Positions 1-64,000 of a stretch of DNA of 64,000 nt are shown here, piece by piece. Both the position numbers and the translations under genes were made by a program. The DNA comes from Halogeometricum sp. S3BR5-2 (GTDB taxonomy: Archaea; Halobacteriota; Halobacteria; Halobacteriales; Haloferacaceae). Each line of letters starts with the position of its first letter. Positions within the stretch are counted from its first letter, which is position 1. Location of the stretch: contig NZ_JAMQOQ010000001.1 in NCBI RefSeq assembly GCF_031624635.1, positions 186,001 through 250,000 of the forward strand, written 5' to 3'. The notes below the pieces were generated by a model. The model did no database searches, was not told the DNA's origin, and worked only from the letters and a program-made list of their open reading frames with translations.

Positions 1-1
1 C

Positions 2-631
2 GTCGTCCTCCTCCTGATGAACATCGTGTTCATCAACATCGCGGCGTACCTCGCGCTGGTCGCCCTCGGCTACCGTTCGTCGGTCGTCGCCAGCACGTGG
101 CGGGACCTCGGGCCCAGCGTCCGGACGGTCGGTTACGCCCTCGTCGTCGTCGGGTTCGTCGCCGTCACGGCAGCCACCGGCGCGGCCACCTACTCGCATC
201 TCACCTTCGAGCAGGACGTGAACGCGGGCGTGCAGACCACGCTCGCACAGGAGGAGTACGAGGGCCTCGAACTCGTCGGCGTCGGCGCGCAGTACGACGA
301 CCCCGGCGTCTTCGCCTCTCCCGAGAGCGTCACGGTCACCGTCGTCAGCGACGCCGACACGACCCACCCGGACCTCGCCACGGACATGCAGGGGCGAGTG
401 CAGGATGCCACCGGGCAGAACGTCGCCGTCGAGGTCCACACGCAGGACTACCAGCGCGCGTCGGCCGAGGCGGACTCGTCGACCCCCGTCGCGGACTGGT
501 TCTCCGACGCCTACCGGAGAGTCGCCGGTCTGTTCGGTCGCACGGTGGATGACGCCGACGAGGCGGCCGATAACGCGACCGACGACGCGACCGGCGTCCT
601 CGTCGGTTCTCCGTCGGCCGCCGCCGTCTGA
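2..631 (+). CDS. TIGR00341/DUF389 family membrane protein, C-terminal part
   Basis: The gene enters from the left edge, so only the C-terminal 209 residues are visible. The reading frame is open from base 2 and the first visible ATG is at 17. It begins inside a transmembrane helix (VVLLLMNIVFINIAAYLALV), followed by a basic loop (GYRSS), a second helix around 'VGYALVVVGFVAVTAATGA', and a soluble tail of about 150 residues. This helix-loop pattern with Asn and small residues matches the end of DUF389 (TIGR00341) proteins as known from haloarchaea. Their molecular function is not established. The tail ends in an Asp/Ala-rich low-complexity stretch. The family call rests on the partial helix pattern and is moderate. 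Confidence 0.6.
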   Translation, partial: VVLLLMNIVFINIAAYLALVALGYRSSVVASTWRDLGPSVRTVGYALVVVGFVAVTAATGAATYSHLTFEQDVNAGVQTTLAQEEYEGLELVGVGAQYDDPGVFASPESVTVTVVSDADTTHPDLATDMQGRVQDATGQNVAVEVHTQDYQRASAEADSSTPVADWFSDAYRRVAGLFGRTVDDADEAADNATDDATGVLVGSPSAAAV

Positions 632-691
632 CCGCCGCATCTCCCTTCTCGAACCGGAACCACTACCCGTCCCCTCGCCGCACCTTCTACG

Positions 692-1600
692 ATGACGGAC
701 ACCGTGAGAATCATCGGCGCACCGACCGACTACGGCGCGAACCGACGCGGGGTCGACATGGGTCCCTCGGCCATCCGCTACGGCGGCCTCGCGGACGAAC
801 TCGGCGGCGCGGGACTCACAGTCGTCGACGACGGCGACGTGACCGCGCCGCCGGCGGAGGCCCGCGACCCCGAGGCGGAGGCGCCCTCCGAAGGGAACGC
901 GAAGTTCCTCCGCGAGACGCGCGAGGTGGTCACCTCGCTAGCCGACCGGGTGGCCGCCGCCCTCGACGAGGGGGAGACGCCCCTCGTTCTCGGCGGCGAC
1001 CACTCCGTCGCCATCGGGTCGGTGACGGGGTCCGCGCGCGACGCCGAAATCGGCCTCGTCTGGTTCGACGCCCACGGCGACTTCAACACCCCCGGCACGT
1101 CGCCCTCCGGGAACGTCCACGGGATGCCGCTGGCGGCCCTCCTCGGAATCGGCGACTTCGCCGACACCCCGTGGGCGAACGCCGCCGGACTCTCCGAGGA
1201 ACACGTCGCCATCGTCGGCCTGCGCTCGGTGGACGACGCCGAACGCGAGGCCATCCACGACAGCGACGTGACCGCCTACACCATGTCCGACATCGACGAA
1301 CGCGGCATCGACGCCGTCGTCGACGACGCCCTCGACGTGGCCCGCGCGGCGCCCGACGGCGTCCACGTCAGCCTCGATTTGGACTGGCTCGACCCCCGCG
1401 AGGCGCCCGGCGTCGGGACGCCCGTTCGCGGCGGCGTCACCTACCGCGAGGCGCACTTCGCCTTGGAGCAGGTGGCCGAGACGGACGCGCTTCGCTCTCT
1501 GGAACTGGTCGAGGTGAACCCCGTCCTCGACGAACACAACGAGACGGCGGCGTTGGCGACGGAACTCGCCGCCAGCGGCCTCGGCAAGCGAATTCTCTGA
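692..1600 (+). CDS. rocF: arginase (ureohydrolase family)
   Basis: This 302-residue cytoplasmic enzyme should hydrolyse L-arginine to ornithine and urea using a two-manganese centre. All family signatures are present in order: LGGDHS near residue 110, DAHGDFN near 128, SLDLDWLDP near 230 and EVNP near 275. The motif '[13 protein letters not shown]' and the N-terminal '[20 protein letters not shown]' favour arginase over agmatinase. The length is normal. It stands alone, 60 bp after the DUF389 gene, and converges on gyrA. Formiminoglutamase or another guanidino-acid hydrolase is a less likely alternative. Confidence 0.85.
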
Positions 1601-1758
1601 ACCACTCATCGAGACGACACACCGGGTTTCCGGTGAATCTCGCCTCGGCTTCGGCAGCGACGGGAACGGTAGTCCGCCGTAGAACCGAAAGCGCTGATTC
1701 GTTCGGTGGATGTTCGACGTTGTCGTCAGATGTCGGCGTACGCGGTAGATACTCGCGC

Positions 1759-4296
1759 TTACTCCGCGTCCGCGCCCTCGTCCTCGACTTCGTCCACTTC
1801 GTCTGAGCCGACGTTGTAGACGTCGACGCTGGCGACGCCGTCGCCGGCGTCCATCTCCATCACGATGACGCCCATCGTGTTGCGGCCGACCGTCGAGATG
1901 TTCTCGACGGGCGTCCGGAGAATCTGTCCGGACTCGCTCATGACGAACAGGTGGTCGCCGTAGCCCACCGTCTCCATCGCGCAGACGGGGCCGTTGCGCT
2001 CGTTCGTCTTGATGTCGATGAGTCCTTTCCCGTTCCGGGACTGCCGCCGGTAGTTCCCGATGTCGGTGCGCTTGCCGTAGCCGTTCTCGGTGACGGTGAG
2101 CACCCAGTTGTGCACGTCTTCGTCGACGGCGGCGACGCCGACGAGTTCGTCGTCGCCGGTGAGTTTCATCCCGCGGACGCCGCGGGCGGAGCGACCCATC
2201 GCGCGCACGTCGTCTTCGTCGAAGCGGATGGCCATGCCGTCCCGGGAGGCGAGTATCAGGTCGCGCGTGCCGTCCGTGACTTCGACGTCGGCGAGTTCGT
2301 CGCCGTCGTCGAGTTTCGTGGCGATGATGCCCGTCGAGAGGATGTTCTGGAACTTCTCGACGCCCGTGCGCTTCACGTAGCCGTTCCGCGTGACCATCGT
2401 GAGGTACTTCTCCGTCTCCTCGTCGATGTCGGCGGTGTTGACGACGGAGGTTATCTCCTCGCCGTCGTCCAGTTCGAGCAGGTTCACCGCGGACTTCCCG
2501 CGTGCCGTCCGGGACATCTCCGGGACCTGGTAGGTCTTCAGCTTGTACACCTGCCCGTGGTTCGTGAAGTACAGCAGGTAGTCGTGGGTGTTCGCCACGA
2601 ACACCGAGGAGACCGTATCTCCCTCCTTGAGGTCGGTACCGATGATGCCCTTCCCGCCGCGGTGCTGGGCGCGGAACGTGTCGAGGGGCATCCGCTTGAT
2701 GTAGTCGTCCTCGCTGACGACGACGACGACGTCCTCCTCGGCGATGAGGTCCTCGTGGGTGACCGACCCGGTGTCCTCGATGAAGGAGGTGCGCCGGTCG
2801 TCGGCGTACTCCTCGCGTATCTCCGTCAACTCCGAGCGGATGACCGCGTCGAGTTCGTCGGCGTCGTTCAGAATCTCGTTGAGGCGGTCGATTCGGTCCT
2901 GCACCTCCTCGTACTCGGTCTCTATCTCCGCGGCCTCCATCGAGGTCAGCGAGCCGAGTTGCATGGCGACGATGTGGTTGGCCTGGTCCTCCGAGAAGTC
3001 GAAACTCGGGAGCGGTTCGCCGTCCGCCTCGACGGTCTGCTCGCCGCGGAGGGCGGCCTTCGCGTCGTCTCGGCTCTCGGAGTTGCGGATGGTCGCCACG
3101 ACGTCGTCGATGTTGTCGAGCGCCTTCAGACGGCCTTCGAGGATGTGCGCGCGGTCCTCGGCCTCCGCGAGTTCGTACTCGGAGCGCCGGCGGACCACGT
3201 CGCGGCGGTGGTTCAGGTACTCGACGAGCGTCTCCTTGAGGGTGAGAACCCGGGGCTGGCCGTCGACGAGGGCGAGGTTGATGACGCCGAACGTGGATTC
3301 GAGGTGGTGTTCGAGCAGTTGGTTCTTCACCACGTCGGGGTTCGCCCCGCGCTTGAGTTCGACGACGACGCGGATGCCGTCGCGGTCGGACTCGTCGCGC
3401 AGGTCGCGGATTCCCTCTATCTTCCCCTCGTTGACGTCGTCGGCGATTCGCTCGATGAGACGCGCCTTGTTCTCCTGGTAGGGGAGTTCGTTGATGACGA
3501 TGTTGTCGCCCTGCTCGTCGACGTCGAAGTCGGCGCGGACGCGGATGCGCCCGCGACCGGTCTTGTACGCCTTGTGGACCGCGTTTCGGCCGACGATGTT
3601 CGCGCCCGTCGGGAAGTCCGGCCCCTTCACGAACTCCATGAGGTCCTCGACCGTGCAGTCGGGATTCTCGATGAGGTGCGTCGTCGCGTCGATGACCTCG
3701 CCGAGGTTGTGCGGGGGGATGTTCGTCGACATCCCGACGGCGATACCCGACGAGCCGTTGACGAGGAGGTTCGGGAACGACGCCGGGAGGACGACCGGTT
3801 CCTGCATGCGGTCGTCGTAGTTCGACTGGAAGTCGACGGTGTCCTTCTCGATGTCGTCGAGCAGTTCCTCCGCGATGGGGGCCATGCGGGCCTCCGTGTA
3901 CCGCATCGCGGCCGGCGGGTCGCCGTCGACGGAGCCGAAGTTCCCCTGTCCGTCCACGAGGGGGTAGCGCATCGAGAAGTCCTGCGCCATCCGCGCGAGG
4001 GCGTCGTAGATGGCCGAGTCGCCGTGCGGGTGGTAGTCCCCCATCGTCTCGCCGACGATGGAGGAGGATTTGCGGTGCGACGAACGGGAGGAGACGCCCG
4101 CCTCGTTCATCGCGTAGAGGATGCGCCGGTGGACGGGTTTGAGGCCGTCGCGCACGTCCGGCAGGGCGCGACCCGCGATGACCGACATCGCGTAGTCGAT
4201 GTACGACTGCTCCATCTCCTGCTCGATGCGCGCGGGCTTTATCTCCGCGGCGACGCCCGCTCCCGGTCTGAACTCGTCTGGTGCGTCCGAACTCAT
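1759..4296 (-). CDS. gyrA: DNA gyrase subunit A
   Basis: This 845-residue subunit carries the DNA cleavage and wrapping functions of gyrase, which introduces negative supercoils. The winged-helix domain includes [16 protein letters not shown] near residue 43. The active-site tyrosine lies in MRYTEAR (Tyr133). The quinolone-contact region is [12 protein letters not shown], with Ser94 and Asp98 in the positions of E. coli Ser83 and Asp87. The GyrA-box, 'QHRGGKGI', marks the C-terminal DNA-wrapping beta-pinwheel, and the tail is Asp/Glu-rich. The start codon immediately follows the gyrB stop, so the pair is translationally coupled. Length is normal for the family. Confidence 0.97.
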
Positions 4297-6431
<2,135 letters not shown>

Positions 6432-6458
6432 CGCTCATCCAGAAGATTTCCTCACAGA

Positions 6459-8855
6459 ATGACCTCGTTCCAGTCGACACTCGGCGAGGACGCGGGTATC
6501 GCGGAGGAGTTGGCCGAGAGCCAACGCGCGATATCCATCGCCGAGTTCTTCGAGAAGAACAAGCACATGCTCGGGTTCGACTCGGGGGCGCGAGGCTTGG
6601 TCACCGCCGTGAAGGAGGCGGTCGACAACGCACTCGACGCAACCGAGGAGGCCGGAATCAAGCCCGACATCTCCATCGAAATCCGCGAGGCGGGCGACTA
6701 CTACACGCTCGTGGTCGAGGACAACGGCCCGGGCATCACGAAAGAACAGATTCCGAAGGTGTTCGGGAAACTGCTCTACGGCTCGCGGTTCCACGCGCGC
6801 GAGCAGTCCCGCGGCCAGCAGGGTATCGGCATCTCCGCGGCGGTCCTCTACTCGCAGCTCACCTCCGGGAAGCCCGCGAAAATCACCTCCCGCACGCAGG
6901 GCGACTCGGCGGCGCAGTACTTCGAGCTCATCATCGACACGGACACGAACGAGCCGGAGATTCAGGTCGAGCGCGAACTCGACCCCGGCGAGTCGGAGCT
7001 CTCGCCCACCCACGGCACGCGCATCGAGGTGGAGATGGAGGCGAACATGCGCGCCCGCCAACAGCTCCACGACTACGTCAAGCACACCGCCGTCGTCAAC
7101 CCGCACGCCCGGTTGGTGCTCGACGAACCCGGCCTCGAAGCGCCCGTCCGCTACGAACGGGTCGAGGGCGCGGACCTCCCCGCCGAGACGGAGGAGATAC
7201 GCCCGCACCCCCACGGCGTCGAACTCGGGACGCTCATCAAGATGCTCGGCCGCACCGAGTCCTACTCGGTGTCGGGCTTCCTCCAGGAGGAGTTCACCCG
7301 CGTCGGCGCGAAGACCGCCGACAAGATACTGAACAACTTCCGCGACAGGCACTTCGGACGCGAGATGGGATGGGGAGTCGTCGAGAGCGAGGACGCGGAC
7401 CTCGACGCCGAAATCGAGGACGCCATCGCCAACAAGGGCGCCGAGGCGACGGCGGCGTTCGCCGAACGCGTCGGCGACACGCTCCGGAACCGCGAGCGGA
7501 CGACGCACTTCGAACTCGAGGACATCGTCGACACCGTCGCGGACGACGTCGGCGGGGAACACGGCGTCTCGTTCGGCGACACCGTCCGCGAGAACGCCGT
7601 CGCGGCCGCGTGGGCCGTCCTGACCGAGGGACGGGACCTGTACGCCGTCGTCGACGGGGCGACGAGCACCCAGAAGGACGACGCGACGGTCCGCGGCATC
7701 GCCGACCGCGTCGCAGAGAAGTTCGGCTCGAACGACTCCCACCGCGCGACGAAGGGGCAGGTCCGCGAGTACGTCGACCGCTCGGCCGACGTGCTCGTCT
7801 CCGAGGACGTGACGTTCGGCGACACGGCCCGCGAGAACGTCACCGAAGCGCTGTGGGCGGTCATGCGCACCGTCCCCGACGACGCGCCGAAGGTGAGCGA
7901 CGTGGCCGACGACCGCGATATCGCCTCCGAACTCCTCGAAGCCATGCGCGAGGCCGACATCCTCGCGCCGCCGACGAACTGCCTCTCGCCCATCACCGCG
8001 GAGTTGGTCGAGGCCGGCCTCCGCAAGGAGTACGACGCCGACTTCTACGCCGCGGCGACGCGCGACGCCGAGGTCCACGGCGGCGACCCGTTCATCGTCG
8101 AGGCGGGCATCGCCTACGGCGGCGAACTCTCCGCGGAGGGTTCGGTCGACCTGCTGCGCTTCGCCAACCGCGTCCCCCTCGTCTACCAGCGCGGGGCCTG
8201 CGCGACGACCGACGTGGTGAAACGCATCGGCTGGCGCAACTACGGGCTGGACCAACCGGGCGGCTCCGGCATGCCGAGCGGTCCGGCGGTCATCATGGTC
8301 CACGTCGCCTCCACGAACGTCCCGTTCACCTCCGAGTCGAAGGACGCCCTCGCCAACATCCCCGAGATAGAAGACGAGATAGAACTCGCCATCCGCGAGG
8401 CGGCGCGCGAACTCAAATCCTACCTGAACAAACGCCGCTCGATGCAGAAGCGCCGGAAGAAACAGGACGTGCTCGGGCGCATCCTGCCGGAGATGGCCGA
8501 CAAACTCTCCGAGGTCACGGGCCGCGAACGGCCGAACATCGACGGCGCCTTGGCCCGCATCATGAACAACCTCAGCGTCGACCGGGAGGTGGAGGGCGAC
8601 ACCGTCACCCTCGTCGTGGAGAACCACTCGGACCGCACCGAATCGCCCGACATCACCGACATCGTCTCGGTCGAACCGACGGACGTGCCCGACGGAGCCA
8701 CCGTCGTCGACTTGGACGGCGAGTGGTTCGTCAAGTGGAACCCGTCGGTGTCGGCGGGCGACACCGCCGAACTCAGCTACACCGTCGCCTCGGACGCGTC
8801 GTTCGACATCAACGTCGACGGCGTCGAGACAGAGAAACTCACCGTCAACACCTAA
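6459..8855 (+). CDS. top6B: DNA topoisomerase VI subunit B
   Basis: This is the ATP-binding subunit of topoisomerase VI, a type IIB enzyme that relaxes and decatenates DNA. The start at 6459 ([20 protein letters not shown]) gives 798 residues and leads straight into the family N-terminus '[19 protein letters not shown]'. GHKL motifs are [23 protein letters not shown] and [10 protein letters not shown]. The central helix-two-turn-helix and transducer domains follow, then a C-terminal Ig-like domain. Its stop is 5 bp from top6A, so they form an operon. The region around residues 300-480 carries two repeated '[17 protein letters not shown]'-like segments, which make the protein longer than some archaeal homologs. 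Confidence 0.95.
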
Positions 8856-8860
8856 CACAC

Positions 8861-9955
8861 ATGAGCACGAGACAGAACGACGAACTCGCGCAGGAACGAC
8901 TCATCGACCTCGCCGCGGAGTTCTACGACCAGTTCGCGTCGGGCGACATCCCGCACATGGACATCCCCACGCGGACGAAGAGCAACATCGTCTTCGACGA
9001 GGAGTCGAAGGTGTGGGTGTACGGCGACCGAAAGTCGACGCGGTCGGCCAACAGCGTCCGCGGCGCGCGGAAACTCCTGAAGGCCGCCTACGCCATCGAG
9101 TTCCTCGTCAACCAACTGGAGGAGAACCGCTCGTCGACCCTCCGTGAACTGTACTACCTCTCGGAGTCGTGGGACAACGAGGAGGCGCAGTTCAACGACC
9201 AGAGCGAGTCGAACCAACTCATCGAGGACTTAGAAATCGTCTCGCACGTCACCCGCGAGGACTTCCACATGCGCCCCGAGGAGTCGGGCGCGAAGGTGAT
9301 GGGACCGCTGCACATCCGCGAACAGACCCGCCGCGGCGACAGGGACATCCACTGTCAGGAGGACGTGGGGCAGGGCGGCTACCAGATACCGAACAACCCC
9401 GACACCATCGAGTTCCTCGACAACGACGCCGCGTTCGTCCTCTGCGTGGAGACCGGCGGCATGCGCGACCGACTGGTGGAGAACGGCTTCGACGAGAAGC
9501 ACGACGCCCTCGTCGTCCACCTCGGCGGCCAACCGGCGCGGGCGACGCGCCGCCTCACGAAGCGCCTCCACGACGAACTCGACCTGCCCGTCGTGGTGTT
9601 CACCGACGGCGACCCGTGGTCCTACCGCATCTACGGCTCCGTCGCCTACGGGTCCATCAAGTCCGCGCACCTCTCGGAGTACCTCGCCACGCCCGAGGCG
9701 AAGTTCATCGGCATCCAACCGCAGGACATCGTCGACTACGACCTGCCGACGGACCCGCTGTCGGACTCCGACGTCAACGCCCTCGAATCGGAACTGGAGG
9801 ACCCGCGCTTCATGACCGACTACTGGGAGGAGCAGATCGAACTGCAACTCGACATCGACAAGAAGGCCGAACAGCAGTCGCTGGCGGCGCGCGGTCTGGA
9901 CTTCGTGACCGACACGTACCTCCCCGACCGTCTGGGCGAGATGGGCGTGCTGTAG
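8861..9955 (+). CDS. top6A: DNA topoisomerase VI subunit A (Spo11-like)
   Basis: This 364-residue subunit makes the DNA double-strand break and is the archaeal relative of Spo11. The CAP-like domain carries the catalytic tyrosine in [10 protein letters not shown] (Tyr98/Tyr99). The TOPRIM domain supplies the Mg-binding acids: Glu197 in LCVETGGM and Asp249/Asp251 in FTDGDPW. The ATG at 8861 follows the top6B stop by 5 bp. Length and domain order are normal. With gyrBA next door, the cell has both supercoiling and decatenating type II topoisomerases encoded in one block, an arrangement usual in haloarchaea. Confidence 0.96.
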
Positions 9956-9985
9956 CGCCGTCGCGCCGTCTCTCGCGACACGGAT

Positions 9986-10801
9986 TCACACCGACTCGCC
10001 GCGCAGGAACCGTCTCACCGTCCGACCGAACACCTTCGGATGTTCCGCGGCGGCGGCGTGTCCCGCGCCGGACAGCAACGCCAGCGTCGCGTCCGGGAGC
10101 ACCGCCTTCGTCTCTCGGAGCAGGTCGGCGGGGAACAGTCGGTCCTCGCTCCCGCCGAGCACCAGCGTCGGCGCCGTCACCTTCTCTAATCTATCGGTCG
10201 CGTCGTGGTCGCGGACGGCCCGAATCGACGTCCGCACGTCGTCCGGAGACGGCGGCGCCAGCGCCGGGCCGGCCGCCCGCAGGAGCGGCGGGTACGCCCG
10301 CCGTCGCCACCCCGCGTACGTCTCGCGAGCGACGGACGCGTACAACCGTCCCCACTCGCCGTCGCCGGCCCGCGCGTCCCAGTCATCGAGGACCGCGCGG
10401 CCGGCGTCGCCGAGGCGCGCGCCGGCGGACGCGAGCACGAGTCTGTCGACGTGTTTCGGATAGTCCGCCGCGAGGTGCTGAGCGACGAGGCCGCCCATCG
10501 ACCGTCCGAGGACGTGCCCGCCGTCGAGTTCGTCCAGCGCCGTCGCCACCGACCCGGCGAGGTCGCGCGTCGTCGTCTCCGGGTCCAGACCCCGGGGACG
10601 GCCGACCGTCCAGACGGTGAAGTCGTCGGTGAGTCCGCGGGACGCCGTCCGCGCGAGGTGTGCCGCCGTCGCCCGCGAACCGAGGAACGCGTCGCTCAGT
10701 CCGGGGAGGACCACCAGCGTCTCGGGGCCGTCGCCGACGCGGTAGTAGGGAATTCGCCCGTCGAACCGACCGCGGTCGACGGTCGGAGTCGTGAGTCTCA
10801 T
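9986..10801 (-). CDS. alpha/beta hydrolase
   Basis: This 271-residue alpha/beta-hydrolase fold protein starts at 10801 (MRLTTPTVDRGRFDG); an upstream in-frame ATG at 10831 is less likely. The nucleophile elbow is GRSMGG near residue 100. The acid is probably Asp in 'LVLGGSEDRLFP' and the catalytic His lies in 'SGAGHAAAAEHP' near the end, completing the triad. No signal peptide is seen, so it is cytoplasmic. The substrate cannot be told from sequence; esters, lactones or haloacids are possible. It converges on top6A, 30 bp away, and is not part of an obvious pathway. Confidence 0.8.
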   Translation of the reverse strand: MRLTTPTVDRGRFDGRIPYYRVGDGPETLVVLPGLSDAFLGSRATAAHLARTASRGLTDDFTVWTVGRPRGLDPETTTRDLAGSVATALDELDGGHVLGRSMGGLVAQHLAADYPKHVDRLVLASAGARLGDAGRAVLDDWDARAGDGEWGRLYASVARETYAGWRRRAYPPLLRAAGPALAPPSPDDVRTSIRAVRDHDATDRLEKVTAPTLVLGGSEDRLFPADLLRETKAVLPDATLALLSGAGHAAAAEHPKVFGRTVRRFLRGESV

Positions 10802-10885
10802 CTCGGGTCGGTGGACGGTCCGGCGGTGCAAAACGGTTGCCGCGGGGCGACCGACCGGCGGTCGGTCAGCCCCCTACTCCTCGGC

Positions 10886-11602
10886 TCAGACCGCGTGGTC
10901 GGTCGGGTCTTCGAGGACGACCGGGATGTGCCGGGAGGCGACGTCCACGACGAACGCTTCGGGGTCGGTCTTCAGCAGGTCGATGGTGTTGTAGTGGACG
11001 GGGAGGACGAGTTCGGGCGCCAACGCCTCCGCGAGGTCCGCCGCCTCGTGGCGGTCCATCACGACGCTGCCGCCGATGTTGGCGAGAAAGAGGTCCACCG
11101 ACAACTGCTCGAACCCCTCCAGCGCGTCGCTGTCGCCCGGCCAGAACACTTTGACGCCGTCCACGGAGAGGAGGTAGGCGCAGCCGAGTCCACGGGGATG
11201 GACGAGGCTGCCGTCGTCGCGGGCGTGGGGGCTGTCCTCCTCGTTGTACGCCGGCAAGGTCCACACGTCGACGGCGCCGACGCTCAGGTGTTCCTCCTCG
11301 CCGACGCGGACCACCTCGTACGGCAGGTCCTCGACGGCCTCCACGTCGCGGTCGATGTTCGCCGGGTTCACCCCCTCGAAGACGAGGACGGTGGCGTCCT
11401 CCTTCGCCACCGAGCGAATCGCGTCGGGGTCGTAGTGGTGGTCGTGCGTGACGCAGACGAGGTCGCCGTCGCGGGCGTGGTAGTCGTCGAGGACGCCGTA
11501 GCGGCCGGGGTCGAGGTAGGCGACGGAACCGGCTTCGGACTCGATTCTGACGGTGGCGTAGCCGAGCCACGAGACTTCGAGGTCGCGGAAAGGAACGGTC
11601 AT
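10886..11602 (-). CDS. metallo-beta-lactamase fold metal-dependent hydrolase (UlaG-like)
   Basis: This 238-residue protein has the layout of the beta-lactamase-like hydrolases that include UlaG. The start at 11602 (MTVPFRDLEVSWLGYATVRI) fits the family N-terminus. Metal-binding residues are in VTHDHHYDP (the HxHxDH-type motif, here H-D-H-H-Y-D), WPGDSDA and the late LPVHYNT. The substrate is unknown; relatives act on lactones, phosphodiesters or N-acyl groups. It lies between an unrelated hydrolase and the ebo-like cluster, and there is no sign that it belongs to either. Confidence 0.8.
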   Translation of the reverse strand: MTVPFRDLEVSWLGYATVRIESEAGSVAYLDPGRYGVLDDYHARDGDLVCVTHDHHYDPDAIRSVAKEDATVLVFEGVNPANIDRDVEAVEDLPYEVVRVGEEEHLSVGAVDVWTLPAYNEEDSPHARDDGSLVHPRGLGCAYLLSVDGVKVFWPGDSDALEGFEQLSVDLFLANIGGSVVMDRHEAADLAEALAPELVLPVHYNTIDLLKTDPEAFVVDVASRHIPVVLEDPTDHAV

Positions 11603-11738
11603 GCCGCACGCTACCGCGCGGAGGGACAAACGCGTTTGGGGTGCGCTGTGACCCGAGTCCGAATCCGCGCCCGGGTCGGGTTCGTCGGTCGAACGGCCGT
11701 CGCCCGCCGACCGCTGGTAGCGCCGGCGCCGCCGCCGC

Positions 11739-13166
11739 TCAGTCGTCGGCGGGCCCCAGTTCGTTCGACGGCGCGAGGATGGACGCGCCCTCGAACTCCA
11801 TGTCGACGGCCTCGCGGACGCCGAGGAGGTCGAGCACCGTGGGGGCGACCTGCCGCATGTCGATGTCGCCGTCGAGGGACAGCGACGGGGCGGCGGGGCC
11901 GCCGACGCCGAAGAACGGCGTCGTCTCGGGGTCGACGCGGCCGTGCGACCCTTTCACCTTCGAGGGGTCCGTCGAGACGAACCCGCCCTCGCCGAGGAAC
12001 AGTTCGCAGGGGTCGTAACCGGGTTTCTCGTGGATGTCGACGCTGTCGGCGTAGGGGGGCGTCGCCTCCTCCTCGCCCTCGTTCCACCAGTAGTAGGCGA
12101 ACCACGCGTCCGGGTCGGCGACGAGGACGAGGTCGCCCGCGCTCTGACTGTCGATACCGTACGCGGCCTGGTCGTCGCCGTCGAGGATGCGCTCGATACC
12201 GTCGAGGGATTCGAGCGCCTCGCGGGCCGTCTCGACGGCCTCGGCGTCGCAGTAGACGTGCGCGACCTGGTGGTCGGCGACGGCGAACGCTTCAGAGGCC
12301 TGGAGGTCCGGAATCTTCCCCTCTTCGTCGCCCTCGGCGTTCTTCGTCTTCATCAGTCCCGCCTCGCGGAGCGCGCGGTTCGGGAAGACGGGCGTCGATA
12401 CCTCGTGGAAACCGTACTCGCTGACGACGACGACGGCCGTCTCGTCCCAGCGGTCGGTGCCTTCGAGGAACCGGAGGTAGTCGCCGACGAGTTCGTCGAT
12501 TTCGGAGAGCGCCTCGGCGAACGCCTCGGAGTTCGGTCCGTGGCTCTGCCCCGTGTAGTCGAGGTGGGGAAGGTACGTCCACAGCATCTCCGGGTCGTAG
12601 CGCTCCGTCGCCTCGCGGGCCGCCGAGAGGATCCACTCGCTGCTCTGAGCGTTCGCGGCCGGCCCCCAGTAGTTGTGCAGGGGGAAGTGACCGTACTCCT
12701 CGCGGAGTTCCTCGTAGAAGTCGTCGGGATTCGTCCAGCAGTTCATCTCGATGAGGTCGTTGTTCTCGTCCTCGATGGGTTTCGGCGTCACCGCCACGTC
12801 GGCCGAGGTGCCGTAGAGATGTTGGAAGAACAGCGCGCCCGTCGTCACCCCGGCCTCGTGCGCGGCCTCCCAGACGCGGTCGCGGTCGCCGCTGTTTCGA
12901 CCCCACAGTTCGACGGTGTCGGTCTCGCGGTCGTACTCCGCGTTCGAGACGTCGCCGTGCGTCGACGGGGAGAGCCCCGTCGAGAGCGTCGTCTGCGAGG
13001 GGATGGTCACCGCCGGGAACGGCGGCACCGCGCCCGTCGTCGCGCCGTCCTCGAACAGACCGGCGAGGTTCGGCGTCGTCTCGGCGTCGACGTGGTCGGG
13101 TTGGAGGCCCACCACGTCGAGGACGACCACGCGGGTCGCCGCCGACGCGTCCGGTTCGCGGGTCAT
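11739..13166 (-). CDS. alkaline-phosphatase-superfamily phosphodiesterase/pyrophosphatase, EboF-like
   Basis: This 475-residue protein has the fold of nucleotide pyrophosphatase / type I phosphodiesterase. The first metal Asp is in VVLDVVGL (Asp17). The nucleophile is a threonine in FPAVTIPSQ (Thr54), as in NPP enzymes. Further metal ligands are in 'HLDYTGQSHGPNS' and in KGSHGRVD. There is no signal peptide or membrane helix, so it is predicted to be cytoplasmic. Its ATG overlaps the inositol-phosphate synthase stop by 4 bp, so they are co-translated. In bacterial ebo operons the EboF product is a phosphatase of this superfamily. The substrate here is unknown, and calling it EboF is inference from family plus neighbourhood. 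Confidence 0.78.
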   Translation of the reverse strand: MTREPDASAATRVVVLDVVGLQPDHVDAETTPNLAGLFEDGATTGAVPPFPAVTIPSQTTLSTGLSPSTHGDVSNAEYDRETDTVELWGRNSGDRDRVWEAAHEAGVTTGALFFQHLYGTSADVAVTPKPIEDENNDLIEMNCWTNPDDFYEELREEYGHFPLHNYWGPAANAQSSEWILSAAREATERYDPEMLWTYLPHLDYTGQSHGPNSEAFAEALSEIDELVGDYLRFLEGTDRWDETAVVVVSEYGFHEVSTPVFPNRALREAGLMKTKNAEGDEEGKIPDLQASEAFAVADHQVAHVYCDAEAVETAREALESLDGIERILDGDDQAAYGIDSQSAGDLVLVADPDAWFAYYWWNEGEEEATPPYADSVDIHEKPGYDPCELFLGEGGFVSTDPSKVKGSHGRVDPETTPFFGVGGPAAPSLSLDGDIDMRQVAPTVLDLLGVREAVDMEFEGASILAPSNELGPADD

Positions 13167-14485
13167 CGCTCAGCCTCCGCGTTCGCGTCCGTGTCCGCGT
13201 TCGCCTCGGCGTCGACACCGACGGCTCCCTCGTCACCGCCGGAACCGTCCGTCCGGACCGCTCCGGCCGGTTCCGCCTCGGCGTCTCGGTGCGCTTCGAC
13301 GTACGATTCCAGCATGGCGAACTGCCGCGAGAGGTCGTGTTCGTCCACGTCCATCGGCTCTTTGAAGAACGAGGCGAGGTGCGTCTGCGTGCCTCCTTCC
13401 CCGCGTTCGTCGGCGTAGGCGACGAGGCGGACGAGGTCCAACACGAGGGGGGCGGCGAGGGCGGAGTCCGCGCCCTGCCAGGTGAACTGGAGGGTCATCT
13501 TCGTGTTCATGAACCCCTCGAAGTGGACGTGGTCCCACGCCGTCTTCCAGTCGCCGAGCGAGGGGGTGTAGTCGATGCGGACGCGGTTGTGTGCGTCGTC
13601 GCCGAGGACCTCCGAGAGCACGCCGCCCTTGCTCTGTAGCTTGCCGGCCTTGTTCTCGTCGTCGTCGAGCACCTTGCCGTCGCCGTTGCCGAGGATGTTG
13701 AACCCGTCCCACGACATGACTCGGAGGTTACGCCCGGCGAACATCGGACCGAGCGCCGTCTTCAGGAGGGTCTCGCCGGTCTTGGCGTCGCGGCCGACGT
13801 GCGGGACGTTCTCCCGGTCGGCCAACTCGCGCAGGCCGCCGAGTTCGCTCCCCGTCGAGGGCGTGAAGTTGACGTACGGGTGGCCGTCGACGAGGGCCGC
13901 GTAGGCGTACAGCGAACTCGCCGGGAGGTCCGCGTCGTCGGCTTCGAGGGCCGACTCGAAGGCGTCGAGCGTGTCGTACCGCTCGGGGTCCCGCACCGGC
14001 GGTTCCGAGGAGGCGAGGTTGACGACGACCAGTCGGTCCACGTCGTGTTCTTCGAGGAAGGCCGCGTAGTCCGCGCGGATCTGTTCGACCACTTCGCTCA
14101 CGCCGCGGTCGCCGTCGACACCGTCGAGGGTGTCCCCGTCGGCGAGGGAGACGGCGCTGCCGCAGTTCCGCGCGGTGCCCGTCTCGACTCGCTCGTCTAT
14201 CCCGCGCAGGTCGTCGGCGACGGCTTCGAGCGTCGCCCGGTCGACGATGCCCGAGTCGGCGAGGTCGGTCGCGGTGTGGAGGAGGGGGCGTTCGGCGATG
14301 TCGTGGCCGGCGAAGACGAACCCGTCGACCGGCGGTAAATTCAGTCGGGTACAGGGTTCGCGGGCCGTGACCATGCCGGTGTCGTCGATCGTCCCGCGGG
14401 CGATTCCGCGCGCCCCGGTGATGGCCGTGGCGGCGACGTTGCCGCGGGCGCCGACGAACCAGACGCCCGTTCGCGTTCGCGTCAT
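13163..14485 (-). CDS. myo-inositol-1-phosphate synthase family protein
   Basis: This 440-residue NAD-dependent enzyme is of the inositol-3-phosphate synthase family, which turns glucose-6-phosphate into inositol phosphate. The start chosen is 14485 (MTRTRTGVWFVGARGN), where the Rossmann strand begins at once. Signatures include the dinucleotide loop VGARGNVAATA, the domain-swap segment 'VNFTPSTGSELGG', the lysine loop GRDAKTGETLLK, and 'GFNILGNGDGKVLDD' with KAGKLQSK. The last 45 residues are a low-complexity Asp/Ala tail unlike the compact end of the archaeal enzyme. It pairs with the EboF-like phosphatase, opposite TatD, TIM-barrel and UbiA genes. In ebo operons a different sugar-phosphate cyclase (EboD) occupies the cyclase role, so this may be its archaeal stand-in. 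Confidence 0.85.
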   Translation of the reverse strand: MTRTRTGVWFVGARGNVAATAITGARGIARGTIDDTGMVTAREPCTRLNLPPVDGFVFAGHDIAERPLLHTATDLADSGIVDRATLEAVADDLRGIDERVETGTARNCGSAVSLADGDTLDGVDGDRGVSEVVEQIRADYAAFLEEHDVDRLVVVNLASSEPPVRDPERYDTLDAFESALEADDADLPASSLYAYAALVDGHPYVNFTPSTGSELGGLRELADRENVPHVGRDAKTGETLLKTALGPMFAGRNLRVMSWDGFNILGNGDGKVLDDDENKAGKLQSKGGVLSEVLGDDAHNRVRIDYTPSLGDWKTAWDHVHFEGFMNTKMTLQFTWQGADSALAAPLVLDLVRLVAYADERGEGGTQTHLASFFKEPMDVDEHDLSRQFAMLESYVEAHRDAEAEPAGAVRTDGSGGDEGAVGVDAEANADTDANAEAER

Positions 14486-14675
14486 ATACCCTCTCACGGG
14501 ACGGAACGGGGTTAGTTATGCATCCGCTTTGCGGGACCGAGGGGTAAATCGCCCTTCCCCCCGCCGATTCAACGACCCGTTAATCGGCCGCTACTCGGGC
14601 GCATCGCGGCGTTTCTCTCGTCGCGAAACCTGTAGGGCAACGGTAACAAAGCGGGGGTGGTCCTCAGTGTCGTCT
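14486..14675. promoter_or_regulatory. divergent promoter region of the ebo-like cluster
   Basis: This 190-bp non-coding gap separates the minus arm (synthase-phosphatase) from the plus arm (TatD-TIM-UbiA-TIM). On the minus strand GCATAACTAACC about 30 bp before the synthase ATG is a plausible TATA region. On the plus strand only a weak GTAACAAAG element is seen about 30 bp before the TatD-like start. A single control region for both arms suggests joint regulation, but this is inferred. Confidence 0.4.
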
Positions 14676-15551
14676 ATGCGTCTCATCGACTCCCACGCGC
14701 ACATGACGTCGCGCACGACCGACGACTACCGCGAGATGCGGCGGTCGGGCATCGAGTGCGTCGTCGAACCCTCGTTCTGGTCGGGGTCGGACAAGCTCTA
14801 CCCCGAGTCGTTCTTCGACTACTTCGAGCACATCCACGACTTCGAGACCGAACGCGCCGACCGCATCGCCGGGATGGACCACTACATCACCGTCTCCATC
14901 AACCCGAAGGAGGCCGTCGACCGCGAGATGTCCGAGGCGGTCATCGACCGACTACCCGAGTACCTCGACCGCGACCGGGTAGTCGGCGTCGGCGAAATCG
15001 GGTTCAACCTCCAGACCGACGAGGAGGAGTGGGCGTTCCGCGAGCAACTCCGAGTCGCCGAGGAGCACGAGGCCCCCGTCATCATCCACCTCCCGCACGA
15101 GGAGAAACCGAAGGGCGCGGTCCGCACCGTCGACATCATCGAGGAGATGGGCGTCACGCAGGAGCGCATCATCATCGACCACAACGAACCCGCGACGATG
15201 GAGACGACGGCCGCCACCGACTGTTGGCTCGGGTTCACGCTCTATCCCGGCAAGATATCCATCGAGGAGGTGATGCCCCTGCTGGAGGAGTACGGCACCG
15301 ACCGGCGCATCATCAACTCCTCGGCCGACTGGGACGACTCGGACCCCCTCGCCGTGCCGAAGGCCCGCGACGCGATGATAGACGCCGGCTGGGACCGAAG
15401 CGAGGTCCGAAAGCTCCTGTTCGAGAACCCCCTGGAGTTCTTCGCGCAGTCCGATAGCTTCGACTACGCGCGGGAGATAGCCGCCGAGTCGTCGACGACC
15501 GAGTCCGCCGCCGGGGCGGCCGAGACCGAACCCGGAACCGAGGCCGAGTAG
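14676..15551 (+). CDS. TatD-family metal-dependent hydrolase, EboB-like
   Basis: This 291-residue amidohydrolase-fold protein starts at 14676 (MRLIDSHAHMTS). The TatD metal site is visible: His7 and His9 in DSHAHM, Glu107 in GVGEIGFN, His138 in IIHLPHEE, His169 in IIIDHNEP and Asp218 in SSADWDDSDP. Classical TatD proteins are Mg-dependent nucleases, but this branch carries no DNA-binding additions and may act on a small molecule. Its stop touches the ATG of the next gene, so translation is coupled. EboB of ebo operons is a TatD-family protein, and the assignment rests on family plus context. The tail is Ala/Glu-rich. Confidence 0.8.
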   Translation: MRLIDSHAHMTSRTTDDYREMRRSGIECVVEPSFWSGSDKLYPESFFDYFEHIHDFETERADRIAGMDHYITVSINPKEAVDREMSEAVIDRLPEYLDRDRVVGVGEIGFNLQTDEEEWAFREQLRVAEEHEAPVIIHLPHEEKPKGAVRTVDIIEEMGVTQERIIIDHNEPATMETTAATDCWLGFTLYPGKISIEEVMPLLEEYGTDRRIINSSADWDDSDPLAVPKARDAMIDAGWDRSEVRKLLFENPLEFFAQSDSFDYAREIAAESSTTESAAGAAETEPGTEAE

Positions 15552-16388
15552 ATGTCCCTGGACTTCGGCTTCTCGATGAACGCCTTCCGGGAGTACTCGA
15601 CCGTCGGCGCCATCGAAGCCGTCGCCGACGCCGGCTACGACGGCATCGAACTGCTGTTCGACGAACCGTTCCTCTACCCGCCGACGGCGACGGGCGAGGA
15701 GTACGACGAGGTGAGAACGGCGCTCGACGCGAACGACATCGCCATCAGCAACTGCAACGCGTTCATGCTGACCGCCATCGAGGACTTCCACCACCCCTCG
15801 TTCGTCGAACCCGACGAGGACTACCGCCGTCGCCGCGTCGACTACACGCTCGACGCCATCGACGCCGCCGCGGAATTCGGCTGCGACCGCATCTCCATCG
15901 AACCCGGCGGGCCCGTCCCCGAGGAGAAATCCCGCGAGTGGGCGATGGACACGTTCGTCGAGGGTCTCGACGAACTCGCGGAACGGGCCGAGGCGAAGGG
16001 CGTCGACGTGATGGTCGAACCCGAACCCGACCTGCTCATCGAGACGTCGGACGAGTACCTCGACCTGATGGACCGCGTCGACTCCGAGCGCATCACCTGC
16101 AACTTCGACGCCGGTCACCTGTTCTGCATGGGCGAGGACCCCGCGGAACTGGTCGAGACGCTCGCCCCCTACACGCGCCACTACCACCTCGAGGACATCC
16201 CCGAGGACCGCTCGCACGAGCACACCCAACTCGGCGACGGCGCGATGGATATCGACGGCTTCCTGCAGGCCGTCGAGGACTCCGGCTACGACGGCTACGT
16301 CACGGTCGAACTCTACCCGTATCAGGAGACGGCCGCCGAGACGGCGCAGGGCGCCATGGACTACCTCCGCGAACGCGGGTGGGCCTGA
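15552..16388 (+). CDS. sugar phosphate isomerase/epimerase-like TIM barrel (AP-endonuclease-2 superfamily), first copy
   Basis: This 278-residue TIM barrel of the xylose-isomerase-like superfamily begins MSLDFGFSMNAFREYS, directly after the TatD-like stop with no gap. Metal-site acids and histidines are recognisable: GYDGIELLFDE near residue 35, ISIEPGG near 120, MVEPEPD near 155, CNFDAGHLF near 185, and HYHLEDIPEDRSHEHTQLGD near 215. Similar proteins isomerise or epimerise sugars and inositols. Together with the inositol-phosphate synthase this suggests an inositol or cyclitol substrate. A second, diverged copy lies two genes downstream. EboE of ebo operons is of this superfamily. Confidence 0.8.
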   Translation: MSLDFGFSMNAFREYSTVGAIEAVADAGYDGIELLFDEPFLYPPTATGEEYDEVRTALDANDIAISNCNAFMLTAIEDFHHPSFVEPDEDYRRRRVDYTLDAIDAAAEFGCDRISIEPGGPVPEEKSREWAMDTFVEGLDELAERAEAKGVDVMVEPEPDLLIETSDEYLDLMDRVDSERITCNFDAGHLFCMGEDPAELVETLAPYTRHYHLEDIPEDRSHEHTQLGDGAMDIDGFLQAVEDSGYDGYVTVELYPYQETAAETAQGAMDYLRERGWA

Positions 16389-16393
16389 GGCCG

Positions 16394-17326
16394 ATGGCCG
16401 CGGGCGTCGGCGACGCGTTCGGGTTCGAGCGGATTCGACGGGTGGCGACCGACTACGCCGAACTCGTCCGACTGCCGAACCTGTTCACCGCGCCGCCCGA
16501 CGTGCTGGCCGGCGCCGCCCTCGCCGTCGCCCTCGGGGCACCGGCCTCGCTTCCGACGGTCGCCGGTCTCTGCGTCGCCTCCGCGTGCGTCTACGCCGCG
16601 GGGACGACGCTGAACGACGCGGCCGACGTCGCAGAAGACGAACGGGAGCGACCCGAACGACCGATTCCGTCCGGGCGAATCGGCCGCGGAAGCGCGCTCG
16701 CCTTCGGCGGTGCGCTCCTCGTCGTCGGCGTCGGCGTCGCCGCGGCCACCGGAGGCGTGCTCCCCGGACTGGTCGCGGCCGCACTCGCCCTCACCGTCGC
16801 CCTGTACGACGGCCTGCTGAAGGGGGGCCCGGCGGGCTTTCTCGCCATGGGCGCGGCTCGCGGACTGAACGTCCTCCTCGGTCTCTCCCTCGCGGGCGCC
16901 GCGGCGTTCGACGCCGTCGGTCTGCTGTTTCCGATAGGAGTCGCCGTCTACGTGGCGGCGTTCACCCGGATGGCCGAGTCGGAGACGGGCGGCGGCGAGG
17001 GGTCCGAAGTCGCCGTCGCCGCCGGGGGCGCGACGCTCGCGGCGATGACCGTCCCCGTCGTCGTCACCGTCCTCGGAACGCCGACACTCGGACTCGCCGC
17101 CACCGTGCTCGCGGCGTGTTTCCTCGCGTGGGACTGGCACGCGCTCGGTCCGGCGATGGCCGACCCCGTCCCCTCGAAGGTCGGACCGGCCGTCGGCACC
17201 TGCGTGCTCGGCATCGTGCTCCTCGACGGCGCCGTCGCCGTCGTCGCCGGGCCGTGGTTCGCCGTCGCCGCCGCGGCGTTCGCGGTGCCGACGCACGTGC
17301 TCTCCGAACGCTTCGACATGAGCTGA
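16394..17326 (+). CDS. UbiA-family prenyltransferase, EboC-like
   Basis: This 310-residue integral membrane protein has about nine hydrophobic segments. It carries the UbiA active-site loop NDAADVAED (Asn74, Asp75, Asp78, Asp82) followed by RERPERPIPSG. The second polar loop is ALYDGLLKGG, an EboC- or chlorophyll-synthase-like variant rather than the DxxYAxxD of UbiA. It should transfer a polyprenyl group from polyprenyl diphosphate to a small acceptor at the membrane face. The start at 16394 is 5 bp after the preceding gene. Flanked by two TIM barrels, it is the only membrane protein of the cluster, so the final product is probably prenylated and membrane-bound. Digeranylgeranylglyceryl phosphate synthase is an alternative, less likely given the neighbours. 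Confidence 0.82.
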   Translation: MAAGVGDAFGFERIRRVATDYAELVRLPNLFTAPPDVLAGAALAVALGAPASLPTVAGLCVASACVYAAGTTLNDAADVAEDERERPERPIPSGRIGRGSALAFGGALLVVGVGVAAATGGVLPGLVAAALALTVALYDGLLKGGPAGFLAMGAARGLNVLLGLSLAGAAAFDAVGLLFPIGVAVYVAAFTRMAESETGGGEGSEVAVAAGGATLAAMTVPVVVTVLGTPTLGLAATVLAACFLAWDWHALGPAMADPVPSKVGPAVGTCVLGIVLLDGAVAVVAGPWFAVAAAAFAVPTHVLSERFDMS

Positions 17327-17341
17327 ACTTACGTACACACT

Positions 17342-18187
17342 ATGAAACTGGCATTCTCCACGAACGCGTACACGAACTACACGCTCCCGGAGGCCGTGCG
17401 TCGCATCGCCGACCACGGCTACGCGGGAGTCGAACTGCTCGGCGACGCGCCGCACGCGTACTTCCCCGAGTTCGACGCGGACGACGAGGCCGCACTCGCC
17501 GACGCCCTCGACGAGACGGGAATCGCCGTCTCGAACGTCAACGCCAATACGGCAATGGGGTACTACCCCGACGCGCCGGAGACGGCCTTCTTCGAACCGA
17601 GCGTCATCAACCCCGACCCGGACCTGCGCGCCTGGCGCGTCGACTACACGAAGCGAGCCGTCGACCTCGCCGAGTCGACGGGCGCGCCGGCGGTCTGTCT
17701 CGCATCCGGGTCTCCCCTGCCGGGGACGCTACCGGAGGAGGCGTACGACCACCTGCTCGCCTCACTGGACGAGATTCTCGACTACGCCGAACCGCGCGGC
17801 GTCGACGTGGGCGTCGAGTTCGAACCCGAACTCCTCGTCGAGTGCACCGACGAGGCGCTCGAACTCGTCGACGACGTGGGTCGGGACGGCTTCGGCATCA
17901 ACCTCGACCTCGGCCACTCGGCCGTCTACGGCGAGGAACTGCGCGAGACGATAGAGAAGGCGGCGGGGCACATCACCGGCGTCCACCTCGAAGACATCGC
18001 CGGCGGCGTCCGCGGGAAGCACTACCACCTCGTCCCCGGCGACGGCGACTTGGACTTCGCCGAGGCGTTCGCGGCCCTGGAGGATATCGGCTACGACGGC
18101 TTCGTCACGCTGGAACTGTACACCTACCCGGACCGCCCCGACGAGGCCGCGAGGCGGGCGTTCGAGGCGCTCGAACGCTACGCGTAA
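17342..18187 (+). CDS. sugar phosphate isomerase/epimerase-like TIM barrel, second copy (EboE-like)
   Basis: This 281-residue TIM barrel starts MKLAFSTNAYTNYTLP and is a paralog of the protein encoded two genes upstream. Conserved positions include GYAGVELLGDAPH near residue 28, VEFEPELL near 160, INLDLGHSAVYG near 185 and VHLEDIAGGVRGKHYH near 215, all expected divalent-metal or substrate contacts. It closes the plus arm 15 bp after the UbiA gene and converges on the ligase gene. The opening FSTNAYTNY resembles EboE-type proteins, so this copy may be the true EboE equivalent, but that needs a tree. The product is unknown. Confidence 0.8.
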   Translation: MKLAFSTNAYTNYTLPEAVRRIADHGYAGVELLGDAPHAYFPEFDADDEAALADALDETGIAVSNVNANTAMGYYPDAPETAFFEPSVINPDPDLRAWRVDYTKRAVDLAESTGAPAVCLASGSPLPGTLPEEAYDHLLASLDEILDYAEPRGVDVGVEFEPELLVECTDEALELVDDVGRDGFGINLDLGHSAVYGEELRETIEKAAGHITGVHLEDIAGGVRGKHYHLVPGDGDLDFAEAFAALEDIGYDGFVTLELYTYPDRPDEAARRAFEALERYA

Positions 18188-18201
18188 TACGTAACTGCCG
18201 G

Positions 18202-20025
18202 CTACTGCGACTCGGCCAACCGCTCGATACGCTCCAAGGAGTCCGCGTCCTCGGCGTCTTTGTCCTCCCGGACCGCGACGAACCGCGGGAAGCGGAGCGC
18301 GTACCCCGACGAGTACGTCGGCGAGCGCTGTATCTCCTCGTAGCCCACCTCGAAGACCACGGCGGGGTTGAGTTCGACCGTCTGGCCGTCCTCGCTCGCT
18401 ATCTCCGGTTCGAGCAGTTCGGAGAGTTCGGCCAGTTTCTCGTCGGTGATTCCGGTGGCGACTTTCCCGATGGTCGCGTACCCGGTTCCGTCCCCTTCTC
18501 CACCCTTCCCGTCCCCTTTCCCGCCCTCGTCCGTCCGAGCCGACAGCAGGAACGTCCCGAGGTGGTTCGCGCGGCGGCCCTCGCCCCACTCCGCGCCGGT
18601 CACCGCGAGGTCGACCGTCTCCACGTCGGGCTTGCGCTTCAGCCAGTTCTTCCCCCGGTCGCCCGGCGAGTAGGTGGAGTCGGGGTTCTTCAGCATGATT
18701 CCCTCGTGGCCGGCATCAAGGGAATCCGTCTCGAAGGCGGCTATCTCCTCCTCGTCGTCGGAGATGAGGAGGTCCGAGACGGCGTCCGCGGGCAGCGTCT
18801 CGGCGAGGCGGGCGTGCCGTTCGGTGACCGGCGCGTCGAGCAGGTCCTCGCCGTCGGCGTGCAGGCAGTCGAACGCGTGGAGTTCGAGTCGGACCTCCTC
18901 GCGCATCCGGTCGACGTCGTGTTTGCGGCGGAAGCGCCGCAGTACCTCCTGAAAGGGGAGCGGCGACCCGTCGTCGTCGACGGCGACGACTTCGCCGTCG
19001 AGGATGAGGGGGACGTCGACTCGCTCCGCGACGAACTCCGCGATTTCGGGGAGCGCGTCGGTCACGTCGTCCATGTTGCGCGAGAACACCGACACCGAGG
19101 CGTCGTCCGTCCCCCCGCCCGCCCCGCCGCCGGCGTGGACCTGCACGCGGGCGCCGTCGAACTTCCGTTCGACCGCGACCTCCCCCCACTCGTCGAGGGC
19201 GTCGGTGACGGTGCCCGCCTGCGCCAGCATCGCCTGCACGGGGCGCCCGACGTCGAGGCGGACCGCTCTGAGGCCCTCGATGCCGACTTCGCGGGCCATG
19301 ACGGCGACCATGCCGTAGTCGTTCGACACCTGTAGGGCGCGTTCGACGGCCGCGAGGTGTTCGTCGGCGGCGCGGACGGCGGGTTCCTCGCCCTCTTCGG
19401 CGCCGTCTCTCCTCTCCTCGACGTTCTCGTCGTCCGCTTCCGCCGGCCTCTCAGTCCCGTCCACGAGGAACGCTTCGGCTATCGCGTCGCGGACGGTACC
19501 CTCGCCGACCCCGATGCGCATCTCCCCGAGAACGAGGCGGGCGAGGAACCTCGCCTCCTCCGGACTCGCGCGGTTGAACAGGCCGAACAGGGTGTTGAGC
19601 TTGCGGTCCTCGCTGCCGGCTCCGGTCGCGGCGGCGAGTTCGCGGAGCGTCTCGTCCACCTCGCGAACGGTCAAACTGCCGCCGCCGTCGCCGCCCGAGA
19701 ACGCCGCCAACCCGCGCTGACCACCGAAGTCGTACCCGGCGGCGACGGCGCCTATCTCGCCCTCCTCGGCGAGTCGCTCCTCCACGTCGTCGGCCGTCAC
19801 GTTCCGCTCGGCGGCGCGGGCGAGCGCTTCCCGGAGGAGGCGCGGTCCGATGTCGAGCGTCGTCGAGTCCCACGCCGGGAAGACGCGCCCCTGGACGAAC
19901 CGGGCGACGGTGTCCAACTCCTTGCCGCTCTCGCGGAACAGGTCCCGAACCAGGGCGACGGTGGCGAGGTCGGCCGGTTCGGCCTCCATCTCCGACGCGC
20001 GCGCGGCGAACTCGGCGAACTGCAT
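18202..20025 (-). CDS. lig: ATP-dependent DNA ligase
   Basis: This 607-residue enzyme seals nicks in Okazaki fragments and repair patches. The N-terminal DNA-binding domain spans roughly residues 1-240. The adenylation motif is VERKFDGARVQVH, whose Lys forms the ligase-AMP intermediate. It is followed by EGIMLKNPDSTYSPG and WLKRKPD, then the OB-fold domain ending in 'EVGYEEIQRSPTYSSGYALR'. A Gly/Asp-rich insert (GGKGDGKGGEGDG) lies near residue 525 and another low-complexity Glu-rich insert near 215. Both are typical haloarchaeal surface loops. Length is slightly above the archaeal norm because of them. Confidence 0.95.
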   Translation of the reverse strand: MQFAEFAARASEMEAEPADLATVALVRDLFRESGKELDTVARFVQGRVFPAWDSTTLDIGPRLLREALARAAERNVTADDVEERLAEEGEIGAVAAGYDFGGQRGLAAFSGGDGGGSLTVREVDETLRELAAATGAGSEDRKLNTLFGLFNRASPEEARFLARLVLGEMRIGVGEGTVRDAIAEAFLVDGTERPAEADDENVEERRDGAEEGEEPAVRAADEHLAAVERALQVSNDYGMVAVMAREVGIEGLRAVRLDVGRPVQAMLAQAGTVTDALDEWGEVAVERKFDGARVQVHAGGGAGGGTDDASVSVFSRNMDDVTDALPEIAEFVAERVDVPLILDGEVVAVDDDGSPLPFQEVLRRFRRKHDVDRMREEVRLELHAFDCLHADGEDLLDAPVTERHARLAETLPADAVSDLLISDDEEEIAAFETDSLDAGHEGIMLKNPDSTYSPGDRGKNWLKRKPDVETVDLAVTGAEWGEGRRANHLGTFLLSARTDEGGKGDGKGGEGDGTGYATIGKVATGITDEKLAELSELLEPEIASEDGQTVELNPAVVFEVGYEEIQRSPTYSSGYALRFPRFVAVREDKDAEDADSLERIERLAESQ

Positions 20026-20171
20026 CGTCTGTCCGTGGTCGCCGGGGAAGAAAAAGCGCCTCGAATCGCCCGTCGCGCGCTCCGGCGCTCCCGTCCCGCC
20101 AGCGCGTGAACGCGTGACGGTGTCGCCGCGCAGCCGCGGGATTCAAGCCGGCCGGGAGCACAGGACGCGGT

Positions 20172-21701
20172 ATGAGCGACGAGCTTGCGGACAGAGTCCG
20201 CGACGTGCTCGCCGTCGACGCCGAGGAGTACCAGGCGCAGGCGGAGGCAGACGCGGAGGTGGTCAAATCCGAGTTGGCGGCCGGCACGTTCGACAACCAC
20301 CAGTCCATCGTCGGACTGGAGTACGAGTTCTACGCCGTCGCGGACGGCCGGTGGGCCTCCGAGGAGACCGAGAGCAACGGTCTCATGCGGGTCCCCCGCC
20401 GACTGCTCGAACTCATCGGCTTCGAGAAGGAACTCGGGCTCCACAACGCCGAGATGACGACGAGCCCGCAGCCGCTGAACCCCCACGGCCTCCGCGCGCA
20501 GGAGTCGGAGGTGCTCGCCCGCCTCACCGCCGCGCTCCAGTGCACCTCCTCGGAGGGGATGCGCCTCGTCAGCGACGGCATCTGGACCATCCCGCCGCGG
20601 GGAGAGACGGCCGAGGGCTACCTCACCGACAGCATCGACGACGGCGGCATCCGCGTCGCCACGAACATGACCGACGCCGTCCGCTACCACGCGATGGCGA
20701 ACGGCGAACACCCGGTCGACCAGATGTCCGTCGACGCCCCGCACGTCGAACTCGACGCCGACACGGTGATGCCCGAGTCGCTCATCACCTCCATCCAACC
20801 GCACTACCAGGTCGCTCACGCCGCGGACCTCCCCATCTACTTCAACTACGCGCTCCGCGTCGCCGGGCCGCTCCTCGCACTCGGCGTCAACTCGCCGTTC
20901 TTCCCGCCGGACCTCTACGACGACGCCGCCCCGGAGGAGATTATCGCCGACGCCCACATGGAGAACCGCATCGCCGTCTTCGAGTCCGTCCTCAACGGCG
21001 AGGACGCGGAGAAGGTTCGCTTCCCCGACGACCTGCCCGACGTGGAGACGGCCGTCGACCGGGTGGCCGCCGACGCGACTATCGTACCGATGCCCGTCCC
21101 GCGCGGCGACCGCTTCGACGACTCCTTCGCCACGCTCCGCCGCAAGCACGGCACCTTCTGGCGGTGGGTCCGCCCGGTGTTCGACGGGGCGACGCGCTCC
21201 TCGGCGAACGCCCGCATCGAGTTCCGGCCCATCGCCGCCCAGCCTACGGTCCGCGACTCCGTGGCGTTTCAGGCGGCGTTCGCCGGCCTGATGGAGAGCC
21301 TCCCGAAGCGAGAGCACCCCGTCATCAATCAGGACTGGGCGACGGCCAAGGAGAACTTCTACGCCGCGATGCGCGACGGGTTCGACAGCGGGCAGCGCTG
21401 GGTCGCCAACGACGGCCACGAGACGACGAATCCCGTCGAGGTGTACGACGACATCCTCGCGCACGCCGTCGACGGACTGAAGTCCGCGGGCTGTTCGGAG
21501 GCCGAGGCCGACCGATACGTCGCCCCCCTGCGCGTCCGCGCCGAGGCGGGCCAGACGCCCGCCGGGTGGAAGGTCGACCGGGTCCGCGAGCGACTCGCCG
21601 ACGGCGCCGACTTCGAGACGGCCGTCTACGAGATGCAACGGGACTACATCGGGCGGCAGACCGAGACGCTGTTGGAAGGCTCGTTCGCCGACTGGGTGTA
21701 G
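20172..21701 (+). CDS. GCS2-superfamily carboxylate-amine ligase-like protein
   Basis: This 509-residue protein resembles the glutamate-cysteine ligase type 2 superfamily. An early SIVGLEYEFYAV (residue about 45) recalls the GVEEEF motif, LHNAEMTTSPQP follows, and a late 'FRPIAAQPTVRDSVAFQAAF' matches the family's RPxxxQPT element. It is much longer than the haloarchaeal GshA I know of (about 360 residues). It may therefore make a different gamma-glutamyl product, or be a second ligase. It is divergent from the DNA ligase gene and stands alone. The function is uncertain; the superfamily is reasonably clear. Confidence 0.6.
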   Translation: MSDELADRVRDVLAVDAEEYQAQAEADAEVVKSELAAGTFDNHQSIVGLEYEFYAVADGRWASEETESNGLMRVPRRLLELIGFEKELGLHNAEMTTSPQPLNPHGLRAQESEVLARLTAALQCTSSEGMRLVSDGIWTIPPRGETAEGYLTDSIDDGGIRVATNMTDAVRYHAMANGEHPVDQMSVDAPHVELDADTVMPESLITSIQPHYQVAHAADLPIYFNYALRVAGPLLALGVNSPFFPPDLYDDAAPEEIIADAHMENRIAVFESVLNGEDAEKVRFPDDLPDVETAVDRVAADATIVPMPVPRGDRFDDSFATLRRKHGTFWRWVRPVFDGATRSSANARIEFRPIAAQPTVRDSVAFQAAFAGLMESLPKREHPVINQDWATAKENFYAAMRDGFDSGQRWVANDGHETTNPVEVYDDILAHAVDGLKSAGCSEAEADRYVAPLRVRAEAGQTPAGWKVDRVRERLADGADFETAVYEMQRDYIGRQTETLLEGSFADWV

Positions 21702-21834
21702 TCGGCCCGACGCGACGGGGGCCGAGCGGGTCGGTCCCGCGTCTGTGCGCTCGCCTCATCGGCCGCGCCGACGAAGCCGTCGCTCGGGAATCGAATCGAC
21801 CGAGAGGAGAAGAGTCGAACTTGCGGTTCTCGAG

Positions 21835-22566
21835 TTAGAGCAGGCCCTCGAACTCCTTGTGCTGGGTTATCTCCACGCCGTCCTCGGTGACGACGCAGAT
21901 GTTGATACCGTTGCCGGAGGCCAGGTCGCGTTCGACGGCGCTCTTGACGGCGCGGGCGGCGATGGTCTTCGCCTCGTCGATGGAGAGGCCGTCGTCGTAC
22001 TCCTGTTCGAGGACGCCGAGGGCGTACTGGCTGCCGGACCCGGTGACCGTGTACTCCTCTTCGAGGATGGAGCCGGCGGGGTCGATGCTGTAGATGTGGG
22101 GGCCGTCCTCGTCGACGCCGCCGAGGATGGGCTGGACGACGTAGAACGCGCCCGAGCGGAGGAAGTTACCGAGGAGCGTCGACAGCGCGGTCATGCTCAT
22201 GTTCTCGCCGCGACGGGACTCGTACAGTCGGACCTCCGCGCGGATGGAGCGGATGAGCGACTGGGCGGCGGAGACGGAGCCCGCGATGGTGAGCGCGCCC
22301 GTCGGGTGAATCTCTTCGACCTTCTGGACGTCCTTCGAGGAGACCATGTAGCCGAGACTGGCCCGCATGTCCGTCGCGAGGACGACGCCGTCTTCGGTCT
22401 TCAGACCGACCGTCGTCGTCCCCGTCTTCGTCTCCTGCGGCGCCGACTCGCCCGCGCGTTCCTCGGCGTTCGGGAACTCGCCGAGTTCGGGGGCGAACAC
22501 GCCCGAGTGGTCGCCGTTTAAGGGGTCGAGGCGGCCGGCGGCATCGTCGTTCGTGGGAGTACGCAT
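21835..22566 (-). CDS. psmB: 20S proteasome beta subunit
   Basis: This 243-residue precursor forms the proteolytic inner rings of the 20S proteasome. The start at 22566 (MRTPTNDD) is preceded by a good TATA box. Autocleavage is expected at KTG/TTTVGL, leaving Thr50 as the N-terminal nucleophile after a 49-residue propeptide, long as in other haloarchaea. Other active-site parts are 'ATDMRASLGYMVSSKDVQK' with the conserved Asp and Lys, and TGSGSQYA. No alpha subunit lies nearby. Confidence 0.96.
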   Translation of the reverse strand: MRTPTNDDAAGRLDPLNGDHSGVFAPELGEFPNAEERAGESAPQETKTGTTTVGLKTEDGVVLATDMRASLGYMVSSKDVQKVEEIHPTGALTIAGSVSAAQSLIRSIRAEVRLYESRRGENMSMTALSTLLGNFLRSGAFYVVQPILGGVDEDGPHIYSIDPAGSILEEEYTVTGSGSQYALGVLEQEYDDGLSIDEAKTIAARAVKSAVERDLASGNGINICVVTEDGVEITQHKEFEGLL

Positions 22567-22590
22567 TACCCCCTTTTGAAGTCCGGCGCT

Positions 22591-22596
22591 GATAAA
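22591..22596 (-). promoter_or_regulatory. TATA box of psmB
   Basis: On the minus strand this reads TTTATC, 25-30 bp before the psmB ATG, a spacing that predicts a leaderless mRNA. Confidence 0.6.
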
Positions 22597-22727
22597 TGCC
22601 ACCCTTCCCTCCCCTGTTGCCAGTTTTCGGCCTTACGGCCGCAAGCGGGCCGCTGACGACGGTTCGGTGCGCGCGGCGCGGCGGCTCCGAGGCGAGGCGT
22701 CCCGAGGACGAGGCGGTCGGCGGCGGT

Positions 22728-22913
22728 TCAGTCGCTTCGGCGTCCGGCGTCGGTGCGTTCGTACGCGGTGCCCGCCGCCTCGACCATCCGGTCGACGGGC
22801 AGGCGCACGCCGACGCGGCGCGCGAGGAGTGCGACGGGCATCAGCAGGATGCCGAGGGCGATCGTCAGTTGGTAGAGGGCGAACGTGGCGGTCCGGTGCA
22901 TCGCGTGGAACAT
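22728..22913 (-). CDS. small conserved haloarchaeal membrane protein
   Basis: This 61-residue protein (MFHAMHRTATFALYQL...) has one strong transmembrane helix (LTIALGILLMPVALLARRVG) and a basic, polar C-terminal tail. A clear TATA box lies about 30 bp upstream. It has an acceptable haloarchaeal composition and sits alone upstream of psmB on the same strand. The family is not recognised, and function cannot be proposed. Confidence 0.5.
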   Translation of the reverse strand: MFHAMHRTATFALYQLTIALGILLMPVALLARRVGVRLPVDRMVEAAGTAYERTDAGRRSD

Positions 22914-22940
22914 CGCGTCGGTTGAGGGGGTGCGCCGGGT

Positions 22941-22950
22941 GTATATATAC
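22941..22950 (-). promoter_or_regulatory. TATA box before the 61-residue membrane protein gene
   Basis: GTATATATAC is a perfect palindromic TATA element lying 28-37 bp before the ATG at 22913. It is the strongest evidence that the small downstream frame is expressed. Because it is symmetric it could in principle also support transcription in the plus direction. Confidence 0.55.
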
Positions 22951-23208
22951 GTTGTGCCAGCGGTATCCGGCCCATCCCGGCGCTGTCTGTCGATTAAAGT
23001 CGACTTGCGTTCGAGTCATCGAAACTGTCGTTCGGGCCGCTCACGGCGTAGGAGTCCCGTCACCGCTCCCGCTCGTCGGCATAAGTTACGAGATGGATTC
23101 GAGTTGCATCCGCGGCTGAAATTCAGTAATGCGTGACAATGTGTGTCGGCGTCCGCGGCGGGGCGACGGAACCGCAAGACACGAAACCCCGTAGCGCGAC
23201 TGACGGGT

Positions 23209-23577
23209 ATGAGCAACTATCTCGTCGCCATGGAGGCCGCGTGGCTGGTCCGCGACGTCGAGGACATCGACGACGCCATCGGCGTCGCCGTCAGCGAGGC
23301 GGGTAAGCGGCTGAACGACAAGGACAAGGAGTACGTCGAGGTGGAAGTCGGCGTGACGGGCTGTCCCGCCTGCGGGGAGCCGTTCGACTCGGCGTTCATC
23401 GCCGCCGACACGGCGCTGGTGGGCCTGCTGCTCGAAATCGACGTGTTCAACGCCGACGGCGAGAAGCACGCCTCCCGCATCGCGAAGAGCGAAGTCGGCG
23501 GCGCTCTCCGCGACGTTCCCCTCTCGGTCATCGACGTGGTCGAGACGGAGAGCGACGAGGAGGAGGCCGAGGCGTAG
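23209..23577 (+). CDS. UPF0212/DUF555 family protein
   Basis: This 122-residue protein starts at 23209 (MSNYLVAMEAAWLVRDV). It has a central CPACG motif near residue 52 and a highly acidic tail. It matches the archaeal DUF555 (UPF0212) family in length and layout: an N-terminal 'AWLVRDVEDIDDAI', then the Cys pair, then AKSEVGGALRDVPLSVID. The function is unknown. The Cys pair could bind metal with partners on another chain. It is 43 bp upstream of the CBS-HTH regulator on the same strand. Confidence 0.8.
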   Translation: MSNYLVAMEAAWLVRDVEDIDDAIGVAVSEAGKRLNDKDKEYVEVEVGVTGCPACGEPFDSAFIAADTALVGLLLEIDVFNADGEKHASRIAKSEVGGALRDVPLSVIDVVETESDEEEAEA

Positions 23578-23597
23578 TTCTCCGGAAAGCTTTTCAT

Positions 23598-23620
23598 ATA
23601 ACCTCGGGTTATCTCGAGGT
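23598..23620 (+). promoter_or_regulatory. palindromic operator overlapping the start of the CBS-HTH gene
   Basis: Two overlapping perfect inverted repeats are packed here: ATAACC-TCG-GGTTAT (23598-23612) and ACCTCG-(8 nt)-CGAGGT (23601-23620). They overlap the apparent TATA element TTCATATA (23593-23600) and end directly at the ATG at 23621. A dimer bound here would block transcription initiation, so autoregulation by the encoded HTH protein is the simplest reading. The repeats are seen; the binding protein is inferred. Confidence 0.6.
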
Positions 23621-24160
23621 ATGGAACTGCCGACCCCGCACGACCTGCGCGAACGGCGGAAGGAACTCGACCTCACGCAGAGCACGCTCGCCGAGATGGC
23701 GGGCGTCTCTCAGCCCCTCATCGCCCGTATCGAGGGGGGCGACGTCGACCCGCGCCTGTCGACCCTCCGGCGCATCGTCAACGCCCTCGACGAGGCCGAG
23801 GGGAGCGTCGTCCGCGCCGACGACCTGATGAACACGACGGTCGTGAGCGTCTCGCCCGACGACTCCGTCCGGACGGCGCGCGACCGGATGCTCGACGAGG
23901 GGTTCTCCCAACTGCCGGTCATCCGCGACGGCCGTCCGGTCGGCATCATCTCGAACGGCGATATCCGCCGCGTCGGCGACGACGACGTGGGCGAACTCCC
24001 CGTCGCCGAGGTGATGCGCGAGGCGGTCACGACGGTCGAACCGGGAGCGACGCTGGAGGAGATAGACTCCTCTCTGAATCACCACTCGGCCGTTCTCGTC
24101 GTCGAGGGCGGGCAGACCGTCGGCATCGTCACCGAGGCCGACGTGGCCGCGCGGCTCTGA
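23621..24160 (+). CDS. HTH-CBS domain transcriptional regulator
   Basis: This 179-residue archaeal regulator has an N-terminal Xre/Cro-type helix-turn-helix (residues about 8-55, with 'LTQSTLAEMAGVSQPLIARI'). Two CBS domains fill the rest: VRADDLMNTTVVSVSPDDSV with 'LPVIRDGRPVGIISNGDI', then VAEVMREAVTTV with HHSAVLVVEGGQTVGIVTEAD. CBS pairs bind adenine nucleotides or S-adenosylmethionine, so DNA binding may respond to energy state. A palindrome at its own start points to autoregulation. The gene converges on purM. The target genes are unknown. Confidence 0.85.
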   Translation: MELPTPHDLRERRKELDLTQSTLAEMAGVSQPLIARIEGGDVDPRLSTLRRIVNALDEAEGSVVRADDLMNTTVVSVSPDDSVRTARDRMLDEGFSQLPVIRDGRPVGIISNGDIRRVGDDDVGELPVAEVMREAVTTVEPGATLEEIDSSLNHHSAVLVVEGGQTVGIVTEADVAARL

Positions 24161-24204
24161 GTTCTACGAGTTCTTCACCTCCTCCGGATCGGCCGCGAAA
24201 CCGC

Positions 24205-25212
24205 TCAGAGGTCGAGACCGCGAATCGAGACGCCCGAGCCCTCCTCGACGCGTCCGATCACTCGGCCTTCCGTCTCCGCGGCGAGCGACTCCGCGTCCTC
24301 GGGGGCGAGGGCGGCGACGAACCCGGTCCCCATGTTGAACGTGCGGTGCATCTCCTCTTCGGAGACGTTGCCCTCCTCCCGAACGAACTCGAACACGGGG
24401 TGGGGTTCGAACGCGTCTTCGACGACGTAGCGGAACTCGCCCATGCGTTCGAGGTTCGTCCACCCGCCGCCGGTGACGTGCGCCGCCGCGTTGACGCCGT
24501 GCTCGCGCATCGGGTCGAGCAGGTCGGTGTAGATGCGGGTCGGTTCGAGCAGCGCCTCGCCGACGGTGTCGTAGCCCTCGAACGGGCAGTCGTCGCCGTA
24601 CTCGTGGTTCCGCGTCGTCGCCTTCCGCGCGAGGGTGAGGCCGTTCGAGTGGATGCCCGACGAACGGAAGCCGACGAGGGCGTCGCCCGCCTCGGCTTCG
24701 CCGGGGAACAGCGCGTCCTTCCGCGCCAGTCCCGCGCACGTGCCCGCGAGGTCCAGCCCCTTGACCACCTCGGGCATGACGGCCGTCTCGCCGCCGACGA
24801 GTTCGACCCCGGCGGCCTCCGCGCCCGTCGAGAGGCCTCGGCCGACTTGCTCCGCGAATCGCTCGTCGGGACTGTCGACGGCGAGGTAGTCGACGAACGC
24901 GACGGGGCGGACGCCCGCCGCCACGAGGTCGTTGGCGTTCATGGCGATGCAGTCGATGCCGACCGTCGAGTAGTCGTCGAGGGCCTCGGCGACGATGAGT
25001 TTCGTCCCGACGCCGTCGGTGGCCAAGGCGAGGTAGCGGTCGCCGATATCGAGGAGGCCCGCGTAGTCGCCCTCGCTCTCCCCGACGGCGCCCACCAGCG
25101 CCGCCGTCGCCGCCTCGCTGGCGTCGATGTCGACGCCCGCGTCCGCGTAGGTCAGTTCGTCGTCTTCGGCCGCGTCGTCCGCGGGGTCCCCGCCCGCGCC
25201 GGTGCCGGTCAT
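24205..25212 (-). CDS. purM: phosphoribosylformylglycinamidine cyclo-ligase (AIR synthetase)
   Basis: This enzyme makes aminoimidazole ribotide in step five of purine synthesis. The start at 25212 gives 335 residues; an upstream Met at 25239 is less likely. Motifs include 'ALATDGVGTKLIVAEALDDY', GIDCIAMNANDLVAAG, LVGGETAVMPEV, FRSSGIHSNGLTLAR, AHVTGGGW and FNMGTGFV. The first 30 residues are an acidic, Gly/Ala-rich extension. It stands alone and converges on the CBS-HTH regulator gene with 44 bp between them. Confidence 0.95.
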   Translation of the reverse strand: MTGTGAGGDPADDAAEDDELTYADAGVDIDASEAATAALVGAVGESEGDYAGLLDIGDRYLALATDGVGTKLIVAEALDDYSTVGIDCIAMNANDLVAAGVRPVAFVDYLAVDSPDERFAEQVGRGLSTGAEAAGVELVGGETAVMPEVVKGLDLAGTCAGLARKDALFPGEAEAGDALVGFRSSGIHSNGLTLARKATTRNHEYGDDCPFEGYDTVGEALLEPTRIYTDLLDPMREHGVNAAAHVTGGGWTNLERMGEFRYVVEDAFEPHPVFEFVREEGNVSEEEMHRTFNMGTGFVAALAPEDAESLAAETEGRVIGRVEEGSGVSIRGLDL

Positions 25213-25577
25213 GCCCGAACGCGCGCGGTGGGAGGGCAAAAAGGTGCCCGTCCGGGCGCGCGCGACGCCCCGCGACCCGGCCGAACCGCCGCGGCGTCGC
25301 CTCCGACTCCCTCGAACTGTGGGGGGTCTTTGGTAGTCGGCGCCGATGGCTCGGGTAGGCGCTCCGAAACCCGACTTCGACGCTCGACACCGAGACGCCT
25401 TCGCACGATTCGGCGAAACGACCGCAGAAGAGTTTGTGAAGAATCTAACCGATTCTGAAGCGTTCGTGAAACATCAGTAAAATGTCGTCATCGCGTGTAA
25501 ACGGTCCGAAAATGACGGTAAGGCTCGACTGATTATATGGGAGGAGAACACGTAGGACAGAGTGACGGTAACCAACG
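25213..25577. other. 365-bp gap between purM and a small membrane protein gene
   Basis: The purM-proximal half is GC-rich with no reading frame I trust. The distal half is richer in A/T and holds a TATA-like GATTATATG at 25531-25539, about 40 bp before the ATG at 25578, which can drive the small membrane protein gene. No RNA gene or repeat was recognised. Confidence 0.5.
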
Positions 25578-25826
25578 ATGTCAAGCGTCCCCTCCACCCT
25601 CGAACGAACGTCGGTCCGACGTAGTATCGGCCTCGCAAGCAACGCCGCCCGCCTCACTGTCCGCTCGGCGCAGACGGTGACGTTCTGGGCGGCCGTCCTG
25701 CTTCCGCTGACGTACCTTCCCCTCCTCCACGGCGGCCTCGAACAGGCCGAGACGCTCCGCTTCGCGGGCCTGCTCGCCTGCAACGCGTTCGCGCTGGTCG
25801 CCGGCCACGGTTACGGCCGCGACTGA
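25578..25826 (+). CDS. small haloarchaeal membrane protein, function unknown
   Basis: This 82-residue protein begins MSSVPSTLERTSVRRSIGLA. An N-terminal basic amphipathic stretch is followed by two hydrophobic segments ('TVTFWAAVLLPLTYLPLL' and LRFAGLLACNAFALVAG). A plausible TATA box precedes it. No family is recognised. The presence of a promoter, sensible length and typical codon use support a real gene. Confidence 0.55.
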   Translation: MSSVPSTLERTSVRRSIGLASNAARLTVRSAQTVTFWAAVLLPLTYLPLLHGGLEQAETLRFAGLLACNAFALVAGHGYGRD

Positions 25827-25907
25827 CGTTCGGCGCCCGCGCCGAGAGCGAAAGCGACGCCCCCGTCCGGACGGCAGGTCCCCGCTCCGAACCGTCGTCG
25901 CTCCCGG

Positions 25908-26546
25908 TCAGAACAGTCCGCCGAAGACGAACAGACCGAGCGTCAACAGTACCGACGGGACGAACACGACGAGGAAGACGATTTTGCTCCACGAGAACAC
26001 CGTCTTGCCGTCGAGCGACCCGAACGGGAGCATGTTGAACGCGGCGAGGAACACGTTGATGGTGACGCCGCGGGAGCCCACGAGGCCGACGAACTCCGAC
26101 CCGCCGAACGCGCCGAGGAAGAGCAGCGGCAGGAATATCGCGGCCAAGAGGAGGTTCGTCACGGGGCCGGCGAGGGCGATGAGGCCGTGTTCGCGCTCCG
26201 TGATGCGGCCCCGGTGGTAGACGGCGCCGGGGGCGGCGAAGATGAAGCCGGCGAGCGAACTCATCACGGCGAGAAACAGCATCCCGTAGTCGGCGCGGAA
26301 CTCCGCCCGCTGGCCGAAGCGGACGGCGACGACCTTGTGCGCGAGTTCGTGCAGGAGGAAGCCGACGCCCGCGGTCAGGAGGCTGACGACGAGGGGGCCG
26401 AGGAGGCCGCCCTCGGTGACGCTGGCGACGGCGCGGGTGCCGCCGCCGGCGAAGAAGATGGCGAAGGCGAGGCCGAGTGCGACCCACGCGACGACCAAGT
26501 CGCGGAGTTCGCTGGAACTGAAACTGAGCGAGGTGTTCGTACTCAT
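25908..26546 (-). CDS. site-2-protease family membrane metallopeptidase (M50)
   Basis: This 212-residue protein has several transmembrane helices and an intramembrane zinc site: HELAH (His66, Glu67, His70) in the third hydrophobic segment and the second-half motif 'FNMLPFGSLDGKTV', whose Asp179 is the third ligand. Site-2 proteases cut membrane-bound regulators within the bilayer. This one has no PDZ or CBS domain, as in compact archaeal members. A TraB-like membrane protein gene lies 106 bp downstream on the same strand, possibly co-transcribed. Substrate unknown. Confidence 0.88.
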   Translation of the reverse strand: MSTNTSLSFSSSELRDLVVAWVALGLAFAIFFAGGGTRAVASVTEGGLLGPLVVSLLTAGVGFLLHELAHKVVAVRFGQRAEFRADYGMLFLAVMSSLAGFIFAAPGAVYHRGRITEREHGLIALAGPVTNLLLAAIFLPLLFLGAFGGSEFVGLVGSRGVTINVFLAAFNMLPFGSLDGKTVFSWSKIVFLVVFVPSVLLTLGLFVFGGLF

Positions 26547-26652
26547 GTGTTCGCGTCGGCGACCGTTCGGACGGCGCGGGGATGGGCCTTGCGGATGCGG
26601 CCGCGGCGTCGGTGTGGCGCCGGCGTGACGGAGGCGCGACGCCGGTGTACCT

Positions 26653-28332
26653 TCACGTCAGGAGGCCGACGAGGACGTCCCACCCGTTGCGCGCGCCCTC
26701 GAACATCAGGTCGATGATGCCGGCCGGGCCGCCGAGGTCCACGGCGAACAGGGGAAGGACGTAGCCGATGAACAGCGCCGAGGCGACGATACTCCCGATG
26801 TTCGTCGCCGCGACGACGACGATGAGTCGGAACAGGGGCACCTCGAACATCTGCGAAATCAGGTCGCCGATGGGCGTCTCCTCGTCCGCGAGGAGTTCGT
26901 TGAGTCGGCCGATGTCGCCGACGTTGACGGGCCGGTACTGCAGTTCCATGTAGCCCGTGAACCACCCCGGCGCGAGGAACGGGTTGATGGAGGTCATCCA
27001 CGCGACGGCGCCGCCGACGAGGGCGGAGGGCCACCGCGCGCCCGCGGCCTTCGCGAGTCCGGCCGCGAAGACGCCGTTGATGAGGAACCACGCGCCGAAC
27101 AGGCGGAGCAGGGTGTCGTTGCCGGCCGTCGAGAGCGCCAGGAGGCCGAAGAACGCGACGACGGCGACGGAGATGGCCGTCCCGACCACCTTCGCCCACG
27201 GGACGCCGCCGAGGCCGTCGTCGGCCGTCCCGACCAGCGACTCCATCGGCGGCAGTTCCTCGGGGTTGGCGAGGTAGCGTTCGATGCCGGCGCGGTGGCC
27301 CGCGCCGACGACGGCGACGACGTCCCGGCCCGTGCGCCGGAGTCCGACCAACTGGTGGGCGATGTAGGCGTCTCGCTCGTCGATGAGCGCCTGCGCGCCG
27401 CCCGGCGAGAACTCGCGGAACTCCTCCATCATCGCGCTGACGGCGTCGGTGTCGGTCATCTCGCTCATGTCGAACTCCTCTATCTCCTCGACCTCGTCGT
27501 CGGGGTTCTTCGCGAACGCCGTCGCCAGCGTGAGGGCGAGGCCTCCCAGGAGCAACCCGCCGCCGACGCCGATAGTGAGACTCCCGAGGACGCGGACGGT
27601 GAACGGCCCCAATCGGGCGACCAGCGGGTCCGCGAGGCCGAAGGCGACGCCGCCCACGAGGCCGGCCGCGACGCCGACGCCGACGGAGACGGCGGCGCGT
27701 TCGCCCGTCGGGAGGACGGACCCGGCGAGGACCCAGAGGGCGGCGGCGACGGCGACGAAGACGAACAGGCCGCCGGTGACGCGGGCCAAGACGTCGAGGC
27801 CGACGCCGATAGACCCGCCGAACAGGCCGACAACGGGGCCGACGAGGAGGCCGAAGAACAGGCCGAGGAGGACGGCGACGCCGCGACTGTCCCCGAGGCC
27901 GAAGGCGAGGCCGCCGACCATCCGCAGTTTCTCGAGAAACGACATGCGCGACCAGAACCGCCGCATCGTCTCGTTGATGTCGCGGTCGACGAGGGCGACG
28001 TCGATGCCCAGCGACTCGGCCGTCTCGACGGCCGCGAGCATGTCCGCGCCCGGTTCCACGTCGAACTTCTCGCCGAGTTGCGCCTGCACGTAGGAGAGCA
28101 TCCAGTAGGCGATGAACTGGAAGACGGTGTTGCCCCGGAGGAGGTCGCCGGGTTCGATGTCGTCGGGCGTCCCGCCCTTCATCTGGCGGTATCGGCCCTC
28201 GTCGAGTTCGACGGCGACCACGTCCGGGCGCTCCTCCGCGACGACTTCCTCTACCTCGCGGACGCTGTCCTCGGAGACGTGCGCCGTCCCGACGACGCGG
28301 ACGCGACCCTCGCCGGCCGCTTCCTGACTCAT
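26653..28332 (-). CDS. TraB/PrgY family membrane protein
   Basis: This protein has 559 residues from the start at 28332 (MSQEAAGEGRVRVVGT). The N-terminal TraB domain has RVVGTAHVS near residue 10, the conserved acidic VAVELDEGRY near 42 and 'LGIDVALVDRDINETM' near 110. The middle and C-terminal parts hold about eight transmembrane helices. 'VVAVVGAGHRAGIERYL' returns to the TraB core near residue 335. TraB/PrgY of Enterococcus shuts off pheromone; the wider fold is related to TIKI metalloproteases. The GTAHVS and GAGH motifs keep the residues proposed as the active site. Role in archaea is unknown. Confidence 0.85.
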   Translation of the reverse strand: MSQEAAGEGRVRVVGTAHVSEDSVREVEEVVAEERPDVVAVELDEGRYRQMKGGTPDDIEPGDLLRGNTVFQFIAYWMLSYVQAQLGEKFDVEPGADMLAAVETAESLGIDVALVDRDINETMRRFWSRMSFLEKLRMVGGLAFGLGDSRGVAVLLGLFFGLLVGPVVGLFGGSIGVGLDVLARVTGGLFVFVAVAAALWVLAGSVLPTGERAAVSVGVGVAAGLVGGVAFGLADPLVARLGPFTVRVLGSLTIGVGGGLLLGGLALTLATAFAKNPDDEVEEIEEFDMSEMTDTDAVSAMMEEFREFSPGGAQALIDERDAYIAHQLVGLRRTGRDVVAVVGAGHRAGIERYLANPEELPPMESLVGTADDGLGGVPWAKVVGTAISVAVVAFFGLLALSTAGNDTLLRLFGAWFLINGVFAAGLAKAAGARWPSALVGGAVAWMTSINPFLAPGWFTGYMELQYRPVNVGDIGRLNELLADEETPIGDLISQMFEVPLFRLIVVVAATNIGSIVASALFIGYVLPLFAVDLGGPAGIIDLMFEGARNGWDVLVGLLT

Positions 28333-28385
28333 TACCCCCCGATTTCGGGCCACGGTTTTTACCCTTGTCGGAGCATCTCGCGGGT

Positions 28386-29768
28386 ATGTCCGACCTCACG
28401 TTCGACGTCGAGACGCCGACGACAGCACACGAGACGGCGGTCGCGTGCCTCAGAGACGCCGTCAGGGCGGTCCTCCCGGACCGCGTCGTCCGCGACTCCG
28501 TCTCGCTCGACGGCGACGACCTCTCTATCTCGGGGACGACGTACGACCTCGAGGACTTCGACCGCCTCCTCGTCGTCGGCGGCGGGAAGGCGGGCGACGG
28601 CGTCGCGGACGCCCTCGAAGCCGTCCTCGGCGACCGCATCGACGCCGGCGTCGTCGTCACGCCCGACCCCGGCGCGGGCGAGCGAATCGACCGGCTTCCG
28701 GGCGCCCACCCGGTTCCCTCCGATGCGGGCGTCGAGAGCGCCGGGCGAATCGTGGACCTCCTCGCGGACGCCGACGAGCGAACGCTCGTCCTCGCCGTCG
28801 TCACCGGCGGCGCTAGCGCCGTCATCCCGACGCCCGCCGAGGGAATCGCCCTCGAAGACCTCCAGTCGACGACCGACGCCCTCCTCCGCTCCGGCGCGCA
28901 CATCGGCGAACTGAACGCGGTCCGCAAGCACCTCTCGACACTGAAGGGCGGCGGTCTGGCCCGCCTCGCCGCGCCGGCGACGGTGGCCGGCCTCGTCCTC
29001 AGCGACGTGGTGGGCAACGACCTCGGCGTCATCGCCTCCGGGCCGACGGCCCCCGACGAGACGACGTACGACGACGCGCTCTCGGTGCTGGAGCGCTACG
29101 ACCTCGACGCGCCCGCGAGCGTCCGCGACAGGCTCGAACGCGGCGCGCGCGGCGAGGTGGACGAGACGCCGAAACCCGGCGACCCGGCGTTCGACCGGGT
29201 GCGCAACCACGTCCTCGCCGACGGCCACTCGGCGCTGTCGGCGGCGCGGGAGACGGCTCGAGAGCGGGGGTACGAACCGGTACTCCTCTCCTCTCGCGTG
29301 CGCGGCGAGGCGCGCGAGGCGGCGAAGACGCACGTCGCCGTCGCCGAGGAGGCGGCCGCCACCGGCGACCCGGTCGAGGCGCCCGCCGTGTTCCTCACCG
29401 GCGGTGAGTGCACCGTCACCGTCCGCGGCGACGGCGAGGGAGGACCGAACTTGGAGTTCTGCGTCTCCGCGGCGCGGGAACTCGAAACCGACGCCGTCGT
29501 GGCCGCCGTCGACAGCGACGGCGAGGACGGCGGGACGGACGTGGCGGGGGCGATAGTCGACGCGGAGACGGCCGCGGGCGTCGAGGCCGGACGCGAGGCG
29601 GCCGCCGCACTCGCGGACAACGACGCCCTGCCGTTCCTCCGCGACCGGGACGCCCTCGTCCGGACGGGACCGACCGGTACCAACGTGAACGACCTGCGAA
29701 TCGCCGTCGTGGACGGGCGGGAACGCGAGACAGAGGAGGTCCGGGGAGCAGACGCGAGCGAGGAGTGA
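28386..29768 (+). CDS. glycerate 2-kinase (MOFRL family)
   Basis: This 460-residue enzyme phosphorylates glycerate to 2-phosphoglycerate, feeding lower glycolysis from sugar or glycerate breakdown. The start at 28386 (MSDLTFDVETPTTAHE) is the second in-frame ATG and fits family length. Motifs are LLVVGGGKAGDGVADALE, 'VLAVVTGGASAVIPTPAEG', HIGELNAVRKHLS, 'LVLSDVVGNDLGVIASGPT' and the C-terminal MOFRL motif 'LTGGECTVTVRGDGEGGPN'. It is divergent from the TraB-like gene. Class II glycerate kinases of this kind are the usual ones in haloarchaea. Confidence 0.88.
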   Translation: MSDLTFDVETPTTAHETAVACLRDAVRAVLPDRVVRDSVSLDGDDLSISGTTYDLEDFDRLLVVGGGKAGDGVADALEAVLGDRIDAGVVVTPDPGAGERIDRLPGAHPVPSDAGVESAGRIVDLLADADERTLVLAVVTGGASAVIPTPAEGIALEDLQSTTDALLRSGAHIGELNAVRKHLSTLKGGGLARLAAPATVAGLVLSDVVGNDLGVIASGPTAPDETTYDDALSVLERYDLDAPASVRDRLERGARGEVDETPKPGDPAFDRVRNHVLADGHSALSAARETARERGYEPVLLSSRVRGEAREAAKTHVAVAEEAAATGDPVEAPAVFLTGGECTVTVRGDGEGGPNLEFCVSAARELETDAVVAAVDSDGEDGGTDVAGAIVDAETAAGVEAGREAAAALADNDALPFLRDRDALVRTGPTGTNVNDLRIAVVDGRERETEEVRGADASEE

Positions 29769-29826
29769 ACGCCGGGAACGTCCGGGGCACGGGAAAGTTT
29801 GTATCCCGTGACGCCCTACGGCCGCC

Positions 29827-30441
29827 ATGGCACGCCTCCTGCCCTCCACGTCGAAGACCGAGGTCGACGCCTCGCCGCGCGTCATCGGCCTCGACGACGA
29901 CGACGCCGACGGTCTGCTGTCGGCGCTCTCCTCGGCGACGGCCCGCCGCCTCCTCGCGACGCTCCACGAGGAACCCGCGAACCCGGCCGCCCTCGCCGAC
30001 GCCGTCGACACCTCCCTGCAGAACGTCCAGTACCACCTCGGCCGCCTCGAAGACGCCGGCGCCGTCGAAGTCGTCGACACCGTCTACTCCGAGAAGGGCC
30101 GCGAGATGAAGGTGTACGCCCCCTCGGACAGACCGCTGGTCGTCGTCGCCGCCGACCGCGAGGGGACGACCGGTCTGCGCGCCGCCCTCCGACGCCTCCT
30201 CGCGGCCGTCGGCGTCGTCGGAATCGCCAGCCTCCTCGTCCAGTGGGTGGCCACGGGAGCGACGCTCCCGTTCGTCGCCCAGTCGGGGGGCGCGGGCGGC
30301 GACGCGGCGACGATGGAGGCGACGCGCGTCGCGGACGAGGCGGCGACGGCCGCCGGACTCCCGCCCGGACTGCTGTTCTTCCTCGGCGGACTGAGCGTCC
30401 TCCTCGTCTGGTCGGTCGCCTGGTATCTCCGCCGCGACTGA
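29827..30441 (+). CDS. membrane-anchored ArsR-type winged-helix regulator
   Basis: This 204-residue protein has an N-terminal winged helix of the ArsR type (residues about 25-100; 'LLSALSSATARRLLATLHEE', 'LADAVDTSLQNVQYHLGRLE', wing 'VEVVDTVYSEKGREMKVY'). Two transmembrane helices near residues 125-142 and 180-200 are separated by a loop of about 40 residues, and it ends in YLRRD. This one-component layout places the DNA-binding domain inside the cell and would let a membrane or surface signal act directly on transcription. No Cys metal site is present. Targets are unknown. Confidence 0.8.
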   Translation: MARLLPSTSKTEVDASPRVIGLDDDDADGLLSALSSATARRLLATLHEEPANPAALADAVDTSLQNVQYHLGRLEDAGAVEVVDTVYSEKGREMKVYAPSDRPLVVVAADREGTTGLRAALRRLLAAVGVVGIASLLVQWVATGATLPFVAQSGGAGGDAATMEATRVADEAATAAGLPPGLLFFLGGLSVLLVWSVAWYLRRD

Positions 30442-30515
30442 GCGGTCGGTCGCCGCCGACGAGGGTCGGTCCCCCTCCCCGTAGGTATTCATACCTCGCG
30501 CTCGAACCACCTCGC

Positions 30516-30983
30516 ATGAATCACCGGGCCGAGGTGAAGGGAATCGGCGTCGGCGTCGACGCCGAGGGCGGGAACGTCCCGGCGGTGGTCCTTCAAGCCC
30601 GCGAGGAGTATCTCCCCATCGTCATCACCTCCGACCAAGCGCAGGCGATCCAACTCGCCCTCTCGGGCGAACCGTTCGAGCGACCCCTGACCCACGACCT
30701 GCTCGTGGACATGATAACGGAGTTCGGCGGCGCCATCGACTCCATCCGCATCGACGACCTCTCGGACGGGACGTTCTTCGCCAAGATAGACGCCGAACGC
30801 TACGAGAACGGCGAACCGAAGAAGTTCGTCTTCGACGCCCGCCCGAGCGACGCCGTCTCGCTGGCCGTCCGCGTCGACTGCCCCATCGTCGTCTCCGACG
30901 AAGTGTTGGACGAGGCCGGCCAACCGCCCGAGCGGTTCGACCTGGGTGAACAGTCCGACGAGCACGACGACTTGGACTTCTGA
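30516..30983 (+). CDS. bifunctional nuclease family protein (DUF151)
   Basis: This 155-residue protein starts at 30516 (MNHRAEVKGIGVGVDAEGGN). The BFN/DUF151 domain is complete: 'VPAVVLQAREEYLPIVITSD', QAIQLALSGEPFERPLTHDLL, 'FFAKIDAERYENGEPKKFVF' and DARPSDAVSLAVRVDCPI. Relatives include the plant BFN1-like and Thermotoga TM0160 proteins, for which combined RNase/DNase activity has been reported for some members. The C-terminus is acidic. It is monocistronic, 74 bp after the ArsR-type gene. Confidence 0.85.
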   Translation: MNHRAEVKGIGVGVDAEGGNVPAVVLQAREEYLPIVITSDQAQAIQLALSGEPFERPLTHDLLVDMITEFGGAIDSIRIDDLSDGTFFAKIDAERYENGEPKKFVFDARPSDAVSLAVRVDCPIVVSDEVLDEAGQPPERFDLGEQSDEHDDLDF

Positions 30984-31056
30984 GGCGCGGGACGAGACGA
31001 GGTGAGGCGCCGGGGAGACTTCCACGCTTTTACCGCCGGCCGACCAACCCCGAGTC

Positions 31057-31515
31057 ATGACACTCGACGTAGACCCCCCGTCGCCACCGGAACTCAGTCC
31101 GAACGTCGACCCCAACGAGTACGACGACGCCGACGTGGTCGGCGACAGCGACTACCGCCGCGAGGAACTCGGCGCGTTCCTGGCCGAGGGCGCGTGGGAG
31201 GAGGCGTTCGACCAGTGGGCCGCCGAGACGCAGGTGACCGCCGACGAGTGGGCCATCGTGACCGACCTCGGCCTCGGGTCGGACTTCGATTTCTTCTGGG
31301 ACGACTTCGCCGGGCGCGTCGGCTACCACGCCCCCGGCCTCCCGCAGGACTGGAAGGAACGGGAGGTCCACCCCGACCTCGACTCCTGGAAGCAAGTGTC
31401 GAGCATCAACGCCGGTCTGACCGAACTGGGCCAGACGGTGTGCGACGTGCTGAAAGACGACTACATCGACTGGGAGTCCGAGTACGAGGCGCCCGACGAC
31501 CTCCCCGATTTCTGA
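31057..31515 (+). CDS. conserved haloarchaeal protein, function unknown
   Basis: This 152-residue, very acidic soluble protein begins MTLDVDPPSPPELSPNVDPN. The N-terminal 40 residues are Pro/Asp-rich and probably disordered. The rest is Trp- and Phe-rich (GAWEEAFDQWAAET, FDFFWDDFAGRVGYHAP), suggesting a compact helical fold. It resembles hypothetical proteins widely shared by haloarchaea, but no catalytic motif is visible and I do not recognise a named domain. Good codon use and length support a real gene. Confidence 0.65.
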   Translation: MTLDVDPPSPPELSPNVDPNEYDDADVVGDSDYRREELGAFLAEGAWEEAFDQWAAETQVTADEWAIVTDLGLGSDFDFFWDDFAGRVGYHAPGLPQDWKEREVHPDLDSWKQVSSINAGLTELGQTVCDVLKDDYIDWESEYEAPDDLPDF

Positions 31516-31565
31516 ACCGACCCGCGAGTGAGAAAGTATTTGTCGCAGGACAGATAGGTCGCCGC

Positions 31566-32147
31566 ATGCGACGACGCGCCCTCCTCTCCGCATCGGTCCT
31601 CTCGCTCGCCGGCCTCTCGGGTTGTCTCGGCGACGTCCGACGGCAGGTGAGCGGTCGGGTGACGGCGAGTCACGCGACTGCGGTGATGCACCCCGCGGAC
31701 GAACCGTGGATTCGCGGCGGCCTCTCGGCCGATTCGGACCGGACGTTCCACGCCGAACTGTTCACCGAGGCGCCCGACGACGTGTACCGGGTGTTCACCG
31801 AGGCGTTCCCGCGGCGCAGGGAGCAGTTGGACAACGACGTCCGCAACGACGACTACGCCACGGGCTTTTCGCTGCTCGCGGAGGCGAAGATGCCGAGAGG
31901 CGAGGCGTACTCGCTCGTCCCGGTGTTCGGGGAGGCGTGGACCGGGTGGGACGCCGTCTCGTTACCGCTGGAGACGAACCCCTACGACGACGACCCGACG
32001 GACGGCGCCGGCGAGTCCGACGAACTGCTCTGCACGATGCTCGCGCGGTACGAGGCGGGGGCGTCGCCGTCGCGGGCGACGGTGACGGTGTACGAGGAGA
32101 CGGGCGACGAGGTGATTCGGGAGTTGACCGCGGAACCGCGGTTCTGA
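31566..32147 (+). CDS. predicted Tat-exported lipoprotein, function unknown
   Basis: This 193-residue protein has an N-terminus MRRRALLSASVLSLAGLSGC carrying a twin-arginine-like RRRALL, a short hydrophobic stretch and a lipobox LSGC with Cys20. That predicts export through Tat and lipid attachment outside the cell, as is common in haloarchaea. The mature domain of about 170 residues is mixed alpha/beta with no motif I can name. It is 50 bp downstream of the acidic conserved protein gene, and no partner is obvious. Confidence 0.7.
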   Translation: MRRRALLSASVLSLAGLSGCLGDVRRQVSGRVTASHATAVMHPADEPWIRGGLSADSDRTFHAELFTEAPDDVYRVFTEAFPRRREQLDNDVRNDDYATGFSLLAEAKMPRGEAYSLVPVFGEAWTGWDAVSLPLETNPYDDDPTDGAGESDELLCTMLARYEAGASPSRATVTVYEETGDEVIRELTAEPRF

Positions 32148-32156
32148 GTCGACCGC

Positions 32157-32420
32157 TCAGCCGTAGTGTTCTTCGAGGTGGTCGACGATGTCCTCGGCGT
32201 CGTACACCGCCTCCTCGCGCTCTCTGTCGAGGAGGAACGGAATCGTGTCCTCGCCGCCTATCGCGGTCAACTCGTCGTGCGTCTGTTCGTTGAGCACGTC
32301 GCCGCCTTCGTCGCCGGGGAGCCGCGGATTGTGGACGACGTAGGAGGCGCCGAGTTCGGTGAGTTTGTTCCGGACTTCCTCGCTGTACGGACAGCTCTCG
32401 GCTTGGTACAGTTCGAGCAC
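32157..32420 (-). CDS. glutaredoxin / GST-N-like thioredoxin-fold protein
   Basis: This 87-residue protein begins MLELYQAESCPYSEEVRNKL. The CPYS active-site motif (Cys10) and the cis-Pro segment 'EDTIPFLLDREREEAVYDAE' are in place, giving a complete small thioredoxin fold. Only the first Cys of a CxxC is present (CPYS), so it would act as a monothiol glutaredoxin or a glutathione-S-transferase N-domain homolog. Haloarchaea use gamma-glutamylcysteine rather than glutathione, which may be its cofactor. It converges on the lipoprotein gene. Confidence 0.85.
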   Translation of the reverse strand: MLELYQAESCPYSEEVRNKLTELGASYVVHNPRLPGDEGGDVLNEQTHDELTAIGGEDTIPFLLDREREEAVYDAEDIVDHLEEHYG

Positions 32421-32529
32421 GGTTCGGGGTTCGTTTTCCGGACACTCGAAGCTACTCGCCGACGCCCCGATTCCGACCGGCGGGGCGACGGCGGGCGGTC
32501 CGGAACCGTTCGCACGGTTCCACGGACTT

Positions 32530-32536
32530 GATATAC
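32530..32536 (+). promoter_or_regulatory. TATA box of ileS
   Basis: GATATAC lies 22-28 bp before the ileS ATG at 32558, the spacing of a leaderless haloarchaeal transcript. It also supports that start over the in-frame ATG at 32528, which would precede it. Confidence 0.55.
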
Positions 32537-32557
32537 GTTCCCGGATTGACCTCCTGT

Positions 32558-35500
32558 ATGGACGACCTAAGCGACCAGTATACGCCGGGGGACGTGGAGT
32601 CCGCCGTCGGCGACTACTGGGACGAGGAGAACGCCTACGAGGCGGCGAAGGAGGCGCACGCGGACGACCCGTCCTTCTTCTTCGTCGACGGGCCGCCGTA
32701 CACCTCCGGTCAGATGCACCTCGGGACGGCGTGGAACAAGACGCTGAAGGACGCCATCATCCGCCACAAGCGCATGACCGGCCACAGCGTCACGGACCGG
32801 CCGGGCTACGACATGCACGGCCTCCCCATCGAGGTCAAAGTCGAGGAGGAACTCGGCTTCGAGACCAAGCGCGACATCGAGGAGTACGGCATGGAGTCGT
32901 TCATCGAGGAGTGCAAGTCGTTCGCAGAGCGCAACCGCGAGGCGATGGACGAGGACTTCAAATCCATCGGCGTCTGGATGGACTGGGAGAACCCCTACCA
33001 GACCATCTCGCCGGAGTACATGGAGGCCGCGTGGTGGGCGTTCCAGCGAGTCGCCGAACGGGACTTGGTCGAACGCGGCAAGCGCTCGGTCAACTACTGT
33101 CCCCGCTGTCAGACCGCCATCGCCGCCAACGAGGTGGAGTACGACGAGATAGAGTCCCCGTCCATCTACGTGAAGTTCCCGCTGAAAGGGAGAGAAGGGA
33201 ACCTCGTCATCTGGACGACGACGCCGTGGACCCTGCCAGCAAACACGTTCGTCGCCGTCGACGGCGAGATGACGTATCAGGCGGTCCGCGCCGAAAGAGA
33301 CGGAGAGAGCGAGGTGCTCTACCTCGCGGAACCCTGCGTCGAGGACGCCCTGAAGAAGGGTCGCTACGACGACTACGAGGTCGTAGAGGAGGTCAGCGGC
33401 GAGGAGATGGTGGGCTGGGAGTACGACAACCCCCTCGCAGAACATCTGACCGAGTACGCCGACTTCGAGGGCGCCCGCGAGGTGTACACCGCCGACTACG
33501 TCGAGGCCGACCGGACCGGGTTGGTCCACTCCGCGCCCGGCCACGGGCAGGAGGACTTCGCCCGCGGGCAGGAACTCGGGTTGGAGATATACGTCCCCGT
33601 CGACGGCCGCGGCGAGTTCACCGAACAGGCCGGCGACTACGCGGGCACGTTCGTCCGCGACGCGAACCCCGAGATAATCGAGGACTTGGAGGCGAACGGG
33701 AGCCTCCTGCACTCGGGCGAACACCACCATCGCTACGGCCACTGCTGGCGATGCGACACGGACATCATCTTCCTCGCCACCGACCAGTGGTTCATCACGG
33801 TCACCGACATCAAAGAGGAACTGCTCGACAACATCGAGGAGTCCGAGTGGCACCCGCAGTGGGCGCGGGACAACCGCTTCCGCGACTTCGTCGCGGACGC
33901 GCCCGACTGGAACGTCTCCCGACAGCGCTACTGGGGCATCCCCCTGCCCATCTGGGAGTCGCCGGACGGCGAGGACTTCGTCGTCGTCGGCACGCGCGAG
34001 GAACTCGCAGAGCGGGCCGACCAAGACGTCGACCCCGGCGAACTCGACTTACACCGTCCCTCCGTCGACCCCCTGACAATCACCGAGGACGGCACGACGT
34101 ACGAACGCGTGCCGGACGTGTTCGACGTCTGGATAGACTCCTCGGTGGCGACGTGGGGGACGCTGGACTACCCCGGTAATCAGGAGCAGTTCGAGGAACT
34201 GTGGCCCGCCGACCTCATCGTCGAGGCGCACGACCAGACCCGCGGATGGTTCTGGTCGCAACTCGGGATGAGCACCGCCGCGTTCGGCGAGAGCCCCTAC
34301 GAGTCGGTGCTGATGCACGGGTTCGCCAACGACGAGAACGGCCGGAAGATGTCCAAGTCCTTGGGCAACATCGTCACGCCCGAGGAGGCCATCGAACGCG
34401 CCGGCCGGGACCCCCTGCGCGCGTACCTCCTGAGCCACGACCAGCAGGGCGTCGACCTCTCCTTCGAGTGGGACGGCCTCGCCGACACGCAGTCGTCGCT
34501 CAACATCCTCTGGAACGTCTTCCGGTTCCCTCTGCCGTACATGGAACTGGACGGCTACGACCCGGCGACGCCGGACCTCGCCGAGGGCGAACTCACCGTC
34601 GTCGACGAGTGGGTGCTCTCTCGCCTGCAGACCGTGAAGGCCGAGGTGGCCGACGCGTGGGACGACTACGAGGTCCACGACGCCCTCAATTCGATATTAG
34701 AGTTCGTCACGGGCGACGTCTCGCGCTTCTACGTGAAGGCCATCCGCGAGCGGATGTGGGAGGAGGAGGATTCCGACTCCAAGCGCGGCGCGTACGCGAC
34801 GCTGGCGACGGTGATGAACGAGACGGTGCGACTGCTCGCGCCGTTCACGCCGTACGTCGCAGAGCGGATGTACCAGCGCATCGACGGCGGCGAGACGACC
34901 GTCCACGCCCTCGACTACCCGACGGTCGACGACGAGTGGCGCGACGAGGAACTGGAGCGCAACATTGCCGTCCTCCGGAGCGTCGAGGAGGCGGCCGCGA
35001 ACGCCCGTCAGCAGGGCGAGCGCAAACTCCGGTGGCCCGTCCCGCGCGTCGTCGTCGCCAGCGAGGACGACGGCGTCGCCGAGGCCGTCGAGGCGCTCTC
35101 GGACCTGCTGGCCGACCGGGTGAACGCCCGCGAGGTCGACGTCGTGGAGGCGTTCGACGAACTCGTCGAGTACGCCGACCCGCAGATGGGCGTCATCGGA
35201 CCCACCTTCGGCGGCGACGCCCAGAAGGTGATGGAGGCGGTGAGGGGGGCCTCCCGCGAGGAGATAGAAGCCGGAATCGAGGTCGACGGCGAGACGGTCG
35301 AACTCGACGACGAGATGGTCGAGTACCGCGCCGAACCGCCGGAGAACGTCCACGGCGCGGAGTTCGACGTCGACATCGAGGGCGCGGACGGCGGCGTCGT
35401 CTACGTCGACACCTCGCTCACAGAGGAGATAGAGGCGGAGGGGTACGCCCGCGACGTCATCCGCCGAATCCAGGAGATGCGCAAGCGCCTGGACCTCGAC

Positions 35501-35695
35501 GTCGAAGAGGAGATAGCCGTCTCGTTGGACGTGGGGGACGACCGGGTGGCCGACCTCGTCGCGCGGCACGACAGCCTCGTCGCCGAGGAGGTCCGAGCGA
35601 CCACGCTCGATTCGGACGGCGACGACGCCGACCTGACCGAGGAGTGGGACGTCGAGGGCGTCACCGTCGTCATCGGCGTCGCCCGGACCGAGTAG
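32558..35695 (+). CDS. ileS: isoleucyl-tRNA synthetase
   Basis: This 1045-residue class I synthetase charges tRNA-Ile. The start at 32558 (MDDLSDQYTPGDVESAVGDY) is set by the TATA box. HIGH-type motif: PPYTSGQMHLGTAWNK near residue 55. An editing domain follows (WTTTPWTLPANTFVAV, HSAPGHGQEDF). The KMSKS loop is NGRKMSKSLGN near residue 600. An anticodon-binding domain and C-terminal extension complete it. CPRCQ near 187 may be part of a zinc knuckle. Length is normal for the archaeal/eukaryotic type. Confidence 0.96.
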   Translation: MDDLSDQYTPGDVESAVGDYWDEENAYEAAKEAHADDPSFFFVDGPPYTSGQMHLGTAWNKTLKDAIIRHKRMTGHSVTDRPGYDMHGLPIEVKVEEELGFETKRDIEEYGMESFIEECKSFAERNREAMDEDFKSIGVWMDWENPYQTISPEYMEAAWWAFQRVAERDLVERGKRSVNYCPRCQTAIAANEVEYDEIESPSIYVKFPLKGREGNLVIWTTTPWTLPANTFVAVDGEMTYQAVRAERDGESEVLYLAEPCVEDALKKGRYDDYEVVEEVSGEEMVGWEYDNPLAEHLTEYADFEGAREVYTADYVEADRTGLVHSAPGHGQEDFARGQELGLEIYVPVDGRGEFTEQAGDYAGTFVRDANPEIIEDLEANGSLLHSGEHHHRYGHCWRCDTDIIFLATDQWFITVTDIKEELLDNIEESEWHPQWARDNRFRDFVADAPDWNVSRQRYWGIPLPIWESPDGEDFVVVGTREELAERADQDVDPGELDLHRPSVDPLTITEDGTTYERVPDVFDVWIDSSVATWGTLDYPGNQEQFEELWPADLIVEAHDQTRGWFWSQLGMSTAAFGESPYESVLMHGFANDENGRKMSKSLGNIVTPEEAIERAGRDPLRAYLLSHDQQGVDLSFEWDGLADTQSSLNILWNVFRFPLPYMELDGYDPATPDLAEGELTVVDEWVLSRLQTVKAEVADAWDDYEVHDALNSILEFVTGDVSRFYVKAIRERMWEEEDSDSKRGAYATLATVMNETVRLLAPFTPYVAERMYQRIDGGETTVHALDYPTVDDEWRDEELERNIAVLRSVEEAAANARQQGERKLRWPVPRVVVASEDDGVAEAVEALSDLLADRVNAREVDVVEAFDELVEYADPQMGVIGPTFGGDAQKVMEAVRGASREEIEAGIEVDGETVELDDEMVEYRAEPPENVHGAEFDVDIEGADGGVVYVDTSLTEEIEAEGYARDVIRRIQEMRKRLDLDVEEEIAVSLDVGDDRVADLVARHDSLVAEEVRATTLDSDGDDADLTEEWDVEGVTVVIGVARTE

Positions 35696-35802
35696 CGGGC
35701 GCGACCCCGCCGCCGCCCCGTGTTTCTTCCCGGGCGTCGTTCTCCGAAACCTGGAGTACGGCGAAGGCTTTTGTCGTCTTCGTGCCACCTACACGGTGGA
35801 CT

Positions 35803-36798
35803 ATGAAGAAACTCGTTAACGATCCGTCGGACTACGTGGACGAGATGCTCGACGGGATGCTGGCGGCCCATCCCGACAGGCTCCGTCGACTGGACGGGAC
35901 GAAGGTGCTCGTCCGGGCGGACGCGCCGGTGGACGGGAAGGTGGGCGTCGTCTCCGGGGGCGGGAGCGGCCACGAACCGACGCACGCGGGCTACATCGGC
36001 GACGGGATGCTCGACGGCGCGGCGGCGGGCGAGGTGTTCACCTCCCCGACAGCGAACGAACTGAACGAGATGGTGCAGGCCTGCGACGCCGGCGAGGGCG
36101 TCCTCTGCGTCGTGAAGAACTACGAGGGCGACGTGATGAACTTCGACACGGCCGCCGAGATGGCCGAGATGGAGGACGTCGAGGTGGCGCAGGTAGTCGT
36201 CGACGACGACGTCGCGGTGGAAGACTCTCTGTACACCTCGGGTCGCCGCGGCGTCTGCGGCACCATCCTCGTCCACAAGGCCGTCGGCGCGAAGGCGGCC
36301 GCGGGCGGGTCCCTCGAAGAGGTACAGGCCGTCGGCGAGAAAGTCGTCGAGAACGTGGGGACGATGGGCGTGGCGCTCACCTCCTGCGTGACGCCCGAGA
36401 AGGGCGAACCGACGTTCGATTTAGGAGAAGAAGAGATAGAACTCGGCATCGGCATCCACGGCGAACCCGGCACCGAGCGCACCGGGATGATGACCGCCGA
36501 CGAGGTGGCCGACCACCTGACCGGGAAGGTGCTGGAGGACCTCGACGTCGAATCGGGCGAGGAAGTCGTCACCATCGTCAACGGGATGGGCGGCACGCCG
36601 CAGTCCGAACTGTTCATCGTGAACCGGCGGGTCCAGCAGATACTCGACGAGGAGGGAATCGAGACGTGGGACGCCTGGGTGGGCGACTACATGACCTCCC
36701 TCGACATGATGGGCTGTTCGGTCACCGTCTGCCGCGTCGACGACGAACTGAAGGACCTGCTCGGGGCCGAGGCGGACACGCCGGCGCTGAAGCGCTGA
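35803..36798 (+). CDS. dhaK: dihydroxyacetone kinase subunit DhaK
   Basis: This 331-residue substrate-binding subunit of the PTS-type dihydroxyacetone kinase starts at 35803. His57 (GGGSGHEPTHAGY) and His219 (GIGIHGEPG) are conserved; the second binds dihydroxyacetone covalently as a hemiaminal. Also seen are NYEGDVMNF and RGVCGTILVHKA. The product is dihydroxyacetone phosphate. It leads dhaK-dhaL-dhaM. CCACC-TACAC-GGTGG, a short palindrome at 35785-35799, sits 3 bp before the ATG and might be an operator. Confidence 0.94.
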   Translation: MKKLVNDPSDYVDEMLDGMLAAHPDRLRRLDGTKVLVRADAPVDGKVGVVSGGGSGHEPTHAGYIGDGMLDGAAAGEVFTSPTANELNEMVQACDAGEGVLCVVKNYEGDVMNFDTAAEMAEMEDVEVAQVVVDDDVAVEDSLYTSGRRGVCGTILVHKAVGAKAAAGGSLEEVQAVGEKVVENVGTMGVALTSCVTPEKGEPTFDLGEEEIELGIGIHGEPGTERTGMMTADEVADHLTGKVLEDLDVESGEEVVTIVNGMGGTPQSELFIVNRRVQQILDEEGIETWDAWVGDYMTSLDMMGCSVTVCRVDDELKDLLGAEADTPALKR

Positions 36799-36894
36799 GC
36801 GCTCGCCGACGCCGACGCCGAGACGAAATCCGACCGACACGACCGTTTTTCCGCTCGCCGTAGTTTCAAGCCGACCGCCGCCGTGTACGTCGGT

Positions 36895-37608
36895 ATGGCA
36901 GACGAATCCGTCCAACGCGAAGCGCTGGCGGCCGCCGTCGAGAACGTGGCCGCACGCATCGAGTCGGAGAAGTCCCACCTCACGGACCTCGACTCGGCTA
37001 TCGGCGACGCCGACCACGGCAACAACATGCACCGCGGCTTCCAGGCCGTCGCGGAGAAGACCGACGAGTTCGAGGAGATGGACGTCGACGAGATAGTGAA
37101 GACCATCGGGACGACCATCATCGGCAACGTCGGCGGCGCCGCGGGACCGCTGTACGGCGGGTCCGTCATGACCGCGAGCCAGGAGTTCGAAGAGGGTATC
37201 ACGGCCGAAACCTCGGTCGCCTTCGCGGAGGCCTACTTGGAGAAGGTGAAAGACCGCGGCGACGCGCCCGTCGGCGCGAAGACGATGGTGGACGCGCTGA
37301 CGCCCGCCGTCCACACGTACAAGAAGTCCATCGAGCACGACGACCTGCCGCCGCTGACGGCGCTGGCGAAGGCCGTCGACGCGGCCGAACGCGGCGTCAA
37401 CTTCACCGTACCGCTGCGGGCCTCCAAGGGCCGGGCGTCGTTCCTCGGGTGGCGGTCGGTCGGCCACCAAGACCCCGGCGCGACGAGCACGCTGTTCATC
37501 TTAGAGGAGATTCTGGACACCGCCTCGGAGTATCTGGAGGGCGAGACCGACGTGGAGGCCGTCGCCGAGTCGGCGCCCGACGAGGACCCCGAGGAGGCGC
37601 AGGAATGA
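36895..37608 (+). CDS. dhaL: dihydroxyacetone kinase subunit DhaL (ADP-binding)
   Basis: This 237-residue subunit holds the nucleotide as a tightly bound cofactor and passes phosphate to dihydroxyacetone in DhaK. The start at 36895 is preferred (MADESVQREALAAAVEN). Mg-binding residues are in LDSAIGDADHGNNMHRGF (Asp33, Asp38, Asp40). The loop 'GTTIIGNVGGAAGPLYGG' and RASKGRASFLGWRSVGHQDPGA complete the ATP site. Its stop overlaps the dhaM start (ATGA). The final 30 residues are acidic. Confidence 0.93.
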   Translation: MADESVQREALAAAVENVAARIESEKSHLTDLDSAIGDADHGNNMHRGFQAVAEKTDEFEEMDVDEIVKTIGTTIIGNVGGAAGPLYGGSVMTASQEFEEGITAETSVAFAEAYLEKVKDRGDAPVGAKTMVDALTPAVHTYKKSIEHDDLPPLTALAKAVDAAERGVNFTVPLRASKGRASFLGWRSVGHQDPGATSTLFILEEILDTASEYLEGETDVEAVAESAPDEDPEEAQE

Positions 37609-37991
37609 TCGGACTCGTCGTCGTCTCGCACAGCGCGAAGGCGGCGGAGGGCATCCGGGACATCGCCGCGCAGATGGGCGGCGGCGACGCCCGCATCGAA
37701 CCCGCCGGCGGCGACGGCGAGGAGATAGGCACGGACGCCAACCGCATCGGCGAGGCCATCGCCGCGGCGGACGACGGCGACGGCGTCGTCGTCCTCGTCG
37801 ATTTGGGGAGTGCGGTGATGAACACCGAACTCGCCCTGGAGATGTCCGATGCGGAGGCAGTCATCGCCGACGCACCCATTCTCGAAGGGGCGCTCAACGC
37901 CGCCGTCGAGGCCACGTCGTCGAAGGCGACGCTCGACTCGGTGGTCGAGTCGGCGGAGGACGCGCGCGAGTACCACAAATTGAACGACTGA
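37605..37991 (+). CDS. dhaM: PTS-dependent dihydroxyacetone kinase phosphotransferase DhaM, EIIA domain only
   Basis: This 128-residue EIIA-Man-like domain re-phosphorylates the ADP in DhaL. The phosphorylated His is His9 in LVVVSHSAKAAEG, and LVDLGSAVMNTE is conserved. Bacterial DhaM often carries fused HPr and Enzyme-I-like domains; here both are absent, so a separate phosphocarrier must feed it. No HPr or EI gene lies in the window. Overlapping dhaL, it ends the operon at a bidirectional terminator shared with the opposing glycerol genes. Confidence 0.93.
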   Translation: MIGLVVVSHSAKAAEGIRDIAAQMGGGDARIEPAGGDGEEIGTDANRIGEAIAAADDGDGVVVLVDLGSAVMNTELALEMSDAEAVIADAPILEGALNAAVEATSSKATLDSVVESAEDAREYHKLND

Positions 37992-37994
37992 AGA

Positions 37995-38016
37995 AGAGGA
38001 AAAATTTCGTTTTCCG
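37995..38016. terminator. bidirectional terminator between dhaM and the glycerol membrane protein gene
   Basis: The 30-bp gap between two converging operons contains GGAAAAATTTCGTTTTCC, an inverted repeat (GGAAAA / TTTTCC) that gives a T-run on either strand. This fits archaeal T-rich termination in both directions. Confidence 0.55.
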
Positions 38017-38021
38017 GCCTC

Positions 38022-39077
38022 TCAGAGGCCGAGCGTGGCGACCCACGACGCACTCGGGAACACGCCCGCGATGTACAGCACCGCGACGAGGAACGTCCCG
38101 AACACGATGGCCGCGGCCGGCGGGTCCCAGTGGGTGTCGCCGTGCGAGTAGAACACGCGCTGGAACAGTTCGCCGAACAGACCGCAGGCGACGCCGAATA
38201 TCGCCCCGACGACGAGGGCGACGAGGAGCGACCCCTCGCCGCCGTTCGTCACCGCGAGCGCCGCCGTGCTTCCGGGGAGCGCCATGTGGTGCGTCACCGG
38301 GATGCGCTCGACGCCGAGGTTGAGGAAGACGAGCGACGCGGCGCTGATACCGAACGCGAGGAACGCGCTGCCGGTCACCATGGCGATGTAGGCGCCGAGG
38401 ATGCCCACGACGAGGCTGACCATCGCCACGTTCGCCCACTTGTACTGGTGGGGGAGCCACGGTTCGACGGCGAGGCGCGACGGCGCCGTCGCCGTCCCGC
38501 CGTCAGTCTTCGCGTTTCCGCCCCCGTCGGTCGCCGCGTCGCCGACGACGCGCATCTCCTCTCGCTCGAACGGCGACATGTCGAGGAGGCTCTTCCCGCG
38601 GCGCTCTCCGACGATGTCGTAGCCGAACGCGATGCGGTGGATGAGCGCCGACAGCGTGACGCCCATCGCGATGTGGTCGTACGGCATGGCGAACGTCCCC
38701 GAGAGGACGGTCAGCCAGTAGCCGACGATACCGAAGGCGCCCCCGACGGCCAGCACGTCGGGTCTGGTCCCGAGGGCGAACCCGATGTTCTTCGCCTCGT
38801 AGTAGTCGAACCCCGAATCCATGTAGCCCTTCTTCGCCGCGTACGCCGCGGCGGCCGCGCCGCCGGCGAAACTGATGGCAGGCGAGAACGGCGCGCCGAA
38901 CGCGACGGAACCGGTGATGCTTCCGGCGTCGGCGTTGGCGATGACCGCCGCCTCGCCGGCGACGACGAGGAAGCCCGTGAAGATGAAGGCGGGGAGCGCC
39001 CCGAGGGCGGCCCCGAACGCGCCGCCCGCGAAGGCGGCGATGAGCATCTCGACCGTCCAGAGGTCGGCGAGCGCCAT
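38022..39077 (-). CDS. polytopic membrane protein co-encoded with glycerol kinase; putative glycerol transporter
   Basis: This 351-residue protein has roughly nine to ten hydrophobic segments and a polar Asp/Gly-rich loop near residues 165-210. It lacks the NPA motifs of aquaglyceroporins, so it is not a GlpF. The gene begins 2 bp after glpK ends, a tight operon. As I recall, a homologous membrane protein occupies the same place in Haloferax volcanii and was proposed to be a glycerol transporter; direct proof is unknown to me. The repeated Gly/Ala helices 'GAFGAALGALPAFIFTGF' and 'GAIFGVACGLFGELFQR' may reflect an internal duplication. Function here is inferred from linkage. Confidence 0.7.
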   Translation of the reverse strand: MALADLWTVEMLIAAFAGGAFGAALGALPAFIFTGFLVVAGEAAVIANADAGSITGSVAFGAPFSPAISFAGGAAAAAYAAKKGYMDSGFDYYEAKNIGFALGTRPDVLAVGGAFGIVGYWLTVLSGTFAMPYDHIAMGVTLSALIHRIAFGYDIVGERRGKSLLDMSPFEREEMRVVGDAATDGGGNAKTDGGTATAPSRLAVEPWLPHQYKWANVAMVSLVVGILGAYIAMVTGSAFLAFGISAASLVFLNLGVERIPVTHHMALPGSTAALAVTNGGEGSLLVALVVGAIFGVACGLFGELFQRVFYSHGDTHWDPPAAAIVFGTFLVAVLYIAGVFPSASWVATLGL

Positions 39078-39079
39078 CG

Positions 39080-40621
39080 TCAGTCACCCCCGTCCCGCGC
39101 CCAGTCGCGGGAGCGTTCGACCGCCTCCTGCCAGCGGCCGTATCGGGCGTCGACGTTCTTCGCGCCGTCGTCGGGGGAGAACTCGCGGTCGACCTGCCAG
39201 TTGTTCCGGAGTTCGTCGAGGTCGCTCCAGTAACCGACTGCGAGGCCGGCCGCGTACGCCGACCCCAGCGCCGTCGTCTCGTCGACCTGCGGCCGGACGA
39301 TGTCCGTGTTCAGGATGTTGGACTGAAGCTGACAGAGGTAGTTGTTCTTGACCGCGCCGCCGTCGACGCGGAGCGAGGTGAGTTCGATACCGCTGTCGGA
39401 TTCCATCGCCTCGGCGACGTCGCGCGTCTGGAACGCGATGGATTCCAGCGTCGCGCGAACGAGGTGCTCGCGGCGGGTGCCGCGAGTCATGCCGACGATG
39501 GTGCCGCGAGCGCGCTGGTCCCAGTGGGGCGCGCCGAGGCCGGTAAAGGCCGGTACGAAGTACACCCCGTCCGTCGAGTCCACCGACCGAGCCAACTTCT
39601 CCGTGTCGGCGGCGTCCTCGATGAGGGTCATGTCCTCGAGCCACTCGATTGCGGCGCCCGTGATGAAGATAGAGCCTTCGAGGGCGTACTGGACGGGTTC
39701 GCCGGAGCGCTGGAAGCCGACCGTCGTCAACAACCCGTGTTCGCTCGTGACGGCCTCGTCGCCGGTGTTCATCAGCATGAACGACCCCGTCCCGTAGGTG
39801 TTCTTCGCGTCGCCGGCGTCGTAGCAGGTCTGGCCGAACAGGGCGGCCTGCTGGTCGCCCAACGCACCCGCGACCGGAATCTCCGCGCCGAGGAACCCGT
39901 CCGCGTCCGTCGACCCGTACGTCGCCTCGTCGGAGGAGGGACGGACTTCGGGAAGCATCGCGGCGGGGACGTTGAACTCGTCTAATAACTCCTCGTCCCA
40001 GTCCATGTCGTGGATGTTGAACAGCATGGTCCGGGAGGCGTTCGTGACGTCCGTGATGTGTTCTCCCGTCAGATTGTATATCATCCACGAGTCGATGGTG
40101 CCGAGCATGAGTTCGCCGGCCTCGGCCCTGTCGCGGACGTCGTCGGGGCGCATGCGCGCCAGTTTAATCTGGTCGGTGTTGTCGAGGAGCCACTCCGCTT
40201 TGGTCGCCGAGAAGTACGCGTCGGGTTCGAGTCCCGTCTTCTCGCGGACCCACTCCTCTTTACCCTCGTCCTGAAGCGCCTCGACGCGGTCGGTCGTCCG
40301 ACGGTCCTGCCAGACGATGGCGTTGGCGAGGGGGCGACCGCTCTCGCGGTCCCAGACCAGCGTGGTCTCCCGTTGGTTCGTGATGCCGATGGCCTCCAAC
40401 TGTTCGGCCTCCAAGCCGCCCTCGCTGAGCGCTTCGAGTATCACCGCCTCGGTGTTCTCCCATATCTCCTCGGGGTCGTGTTCGACCCACCCGGGTTCGG
40501 GATAGATCTGTTCGTGCTTCTGGTAGGCGTTCGCGACGACCCGCCCGTCGTGGTCGAACACCATGAAACGGGTGCCGGTCGTCCCCTGGTCTACCGCGCC
40601 GATGTACGTGTCTTCTGTCAT
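39080..40621 (-). CDS. glpK: glycerol kinase
   Basis: This 513-residue FGGY-family enzyme makes sn-glycerol-3-phosphate. The start at 40621 (MTEDTYIGAVDQGTTGTRF) is right before the ATP-binding DQGTTGTR. Other signatures are TNQRETTLVWDR, GTIDSWMIYNLTG, 'GALGDQQAALFGQTCYDAGD', YGTGSFMLMNTG and the C-terminal 'VDGGAVKNNYLCQLQSNIL'. It leads a two-gene unit with the membrane protein gene. Its upstream region, shared with a divergent GlpA-like gene, contains a large inverted repeat. Glycerol from Dunaliella is a main carbon source for haloarchaea, so this should be a key entry step. Confidence 0.96.
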   Translation of the reverse strand: MTEDTYIGAVDQGTTGTRFMVFDHDGRVVANAYQKHEQIYPEPGWVEHDPEEIWENTEAVILEALSEGGLEAEQLEAIGITNQRETTLVWDRESGRPLANAIVWQDRRTTDRVEALQDEGKEEWVREKTGLEPDAYFSATKAEWLLDNTDQIKLARMRPDDVRDRAEAGELMLGTIDSWMIYNLTGEHITDVTNASRTMLFNIHDMDWDEELLDEFNVPAAMLPEVRPSSDEATYGSTDADGFLGAEIPVAGALGDQQAALFGQTCYDAGDAKNTYGTGSFMLMNTGDEAVTSEHGLLTTVGFQRSGEPVQYALEGSIFITGAAIEWLEDMTLIEDAADTEKLARSVDSTDGVYFVPAFTGLGAPHWDQRARGTIVGMTRGTRREHLVRATLESIAFQTRDVAEAMESDSGIELTSLRVDGGAVKNNYLCQLQSNILNTDIVRPQVDETTALGSAYAAGLAVGYWSDLDELRNNWQVDREFSPDDGAKNVDARYGRWQEAVERSRDWARDGGD

Positions 40622-40686
40622 CTGTGAACAACTCCGTGTCGTGGGCCGAATCCCACCGCCGACGCCACCACCGCGTCGAACAGTTA

Positions 40687-40727
40687 ACATAGCCCAAGAA
40701 ATCGCATAAATGTTTCTTGAGTTATGT
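40687..40727. promoter_or_regulatory. inverted repeat, probable operator, between glpK and the GlpA-like gene
   Basis: Arms of 15 bp at 40687-40701 and 40713-40727 match at 13 of 15 positions (ACATAGCCCAAGAAA against ACATAACTCAAGAAA), separated by an 11-nt A/T-rich spacer that contains CATAAATG. That spacer reads as a TATA-like element for glpK on the minus strand. A dimeric regulator bound to the arms would sit over the glpK promoter. The repeat is seen; its role is inferred. Confidence 0.55.
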
Positions 40728-40822
40728 GTCCGAGACAGTCAGACCGGCGGTCAGGTCCGCGTTCGATACGTTCGGCTCGCCGGCGCCGTCAGGCACATAC
40801 GCGTCCGGACGAACGACTAGTG

Positions 40823-42046
40823 ATGACGCGAAACACGGACGTGGTCGTGGTGGGCGGCGGGGCGACGGGCGCCGGCGTCGCCCGCGACTTGGCGCTCCGC
40901 GGCGTCGACGTGACGCTGGTCGAACGCGGCGGACTCTCCTCCGGGACGTCGGGCCGGTCGCACGGCCTCCTCCACAGCGGTGCCCGGTACGCCGAGTCCG
41001 ACGAGGTGGGCGCCCGCGAGTGCATCGAGGAGAACCGAATCCTCAAAGACGTCGCCGGCGAGTGCATCCGCGACACGGGCGGTCTGTTCGTCCAACTCCC
41101 CGACGACGACCCGGAGTACTTCGAGGCCAAGCGCGCCGCCTGCGAGGAGATAGGCATCCCCGTCGAGACGCTCTCGCCCGAGGAGGCCCGCGAGGCGGTT
41201 CCGGGTCTGTCCGAGGACGTCGTCCGGGCGATGGAGGTGCCCGACGCCGTCGTCTACCCCTCCCGCCTCGTCGCGGCCAACGCCGCCGACGCCCGCGAGC
41301 ACGGCGCGACGGTTCTCACGGACGCGCCCGTCGAGGACCTGCGGGTCGAGGAGGGACGGATAGTCGGCGTCGACGTCGGCGGCGCCGTCGACGAGGAGAT
41401 TCGGGCCGAACGGGTGGTCAACGCCGCCGGCGCGTGGGCTGGGAAGGTCGCCGAGACGGCCGGCGTCGACGTGGAGATGCGCCCGACGCGGGGGGTCATG
41501 GTGTCCGTCGAGCACGAGGGTCTCGGACCGGTGCTCAACCGCACCCGCGACCCCGACGACGGCGACATCGTCGTCCCGCACGACGGCGAAGTCGTCCTCG
41601 GGACGACGAGCGTCGAAGTCGAGGACCCCGACGACTACGAGACGGCGGAGTGGGAGGTCGAAAACTCCAGAGCGGAGTGCGCGACGATGCTCCCGGCCGT
41701 CCGCGACGCCCCCGAGGTGCGGACGTGGTGGGGCGTCCGCCCCCTGTACGCGCCCGACGAGGACTCCCGCCACGGCGCCCGCGGCATCTCCCGCGGGTTC
41801 TTCGTCCTCGACCACGCCGACGAGGGCGTCGAGAACCTCACGAGCGTCGTCGGCGGGAAACTGACGACGTACCGGCAGATGGCCGAGGCGACGGCGGACC
41901 GCGTCTGCGAGGCCCTCGGCGTCGACGCCGACTGCCGGACCGCCGAAGAGCGACTACCGGGCGCGGACGACCCGGAGACGCTGGACTCCCTGGTCGAGGA
42001 GTTCGGCGGCGCGGGGCCGACGGACGAGGACGTGGTGGGTCGGTAG
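40823..42046 (+). CDS. short GlpA-like FAD-dependent oxidoreductase
   Basis: This 407-residue protein is a paralog of GlpA, which is encoded 4 kb downstream. The N-terminal dinucleotide fold is DVVVVGGGATGAGVARDLALRG. It then follows GlpA closely: SGTSGRSHGLLHSGARYAE, GLFVQLPDDDPEYFE, VVNAAGAWAGKVAE, and 'WWGVRPLYAPDED' with [14 protein letters not shown]. It ends at about residue 407, so the C-terminal cysteine-rich BFD-like domain of GlpA (CDCEAV...GNCQGAFC) is missing. It could be an independent glycerol-3-phosphate or hydroxy-acid dehydrogenase, or a trimmed GlpA. It is divergent from glpK across a probable operator and converges on glpC. Confidence 0.82.
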   Translation: MTRNTDVVVVGGGATGAGVARDLALRGVDVTLVERGGLSSGTSGRSHGLLHSGARYAESDEVGARECIEENRILKDVAGECIRDTGGLFVQLPDDDPEYFEAKRAACEEIGIPVETLSPEEAREAVPGLSEDVVRAMEVPDAVVYPSRLVAANAADAREHGATVLTDAPVEDLRVEEGRIVGVDVGGAVDEEIRAERVVNAAGAWAGKVAETAGVDVEMRPTRGVMVSVEHEGLGPVLNRTRDPDDGDIVVPHDGEVVLGTTSVEVEDPDDYETAEWEVENSRAECATMLPAVRDAPEVRTWWGVRPLYAPDEDSRHGARGISRGFFVLDHADEGVENLTSVVGGKLTTYRQMAEATADRVCEALGVDADCRTAEERLPGADDPETLDSLVEEFGGAGPTDEDVVGR

Positions 42047-42084
42047 TCCAGAGAGAAAGAGAGCGAAAAGGCGTTCGGAGGCGC
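42047..42084 (-). terminator. T-rich terminator after glpC
   Basis: On the minus strand the 38-bp gap after the glpC stop carries CCTTTTCGCTCTCTTTCTCTC, a long pyrimidine run typical of archaeal transcript ends. On the plus strand the same gap is purine-rich, so termination of the short GlpA-like gene is less clear. Confidence 0.35.
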
Positions 42085-43386
42085 TCAGACCAGCGCTTCT
42101 TCGAGCAGTTGCAGGGGGTGCTTGATGTCGTAGCCGGTGCCGTGCTCCATCTGCATCGAGCACGTCGGGCACTCGGTCATGCCGACGTTCCCCTCGGCGT
42201 GTTCCATGTGGTCGAACATCTCCTCGCCGATTTTCATCGAGGTGTCGTACTTCTCGTCCTTCCAGCCGTACGTCCCCGAGATGCCGGAACAGGAGTCGCC
42301 GACGTCTTCGATGTTCACGCCGTCGAGTTCGCGGAACAGTTCGACCGCTTGGTGCTCCAACCCCTGATTCCGGGCGTGACACGGCGCGTGGTAGGCGAAC
42401 GACTGCTCCTCGACGGAGGCGTTCTCGATTTCGGCTTCGAGGTCCTCGTGGATGCGGAGGTACTCCATCGCCTCGTAGGTGTGCGCCGACACCTCGGCGG
42501 TGCCGTGGAACTCGAACAGTTCGGGGTACTCCTGGCGCAGCGACATCGAACAGGAGGTACAGGAGGCGATGACGTCGTAGCCCTCGTCGATGAGGTCCGA
42601 GAACTCCGAGACGTTCACCTCGGCGGCGCGTTCGGCGTCGTCGAGCATCCCGTTGGCGAACATCGGCGTGCCGGAACACCGTTGTCTGGGAACGGCTATC
42701 TCGTAGCCGAACACCTCGAAGACTCTCACCAGCGCCTTCGCCACCTCCGGCGTGTTGTAGTTCGAGTAGCAGCCGTGGAAGTAGGCGATTTTCTTCTCCT
42801 CGGAGGACACCCGCGCGCCGCCGCGTTCGTGCCACCACTCGCGGAACGTCTGCTGGGCGAACTCGGGGAAGTCGCGTTCGGAGGTGATTCCCAGCACCTT
42901 CTCGTTTACCTTCTGGACGACGGAGTTGTTCAGCGCGAAGTTCGTCAGGCGCGGCACCTTGCTGCCTATCTCCGCCATGATGCGGTAGTTCGAGAGGATT
43001 CTGTTTCTGATGTACTCCCTGGACAGTTTGTCCATCTGCTCGTCGACGTACTCGCCCCGAGCGGTGTTGTGCATCTGACTCAGGGGGACGCTCGACGGGC
43101 AGGCGTTGTCACAGCGCATGCAGTTCGAGCAGGACATGATCGAATCGTCGATGTCCTCGTCGCCCTTGCGCTTCAGGCGCCACTGCTCGGGGCCTTGGAA
43201 CTTCGGCCCCGGGAAGTCGTCGTCCACCTCCGCGACGGGGCAGGAGGTGTCGCACGACGTGCATTTGTAGCAGTTGTCGGCGCCGGGGCGGAGGTCCATC
43301 TCCGTCTCGTCGTCGAACACCTGCACGGGTTCGAAGTCGGTCTGTTCGTCTGGCGTCGGGTTCGATGGGTTCTCTGCGTCGCTCAT
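42085..43386 (-). CDS. glpC: anaerobic-type glycerol-3-phosphate dehydrogenase subunit C
   Basis: This 433-residue membrane-anchoring iron-sulfur subunit starts at 43386 (MSDAENPSNPTPDEQTDFEP). Two 4Fe-4S clusters are expected from CYKCTSCDTSCP and CSNCMRCDNACP. Two CCG (heterodisulfide-reductase B-like) domains follow: GCYSNYNTPEVA with CTSCSMSLRQEYP, and CHARNQGLEHQ with CPTCSMQMEHGTG. It passes electrons from GlpA/B to the quinone pool. It is third in glpA-glpB-glpC. Confidence 0.93.
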   Translation of the reverse strand: MSDAENPSNPTPDEQTDFEPVQVFDDETEMDLRPGADNCYKCTSCDTSCPVAEVDDDFPGPKFQGPEQWRLKRKGDEDIDDSIMSCSNCMRCDNACPSSVPLSQMHNTARGEYVDEQMDKLSREYIRNRILSNYRIMAEIGSKVPRLTNFALNNSVVQKVNEKVLGITSERDFPEFAQQTFREWWHERGGARVSSEEKKIAYFHGCYSNYNTPEVAKALVRVFEVFGYEIAVPRQRCSGTPMFANGMLDDAERAAEVNVSEFSDLIDEGYDVIASCTSCSMSLRQEYPELFEFHGTAEVSAHTYEAMEYLRIHEDLEAEIENASVEEQSFAYHAPCHARNQGLEHQAVELFRELDGVNIEDVGDSCSGISGTYGWKDEKYDTSMKIGEEMFDHMEHAEGNVGMTECPTCSMQMEHGTGYDIKHPLQLLEEALV

Positions 43387-43394
43387 GTAGATGG

Positions 43395-44660
43395 TCAGGC
43401 CTCCTCGCCCGCGCGGCCGCCGGCGACGGCGCCCGTCGCCAGCGAGACGCCGCTGGCGGATTTCTCGCGGGCCACGTCCGCGCCGCCGACGACGCCGCCC
43501 GCCGCGCGGAGGTTCGAAAATTCCGGTTCGCCACTCGCCGCCGTGGGTCGCAACTCCTCGTCGGGGACGACGCCGAACCGCGCGAAGGCGTGCCCGCCGA
43601 ACGCCTCGGACTCCGACCACTCGTACCGGTCCTCGGAGTGTGGCACGTGACAGTCGAAGACGGGTTCGGTGACGCGTTCGCGGTCGGAGCCGATGCCCTT
43701 GCCGACGAGTCCGCCCGTCGCGAGGACGAACTGCTCGGCGTGGTACGGCACGTTCTTCCCCTTGCGGTCGACGTACACCGCCTCGATTCGGTCGCCGTCG
43801 GCCTCGTAACCGACCGCGGGGTTGCCCGTCGAGAGGCGGACGCCCGCCTCGTCGAGGGCGGCGAACAGTCGGTCCTCCAGTTTGAGACCGAGGAGGCTCG
43901 GCGGCCCCGTCGGCACCTCGAACACGGAGACACCGAGTCGGTCTGCGAGTTCCTCGCGCACCTCGGCGTCCCTGTCGTCGCCGAGCATCGCGGGGAAGCC
44001 GACGCGCTCCTCGTCCGTCAGGTGCTCCGCCACCGCGTCCGCGAGGGCGCGACGGACGCCGCCGCCGTCGTCCGCCGCCTCGTCCTCGTCCAACGCCTTC
44101 GCGAACCGCGTCGCGCGGGCGTCGTCGCGGAACGTCTTGGGGAACGGAACCGTGACGCCGCGCGCCGCGAACGGGACGCCCGCGGCGACGACGTGTTCGG
44201 CGACGACGGGCGCCGAGAAGTCGGTCGTCCCCTCGAAGCCGACGAACAGGGTGTCCTCGTCGATGCTGGCGAGGCCGGGAGCGACGGACTCCGGATAGCG
44301 CGCCGTCGGTTTGACCGTCCCGCCGTAGGTGGGCACGAGGGCGTTCGCGTCGGTGTGGCCCCCGGCGTACGCGTCGCCGACGGCGTCGTCGAAGATGCGC
44401 AGACCCTCCCTGATTCCCGCCTCGCCGACGAGGCCGTACGGGTGGTCCTCCGGCAGGTCGGCCACCGCGCCGTAGGGGTTCGCGCGAGGGCCGTCGCCGT
44501 CGACGTAGCCGAGCACGTCTATCAGGCCGCTGGCCTGCCGGAGCGTGCTCTTCTTGTGCGCGACGAGGCGGACGGACTTTCCGGTCTCCCGCGCCGCGAG
44601 GGCCGCCGTCGCCGCGGCGAGGCCGCCGCCGACGACGAGCACGTCCTCACGAATCGGCAT
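43395..44660 (-). CDS. glpB: anaerobic-type glycerol-3-phosphate dehydrogenase subunit B
   Basis: This 421-residue FAD/FMN-binding subunit starts at 44660 ([20 protein letters not shown]); its start lies 14 bp inside the end of glpA. It shows the Rossmann motif [21 protein letters not shown], the internal [13 protein letters not shown], and a C-terminal '[20 protein letters not shown]' characteristic of GlpB. It ends 8 bp before glpC. It works with GlpA and GlpC in oxidising sn-glycerol-3-phosphate to dihydroxyacetone phosphate. Confidence 0.92.
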
Positions 44661-46407
44661 TCTCGCCCTCCCGTCCCCCGTCGGTCGCCGCGCGGTCCGG
44701 GTCGTCGCCGGTCGTGCCGGCCGCGGCCGTCGCCGTCTCGCCGGCGTCGAACGCGGCGAAATCAACGTTCGAATCGGAGGCCGCGGGGTCGCCGTCGCGG
44801 TTCATCGTCGTCGCGTGGAGCATGTGCTTGAGCATCGCTTGGGACAGTTGCTCGCCCCACAGGGCGTGTCGTTCGCCCTTCCAGCGCTCCTGGTAGAGTT
44901 CGTCCAAGGAGTCGCGGACGACGAGTTCGTCGTGGTCGTGTATCAGTTCGTTCGCCATCCGGTGACAGCAGAACGCGCCCTGACAGTTGCCCATCGAGGA
45001 ACGGGTTCGGATGCGGACGGCGTTGAGGTCGGTGCCCGAGTGGTCGATGGCGTCGTGAATCTCCGCGCGGGTGACCGCCTCGCAGTCGCAGACGACCGGG
45101 TTCGGGCCGTCCCACCCGCCGAGAACGTCGTCGGTGCGGGAGCCGAGTCGCTGCGCGCTTCGGCGACCGACGGGCGAGCGGATGCCGAACTCGTCCATCC
45201 ACTCGCGGAGGACGGAGAAGTCCTCCGAACCGGGGAGGGGAACATCGGCGGTCGTGCACTCGGCCTCGACGCCGAGTTTCTCGCAGACGTGGTTCGATAT
45301 CTTCTCGGCCATCATGCGGTAGGTGGTCAGCTTTCCGCCGACGATGGACGCCATGCCCGGCAGGTCGTCGCGTTCGCCGTGGTCGAGGAGGAAGAAGTCG
45401 CGCGTGATGTCCGTCGGGTCGACCGTGCCGGTTCCCGGCGGTTCGTAGAGGGGACGGACGCCCCAAAAGGAGCGGATGGTCCGCGCCTCCGAGAGCATGG
45501 GGACGAGTTCCGAGAGCGTGTCTATCATCAGGTCGACCTCCCAGCCCTCCTCGGGGTAGTCCTCGGGGTCCTCGACCTCCTCGTCGGTCGTGCCGAGGAT
45601 GCAGGTGGTCTCGTGCGGGACGATGATGTCGGCGTCGCCCTTGGGCCGGCAGCGGTTCACCACCGTGTCGACCTGCCGGACGTTCATGATGGTCATGACG
45701 CCCTTCGAGGGGCGGACGGCGACTTCGACGCCGGCCATATCGCCGATCTGACCGGCCCACGCGCCCGTCGCGTTCACGACGTAGTCGGCGTACAGTTTCT
45801 CGCGGGTGCCGGGTTCGCCGTTCCCGATGCCGATGTCCTTCTCGCCGTGTTCGACCTCGACGCCGACTATCTCGCCGTCCTCGACGAGGACGTCGACGAC
45901 TTCGGCGTGCGTCTCGACGCGCGCGCCGCGGTCGATGGCGTCGGCGGCGTTGGCGACGCAGAGGCGGAACGGGTCGATTGCGCCGTCGGGCACGCGGATG
46001 GCTCGCTTGACGTCCTTCGCGAGGTACGGTTCCATCTCGCGGGCCTCCTCGCCTGAGAGCACCTCCGCGGGGATGCCGCAGTCGCGACAGCCCTGCAACT
46101 TCTCCTCGAAGTACTCGTCGTCGTCCTCCGGTCGCTGGACGAACAGGCCGCCCGTCATCTCCACGCAGTGGGTGGCGATTCTCCGCAGGACGCGGTTCTC
46201 CTCGATGCACTCGCGCGCGGACGGTTGGTCCGAGACCGCGTACCGCCCGCCGCTGTGGAGGAGGCCGTGCATCCGGCCCGTCGTCCCGTGTGTCAAATTC
46301 CCCTTCTCGACGAGGGTGACGTCGAGTCCGCGCATCGCGAGGTCGCGCACGATGCCGCACCCGGTCGACCCGCCGCCGATGACGAGGACGCTCGGCGTTT
46401 CGGTCAT
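44647..46407 (-). CDS. glpA: anaerobic-type glycerol-3-phosphate dehydrogenase subunit A
   Basis: This 586-residue catalytic FAD subunit starts at 46407 ([20 protein letters not shown]). The dinucleotide-binding fold is at the N-terminus and substrate-binding stretches include '[17 protein letters not shown]' and [14 protein letters not shown]. The C-terminal cysteine domain has [12 protein letters not shown] and '[20 protein letters not shown]', probably a 2Fe-2S BFD-like cluster. A low-complexity tail of about 45 residues ([14 protein letters not shown]...) is specific to halophiles. It is first in the operon, transcribed away from the Cdc6-like gene. Confidence 0.95.
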
Positions 46408-46758
46408 CTCACTCTCGACTGGTGGGCCCGCCAATACTTTATTTTACCTCTCGCCCCCCATCGCGCGTAAATTATATTCTCGACCGGCGCTCTGCCGGTT
46501 CCGCGCACTCACACCGGATGCAAACGGCTCGAAGCCCTCGATTCCGTCCTTTCCGACGACGCGACCGGACGGAACGAGCACGAACGATTACAATAGTTAC
46601 TGCCGGTTGCCACGTGAACCGCGAGTCAGCGGTCGGTACCGAATCTTCACCGACCAGACGAAGCGAGAGCGCGAAAGAAACACGCTCGTCGGGCGCGCCG
46701 ACACCGGATGTTTTTATCGGTCCTCGGAGAAGGGGAAGACGACACCCCCGAGGACGCC
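46408..46758. promoter_or_regulatory. divergent control region of glpABC and the Cdc6-like gene
   Basis: This 351-bp non-coding region holds two promoters. For glpA, the minus-strand GTAAAATAAAGTATT (46433-46447) is 26-40 bp from its ATG. For the Cdc6-like gene, TTTTTATC (46711-46718) is about 41 bp from the ATG. An A/T-rich block (46466-46482) is followed by a perfect 6-bp inverted repeat ACCGGC-GCTCT-GCCGGT (46483-46499), a candidate operator for glpABC. No origin-recognition-box repeats of the haloarchaeal type were recognised. Confidence 0.5.
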
Positions 46759-47952
46759 ATGCGACTCACCGACAGAATCGACCGACGCCGACGCCGCGGA
46801 GACGGCTCCCGCCATCCGGTCCGGGACCTGTCCGCGCTGGACCCCACGCACCACCTCGACGAACCCGTCGGTCGCGGACCGACGCTCGAACGCCTGCTCG
46901 ACCGACTGGACCCGGCGTTCGACGGCCGCCTGCCCGAGAACCTCTACGTTCACGGGCCGAAGGGGGCGGGCAAGTCCGCGGCCGTCTCCGCGCTGTTCGC
47001 CCACCTCGCGGCGACGGCGCCGGGCCGCCGCGGCGCCATCCGGACCACCACGCGGGCGACGGCGCCGGCGGTCACCGAGTTCGCGGCCGTCGACGCCCGC
47101 GCCGCGCCGACGGAGTTCGCCCTCCTCCGCGCCGTGCTCGCGGCCGTCGCCGACGGGTCCGTCCCGGAACAGGGGGTCGGCACCGCGGCCCTCCGGGACC
47201 GCCTCCGCGCGGAACTCGACCCCTCGCGCCGGGTGGTCGTCGCCGTCGACCACGTCGGCGAACCCGGAACCCCGGACCTTCCGGCCGTAGACGCCGCGTT
47301 CGACCCGGTGGCCGAGGCGCTCTCGTACGTCGCCGTCGGGCGCGACGCTCCCGATTCGACGAGGGAAGTCGCCGGCGCGACGGCCGAGATACCGGCGTAC
47401 GAGCGCCACGCTCTCGTCGACGTGCTGACCGAACGCGCCTCCGACGGCCTCGCGCGCGACGCCCTCGGCCACGAGACGGTGAGCGAGGTGGCCGCGTGGG
47501 CCGACGGCGACGCGCACGACGGCCTCGCGGCTCTGTTCGGCGCGGCGGCCGTCGCCGTCGACGACGGCGCCGCCCGCATCGGCCCCGCGCACGTCGCCGC
47601 CGGGCGCGACGCGGTGCCCGCGGACTGCTGTTCGCTGGGTCGGGTGTTCGCGCTCTCGGCGAGTCGCCGGCGCGTCCTCGCGTCGCTCGTCTCGTTGGAC
47701 CCGGCCGACCGCTCGTCGGTGACCGCCGCCGCGGACGCCGTCGCCGCGGACTCCTCCGTGGGGCTCTCGGCGGCGACGGTCAAGCGCGTCCTCTACGAAC
47801 TCGCGGAGTCGGGGCTCGTCCGCCGGGTGGAGACGGCCGCCGACGGCGACGGCCCCGGCCGACCCCCCACGCGTCCGGAGCCGAACTTCCCGACGCTCGC
47901 CTTCGAGCGCCTCCGCTCGGCGGACGCCGGCGGCACTCACCCCGAGCGGTGA
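46759..47952 (+). CDS. Orc1/Cdc6-like AAA ATPase
   Basis: This 397-residue protein begins at 46759 (MRLTDRIDRRRRRGDGSRHP). A basic N-terminus and the Cdc6-like 'LDEPVGRGPTLERLLDRLDP' precede the P-loop YVHGPKGAGKSAAVS (residue about 68). The Walker B position reads VVVAVDHVGEPG, without the usual DE pair. A C-terminal winged helix follows (LSASRRRVLASLVSL, 'LSAATVKRVLYELAESGLVR'). Haloarchaea have many such paralogs, few of which serve an origin. With no origin repeats nearby this is probably an accessory member. Ala-rich loops are unusual for a replication initiator. Confidence 0.7.
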   Translation: MRLTDRIDRRRRRGDGSRHPVRDLSALDPTHHLDEPVGRGPTLERLLDRLDPAFDGRLPENLYVHGPKGAGKSAAVSALFAHLAATAPGRRGAIRTTTRATAPAVTEFAAVDARAAPTEFALLRAVLAAVADGSVPEQGVGTAALRDRLRAELDPSRRVVVAVDHVGEPGTPDLPAVDAAFDPVAEALSYVAVGRDAPDSTREVAGATAEIPAYERHALVDVLTERASDGLARDALGHETVSEVAAWADGDAHDGLAALFGAAAVAVDDGAARIGPAHVAAGRDAVPADCCSLGRVFALSASRRRVLASLVSLDPADRSSVTAAADAVAADSSVGLSAATVKRVLYELAESGLVRRVETAADGDGPGRPPTRPEPNFPTLAFERLRSADAGGTHPER

Positions 47953-47986
47953 CTCTTTGCCGGCGTGCGCCGAACCGCGCCCGTAC

Positions 47987-48661
47987 ATGGATACCGACGC
48001 GCCGCCGCTGGTCCTCGACATCGACGGGACGCTCACCGACGAACCCGGCCGCCTCGACCCGCGGGCGTGCGACGCGCTCTCGGCGTGGAAGGCGCCGGTC
48101 GTGCTCGCCACCGGGAAGGCGTTCCCCTACCCGGTGAGCCTCTGTCACTACCTCGGCATCGAGAAGAACGTCGTCGCGGAGAACGGCGGCGTCGTCCTCG
48201 CGGACGGCGAGGTGACGTACACCGGTGACAGAGACCGCGCGCAGGCCGTCGCCGACGAGTTCGCCGAGCGCGGCGGCGACCTCGGCTGGGGGTCGTTCGA
48301 CGACATCAACTACTGGCGGGAGACGGAGATAGCCGTCGAGCGGACGGCCGACGAGGACCTGCTCCGGGCGGTGGCCGACGAGTACGAGATGGAGGTCATC
48401 GACACCGGCTACGCCTACCACGTCAAGACGCCGGGCGTCGAGAAGGGCGTCGGCTTCGAGCGCCTCTGCGAGACGCTGGGGATGGACCCCGAGGCGTTCG
48501 TCGCCGTCGGCGACAGCGTCAACGACGCGTCGACGTTCGGCGTCGCAGGCCGCTCGTTCGCCGTCGCCAACGCCGACGAGGCGGCGCGCTCGGCCGCCGA
48601 CGAGGTGCTGGAGGAGTCGTACATGGACGGGACGCTCTCGGTGTTGAGTCGGATTCTATAG
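47987..48661 (+). CDS. phosphoglycolate phosphatase, archaeal HAD type
   Basis: This 224-residue HAD-superfamily Cof-type phosphatase starts at 47987. Motif I is LDIDGTLTDEPGRLD (nucleophile Asp), and the C2 cap follows 'VVAENGGVVLADGEVTYTGD'. Motif III is KTPGVEKGVGFERL, and motif IV VAVGDSVNDASTF. This set matches the archaeal phosphoglycolate / sucrose-phosphate-like phosphatases, which remove 2-phosphoglycolate. Its stop codon lies inside the left arm of a large palindrome. Confidence 0.88.
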   Translation: MDTDAPPLVLDIDGTLTDEPGRLDPRACDALSAWKAPVVLATGKAFPYPVSLCHYLGIEKNVVAENGGVVLADGEVTYTGDRDRAQAVADEFAERGGDLGWGSFDDINYWRETEIAVERTADEDLLRAVADEYEMEVIDTGYAYHVKTPGVEKGVGFERLCETLGMDPEAFVAVGDSVNDASTFGVAGRSFAVANADEAARSAADEVLEESYMDGTLSVLSRIL

Positions 48662-48739
48662 TAGCGTTCGCAACTGATTACTCATCCGATCGCACGACAC
48701 CGTGCGGTCGAGTGAGCGAAGACGTGCGAACGCTACTAT
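48658..48739. repeat. 82-bp two-stem palindrome
   Basis: The outer arms, ATAGTAGCGTTCGCA (48658-48672) and TGCGAACGCTACTAT (48725-48739), are a perfect 15-bp inverted repeat. Inside lies a second, imperfect stem (CTCATCCGATCGCAC against GTGCGGTCGAGTGAG, 12 of 15 with two possible G-U pairs) around a 5-nt loop GACAC. The whole could fold into a long hairpin. The left arm includes the stop codon of the preceding gene, and no T-run follows, so it is not a standard terminator. It could be a miniature mobile element or a structured 3-prime region. Confidence 0.75.
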
Positions 48740-48769
48740 GGAGCGACCGACCGCTGCCGGTTCACCGAC

Positions 48770-48979
48770 TCAGACTTCCGCCCCGTCGGCGCCCTCGTCC
48801 TCGAACGGCGCGAACGTGCCGTTGATGTCCCACTCGTGGATGCAGTAGCGGCTTCCGACCCGCTTCTCGCCGCCCTCCTCGGCCACCGTCCACGTCGTCT
48901 CGACGCCGTCCCAGCGCTCGACTCGGCCGCACCGCTCGCAGGTCCGCTCCGTCGGCGTACGGAGTGTCGGTTCGGTCAT
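48770..48979 (-). CDS. HEWD-family zinc-ribbon mini-protein
   Basis: This 69-residue haloarchaeal protein starts at 48979 (MTEPTLRTPTERTCERCGRV). It has a CERCG knuckle near residue 14 and a second part 'YCIHEWDINGTFAPFE', the HEWD motif that names the family. The Cys pair and Cys/His of YCIHEW could bind one zinc ion. Small zinc proteins of this size are numerous in haloarchaea and mostly unstudied. It is divergent from the methyltransferase gene. Confidence 0.75.
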   Translation of the reverse strand: MTEPTLRTPTERTCERCGRVERWDGVETTWTVAEEGGEKRVGSRYCIHEWDINGTFAPFEDEGADGAEV

Positions 48980-49113
48980 GGTTACCGAGAGTGTCGGCGC
49001 CGGGGGAATTAAGCTTGCTCCCGCGGCGACGGACGCGGGCACGCGCCGGACGGGATTTGACTTTGACCCGCCGCGACCGCCGCCGTTTTTGAGGGCTCCC
49101 GCGAACGCTCGGT

Positions 49114-49671
49114 ATGGGATTCCACACGTTCGACGTCGAACGCGCCGACGCCCTCGACGACGAGGGGCGCTACCGCTACTGCTCGCGGGAGGAACTGCTC
49201 TCGCTTCTGGACCCGGACCCGGACGCCGTCGTGGCCGACCTGGGGAGCGGAACGGGCTTTTACACCGACGACGTGGCCCCCCACGTCGGCGCCTGTCACG
49301 CCGTCGACGTGCAGGCGGAGATGCACGAGTTCTACCGCGAGAAGGGGGCGCCCGACAACGTCGAGTTCGTGACGGCCGACGTGGCGTCGCTTCCCTTCGA
49401 GGACGGCGAACTCGACGCGGCGTTCTCGACGATGGTCTACCACGAGTTCGCGAGCGAAGAGGCGTTCGCGGAACTCGCGCGCGTGATTCGCCCCGGCGGC
49501 CGACTCGTCACCGTCGACTGGTCGAAGACGGGCGACGGCGCGGACGGCCCGCCGACGGACGAGCGGTTCGGACTCGGGGACTGCGTCGCCGCCTTAGAAG
49601 AGAACGGGTTCGGCGTCGTCTCGGCGACGACGCGGCGCGAGACGTTCGTCTGCGTCGCCCGTCGCCGCTGA
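49114..49671 (+). CDS. class I SAM-dependent methyltransferase
   Basis: This 185-residue methyltransferase has motif I VVADLGSGTGFYTDDVAP (residue about 40), the acidic loop CHAVDVQ, VTADVASLPFEDGELDAAFS for post-I and motif IV, and 'ARVIRPGGRLVTVDWSKTG' for motif VI. It belongs to the ubiE/type-11 group. The substrate is not indicated and there is no extra domain. Promoter and neighbours give no clue. Confidence 0.85.
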   Translation: MGFHTFDVERADALDDEGRYRYCSREELLSLLDPDPDAVVADLGSGTGFYTDDVAPHVGACHAVDVQAEMHEFYREKGAPDNVEFVTADVASLPFEDGELDAAFSTMVYHEFASEEAFAELARVIRPGGRLVTVDWSKTGDGADGPPTDERFGLGDCVAALEENGFGVVSATTRRETFVCVARRR

Positions 49672-49808
49672 CGGCCGCCGATTCTCCGGCGTCGGAACCC
49701 GGACGAACGTCGAGTAATCGAGAGATATACTAGGCACTCCTAGGAATGAATACGGTCATAGGCTGTACCAGCGTAACTTTTTTGCCGAAATGTATGATAA
49801 CTATCGCC

Positions 49809-49964
49809 ATGGTGATGAACCACGCGAAAGTCGACCCGTACTCCCCGACGGAGGGCTACTACGAGTGCCGCGACTGCGACGCGCGCATCTCGGGGACGGG
49901 AATCACGACGTGCGAGGAGTGCGGCAGCGACGCCGTGTTCAATATCTCGGTCTCCCGGGAGTAA
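49809..49964 (+). CDS. rubrerythrin-like zinc-ribbon mini-protein
   Basis: This 51-residue protein (MVMNHAKVDPYSPTEGYYEC) has two CxxC knuckles, YECRDC and CEECGS, forming a rubredoxin- or rubrerythrin-like metal ribbon. It resembles the many haloarchaeal 'rubrerythrin-like domain' mini-proteins. Several in-frame ATGs exist (49746, 49794, 49809, 49815). 49809 is chosen because the conserved sequence begins there and T-rich ACTTTTTTGCC lies about 30 bp upstream. Function is unknown. Confidence 0.65.
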   Translation: MVMNHAKVDPYSPTEGYYECRDCDARISGTGITTCEECGSDAVFNISVSRE

Positions 49965-50065
49965 TCGCGGACTCGGCTTCGCTTCCGTCGCCGGGTCCGA
50001 ACCGCTCTTCTGTCGGTCCGATTCGACCCGCGACCGCCCGATAGCCTCGTCCCGTCGATTGCCGT

Positions 50066-51088
50066 TCAGTCGACGCTGCGGGCCGCGGTGTCTTCGGTCT
50101 CCGCCTCGTCGTCGTCTATCTCCGCCAGTCCGGCGTAGCGGTCCACGAGGAGGACGACGACGGCGCCGAGGACGGCCGTGACGGCGAAGACGGCGTAGCC
50201 CTCCGTCGTCCACGCGCGGCCGAGTTCCGCCAGTTGGTTCGACGCGCTCTCCACCGGGGCGCGGAGGGCGCCGACGATGAGGGCGACGAGGAAGGCGAGC
50301 GTCGGTTCGCGGTAGTGTTCGAGCGCCCAGCGGACCGCGTGTGCGACGGTGAACAGGCCGACGAGGGCGCCGAGCATGAACGCGACGACGACGACGCCGC
50401 TCTCGACGACGGGGGCGACCGGCCCGCCGAGGACCAATCCGAGAAGGCCGTCGACGAACGTCCGCAGCGTCCCCGTCATGTACTCGTACTGCCCGAGGAG
50501 GATGAGGAGGAGCGACCCCGAGATGCCGGGGAGGATCATCGCGCTGATGGCGATGGCGCCCGCCACGAACGTGACCGGAGCGCTCGTCCCCAGCGACGAG
50601 GCGGCCTGTCCGGAGACGACGAACGCGAAGACGAACCCGGCGACGGCGGCCCCGATTCGTCCGGGCGTGTCCACCTCGACTTCGGAGAACAGCACCCACG
50701 CCGAGGCGGCGATGAGGCCGAAGAAGAAGCCGAACGTCGGGACGGGGAAGTCGGTGATGCCCACGTGGACGACGCGGGTGATGCTGACGACGGCGGTGGC
50801 GATGCCGGCGCCGAGAACGAGGAGGAAGCGGACGTCCATCTCGCGGAGGGCCGCGGCGGCGTCGGCGCGACCGCCGGGGGTGACGCCCTTGAGGACGTCG
50901 ACGATTCGACCGGGCGAGACGGCCGTGACGGCCGCGATGAGTCGCTCGTACACTCCGGTAACGAGCGCGATGGTGCCGCCGGAGACGCCGGGGACGGCGT
51001 CGGCGGCGCCCATGCAGACGCCCTTGAGGAACACGACGAACCACGAGGCGGTGACCGCCCCCCCCGCGTCGTCGGAAGCCTTCGACAT
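50066..51088 (-). CDS. DUF368 family polyprenyl-phosphate translocase (PopT-like)
   Basis: This 340-residue integral membrane protein of about nine helices begins MSKASDDAGGAVTASWFVVF. The DUF368 signature 'KGVCMGAADAVPGVSGGTIAL' is at residue 22, with its repeat 'AISAMILPGISGSLLLILLG' near 185; the paired PGxSGG/PGxSGS re-entrant elements define the family. Bacterial DUF368 proteins have been shown to return undecaprenyl phosphate across the membrane. In archaea the equivalent carrier is dolichyl phosphate, released outside by AglB. Placement next to aglM-aglB supports a role in carrier recycling, as inference. Confidence 0.85.
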   Translation of the reverse strand: MSKASDDAGGAVTASWFVVFLKGVCMGAADAVPGVSGGTIALVTGVYERLIAAVTAVSPGRIVDVLKGVTPGGRADAAAALREMDVRFLLVLGAGIATAVVSITRVVHVGITDFPVPTFGFFFGLIAASAWVLFSEVEVDTPGRIGAAVAGFVFAFVVSGQAASSLGTSAPVTFVAGAIAISAMILPGISGSLLLILLGQYEYMTGTLRTFVDGLLGLVLGGPVAPVVESGVVVVAFMLGALVGLFTVAHAVRWALEHYREPTLAFLVALIVGALRAPVESASNQLAELGRAWTTEGYAVFAVTAVLGAVVVLLVDRYAGLAEIDDDEAETEDTAARSVD

Positions 51089-51206
51089 GCTCCCTCGTTC
51101 GTCACGGGGGTATTCCCTTGTTTCGTTCCGCGCGAGCGGTGCGACTCGACCGGAGGCGGTGCGACTCGGCGCCGACCGGCGTCAGTTCTCGGGACGGAGG
51201 AGAACG

Positions 51207-51212
51207 TTAAAA
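51207..51212 (+). promoter_or_regulatory. TATA box of aglM
   Basis: TTAAAA lies 26-31 bp upstream of the aglM ATG at 51238, giving a leaderless transcript. Confidence 0.55.
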
Positions 51213-51237
51213 CGCGCACGACGAGTGAAATCCGACA

Positions 51238-52530
51238 ATGAAACTGAGCATCATCGGCAGCGGCTACGTCGGGACGACCATCGCGGCCTGCTTCGCGGAG
51301 GTCGGACACGACGTGGTCAACGTCGACATCGACGAGGACGTCGTGGCGACGCTGAACAGCGGCGAGTCGCCCATCCACGAACCCGGTCTCGACGACCTCA
51401 TCGAGGAGCACGCCGGCGACCGCCTCCGCGCGACGACCGACTACGAGGCGGTCCTCGACACCGACGCGACGTTCCTCGCGCTGTCGACGCCCTCCACCGA
51501 CGACGGCCACATCGACCTCTCCATCATGGAGGCCGCCGCGGAGTCGCTCGGCGCGACGCTGGCCGAGAAGGACGACTACCACCTCGTCGTCACGAAGAGC
51601 ACCGTCGTCCCGACGACGACCGAGGAGGTCATCGCGCCCGTCCTTGAGGAGGCCTCCGGCAAGCGGGTCGGCGAAGGGTTCGACGTGGGCATGAACCCCG
51701 AGTTCCTGCGCGAGGGCAGCGCCGTCGAGGACTTCCTCGACCCCGACAAGGTCGTCCTCGGGTCGCAGACCGACCGCGCGGCGGAGACGCTCCGCGCGGT
51801 GTTCGACCCCCTCGTCGAACAGGCCTCCGACGCCGCCGTCGTCGAGACGGGCATCCGCGAGGCCGAGATGATAAAGTACGCCAACAACGCGTTCCTCGCG
51901 GCGAAGATATCGCTCGTGAACGACCTCGCCAACATCTGCAAGGAGTACGACGTCGACTCCTCGGAGGTGCTGGACGCCATCGGTCTGGACTCCCGCATCG
52001 GTTCGGAGTTCCTCGGCGCGGGCGTCGGGTGGGGCGGCAGTTGCTTCCCGAAGGACGTCGCCGCCATCGTCGCCGCCGCGCGCGACGTGGGCTACGAACC
52101 GGCGATGCTGGAGGCCGCCGTCGCGGTGAACGACCGCCAACCCGTCCGGATGCTCGACATCCTCCGCGACCACGTCGACCCGTCGGGCGCGCGCGTCGCC
52201 GTCCTCGGCCTCGCGTTCAAACCGGGTACCGACGACGTGCGCAACTCCCGCGCGATTCCGCTCATCGACGCCCTCCTCGACGCCGGCGCCGACGTCGTCG
52301 GCTACGACCCCGTCGCCACCGAGAACTTCCGCGAGAAGTTCCCCGACATCGACTACGCCGACTCCGCGGGCGCCGCCCTCGACGGCGCGGACGCCGCCCT
52401 CGTCGTCACCGACTGGGACGAGTTCGCCGCCCTCTACGACGAGTTCGACGCGATGAACGAACCGGTCGTCGTCGACGGCCGCAGCATCGTCACCCGCCGC
52501 GACGACATCGTCTACGAGTCGCTCGTCTGA
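51238..52530 (+). CDS. aglM: UDP-glucose 6-dehydrogenase
   Basis: This 430-residue NAD-dependent enzyme makes UDP-glucuronate for the N-linked glycan. It has the N-terminal Rossmann motif [33 protein letters not shown], the [10 protein letters not shown] motif, '[17 protein letters not shown]', the catalytic Cys in [12 protein letters not shown], and the C-terminal '[16 protein letters not shown]'. In Haloferax volcanii AglM performs this step next to aglB, as here. It converges on aglB with a T-rich terminator between. Confidence 0.92.
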
Positions 52531-52563
52531 GGACGGCGCGTTTCGCGTCTCTCCTCTGCGGGC

Positions 52564-52580
52564 TCTTTTTTTCCTTTCTC
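52564..52580 (+). terminator. T-rich terminator of aglM
   Basis: CTCTTTTTTTCCTTTCTC, with seven consecutive T residues at 52566-52572, starts about 34 bp after the aglM stop, as expected for archaeal termination. Confidence 0.6.
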
Positions 52581-52700
52581 CATCTCTCTCGACCCGTCGT
52601 TCGGCTTCCGCCGTAGCCGTCGCTCTGCGAGAGAGCAAACCCGGACGAAAATCCGAAGCGATATCGGAGCGATACCGAAGCGAGAGACCGCGCTGCGGAC

Positions 52701-55700
52701 CTACGCCGACGGCTTCGCCGCGAACGCCGAATCCGGAGCGACGAGCGACGGTGCGGTCACCGAACCGGACGGCGTCGACGCGCCGGACGAGTCGGACGAC
52801 GTCTCACCCGACGCGGACGAGTCGCCCGACTGGGTCGTCGCGCCGGAGTCGCCCGACGCCGACGAGTTCGACGAACCGTTCGAGGTCTGCGTCTGAAGCT
52901 GCTGTGCGCTCCGCTCCAGTTCGACCGTGAGCGTGTCGTTCTGGGCGCCGTTCACCTGTCCCTCCGGCACCGAGAGGTTCGCGCTCTCGCGCACGACGTA
53001 GCCGCTCTCGTTGACGCTCGCGCCGGTGGATATCGTGTAGGGTCCGGCCGCCCGGACGTTGACGTCCGTGTACCCGTTCTCGGGACCGTACTCGTCGTAG
53101 CCCGTCGTCGAGTACGGCAGCGTCATGGTGAACTCGCCGTTCTGGTCCGTCTGAGCCTCCTGCGTGTAGGTGAACGTGCTGTTCGACCCCGCCATCTGCA
53201 TCCGCACGCTCGCGGTGACGGTGCTGTCGGCGGGGGCGCCGCTGCCCTGCACCGTCGCGCCGGGGACGCGCTCGAACGTCTTGACCCACGAACTGTCGCG
53301 CGGGAGGACGGGTTGGAGGTCGCTGATCTGTCGAACGCTGAACCCGGCCGCTCGGGCGTCACCGACGGCCAGTTGCAGGTAGGTGTTCGACGAGGTCAGC
53401 GCCGACGTCTGCGTCGCGTGGACGAGTCGGTAGTGCTGCAGGGCCGGCACGTCCTCCTCGGGGTAGCCGCCGATACCGCCGACCTGGGCGGTCCCGTCGC
53501 GCTCAACGAACTGCCGCGCCGCGCTCATGTTGTCGAACTGGCGGACGAGCGAGGCGTTGCCCGAGGGGTTACCGGGGACCGAGGCGGTCCCGTCCGCGGT
53601 CTGCACCGACCGGGGCTCCCAGTCGAGGACGACCGGTGCGGCCGACTGCGAACTCCCGTGGTAGTAGTACAGGCGGGTCATCAGGCTGTCGTAGTAGCGC
53701 TGGTCGCGGACCAGGAAGTTCTGGCCTGCGTACGACCCGTCGCTGCCGAAGCGGTAGACGCGCGTCGCGAAGAAGTCGTCCTGCGAGACGTTCTCCTCGG
53801 CGTCGTACCAGACGGTCGGCGCGGTGAACTTCGAACCGGGAGCGACCATCTTCCAGTCGACCATCACGTAGCGGGTCTGCTCGCCCTCGGCGCTCTGCGA
53901 GGCGAGGACGTTCTGCGCTTGAGTCTCGTTGGGCGCGAGCAGGAAGTTCGCCGCCTCCGTCGCGCCTTGCTGGAACGGGTTGGCGTTCGGGATGCGCTCG
54001 CCTTCGACGGTGATCCAGTGGCCGTAGTCCCACCACGACATCACGCCGTAGGCGCCCTCGGGGTAGTCGAAGTCATCGGTGTACTCGTACGTGCCGTACT
54101 GGTCGAGTTGGTCGGCGTTACCGGCGCCGCCGAAGTTGCCCTCGGCGGGCGTCGATGCGTTCATCCACTCCAGCGACTCCTCCCAGATGAGCACCTCCCC
54201 CGGGGACGTGGACGCGCCGACTTGCCACGCGGTGCTCGTGCTCGCGCTGCCGCCCGAGGCCGTTCCCACCGATATCGGGACGACGAGCGCGGGCGCGAGG
54301 ATGAGCAGAATCGCCGCGACGACGGCGAGGACCTGATAGCCCGAAACGTCGTTCACGCGCTCGACCGACTGGAGACCGAGGTAGCTCGACCTGACGAGTT
54401 CGCCGATGAGGTAGGCGTTCGCGACGGCGACGCCCACGGCGAGGTAGTAGTTGAAGCGCACCTGGGTGAACGCCGCGGCGGTGATGAACGCCAGCCAGAC
54501 GAGCACGAACAGCCGCTCGGGTTCGTACCGCGCCTGGAGGACGGCGCCGACGATGAGCGCCGAGACGACGAGGAGACCGACGAGCGCCGGGTCGATGCCG
54601 ACGGCGTTCCCGATGGCGCCCGTTATCGCCGGCACGAGGAGAATGAGACCGATGACGGCGAGTGCGCCGACCAGGTATCCGATCTTCCGCGAACTGCCGT
54701 CGCGAACGAGCGGTTTGGCCGCCAGCCAGATGACCGCCGCGAGACCGGTGAAGAAGGTGAAGCCGTACTCCAGGATGATGGCGCTCGCACCCGTCACCGA
54801 CCCGGAGAGGAACGGTTGTGCCTCGCCGATAGTCCGCGTTGACGCGCCGGCGCTGAAGCCGACGGTGCGGAGGAGATTCCGAGAGATGCTCCCGAACACG
54901 TCCGGAAGAACGACTGCGAACAACCCGATGGAGACGAGGATGAGACCACCGACGGCGGCCGGGTACAGCGACTCGTCGACGTCGTTCGACTCCCAGACGC
55001 GAGCGAGGGCGGCGAGGACGACCGCGCCGGCGCCGACGCCGAGCGAGAGGAGGGGTTGGAGGAGCGTAAAGCCCGTCACGCCGAACCCAGGTTCCTCGAT
55101 GAGGGCGAACGTCATCGCGCCCGCCACGAGCATCGAAACGGCCGCGACGTAGGCGATCGGTTCGGGGGACTCGCCGTGCATCTGGTCGTGCACCATCTGG
55201 AGGACGAAGTAGACGCCGACGATGCCGACGAGGAGGATTCCCGGCGGCCACACCCACATGTAGGATCCGATGGCGAACCCCGCGAGGGCCGCCCAGAGAG
55301 TCGGCCGGCGGAGCGCCCGTCCGTCGCGCTGTGCGACGAGTTCCCAGACGGGCTTCTCGCGCGACGCAACAGTGAGCGCGAGCATGATCGCGAAGACGGC
55401 CAACGTCATGAACAGCGGTTCGGCGACGTTGTGGTCGGCGAAGCCGACGAGGCCGCGGCGGAGGAACGTCCCCGGCAGGAGCATGAGGACGATAGCGCCG
55501 AACAGACCGCCGATTCGGCCGCCGAGTCGCTTACCGACGAGGTACGTCGGGATGACGGTGAGGGCGCCGAACACGGCGGGAGCGACCAAGAGCGTCTGCC
55601 CGACGAGCATCTGGGAGGGGTCGCCGAGACCGAGAATCAGGGCGGCGGTCGCGATCAGTTGGTCGTACAGCGTGCCGAACTGGCCGGCGAGCGTCCCGTA

Positions 55701-55949
55701 CGGGAACCCGGTCCACGGGTCGAACGGCATCGTGAACGGCCAGTTCCTGACCGTGTAGTTCACTTGTCGGAGGTGGTACCACGCGTCGTTTCCGGAGAAA
55801 AACACTTCGCCGTCGACGATGAACCGGTCGTAGCTGCGGAGCCGTATCCACAGCATGACGGCGAAAATGCCGGCGAGGACGGCTTTGGGGTAGTGATTCC
55901 GGAGGGAATCCGCTACGGAGGGCGAATCCTCTCTCTGCGAGTCGCTCAT
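52701..55949 (-). CDS. aglB: archaeal oligosaccharyltransferase AglB
   Basis: This 1082-residue STT3-family enzyme moves the dolichol-phosphate-linked glycan to Asn in Asn-X-Ser/Thr outside the cell. The start at 55949 (MSDSQREDSPSVADSLRNHY) is supported by a TATA box. It has about a dozen transmembrane helices. The first external loop carries SGNDAWYHLRQVNYTVRNWP, and GFADHNVAEP is the second catalytic loop. The signature SWWDYGHWI lies near residue 638. A large external domain ends in a Ser/Gly/Thr-rich tail of about 70 residues with its own NGS and NSS sequons. Confidence 0.95.
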   Translation of the reverse strand: MSDSQREDSPSVADSLRNHYPKAVLAGIFAVMLWIRLRSYDRFIVDGEVFFSGNDAWYHLRQVNYTVRNWPFTMPFDPWTGFPYGTLAGQFGTLYDQLIATAALILGLGDPSQMLVGQTLLVAPAVFGALTVIPTYLVGKRLGGRIGGLFGAIVLMLLPGTFLRRGLVGFADHNVAEPLFMTLAVFAIMLALTVASREKPVWELVAQRDGRALRRPTLWAALAGFAIGSYMWVWPPGILLVGIVGVYFVLQMVHDQMHGESPEPIAYVAAVSMLVAGAMTFALIEEPGFGVTGFTLLQPLLSLGVGAGAVVLAALARVWESNDVDESLYPAAVGGLILVSIGLFAVVLPDVFGSISRNLLRTVGFSAGASTRTIGEAQPFLSGSVTGASAIILEYGFTFFTGLAAVIWLAAKPLVRDGSSRKIGYLVGALAVIGLILLVPAITGAIGNAVGIDPALVGLLVVSALIVGAVLQARYEPERLFVLVWLAFITAAAFTQVRFNYYLAVGVAVANAYLIGELVRSSYLGLQSVERVNDVSGYQVLAVVAAILLILAPALVVPISVGTASGGSASTSTAWQVGASTSPGEVLIWEESLEWMNASTPAEGNFGGAGNADQLDQYGTYEYTDDFDYPEGAYGVMSWWDYGHWITVEGERIPNANPFQQGATEAANFLLAPNETQAQNVLASQSAEGEQTRYVMVDWKMVAPGSKFTAPTVWYDAEENVSQDDFFATRVYRFGSDGSYAGQNFLVRDQRYYDSLMTRLYYYHGSSQSAAPVVLDWEPRSVQTADGTASVPGNPSGNASLVRQFDNMSAARQFVERDGTAQVGGIGGYPEEDVPALQHYRLVHATQTSALTSSNTYLQLAVGDARAAGFSVRQISDLQPVLPRDSSWVKTFERVPGATVQGSGAPADSTVTASVRMQMAGSNSTFTYTQEAQTDQNGEFTMTLPYSTTGYDEYGPENGYTDVNVRAAGPYTISTGASVNESGYVVRESANLSVPEGQVNGAQNDTLTVELERSAQQLQTQTSNGSSNSSASGDSGATTQSGDSSASGETSSDSSGASTPSGSVTAPSLVAPDSAFAAKPSA

Positions 55950-55973
55950 CGTCTCCACCGACTGGGAATATGC

Positions 55974-55981
55974 TGATAAGC
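55974..55981 (-). promoter_or_regulatory. TATA box of aglB
   Basis: Minus-strand GCTTATCA, about 25-32 bp before the aglB ATG at 55949, fits a leaderless promoter. Confidence 0.5.
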
Positions 55982-56037
55982 CTTGTGATGCGCGTTTTAG
56001 CGGGTTTGACCCGCTGATGCGGTCGTTGAAGGACAAC

Positions 56038-56044
56038 GTTTATC
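56038..56044 (+). promoter_or_regulatory. TATA box of aglG
   Basis: GTTTATC lies 26-32 bp upstream of the aglG ATG at 56070. Together with the aglB box it makes a compact 120-bp divergent promoter. Confidence 0.55.
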
Positions 56045-56069
56045 GGGCGCCCGGAGATAGCCTCCGCAA

Positions 56070-57011
56070 ATGAAGGTTTCCGTGGTCGTCTGTACGTACT
56101 CGATGGAGCGGTACCCCTCCTTCAGCGAGTGTGTGGAGAGCGTCCTCGCACAGACCCACGACGACCTCGAAGTCGTCCTCGTCGTCGACGGCAACGACGA
56201 GGTGTTCTCGCGGGTCAAGGAAGACTTCGGTGGTCGCGAGAGAGCCGTCCTCCACTGCAACGACGAGAATCGCGGCATCTCCTACAGTCGGACGAAGGGA
56301 GCGAAACTCGCCTCGGGCGACGTGGTAGCGATGATAGACGACGACGCGACCGCCGAACCCGACTGGATCGAAAAGCTCGTCGGGACCTACGAGAACAATC
56401 CCGACGCGGTCGCCGTCGGTGGCAACGTCGTCCCCGACTGGGTAGCCGAGAAACCCGAGTTCTTCCCCTCGGAGTTCTACTGGCTCGTCGGCTGCGACGA
56501 ACGCGGCTTCGGGAACCACCTCGACGAGGTGCGCAACACGTACGGCTCGAACATCTCGTTCAAGCGTGACGCGTTCTTGGAGGCCGGAGGCTACGACGAG
56601 AACACCGGCCGTAAGGGCGACAGGCACATTCAGGCCCACGAGGCGCCCGTCTGCGTCCGCATCTACGAGAACACCGGCAAGCGTGTCATCTACAACAAGC
56701 GCGCCCGCGTCCACCACAAACTGTTCGAGTACCGAACCGACTTCCGGTGGCTCGTCTTCCGTTCGTTCTGGCAGGGCTACTCCAAGCGCGTCATGGACCT
56801 CATCCTTCCGCAGGCCTCCGGAGGGAAGAACGAGTATCTGAAGGACCTCTTGACTGCGTACGTCCCGGACCGGTTGTACGAACTCGCAAAGCAACCTTCG
56901 GCGGCGAAAGTGCAGCAGTTGGTCGCGATATTCGTGTTTACTGCCGCCGTGGGGTTCGGGTATCTGTACGGGATGGCGACGCCGGGTTTGGTGGAGAAGG
57001 TGAACGAGTAA
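56070..57011 (+). CDS. aglG: family 2 glycosyltransferase, AglG-like
   Basis: This 313-residue glycosyltransferase family 2 enzyme begins MKVSVVVCTYSMERYPSFSE with the GT-A nucleotide fold. Sugar-nucleotide contacts are VLVVDGNDEVF and the DxD motif VVAMIDDDATAEPDW near residue 90. Further conserved segments are NTYGSNISFKRDAFLEAGGY and the ending membrane segment VFTAAVGFGYLYGMA. In Haloferax AglG adds the second-position hexuronic acid on the lipid-linked glycan. Position next to aglB and the matching length support the name. It uses UDP-glucuronate supplied by AglM. Confidence 0.85.
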   Translation: MKVSVVVCTYSMERYPSFSECVESVLAQTHDDLEVVLVVDGNDEVFSRVKEDFGGRERAVLHCNDENRGISYSRTKGAKLASGDVVAMIDDDATAEPDWIEKLVGTYENNPDAVAVGGNVVPDWVAEKPEFFPSEFYWLVGCDERGFGNHLDEVRNTYGSNISFKRDAFLEAGGYDENTGRKGDRHIQAHEAPVCVRIYENTGKRVIYNKRARVHHKLFEYRTDFRWLVFRSFWQGYSKRVMDLILPQASGGKNEYLKDLLTAYVPDRLYELAKQPSAAKVQQLVAIFVFTAAVGFGYLYGMATPGLVEKVNE

Positions 57012-57018
57012 GGTCGGA

Positions 57019-57930
57019 TCACCGTCGCGCGTTTCCGCCGAGGTACCGGGCGTACTCGCGGTAATACCCCAGTGCACGAACAGCAGTCATCGTGACCGAG
57101 AGCGCCTCGAATAGTGCTCGCTTCGGGGCCGACACCGACCGCTCGTCGCCCTCGTCGTCGGCTGACTTCACACCGCTCGGTCGAGGTGGAAGCCCCGGTC
57201 GGCCGAAGCGCTCCGGGTAGAACTCCTGTCGCTGACAGAGGCCGCGTCCGATCCTGAGTTCCTTTCGGATCAGTGCTGCGAACGAGTCCCGAACCGGGTG
57301 GTACAGCGTCGCGTCGGCCGCGAACGCCTGTTCGTAGCCCGCTTCCGCGACTCTGACTCCGAACTCGGAATCGCCGCCCGAGACGAGGCGAGCGTCGAAG
57401 TCGCCGACGGCGTCGATCACTTCCCGTCGGACCAGCAGACAACACGTCGGGGCGTACCGCTGTTGTCGAACGTACCGTTCGATGGGGAACGCTGTTCGCG
57501 AGTCGAACTCGGCGGCGAGCGTCTCGGGGCCGTCGACGACGAGTTCGACGTTGCATCCGACGTACGCCGCGTCCCGAGCCGCATCAACAGCCTGCTCCAG
57601 CCAGTCTTCGTCCATGTACATATCGGCGTCAACGAACGCCAGAACGTCTCCGGATGACGCAGCGATTCCCGCGTTCCGGGCTGCATACGACCCCTGCGCG
57701 TCGTCTTCGACGACGAGCTCGACGGTGTCGTGCTCTGCCGCGAACCGACGAATGATATCTCGGGTTCGGTCCGTCGAGCCGTTGTCGACGGCGATAATCT
57801 CTATTTTGTCACCCGGGTACGACTGCCTCGTGAGCGCCGATAGCGTGTCCTCGATACCCTTCGGGTCGTTGTAGACGGGGACGACGACCGAGACGAGAGG
57901 GAGATCCGCAGCCTGCATCGACCAGTACAT
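57019..57930 (-). CDS. family 2 glycosyltransferase of the N-glycan locus (AglI- or AglE-like)
   Basis: This 303-residue GT-A enzyme ([20 protein letters not shown]; a start at 57918 is also possible) has [15 protein letters not shown], the DxD motif [18 protein letters not shown] near residue 95, and '[20 protein letters not shown]' for acceptor binding. In Haloferax volcanii the gene between aglF and aglG is aglI, whereas length fits AglE better, so I leave the name open. It converges on aglG with only 7 bp between the stops and lies upstream of no gene on its strand except, at a distance, aglB. Confidence 0.85.
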
Positions 57931-57975
57931 CGGAAAGAGGCCTAAAGAGAACCGGGGTTCGAGTTGCCGGTAACT

Positions 57976-58707
57976 CTACTCCGCTTCTGCGCCTCGTTCC
58001 TCGCGCAGTCGCTCTTCGGCTTCGTCTCGGTCCTCGGGATACCCGATGTCCATCCGCCAGCCGTCGATGCCGATGGCGTCGATAGTTCTTCCTGAACGGA
58101 TGAGCAGGTCGACCGCTTCGCTGATCTCGTACTCGCCGCGGTTAGAGGGCTGAACGAGGTGGCATGCGTGGAAAATCTCGGGGGTGAACGTGTAGAAGCC
58201 GGTCATCACGAGGTTCGACTCGGGTTCGTCGGGCTTCTCGACGACTTCGATTATCTCCCCGTAGTCGTTCGTCACGCAGACGCCGTAGCGAGAGGCCTCG
58301 TCCCACGGCACCTCCTCGACCAAGAAAGCGGCGTCCGCGCGGTCCTCTCGCTGTCGCTTGACGACGTCCTGTAAGTTCGCGTTGAAGATGTTGTCGCCGA
58401 GCATCAGCATGAAGTCCTCGTCGATGTGGTCTTCGACGGTCAGGAGGGCGTGCGCGAGCCCCTTCTGCTCTCGCTGGTGGGCGTAGGTGATTGGCACTCC
58501 TCTGTATTCGTCGTCGTAGTGGCTGATGATGACCTCCTTCTTGTAGCCGACGACGACCACGAGTTTCTCGGCGCCGAGATCGACGAGTTGGTCGAAACAG
58601 TGGGTGAGAATGGGTTTGCCGTCGACTTCGACCATTCCTTTGGGCTTGTCTTCGGTGAGCGGTCGGAGTCTGGTTCCTTTGCCGGCGGCGAGGACGACTG
58701 CTTGCAT
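57976..58707 (-). CDS. aglF: glucose-1-phosphate nucleotidyltransferase AglF
   Basis: This 243-residue sugar nucleotidyltransferase begins MQAVVLAAGKGTRLRPLTED. The pyrophosphorylase signature GxGTRxRPLT, the lysine motif VEVDGKPILTHCFDQL, the metal-binding LMLGDNIFNANL and 'VVEKPDEPESNLVMTGFYTF' are complete. AglF makes UDP-glucose, the precursor of AglM's UDP-glucuronate in Haloferax. It is 45 bp upstream of the GT gene on the same strand, likely one transcript. Confidence 0.9.
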   Translation of the reverse strand: MQAVVLAAGKGTRLRPLTEDKPKGMVEVDGKPILTHCFDQLVDLGAEKLVVVVGYKKEVIISHYDDEYRGVPITYAHQREQKGLAHALLTVEDHIDEDFMLMLGDNIFNANLQDVVKRQREDRADAAFLVEEVPWDEASRYGVCVTNDYGEIIEVVEKPDEPESNLVMTGFYTFTPEIFHACHLVQPSNRGEYEISEAVDLLIRSGRTIDAIGIDGWRMDIGYPEDRDEAEERLREERGAEAE

Positions 58708-58731
58708 GAGTCCCTATTCGTATACGCCGTG

Positions 58732-58738
58732 TAATATA
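58732..58738 (-). promoter_or_regulatory. TATA box of aglF
   Basis: Minus-strand TATATTA, 25-31 bp before the aglF ATG at 58707, predicts a leaderless start. Confidence 0.55.
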
Positions 58739-58809
58739 GCTTGGTTCGAACAATCTCTCACGAGCGTCCGCGAACACGTTACTCTGTCCACGCTGAATGG
58801 GTCGGACGT

Positions 58810-60249
58810 TCACCGGACGGGCGGGAAGGAATCGAACGGCAGGTTATCGACGATAGTCTTCCTGAACTGGCTCGAAAGCGCTACCAGCGTGACAAAGTAG
58901 ACGCCCGCACCGACGCCGACCAACCCGACGGTGACCGCGATGCCGTACGTCCCCGTCTCCGGGAGCCTCATCCAGCCGAGAACGGTGAGTGCGCCGCCCA
59001 TCACCAGCGCGGAGAGCACCTCACGGCCGATCTCTCTCAGCGGTGGTGAGACGTCGATGACGCGCGAGAGGAGTACCACCGACATCGACAGTCCAATGCC
59101 GGTCGCGAGAACGGTCGCCGCCGCCGCGCCAACCCATCCGTATCGCCACACCAGTATTACGTTCAGTGCTACGTTCGAGGCGATGAATAGCCCGTTCGTC
59201 CGGAACGCCAAGTCCGGACGGTCGATGGCGTTCAGCGCCGCCAGAAGCTGGTTCTGATACCCGTACAATAGGCACGCGAGTATCAGTAGACCGAGAACGG
59301 TCGAACCTTGGACATACTCGTCTCCGTATATTCTGAGTAGACGCTCCGAGAGCACGACACCGCCGACAAGCCCTGGAAGGAGTACTAATCCACTATACGC
59401 GAGACCATCTTCGAGGAGTTTGGTCACTGCCCCTATGTCCTCTTCTGCGGACAACTTGCTCATTTCCGGAAACAGCGTCGCGCTGATAGAGTTTCCGAAG
59501 ATTGTGAGGAACTTCGAGATGTTCCACGCGACGGCGTACACGCCGACTAAAGAAGGGGAGACGAACGCGTTGAGCACCAGTACGTCGACTTCGTTGAACG
59601 ACCGCGTTTCGAGTTGTGAGAGCCAGGAGAACTTTGCGTACTCAACGAGGCGGGCGAAATGCTCGACCGTCGGTCGTCGAAGGTGGAGTGAGATGTATCG
59701 AAGGCTCGCGACACCGACGCTCGCCCCTCCTGCGGCGTACCCGATTAGGAGGCTGCTTAGCGAGCCTCCTGCGAGCACGAGTCCGATTTGAGCAGCGCTC
59801 CGAGTCCCGATTTTCGCCGCTTGCGCGATGCCACCGATGTGAACTAACCGTTCTCCGGACAGCGTCGCATCTACGAACGAGTAGAACAACCTGACCACGA
59901 GCAAGAGGATTACGAAGCCAACGACTGATTCGCCGACATACGCGTTGACCATATCAGCAACGAGGATAAGACCGCTTATTACGACCGTTCCCAACGCCGC
60001 GATGGAAATCATTCCCGCCGTGAAGTACGCCGACTGGTCTCTTCCCTCGCTTATCCGTTTCGTCGTCGCGTTCGAGAGTCCCATCGAACCTAGCAGTTCC
60101 AGCCAGAAGATGAGCGCGATGACGACCGTATAGGTCCCGAATACCGCCGAACCGAGCGTCCGTGCGATGTAGAGCGTCGCGAAAAAACCGAGTACGGAGC
60201 CGCCGAATCGAGACACGAAGACGACGAACGATGTTTGGCCGAGTTTCAT
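58810..60249 (-). CDS. aglR: oligosaccharide flippase family protein, AglR-like
   Basis: This 479-residue MATE/MOP-type (Wzx-like) membrane protein has about 14 helices and begins MKLGQTSFVVFVSRFGGSVL. It matches polysaccharide-biosynthesis flippases: 'YIARTLGSAVFGTYTVVIAL', 'FSWLSQLETRSFNEVDVLVL' and LLIYG-type loops near the middle. AglR of Haloferax is needed for translocating or flipping mannose-charged dolichyl phosphate. The position next to aglF agrees. The gene is somewhat poorer in GC than aglB and aglM. Confidence 0.85.
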   Translation of the reverse strand: MKLGQTSFVVFVSRFGGSVLGFFATLYIARTLGSAVFGTYTVVIALIFWLELLGSMGLSNATTKRISEGRDQSAYFTAGMISIAALGTVVISGLILVADMVNAYVGESVVGFVILLLVVRLFYSFVDATLSGERLVHIGGIAQAAKIGTRSAAQIGLVLAGGSLSSLLIGYAAGGASVGVASLRYISLHLRRPTVEHFARLVEYAKFSWLSQLETRSFNEVDVLVLNAFVSPSLVGVYAVAWNISKFLTIFGNSISATLFPEMSKLSAEEDIGAVTKLLEDGLAYSGLVLLPGLVGGVVLSERLLRIYGDEYVQGSTVLGLLILACLLYGYQNQLLAALNAIDRPDLAFRTNGLFIASNVALNVILVWRYGWVGAAAATVLATGIGLSMSVVLLSRVIDVSPPLREIGREVLSALVMGGALTVLGWMRLPETGTYGIAVTVGLVGVGAGVYFVTLVALSSQFRKTIVDNLPFDSFPPVR

Positions 60250-60430
60250 GCGGTGTTACGCTTTTCCAATCGAAAGTAGCGAACGTTCTAGTTTCTACCG
60301 CTTTTCTTCGGTATCGGTTATCGGTGATCTTCCTGCTATCCCGCTACAAATTGCTCGTCTCGTTCGCCGATTTATCGCGCGTGAAACCTTCAATATCAAG
60401 CGCTTTGTAAGTTGAGGTAGACCTCTCCAC

Positions 60431-61711
60431 ATGACCAGTGACTCGCCGGTTTTACTACTGACTGTCGATACACTCCGTGCGGATCGGTTCAACCAGGAGT
60501 GTTTCCCCGAGACGTATGCGACGTTTACTGATGACTTTGCTCATTTCTCCTCGGCGCTTTCTCATGGGAACGCGACTCCCCTCGCATTCCCTTCTATCAT
60601 AACATCTCATCCAGTGGTCGGTGACGGAAGCTTCGTCGCCGCCGCGAAGACCCTTGCAGAGCTGTTCGACGATCGAGAGTGTATCGGGTTTTCTAACAAC
60701 GCTCACCTTCGCGGCGAACGTGGATATGATCGGGGATTCGATCAGTTCCACGACCTCGTCCCTCCGGACGCCCGTTCACCGATTGACCGACTGAAACAGA
60801 ACGACTTACTTCGCGAATCAGATATCGTCACAAAAACCTACCGGGTATTGAAAAACGTAGCCGGTATAGCGAATACCAGAAATACCGGGTCTATCACTGA
60901 TCCCTTTCCAAACCCCAAAACAACTGCCGAGACAGTAACCGACTTCGTCCAGCGACAACTGTCCAAACACTCAAATCCGTTCGTGTGGGCGCACTATATG
61001 GATCCCCACAAACCGTTTCACCCGGATCAAGCAGTCGATGGCCCCGAGATCACGCGATCACGGGAAGAGATCAAGCATCTCAATTCGTACGAACACTCCG
61101 ATGACCCTCTACCTGACGAGGAGATGTCCCTCATGAGGGCCCTGTACGAGTCGAATATTCGATATCTCGACCGTGAGCTGTCACGGCTGTTCACTTGGTT
61201 ACAGACCAACGATCAATACGACGATTCTTTGATCATCGTGCTCGGTGACCACGGCGAACTCTTCGGAGAACACCAGCGGATGTTCCATCCGTGGGACGTC
61301 GACCCGTTCGACGAACTCATACGAACACCCCTTCTCGTGAAATATCCTAGCGGTGATCATGGCGGTCTGGAGTTTGATCACCTTGTCCAGCACGCCGATA
61401 TCATGCCCACGGTCGCCGAGGTGTCGGACCTCTCGACGGAATTCATCTCCGAACTCGCACATCCTCTCACCGACACCATCCCCAGACAAGTCATCTCGAA
61501 GTCGAACGTCTCGATAAGGATTACGGAACCGAACGGTGTCGGTATCAAGCGGCGAGACGGGTCAACAGAAGGCCTGGAGGATCTCTCAACGACCGCTCGG
61601 GGGATTCTCCGAGAGCAACAGTTTCCAGAAGTACGAACGAGTGGTGGAGTCGCGAAAGGTGTCGAAGATCAGGAACGCCAAAAACAGCTAAAAGCACTTG
61701 GCTATCAGTAG
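60431..61711 (+). CDS. sulfatase-superfamily protein, atypical active site (1)
   Basis: This 426-residue protein begins MTSDSPVLLLTVDTLRADRF with the first metal-binding Asp. Where classical sulfatases have C/S-x-P-x-R, this one has HGNATPLAFPSIITSHP, so a Thr may be the nucleophile, as in phosphoethanolamine transferases. Other ligands are VWAHYMDPHKPFHPD and the late 'IIVLGDHGELFGEHQRMFHP' (the DHG motif). No membrane segment or signal is seen, so it is cytoplasmic. Codon usage is more A/T-rich than aglB or aglM. A role in adding or removing a sulfate or phosphate group on the surface glycan is inferred from location. Confidence 0.75.
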   Translation: MTSDSPVLLLTVDTLRADRFNQECFPETYATFTDDFAHFSSALSHGNATPLAFPSIITSHPVVGDGSFVAAAKTLAELFDDRECIGFSNNAHLRGERGYDRGFDQFHDLVPPDARSPIDRLKQNDLLRESDIVTKTYRVLKNVAGIANTRNTGSITDPFPNPKTTAETVTDFVQRQLSKHSNPFVWAHYMDPHKPFHPDQAVDGPEITRSREEIKHLNSYEHSDDPLPDEEMSLMRALYESNIRYLDRELSRLFTWLQTNDQYDDSLIIVLGDHGELFGEHQRMFHPWDVDPFDELIRTPLLVKYPSGDHGGLEFDHLVQHADIMPTVAEVSDLSTEFISELAHPLTDTIPRQVISKSNVSIRITEPNGVGIKRRDGSTEGLEDLSTTARGILREQQFPEVRTSGGVAKGVEDQERQKQLKALGYQ

Positions 61712-62183
61712 CCGTCGTTATTTGGGCTATCACGTGATGCCGATTGAGAGAAGAAAAATACTGTCTCTGAAACTCTCTCCCTCGTGGCCCATACCTCGCT
61801 ACACGCAGCATTTTTGTTCCAGTTCGCGGGCGCTCTACCCCTCTTTGATTTCCGAACTCCACGGCAACTGACCCACTGGCCGTCATCCCAACGGTACGAT
61901 TCAACTGCATGGTCGAAAATCTGTGATACAGAAACAGATACGATGACCTATCACGGACCACCGAGATTCTGAACCACGGCATCGAAGCCCGCGGTACCTC
62001 TCTGTATCGGATATTGACTTACTCGGTGCCATCGAAACGCTTGGTGGCACAGTCGGGGGCGAGAAATTGTTAATAAGGATGGCTGCAGATACGACACCGT
62101 GTACAAAAGGCGCCGTCGGTTAGAACACGACCGCACAATCGCAAGTGGGAGAATCTCTGACGTGGGCCTCTGGGATCTCATCG
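61712..62183. other. 472-bp A/T-richer gap between two sulfatase-like genes
   Basis: No credible gene is seen on either strand. Short frames of up to about 145 codons exist on the minus strand but have no recognisable protein features. A plus-strand frame at 62018-62194 encodes a basic stretch (YKRRRRLEHDRTIASGRIS) without an ATG and might be the remains of a lost gene. A TATA-like GTTAATAAGG lies at 62069-62078, about 105 bp before the next gene. Confidence 0.4.
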
Positions 62184-63179
62184 ATGCAGAGTAACGATAG
62201 TTCGCTTATCACCAAAGTTCGTACGGGCCTGGATAATCCAAAACTAGCGGTTAAGTATCTGATGCGTCCGTATCTTTCGTCTGCTACGCTCACCGCCTCG
62301 TCACGTTTGCCTATAGGTACAAACATATTCGAAAGAAAGTGGGACTTACTCATCGTGCTTGATACCTGCCGTCCCGACGCGCTTCGTGCCGTCGCGGACG
62401 ACTACTCGTTTTTAGACATGCACGAAATCGGCGACACTATCTCTGTTGGGTCGTCTACACTTGAGTGGACTGCAGCGACGTTTGTCGACGACTACCTAAG
62501 CGAGATTAAGGATACTGCGCTTATCTCTGCAAACGGCTGGCCGGTCCGTATCCTTGATCAGGGATACCGTCCCGAAGACCGTCATGCACGGTATGCTAAG
62601 ACTGATTGGGGCACCATATCTGGGGACCAGTTGGGCCTACATCTTCCCGCGTGGCGTTATGGGGGAGGTCGAGCGGGCTACTCGGATCAACCACAGGCAG
62701 ACGTTGAAACAGTTGTTGACCTCGCTATCAGCGTCGGACGGGACGAGGACTTCAGCCGCGTGATCGCACACGTTATTGAGCCTCACTTTCCTTTCTCAGC
62801 GGCAGCCGCGAGACGGAACGCGTCCGAATTATCCACGGCCGAACAAGACCCATGGGAGTACGTTCACAACGGAGGTGACAAAGCGGTTGTATGGGAAAAG
62901 TATATGACTGAACTACGCGCCGGATTGGATGGCGTTGAGCGACTACTGGACAATTTCGATGCTAACCGCGTGCTGATCACGGCAGATCATGGGGAGTGCT
63001 TCGGCGAGTGGGGTCGGTGGGGACACGCCAGCGGTTCGATCAACCCGGCGCTCCGTCGCGTGCCGCTTGCGTATACCACTGCAACAGACAATCAAACGAG
63101 CGACCCAACGATCGAGACTGGAACCAGAGACACTGAGAGGACAGTCGAGGATAATTTGGAATCCTTAGGGTATCTATAG
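62184..63179 (+). CDS. sulfatase-superfamily protein, atypical active site (2)
   Basis: This 331-residue protein has its start taken at 62184 (MQSNDSSLITKVRTGLDNPK) because the family N-terminus begins there; a frame-consistent ATG at 62145 is possible. Metal-site features are LLIVLDTCRPDALRAV and 'VLITADHGECFGEWGRWGH'. At the nucleophile position GSSTLEWTAATF replaces C/S-x-P-x-R. It is shorter than classical sulfatases, lacking the C-terminal subdomain. Haloarchaea have many such proteins in glycosylation loci. Its base composition is more A/T-rich than the window average. Confidence 0.72.
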   Translation: MQSNDSSLITKVRTGLDNPKLAVKYLMRPYLSSATLTASSRLPIGTNIFERKWDLLIVLDTCRPDALRAVADDYSFLDMHEIGDTISVGSSTLEWTAATFVDDYLSEIKDTALISANGWPVRILDQGYRPEDRHARYAKTDWGTISGDQLGLHLPAWRYGGGRAGYSDQPQADVETVVDLAISVGRDEDFSRVIAHVIEPHFPFSAAAARRNASELSTAEQDPWEYVHNGGDKAVVWEKYMTELRAGLDGVERLLDNFDANRVLITADHGECFGEWGRWGHASGSINPALRRVPLAYTTATDNQTSDPTIETGTRDTERTVEDNLESLGYL

Positions 63180-63512
63180 TAGACTACCACGACCGAAGCT
63201 ACCATCAATAGCCTTAGAAGAACAGAGTGTTCGTTATCGACCGCCGACTCGTCTCCCTCTGGGCCACGGTATTTCATTACAAATACGATTCGCATCTCGT
63301 GGGTGCGGTAGGCCCAACAGTCGGAACGCACTATCGCTGACATTCTGGGGAGACGATTCGAGGTCCCCGGTCAGGAAGTCATTCAACATCTCAAGAAGAA
63401 AATATGCGTCCACTCACAGGACGCTTTTACTTCGGTCCGTGCAGAACAACCCCGACTGATCTCGCTCTGAGAGCGAAGAAGTTAGTATCAATCAAAAGTC
63501 TGTTGTACTGGT
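63180..63512. other. 333-bp gap before the final glycosyltransferase
   Basis: Nothing convincing is encoded here. A plus-strand open stretch at 63404-63640 lies in another frame over the next gene and is probably a shadow. The region is A/T-richer than the core genome and is likely promoter plus decayed sequence. No tRNA or repeat was recognised. Confidence 0.4.
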
Positions 63513-64000
63513 ATGGCACACCAGCGTGTGGCTATCTTCGCGAACAGTCTCAGACTGGGCGGTGCGGAGCGAGTCGCAGTCAATCTCGTCGCTGGCTTCG
63601 CGCGATTTGGCCACGAGGTGGACCTCGTCCTCGTTTCTGAACACGGGGAACTGCTGCGGCACGTTCACGAAAACGTCCACGTAATCGATCTTGATTCCGA
63701 CCGCGTTCTCCGGAGTGTACTGCCGCTCAGACGCTATCTCTCTCGTCATCACCCAGACGCGCTCATCTCGATCGGGGCACACGTGAACCTGGTCGCAACG
63801 TGGGCTTGTTCTTCGGTCCGGCCGTCACCGACGCTGCTCCTTACCGAACACAGTATCATCAAGCGAATGTCGAACAACCGCAAAGCTACTGTGATGCAAC
63901 TCCTCGCTCATCTCTGCTATCGCGTTTCGGACTCCGTCGTCGCGGTCAGCGAAGGAGTTCTGGACGACCTTCGTTCCGATATTGGATATCACGGCGATGC
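63513..64000 (+). CDS. family 4 glycosyltransferase, N-terminal part
   Basis: The gene starts at 63513 (MAHQRVAIFANSLRLGGAER) and runs past the right edge; 162 residues are visible. The opening 'IFANSLRLGGAERVAVNLV' is the GT-B donor/acceptor-fold N-terminus of family 4 (GlgA/WcaA-like) enzymes, followed by 'LVSEHGELLRHVHENVHVID', 'HHPDALISIGAHVNLVATWA' and VVAVSEGVLDDLRSDIG. It should add a sugar to the lipid-linked glycan or another surface polymer. The sugar and linkage cannot be told from this part. Confidence 0.8.
   Translation, partial: MAHQRVAIFANSLRLGGAERVAVNLVAGFARFGHEVDLVLVSEHGELLRHVHENVHVIDLDSDRVLRSVLPLRRYLSRHHPDALISIGAHVNLVATWACSSVRPSPTLLLTEHSIIKRMSNNRKATVMQLLAHLCYRVSDSVVAVSEGVLDDLRSDIGYHGD

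Follow-up and report, generated by a model that had tools for sequence, protein, structure and literature searches.

Six intact open reading frames lie at positions 11739-18187 of the window (the whole 64,000-nucleotide stretch of Halogeometricum sp. S3BR5-2 DNA that was analysed), arranged as two divergent arms (Table 1). Every product matched the Pfam family or families expected from a preliminary description of this DNA, which had named an AP-superfamily phosphatase, an inositol-phosphate synthase, a TatD-like hydrolase, two TIM-barrel isomerases and a UbiA prenyltransferase. The spacing inside the arms is operon-like. The AP and MIPS genes overlap by 4 bp, and the genes of the other arm are separated by 0, 5 and 15 bp; comparably tight spacing is found in most other haloarchaeal carriers. 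The MIPS gene could also start further upstream, at a GTG at 14497. A scan of the 190-bp divergent region with bacterial models, which do not extend to archaeal promoters, found no promoter or terminator. Outside the conserved core, a homologue of the PRK00685-like hydrolase adjoins the cluster in 6 loci from two genera, on the opposite flank in the second genus, and an accessory role for this protein is possible.

Table 1. Features of the ebo-type locus, with positions in the window.
Feature	Position	Strand	Remarks
Metallo-beta-lactamase-fold hydrolase (PRK00685-like), possible accessory	10886..11629	-	109 bp downstream of AP gene
EboF-like AP-superfamily (NPP-fold) protein, 475 aa	11739..13166	-	PF01663, 183 bits
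Myo-inositol-1-phosphate synthase family cyclase (MIPS), EboD position	13163..14485	-	PF07994 + PF01658
Intergenic region between arms, 190 bp	14486..14675		presumed site of both promoters
EboB-like TatD-family metallohydrolase	14676..15551	+	PF01026, 58 bits
TIM barrel 1 (TIM1), probably EboE-related xylose-isomerase-like isomerase	15552..16388	+	PF01261, 172 bits
UbiA-superfamily membrane prenyltransferase, EboC/SCO3242-type	16394..17326	+	PF01040
TIM barrel 2 (TIM2), ketose-3-epimerase-fold isomerase	17342..18187	+	PF01261, 157 bits

Among 242 genomes of Halobacteria, a UbiA orthologue was found in 28. The MIPS orthologue occurs in the same 28 genomes and in one more (G208), which has MIPS only, giving a Fisher p of 8e-36 for co-occurrence, a value not corrected for phylogeny. 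The preliminary description had staked its reading on the six genes being kept together in other genomes, and a single locus holds all six in 26 carriers; the carriers include named Haloferax species. The divergent layout is seen in 25 of the 26 intact haloarchaeal loci; in G183 all cluster genes are on a single strand. The cluster genes are dispersed and the set incomplete in G020, and contig ends interrupt the cluster in G209. The flanks vary from carrier to carrier, with LigA and the gene at 20172-21701 common only to the genome of the same genus. Because the genes are co-inherited while their flanks vary, a chance neighbourhood is ruled out.

The canonical ebo operon, eboABCDEF, is found in Bacteroidota, Cyanobacteria and eustigmatophyte plastids (PMC5133447). 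The haloarchaeal cluster resembles it in its tight clustering and in its homologues of EboB (TatD), EboC (UbiA) and EboF (NPP fold), and one of its TIM barrels is probably related to EboE. It differs in the lack of EboA, in having MIPS for EboD, in an extra TIM barrel and in the two divergent arms. The kinship of the EboB, EboC and EboF counterparts to the bacterial proteins, as first proposed from the gene content, is borne out by identity, models and trees. The UbiA protein scored 172 bits with the NCBIfam EboC model (below the curated cut-off of 250) and 165 bits with the SCO3242 model, versus 57-59 bits for DGGGP-type models. In the tree it falls with the Ebo UbiAs (EboC/SCO3242; 99/99), apart from the DGGGPS, heme O, MenA and lycopene-elongase-type paralogues of its own genome, the DGGGP synthase there being L003 (NF009521, 314 bits). 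It retains the first Asp motif, NDxxDxxxD, and the second is replaced, likewise in the bacterial Ebo UbiAs. An ordinary DGGGP synthase, the other outcome on which the preliminary description would have fallen, is thus ruled out by the placement in the Ebo clade and the replaced motif. The TatD-like protein is 42% identical to EboB of a Streptomyces cluster, has invariant metal ligands (HxH, E, H, H, D) and clusters with EboB proteins in a tree that is poorly rooted because two paralogues from its own genome sit on branches of 6.6-8.6. A second locus in the same genome (C4:9000-28000), where two UbiA-family hits flank a TIM barrel, was considered and set aside, as the cluster proteins are not closely similar to it.

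The two TIM barrels keep their metal ligands, and both belong to PF01261 as predicted; they are not equivalent to each other. TIM1, at about 280 residues versus about 380 for EboE, matched the NCBIfam EboE model weakly (32 bits, cut-off 250). It falls in a clade with EboE and the deltaproteobacterial and planctomycete TIM1 proteins (96/97), where the EboE branch has a length of about 5, so that long branches may account for the join between EboE and TIM1. TIM2 groups elsewhere, in a clade with deltaproteobacterial TIM2 proteins that adjoin MIPS (98/96), and its predicted model (pLDDT 91) resembles ketose 3-epimerases with Z of 30-31.

Two components of the canonical operon were not found. The EboA model NF035938, which gave 172 bits with the Streptomyces EboA and 151 bits with the Azospirillum EboA when checked on these proteins themselves, had no match in the 29 carrier genomes, in agreement with the absence noted earlier, though EboA diverges fast and a very distant copy could escape. 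PF01761, the EboD-type cyclase family, was absent from the 29 carrier genomes apart from a pair of weak matches at 25.5 and 21.1 bits, the same search being positive in 11 control genomes. Since neither EboA nor an EboD-type cyclase was found in the carriers, the locus is a variant and not the canonical operon; we regard it with high confidence as a haloarchaeal MIPS-type ebo cluster.

As had been proposed, the position expected for EboD is taken by a protein of the MIPS family. It matches the Archaeoglobus fulgidus MIPS (1u1i) over its full length (E 8.6e-113), and the catalytic lysines K282, K286, K314 and K375, identical in the A. fulgidus enzyme, as well as N263, are invariant; they include the equivalents of the lysines mutated in 3qvw and 3qvx. 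The cluster copy is the sole MIPS in the genome. Judged from this match and these residues, the protein is very likely to have MIPS activity on glucose-6-phosphate. Inositol phospholipids are present in other archaea, and such an enzyme might simply make inositol for an archaetidylinositol-type phospholipid headgroup or a soluble solute, with the other five genes as loosely related neighbours. The full-length match to the Archaeoglobus enzyme suits this explanation. The near-perfect co-inheritance of MIPS with UbiA and its linkage to the five other genes do not, and no CDP-alcohol phosphotransferase is among the six genes. Moreover, the haloarchaeal MIPS proteins form a clade of their own, separate from that of Archaeoglobaceae. 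We consider a headgroup or solute role quite improbable. No ebo context was found beside the Archaeoglobaceae MIPS genes.

The replacement of EboD by MIPS, first described here from a haloarchaeal locus, is not confined to haloarchaea: MIPS adjoins ebo-type genes in Streptomyces, Nonomuraea and Acrocarpospora (Actinomycetota), in Gemmatimonadota, Rokubacteria and Planctomycetales (Planctomycetota), and in deltaproteobacterial loci. An extra TIM barrel usually accompanies MIPS in these bacteria, whereas the EboD-type clusters examined have a single EboE barrel. The actinobacterial cluster, with an SCO3242-family prenyltransferase (L103, L104, L187, L189), likewise brings together MIPS, UbiA, two TIM barrels, TatD and an EboF-type protein, and its MIPS is 44-45% identical to the haloarchaeal one. 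It differs in carrying EboA and a full-length EboE, and its second TIM barrel (TIMa) is in a clade other than that of TIM2. NCBI annotates this actinobacterial cluster piecemeal. In deltaproteobacterial MIPS-TIM2-TIM1 loci (L124, L125, L130, L132, L133), the same types of TIM barrel, 43-49% identical to the haloarchaeal ones, follow the MIPS gene; L146 adds TatD and UbiA, and L186 is without TIM1. These loci run in a single direction, have UbiA and TatD only in some cases, and had no EboF-type protein alongside. In the MIPS tree, whose backbone is poorly resolved, the haloarchaeal proteins are not adjacent to any bacterial ebo MIPS. No description of ebo in archaea or with MIPS was found in the literature searched, which left most subscription journals outside its scope. 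A PQQ-dependent dehydrogenase lies beside the Salipiger cluster, and one of the Streptomyces clusters has a ScyD/ScyE-like protein as its neighbour.

The EboF-like protein is 38-39% identical to bacterial EboF-type proteins, including those of the actinobacterial MIPS-type cluster, and groups with EboF (100/100) away from the paralogues of its own genome. The motifs PHLDY, SEYG, DHQxAHxY, IHxKPGxDPxELF and GSHG are common to it and to all nine bacterial EboF proteins compared. Its predicted model is nearest to ENPP/NPP (Z 31), but its pLDDT of 70.7 indicates no more than moderate confidence, and for this reason the metal ligands were read from a profile alignment to 2gsn. Four of the six NPP ligands are replaced (D54 to V, H214 to Q or another residue, D257 to E, H258 to Y); the nucleophile T and two ligands are retained, and SEYG stands where NPP has SDHG. 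The same four ligands are lost in the nine bacterial EboF proteins. The predicted phosphatase has the NPP fold without the six-ligand bimetal site, and the loss makes the dephosphorylation step proposed for it doubtful. For the same reason, the phosphodiesterase annotation of EboF calls for caution.

In Nostoc, passage of the scytonemin monomer to the periplasm depends on each of eboA, B, C, E and F, and the deletions gave no detectable gene-specific intermediates (PMC6282210). These results, together with the missing EboF ligands and the replaced second Asp motif of UbiA, would be consistent with a membrane-associated machine for metabolite traffic of the kind suggested for Nostoc, where it would count for little that the parts descend from enzymes. 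The conservation of the MIPS lysines and of the TIM-barrel and TatD metal ligands argues for real chemistry, and a structural role leaves the cyclase swap together with the extra isomerase unexplained. A pure traffic machine is conceivable but unlikely. The N. punctiforme genes belong to homologous component families and have individual deletion phenotypes, but that set includes EboA, an EboD-type cyclase and a specific cargo, the scytonemin monomer (PMC6282210). We know of no haloarchaeon that makes the scytonemin monomer.

Taken together, the best explanation, which we hold to be somewhat more likely than not, is a haloarchaeal MIPS-type variant of the ebo cluster whose product would, at a best guess, derive from inositol, probably carry a prenyl chain and act at the membrane or outside the cytoplasm. 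MIPS would convert glucose-6-phosphate to an inositol monophosphate. From this, TIM1 and TIM2, both metal-dependent, and the TatD-type metallohydrolase would form a counterpart of the ring compound with which EboD-type clusters start. The EboC-type UbiA would then add a prenyl chain within the membrane. The EboF-type protein, with its rewired metal site, might handle a phosphorylated intermediate or serve as a binding or assembly component, but would not be an ordinary phosphodiesterase. In vitro, the only EboC homologues to have been assayed act as prenyltransferases on quinolines, which they farnesylate, and not on cyclitols (PMC9235831). Taken by itself, a prenylated inositol-derived product has, in our view, slightly less than an even chance; a part in traffic or in extracytoplasmic chemistry is put forward a little more tentatively.

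The genes might instead serve sugar or inositol catabolism, with secreted sugar dehydrogenases oxidising carbohydrates outside the cell and the products being processed within it by the TIM barrels and hydrolases. Secreted GSDH-type sugar dehydrogenases, cupredoxins and 3-keto-disaccharide hydrolase domain proteins adjoin the cluster in several haloarchaeal genera, and at the superfamily level TIM1 and TIM2 alike show similarity to sugar epimerases and inosose enzymes. These neighbours are absent at the window's own locus, however, and since GSDH genes occur in 226 of the 242 haloarchaeal genomes, their adjacency to the cluster may be incidental. MIPS is biosynthetic, the conserved core has neither a transporter nor a dehydrogenase, and it is not evident what a membrane protein such as UbiA would do in catabolism. 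A catabolic function is accordingly improbable. A broader proposal joins the MIPS-type and EboD-type ebo clusters in one cross-domain pathway to a cyclitol-derived prenylated cofactor or carrier for secreted beta-propeller oxidoreductases. It draws on the haloarchaeal GSDH, the Salipiger and Streptomyces neighbours described above and ScyE in scytonemin-forming cyanobacteria, and we regard it as a long shot.

The ebo pathway is widespread, and in Nostoc its phenotype is strong. The swap of the cyclase to one of well-understood chemistry narrows the candidates for the first ebo intermediate and offers a practical way into the pathway. Should the later enzymes be shared by both cyclases, there must be a common intermediate to which inositol phosphate can be converted with the help of one additional isomerase. 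The cluster extends the ebo system to archaea, including Haloferax, in which Hfx. volcanii, a sister of the carrier species, has good genetics.

The haloarchaeal genome of 4.66 Mb that contains the window carries a six-gene locus in which all genes are intact and overlap or abut inside each arm, a spacing that is the same in most carriers. The preliminary description had assigned every gene to a family, and Pfam bore out all six names.

Features of the ebo-like locus and its surroundings (window coordinates)
Feature	Position	Strand	Remark
Six-gene cluster	11739-18187		Two divergent arms
AP-superfamily protein; inositol-phosphate synthase (MIPS)		minus	One arm
TatD-like protein; TIM barrel 1 (TIM1); UbiA; TIM barrel 2 (TIM2)		plus	Other arm
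Metallo-beta-lactamase-fold hydrolase	10886-11629		Adjoins cluster; recurs beside it in 6 loci from two genera, the flank differing between the genera; possible accessory gene
tRNA-Pro call (ARAGORN, anticodon agg)	7203-7296		Lies in a long open frame; probably spurious

The window UbiA scores 172 bits with the NCBIfam EboC model and 165 bits with the SCO3242-type model, whereas the DGGGP-type models give 57-59. That it is a DGGGP synthase was ruled out by the tree, in which it lies among bacterial Ebo UbiAs (support 99/99), away from the DGGGP synthase of its own genome (L003) and from every other paralogue there. These include two heme O synthases, MenA and a lycopene-elongase-type prenyltransferase, the last label being presumed from our reading of PRK12875. 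Of the two Asp motifs, Ebo UbiAs retain only the first, NDxxDxxxD. Flavobacterial EboC homologues transfer a farnesyl group to 8-hydroxyquinoline-2-carboxylic acid in vitro (PMC9235831). This speaks for prenyl transfer as the type of reaction but lends no support to the cyclitol acceptor proposed in the preliminary description. Elsewhere in the genome (L225, C4:9000-28000), a TIM barrel and an oxidoreductase-like gene lie between two UbiA-family matches; this locus has no close relation to the window cluster.

The AP protein groups with bacterial EboF (100/100), away from own-genome paralogues. Motifs common to it and nine EboF proteins of bacteria are PHLDY, SEYG, DHQxAHxY, IHxKPGxDPxELF and GSHG, the last reading GTHG in two of the compared EboF-type proteins. 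Its model is nearest to ENPP6 and bacterial NPP (Z about 31). Alignment to Xanthomonas NPP, with a ligand numbering that we take as established, shows four of the six metal ligands replaced (D54 to V, H214 to Q, D257 to E and H258 to Y), and those of bacterial EboF proteins are replaced similarly. An ordinary phosphatase role is thus uncertain, and the dephosphorylation step postulated earlier finds no support in the sequence.

The TatD-like protein is nearest to EboB proteins. TIM1 forms a clade (96/97) with EboE, whose own branch is very long, and with barrels from Deltaproteobacteria and planctomycetes. TIM2 joins deltaproteobacterial TIM2 (98/96), and its model (pLDDT 91) has a ketose-3-epimerase fold. 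The window MIPS matches the A. fulgidus enzyme over its full length (E 8.6e-113), and its catalytic lysines are invariant. Haloarchaeal MIPS proteins form one clade (100/100) outside that of Archaeoglobaceae; the deeper branching of this tree yields neither a donor nor a direction of transfer.

Neither EboA (NF035938, a model that recognises known EboA proteins) nor EboD-type cyclases (PF01761) were found in the 29 carrier genomes, in agreement with the initial view that EboA is missing and that a MIPS-family protein replaces EboD. Both are defining features of the canonical ebo operon; as neither was found, we class the haloarchaeal cluster as a variant of ebo rather than a canonical operon. 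The two main ebo papers yielded no mention of an inositol synthase, and the literature searched none of ebo genes in archaea.

The UbiA orthologue occurs in 28 of 242 Halobacteria genomes; the MIPS orthologue accompanies it in all 28 and is present in one further genome (Fisher p 8e-36, kinship not corrected for). The genes stay together: by tblastn of the fetched loci, 26 of these 28 genomes have all six at a single place. The cluster is patchily distributed, in about 12% of genomes and across 13 genera; the genes directly flanking it in the window, LigA and its neighbour, recur only in the genome of the same genus. Carriers include Halorubrum saccharovorum, Halococcus morrhuae, Halococcus thailandensis, Haloferax massiliensis, Haloferax prahovense and Halorussus marinus, and the cluster is also found on plasmids of Natronococcus and Halobaculum. 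One genome (G183) has all six genes on a single strand, another (G020) a dispersed, incomplete cluster, and a third (G209) two copies interrupted by contig ends. A Haladaptatus pallidirubidus plasmid (L114) holds five of the six genes, with an AP-TatD gap of about 0.9 kb and no MIPS found next to them. In L098 (genome G208) and L163 (Halorussus aquaticus), a MIPS of the haloarchaeal ebo clade stands with the other cluster genes not nearby.

In Halococcus, Halorussus, Halorubrum, Natronococcus and other genera, the cluster has secreted GSDH-type sugar dehydrogenases as neighbours, often together with cupredoxin or 3-keto-disaccharide hydrolase domains (beside or inside it in L074, L076, L077, L087, L090, L093, L096, L100 and L102). 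A PQQ-dependent dehydrogenase adjoins the Salipiger cluster and a ScyD/ScyE-family protein one Streptomyces cluster; no gene of these three types was seen among the direct flanks of the window's own cluster. Since GSDH genes are common in haloarchaea, adjacency rather than presence is what counts for any statistical link.

The exchange of EboD for MIPS extends beyond haloarchaea. On Streptomyces plasmids, a single run comprises MIPS, SCO3242-type UbiA, a TIM barrel, EboA, TatD, EboE and an EboF-type protein. NCBI annotates these clusters piecemeal (SCO3242-type, EboA, EboE), and we found no account of them as a whole; presumably such genes are also present in the CDA cluster region of S. coelicolor (SCO3240s). 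Related loci of varying completeness occur on a Gemmatirosa plasmid and Gemmatimonadota contigs and in Acrocarpospora, Rokubacteria, Planctomycetales and Deltaproteobacteria. In two Gemmataceae loci (L126, L144), MIPS and an EboD-like cyclase are encoded about 2 kb apart, which may hint at how one cyclase supplanted the other. A different MIPS cluster, apparently uncharacterised, is found on Hymenobacter and Roseomonas plasmids (L105, L106) with YcaO, a Gfo/Idh/MocA oxidoreductase, a sugar isomerase and a PIG-L deacetylase.

EboE is the sole in-cluster TIM barrel in the EboD-type clusters of Azospirillum, Deinococcus, Mycetohabitans, Aureibacter, Roseivivax, Ketogulonicigenium (where another isomerase gene adjoins the cluster) and Salipiger. 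MIPS-type loci on contigs that permit a judgement mostly have two, EboE or TIM1 together with TIM2 or TIMa, the second barrel of the actinobacterial loci. The pairing of MIPS with two barrels and of EboD with one, in a small non-random sample, is a lead. The likely order of the pathway begins with MIPS, which would form an inositol phosphate for remodelling by TIM1, TIM2 and the TatD-type enzyme; the UbiA enzyme would then prenylate the product in the membrane. The EboF-type protein may target a phosphorylated intermediate or play a part other than hydrolysis. The extra TIM barrel of MIPS-type clusters would bridge the gap between inositol and the EboD product.
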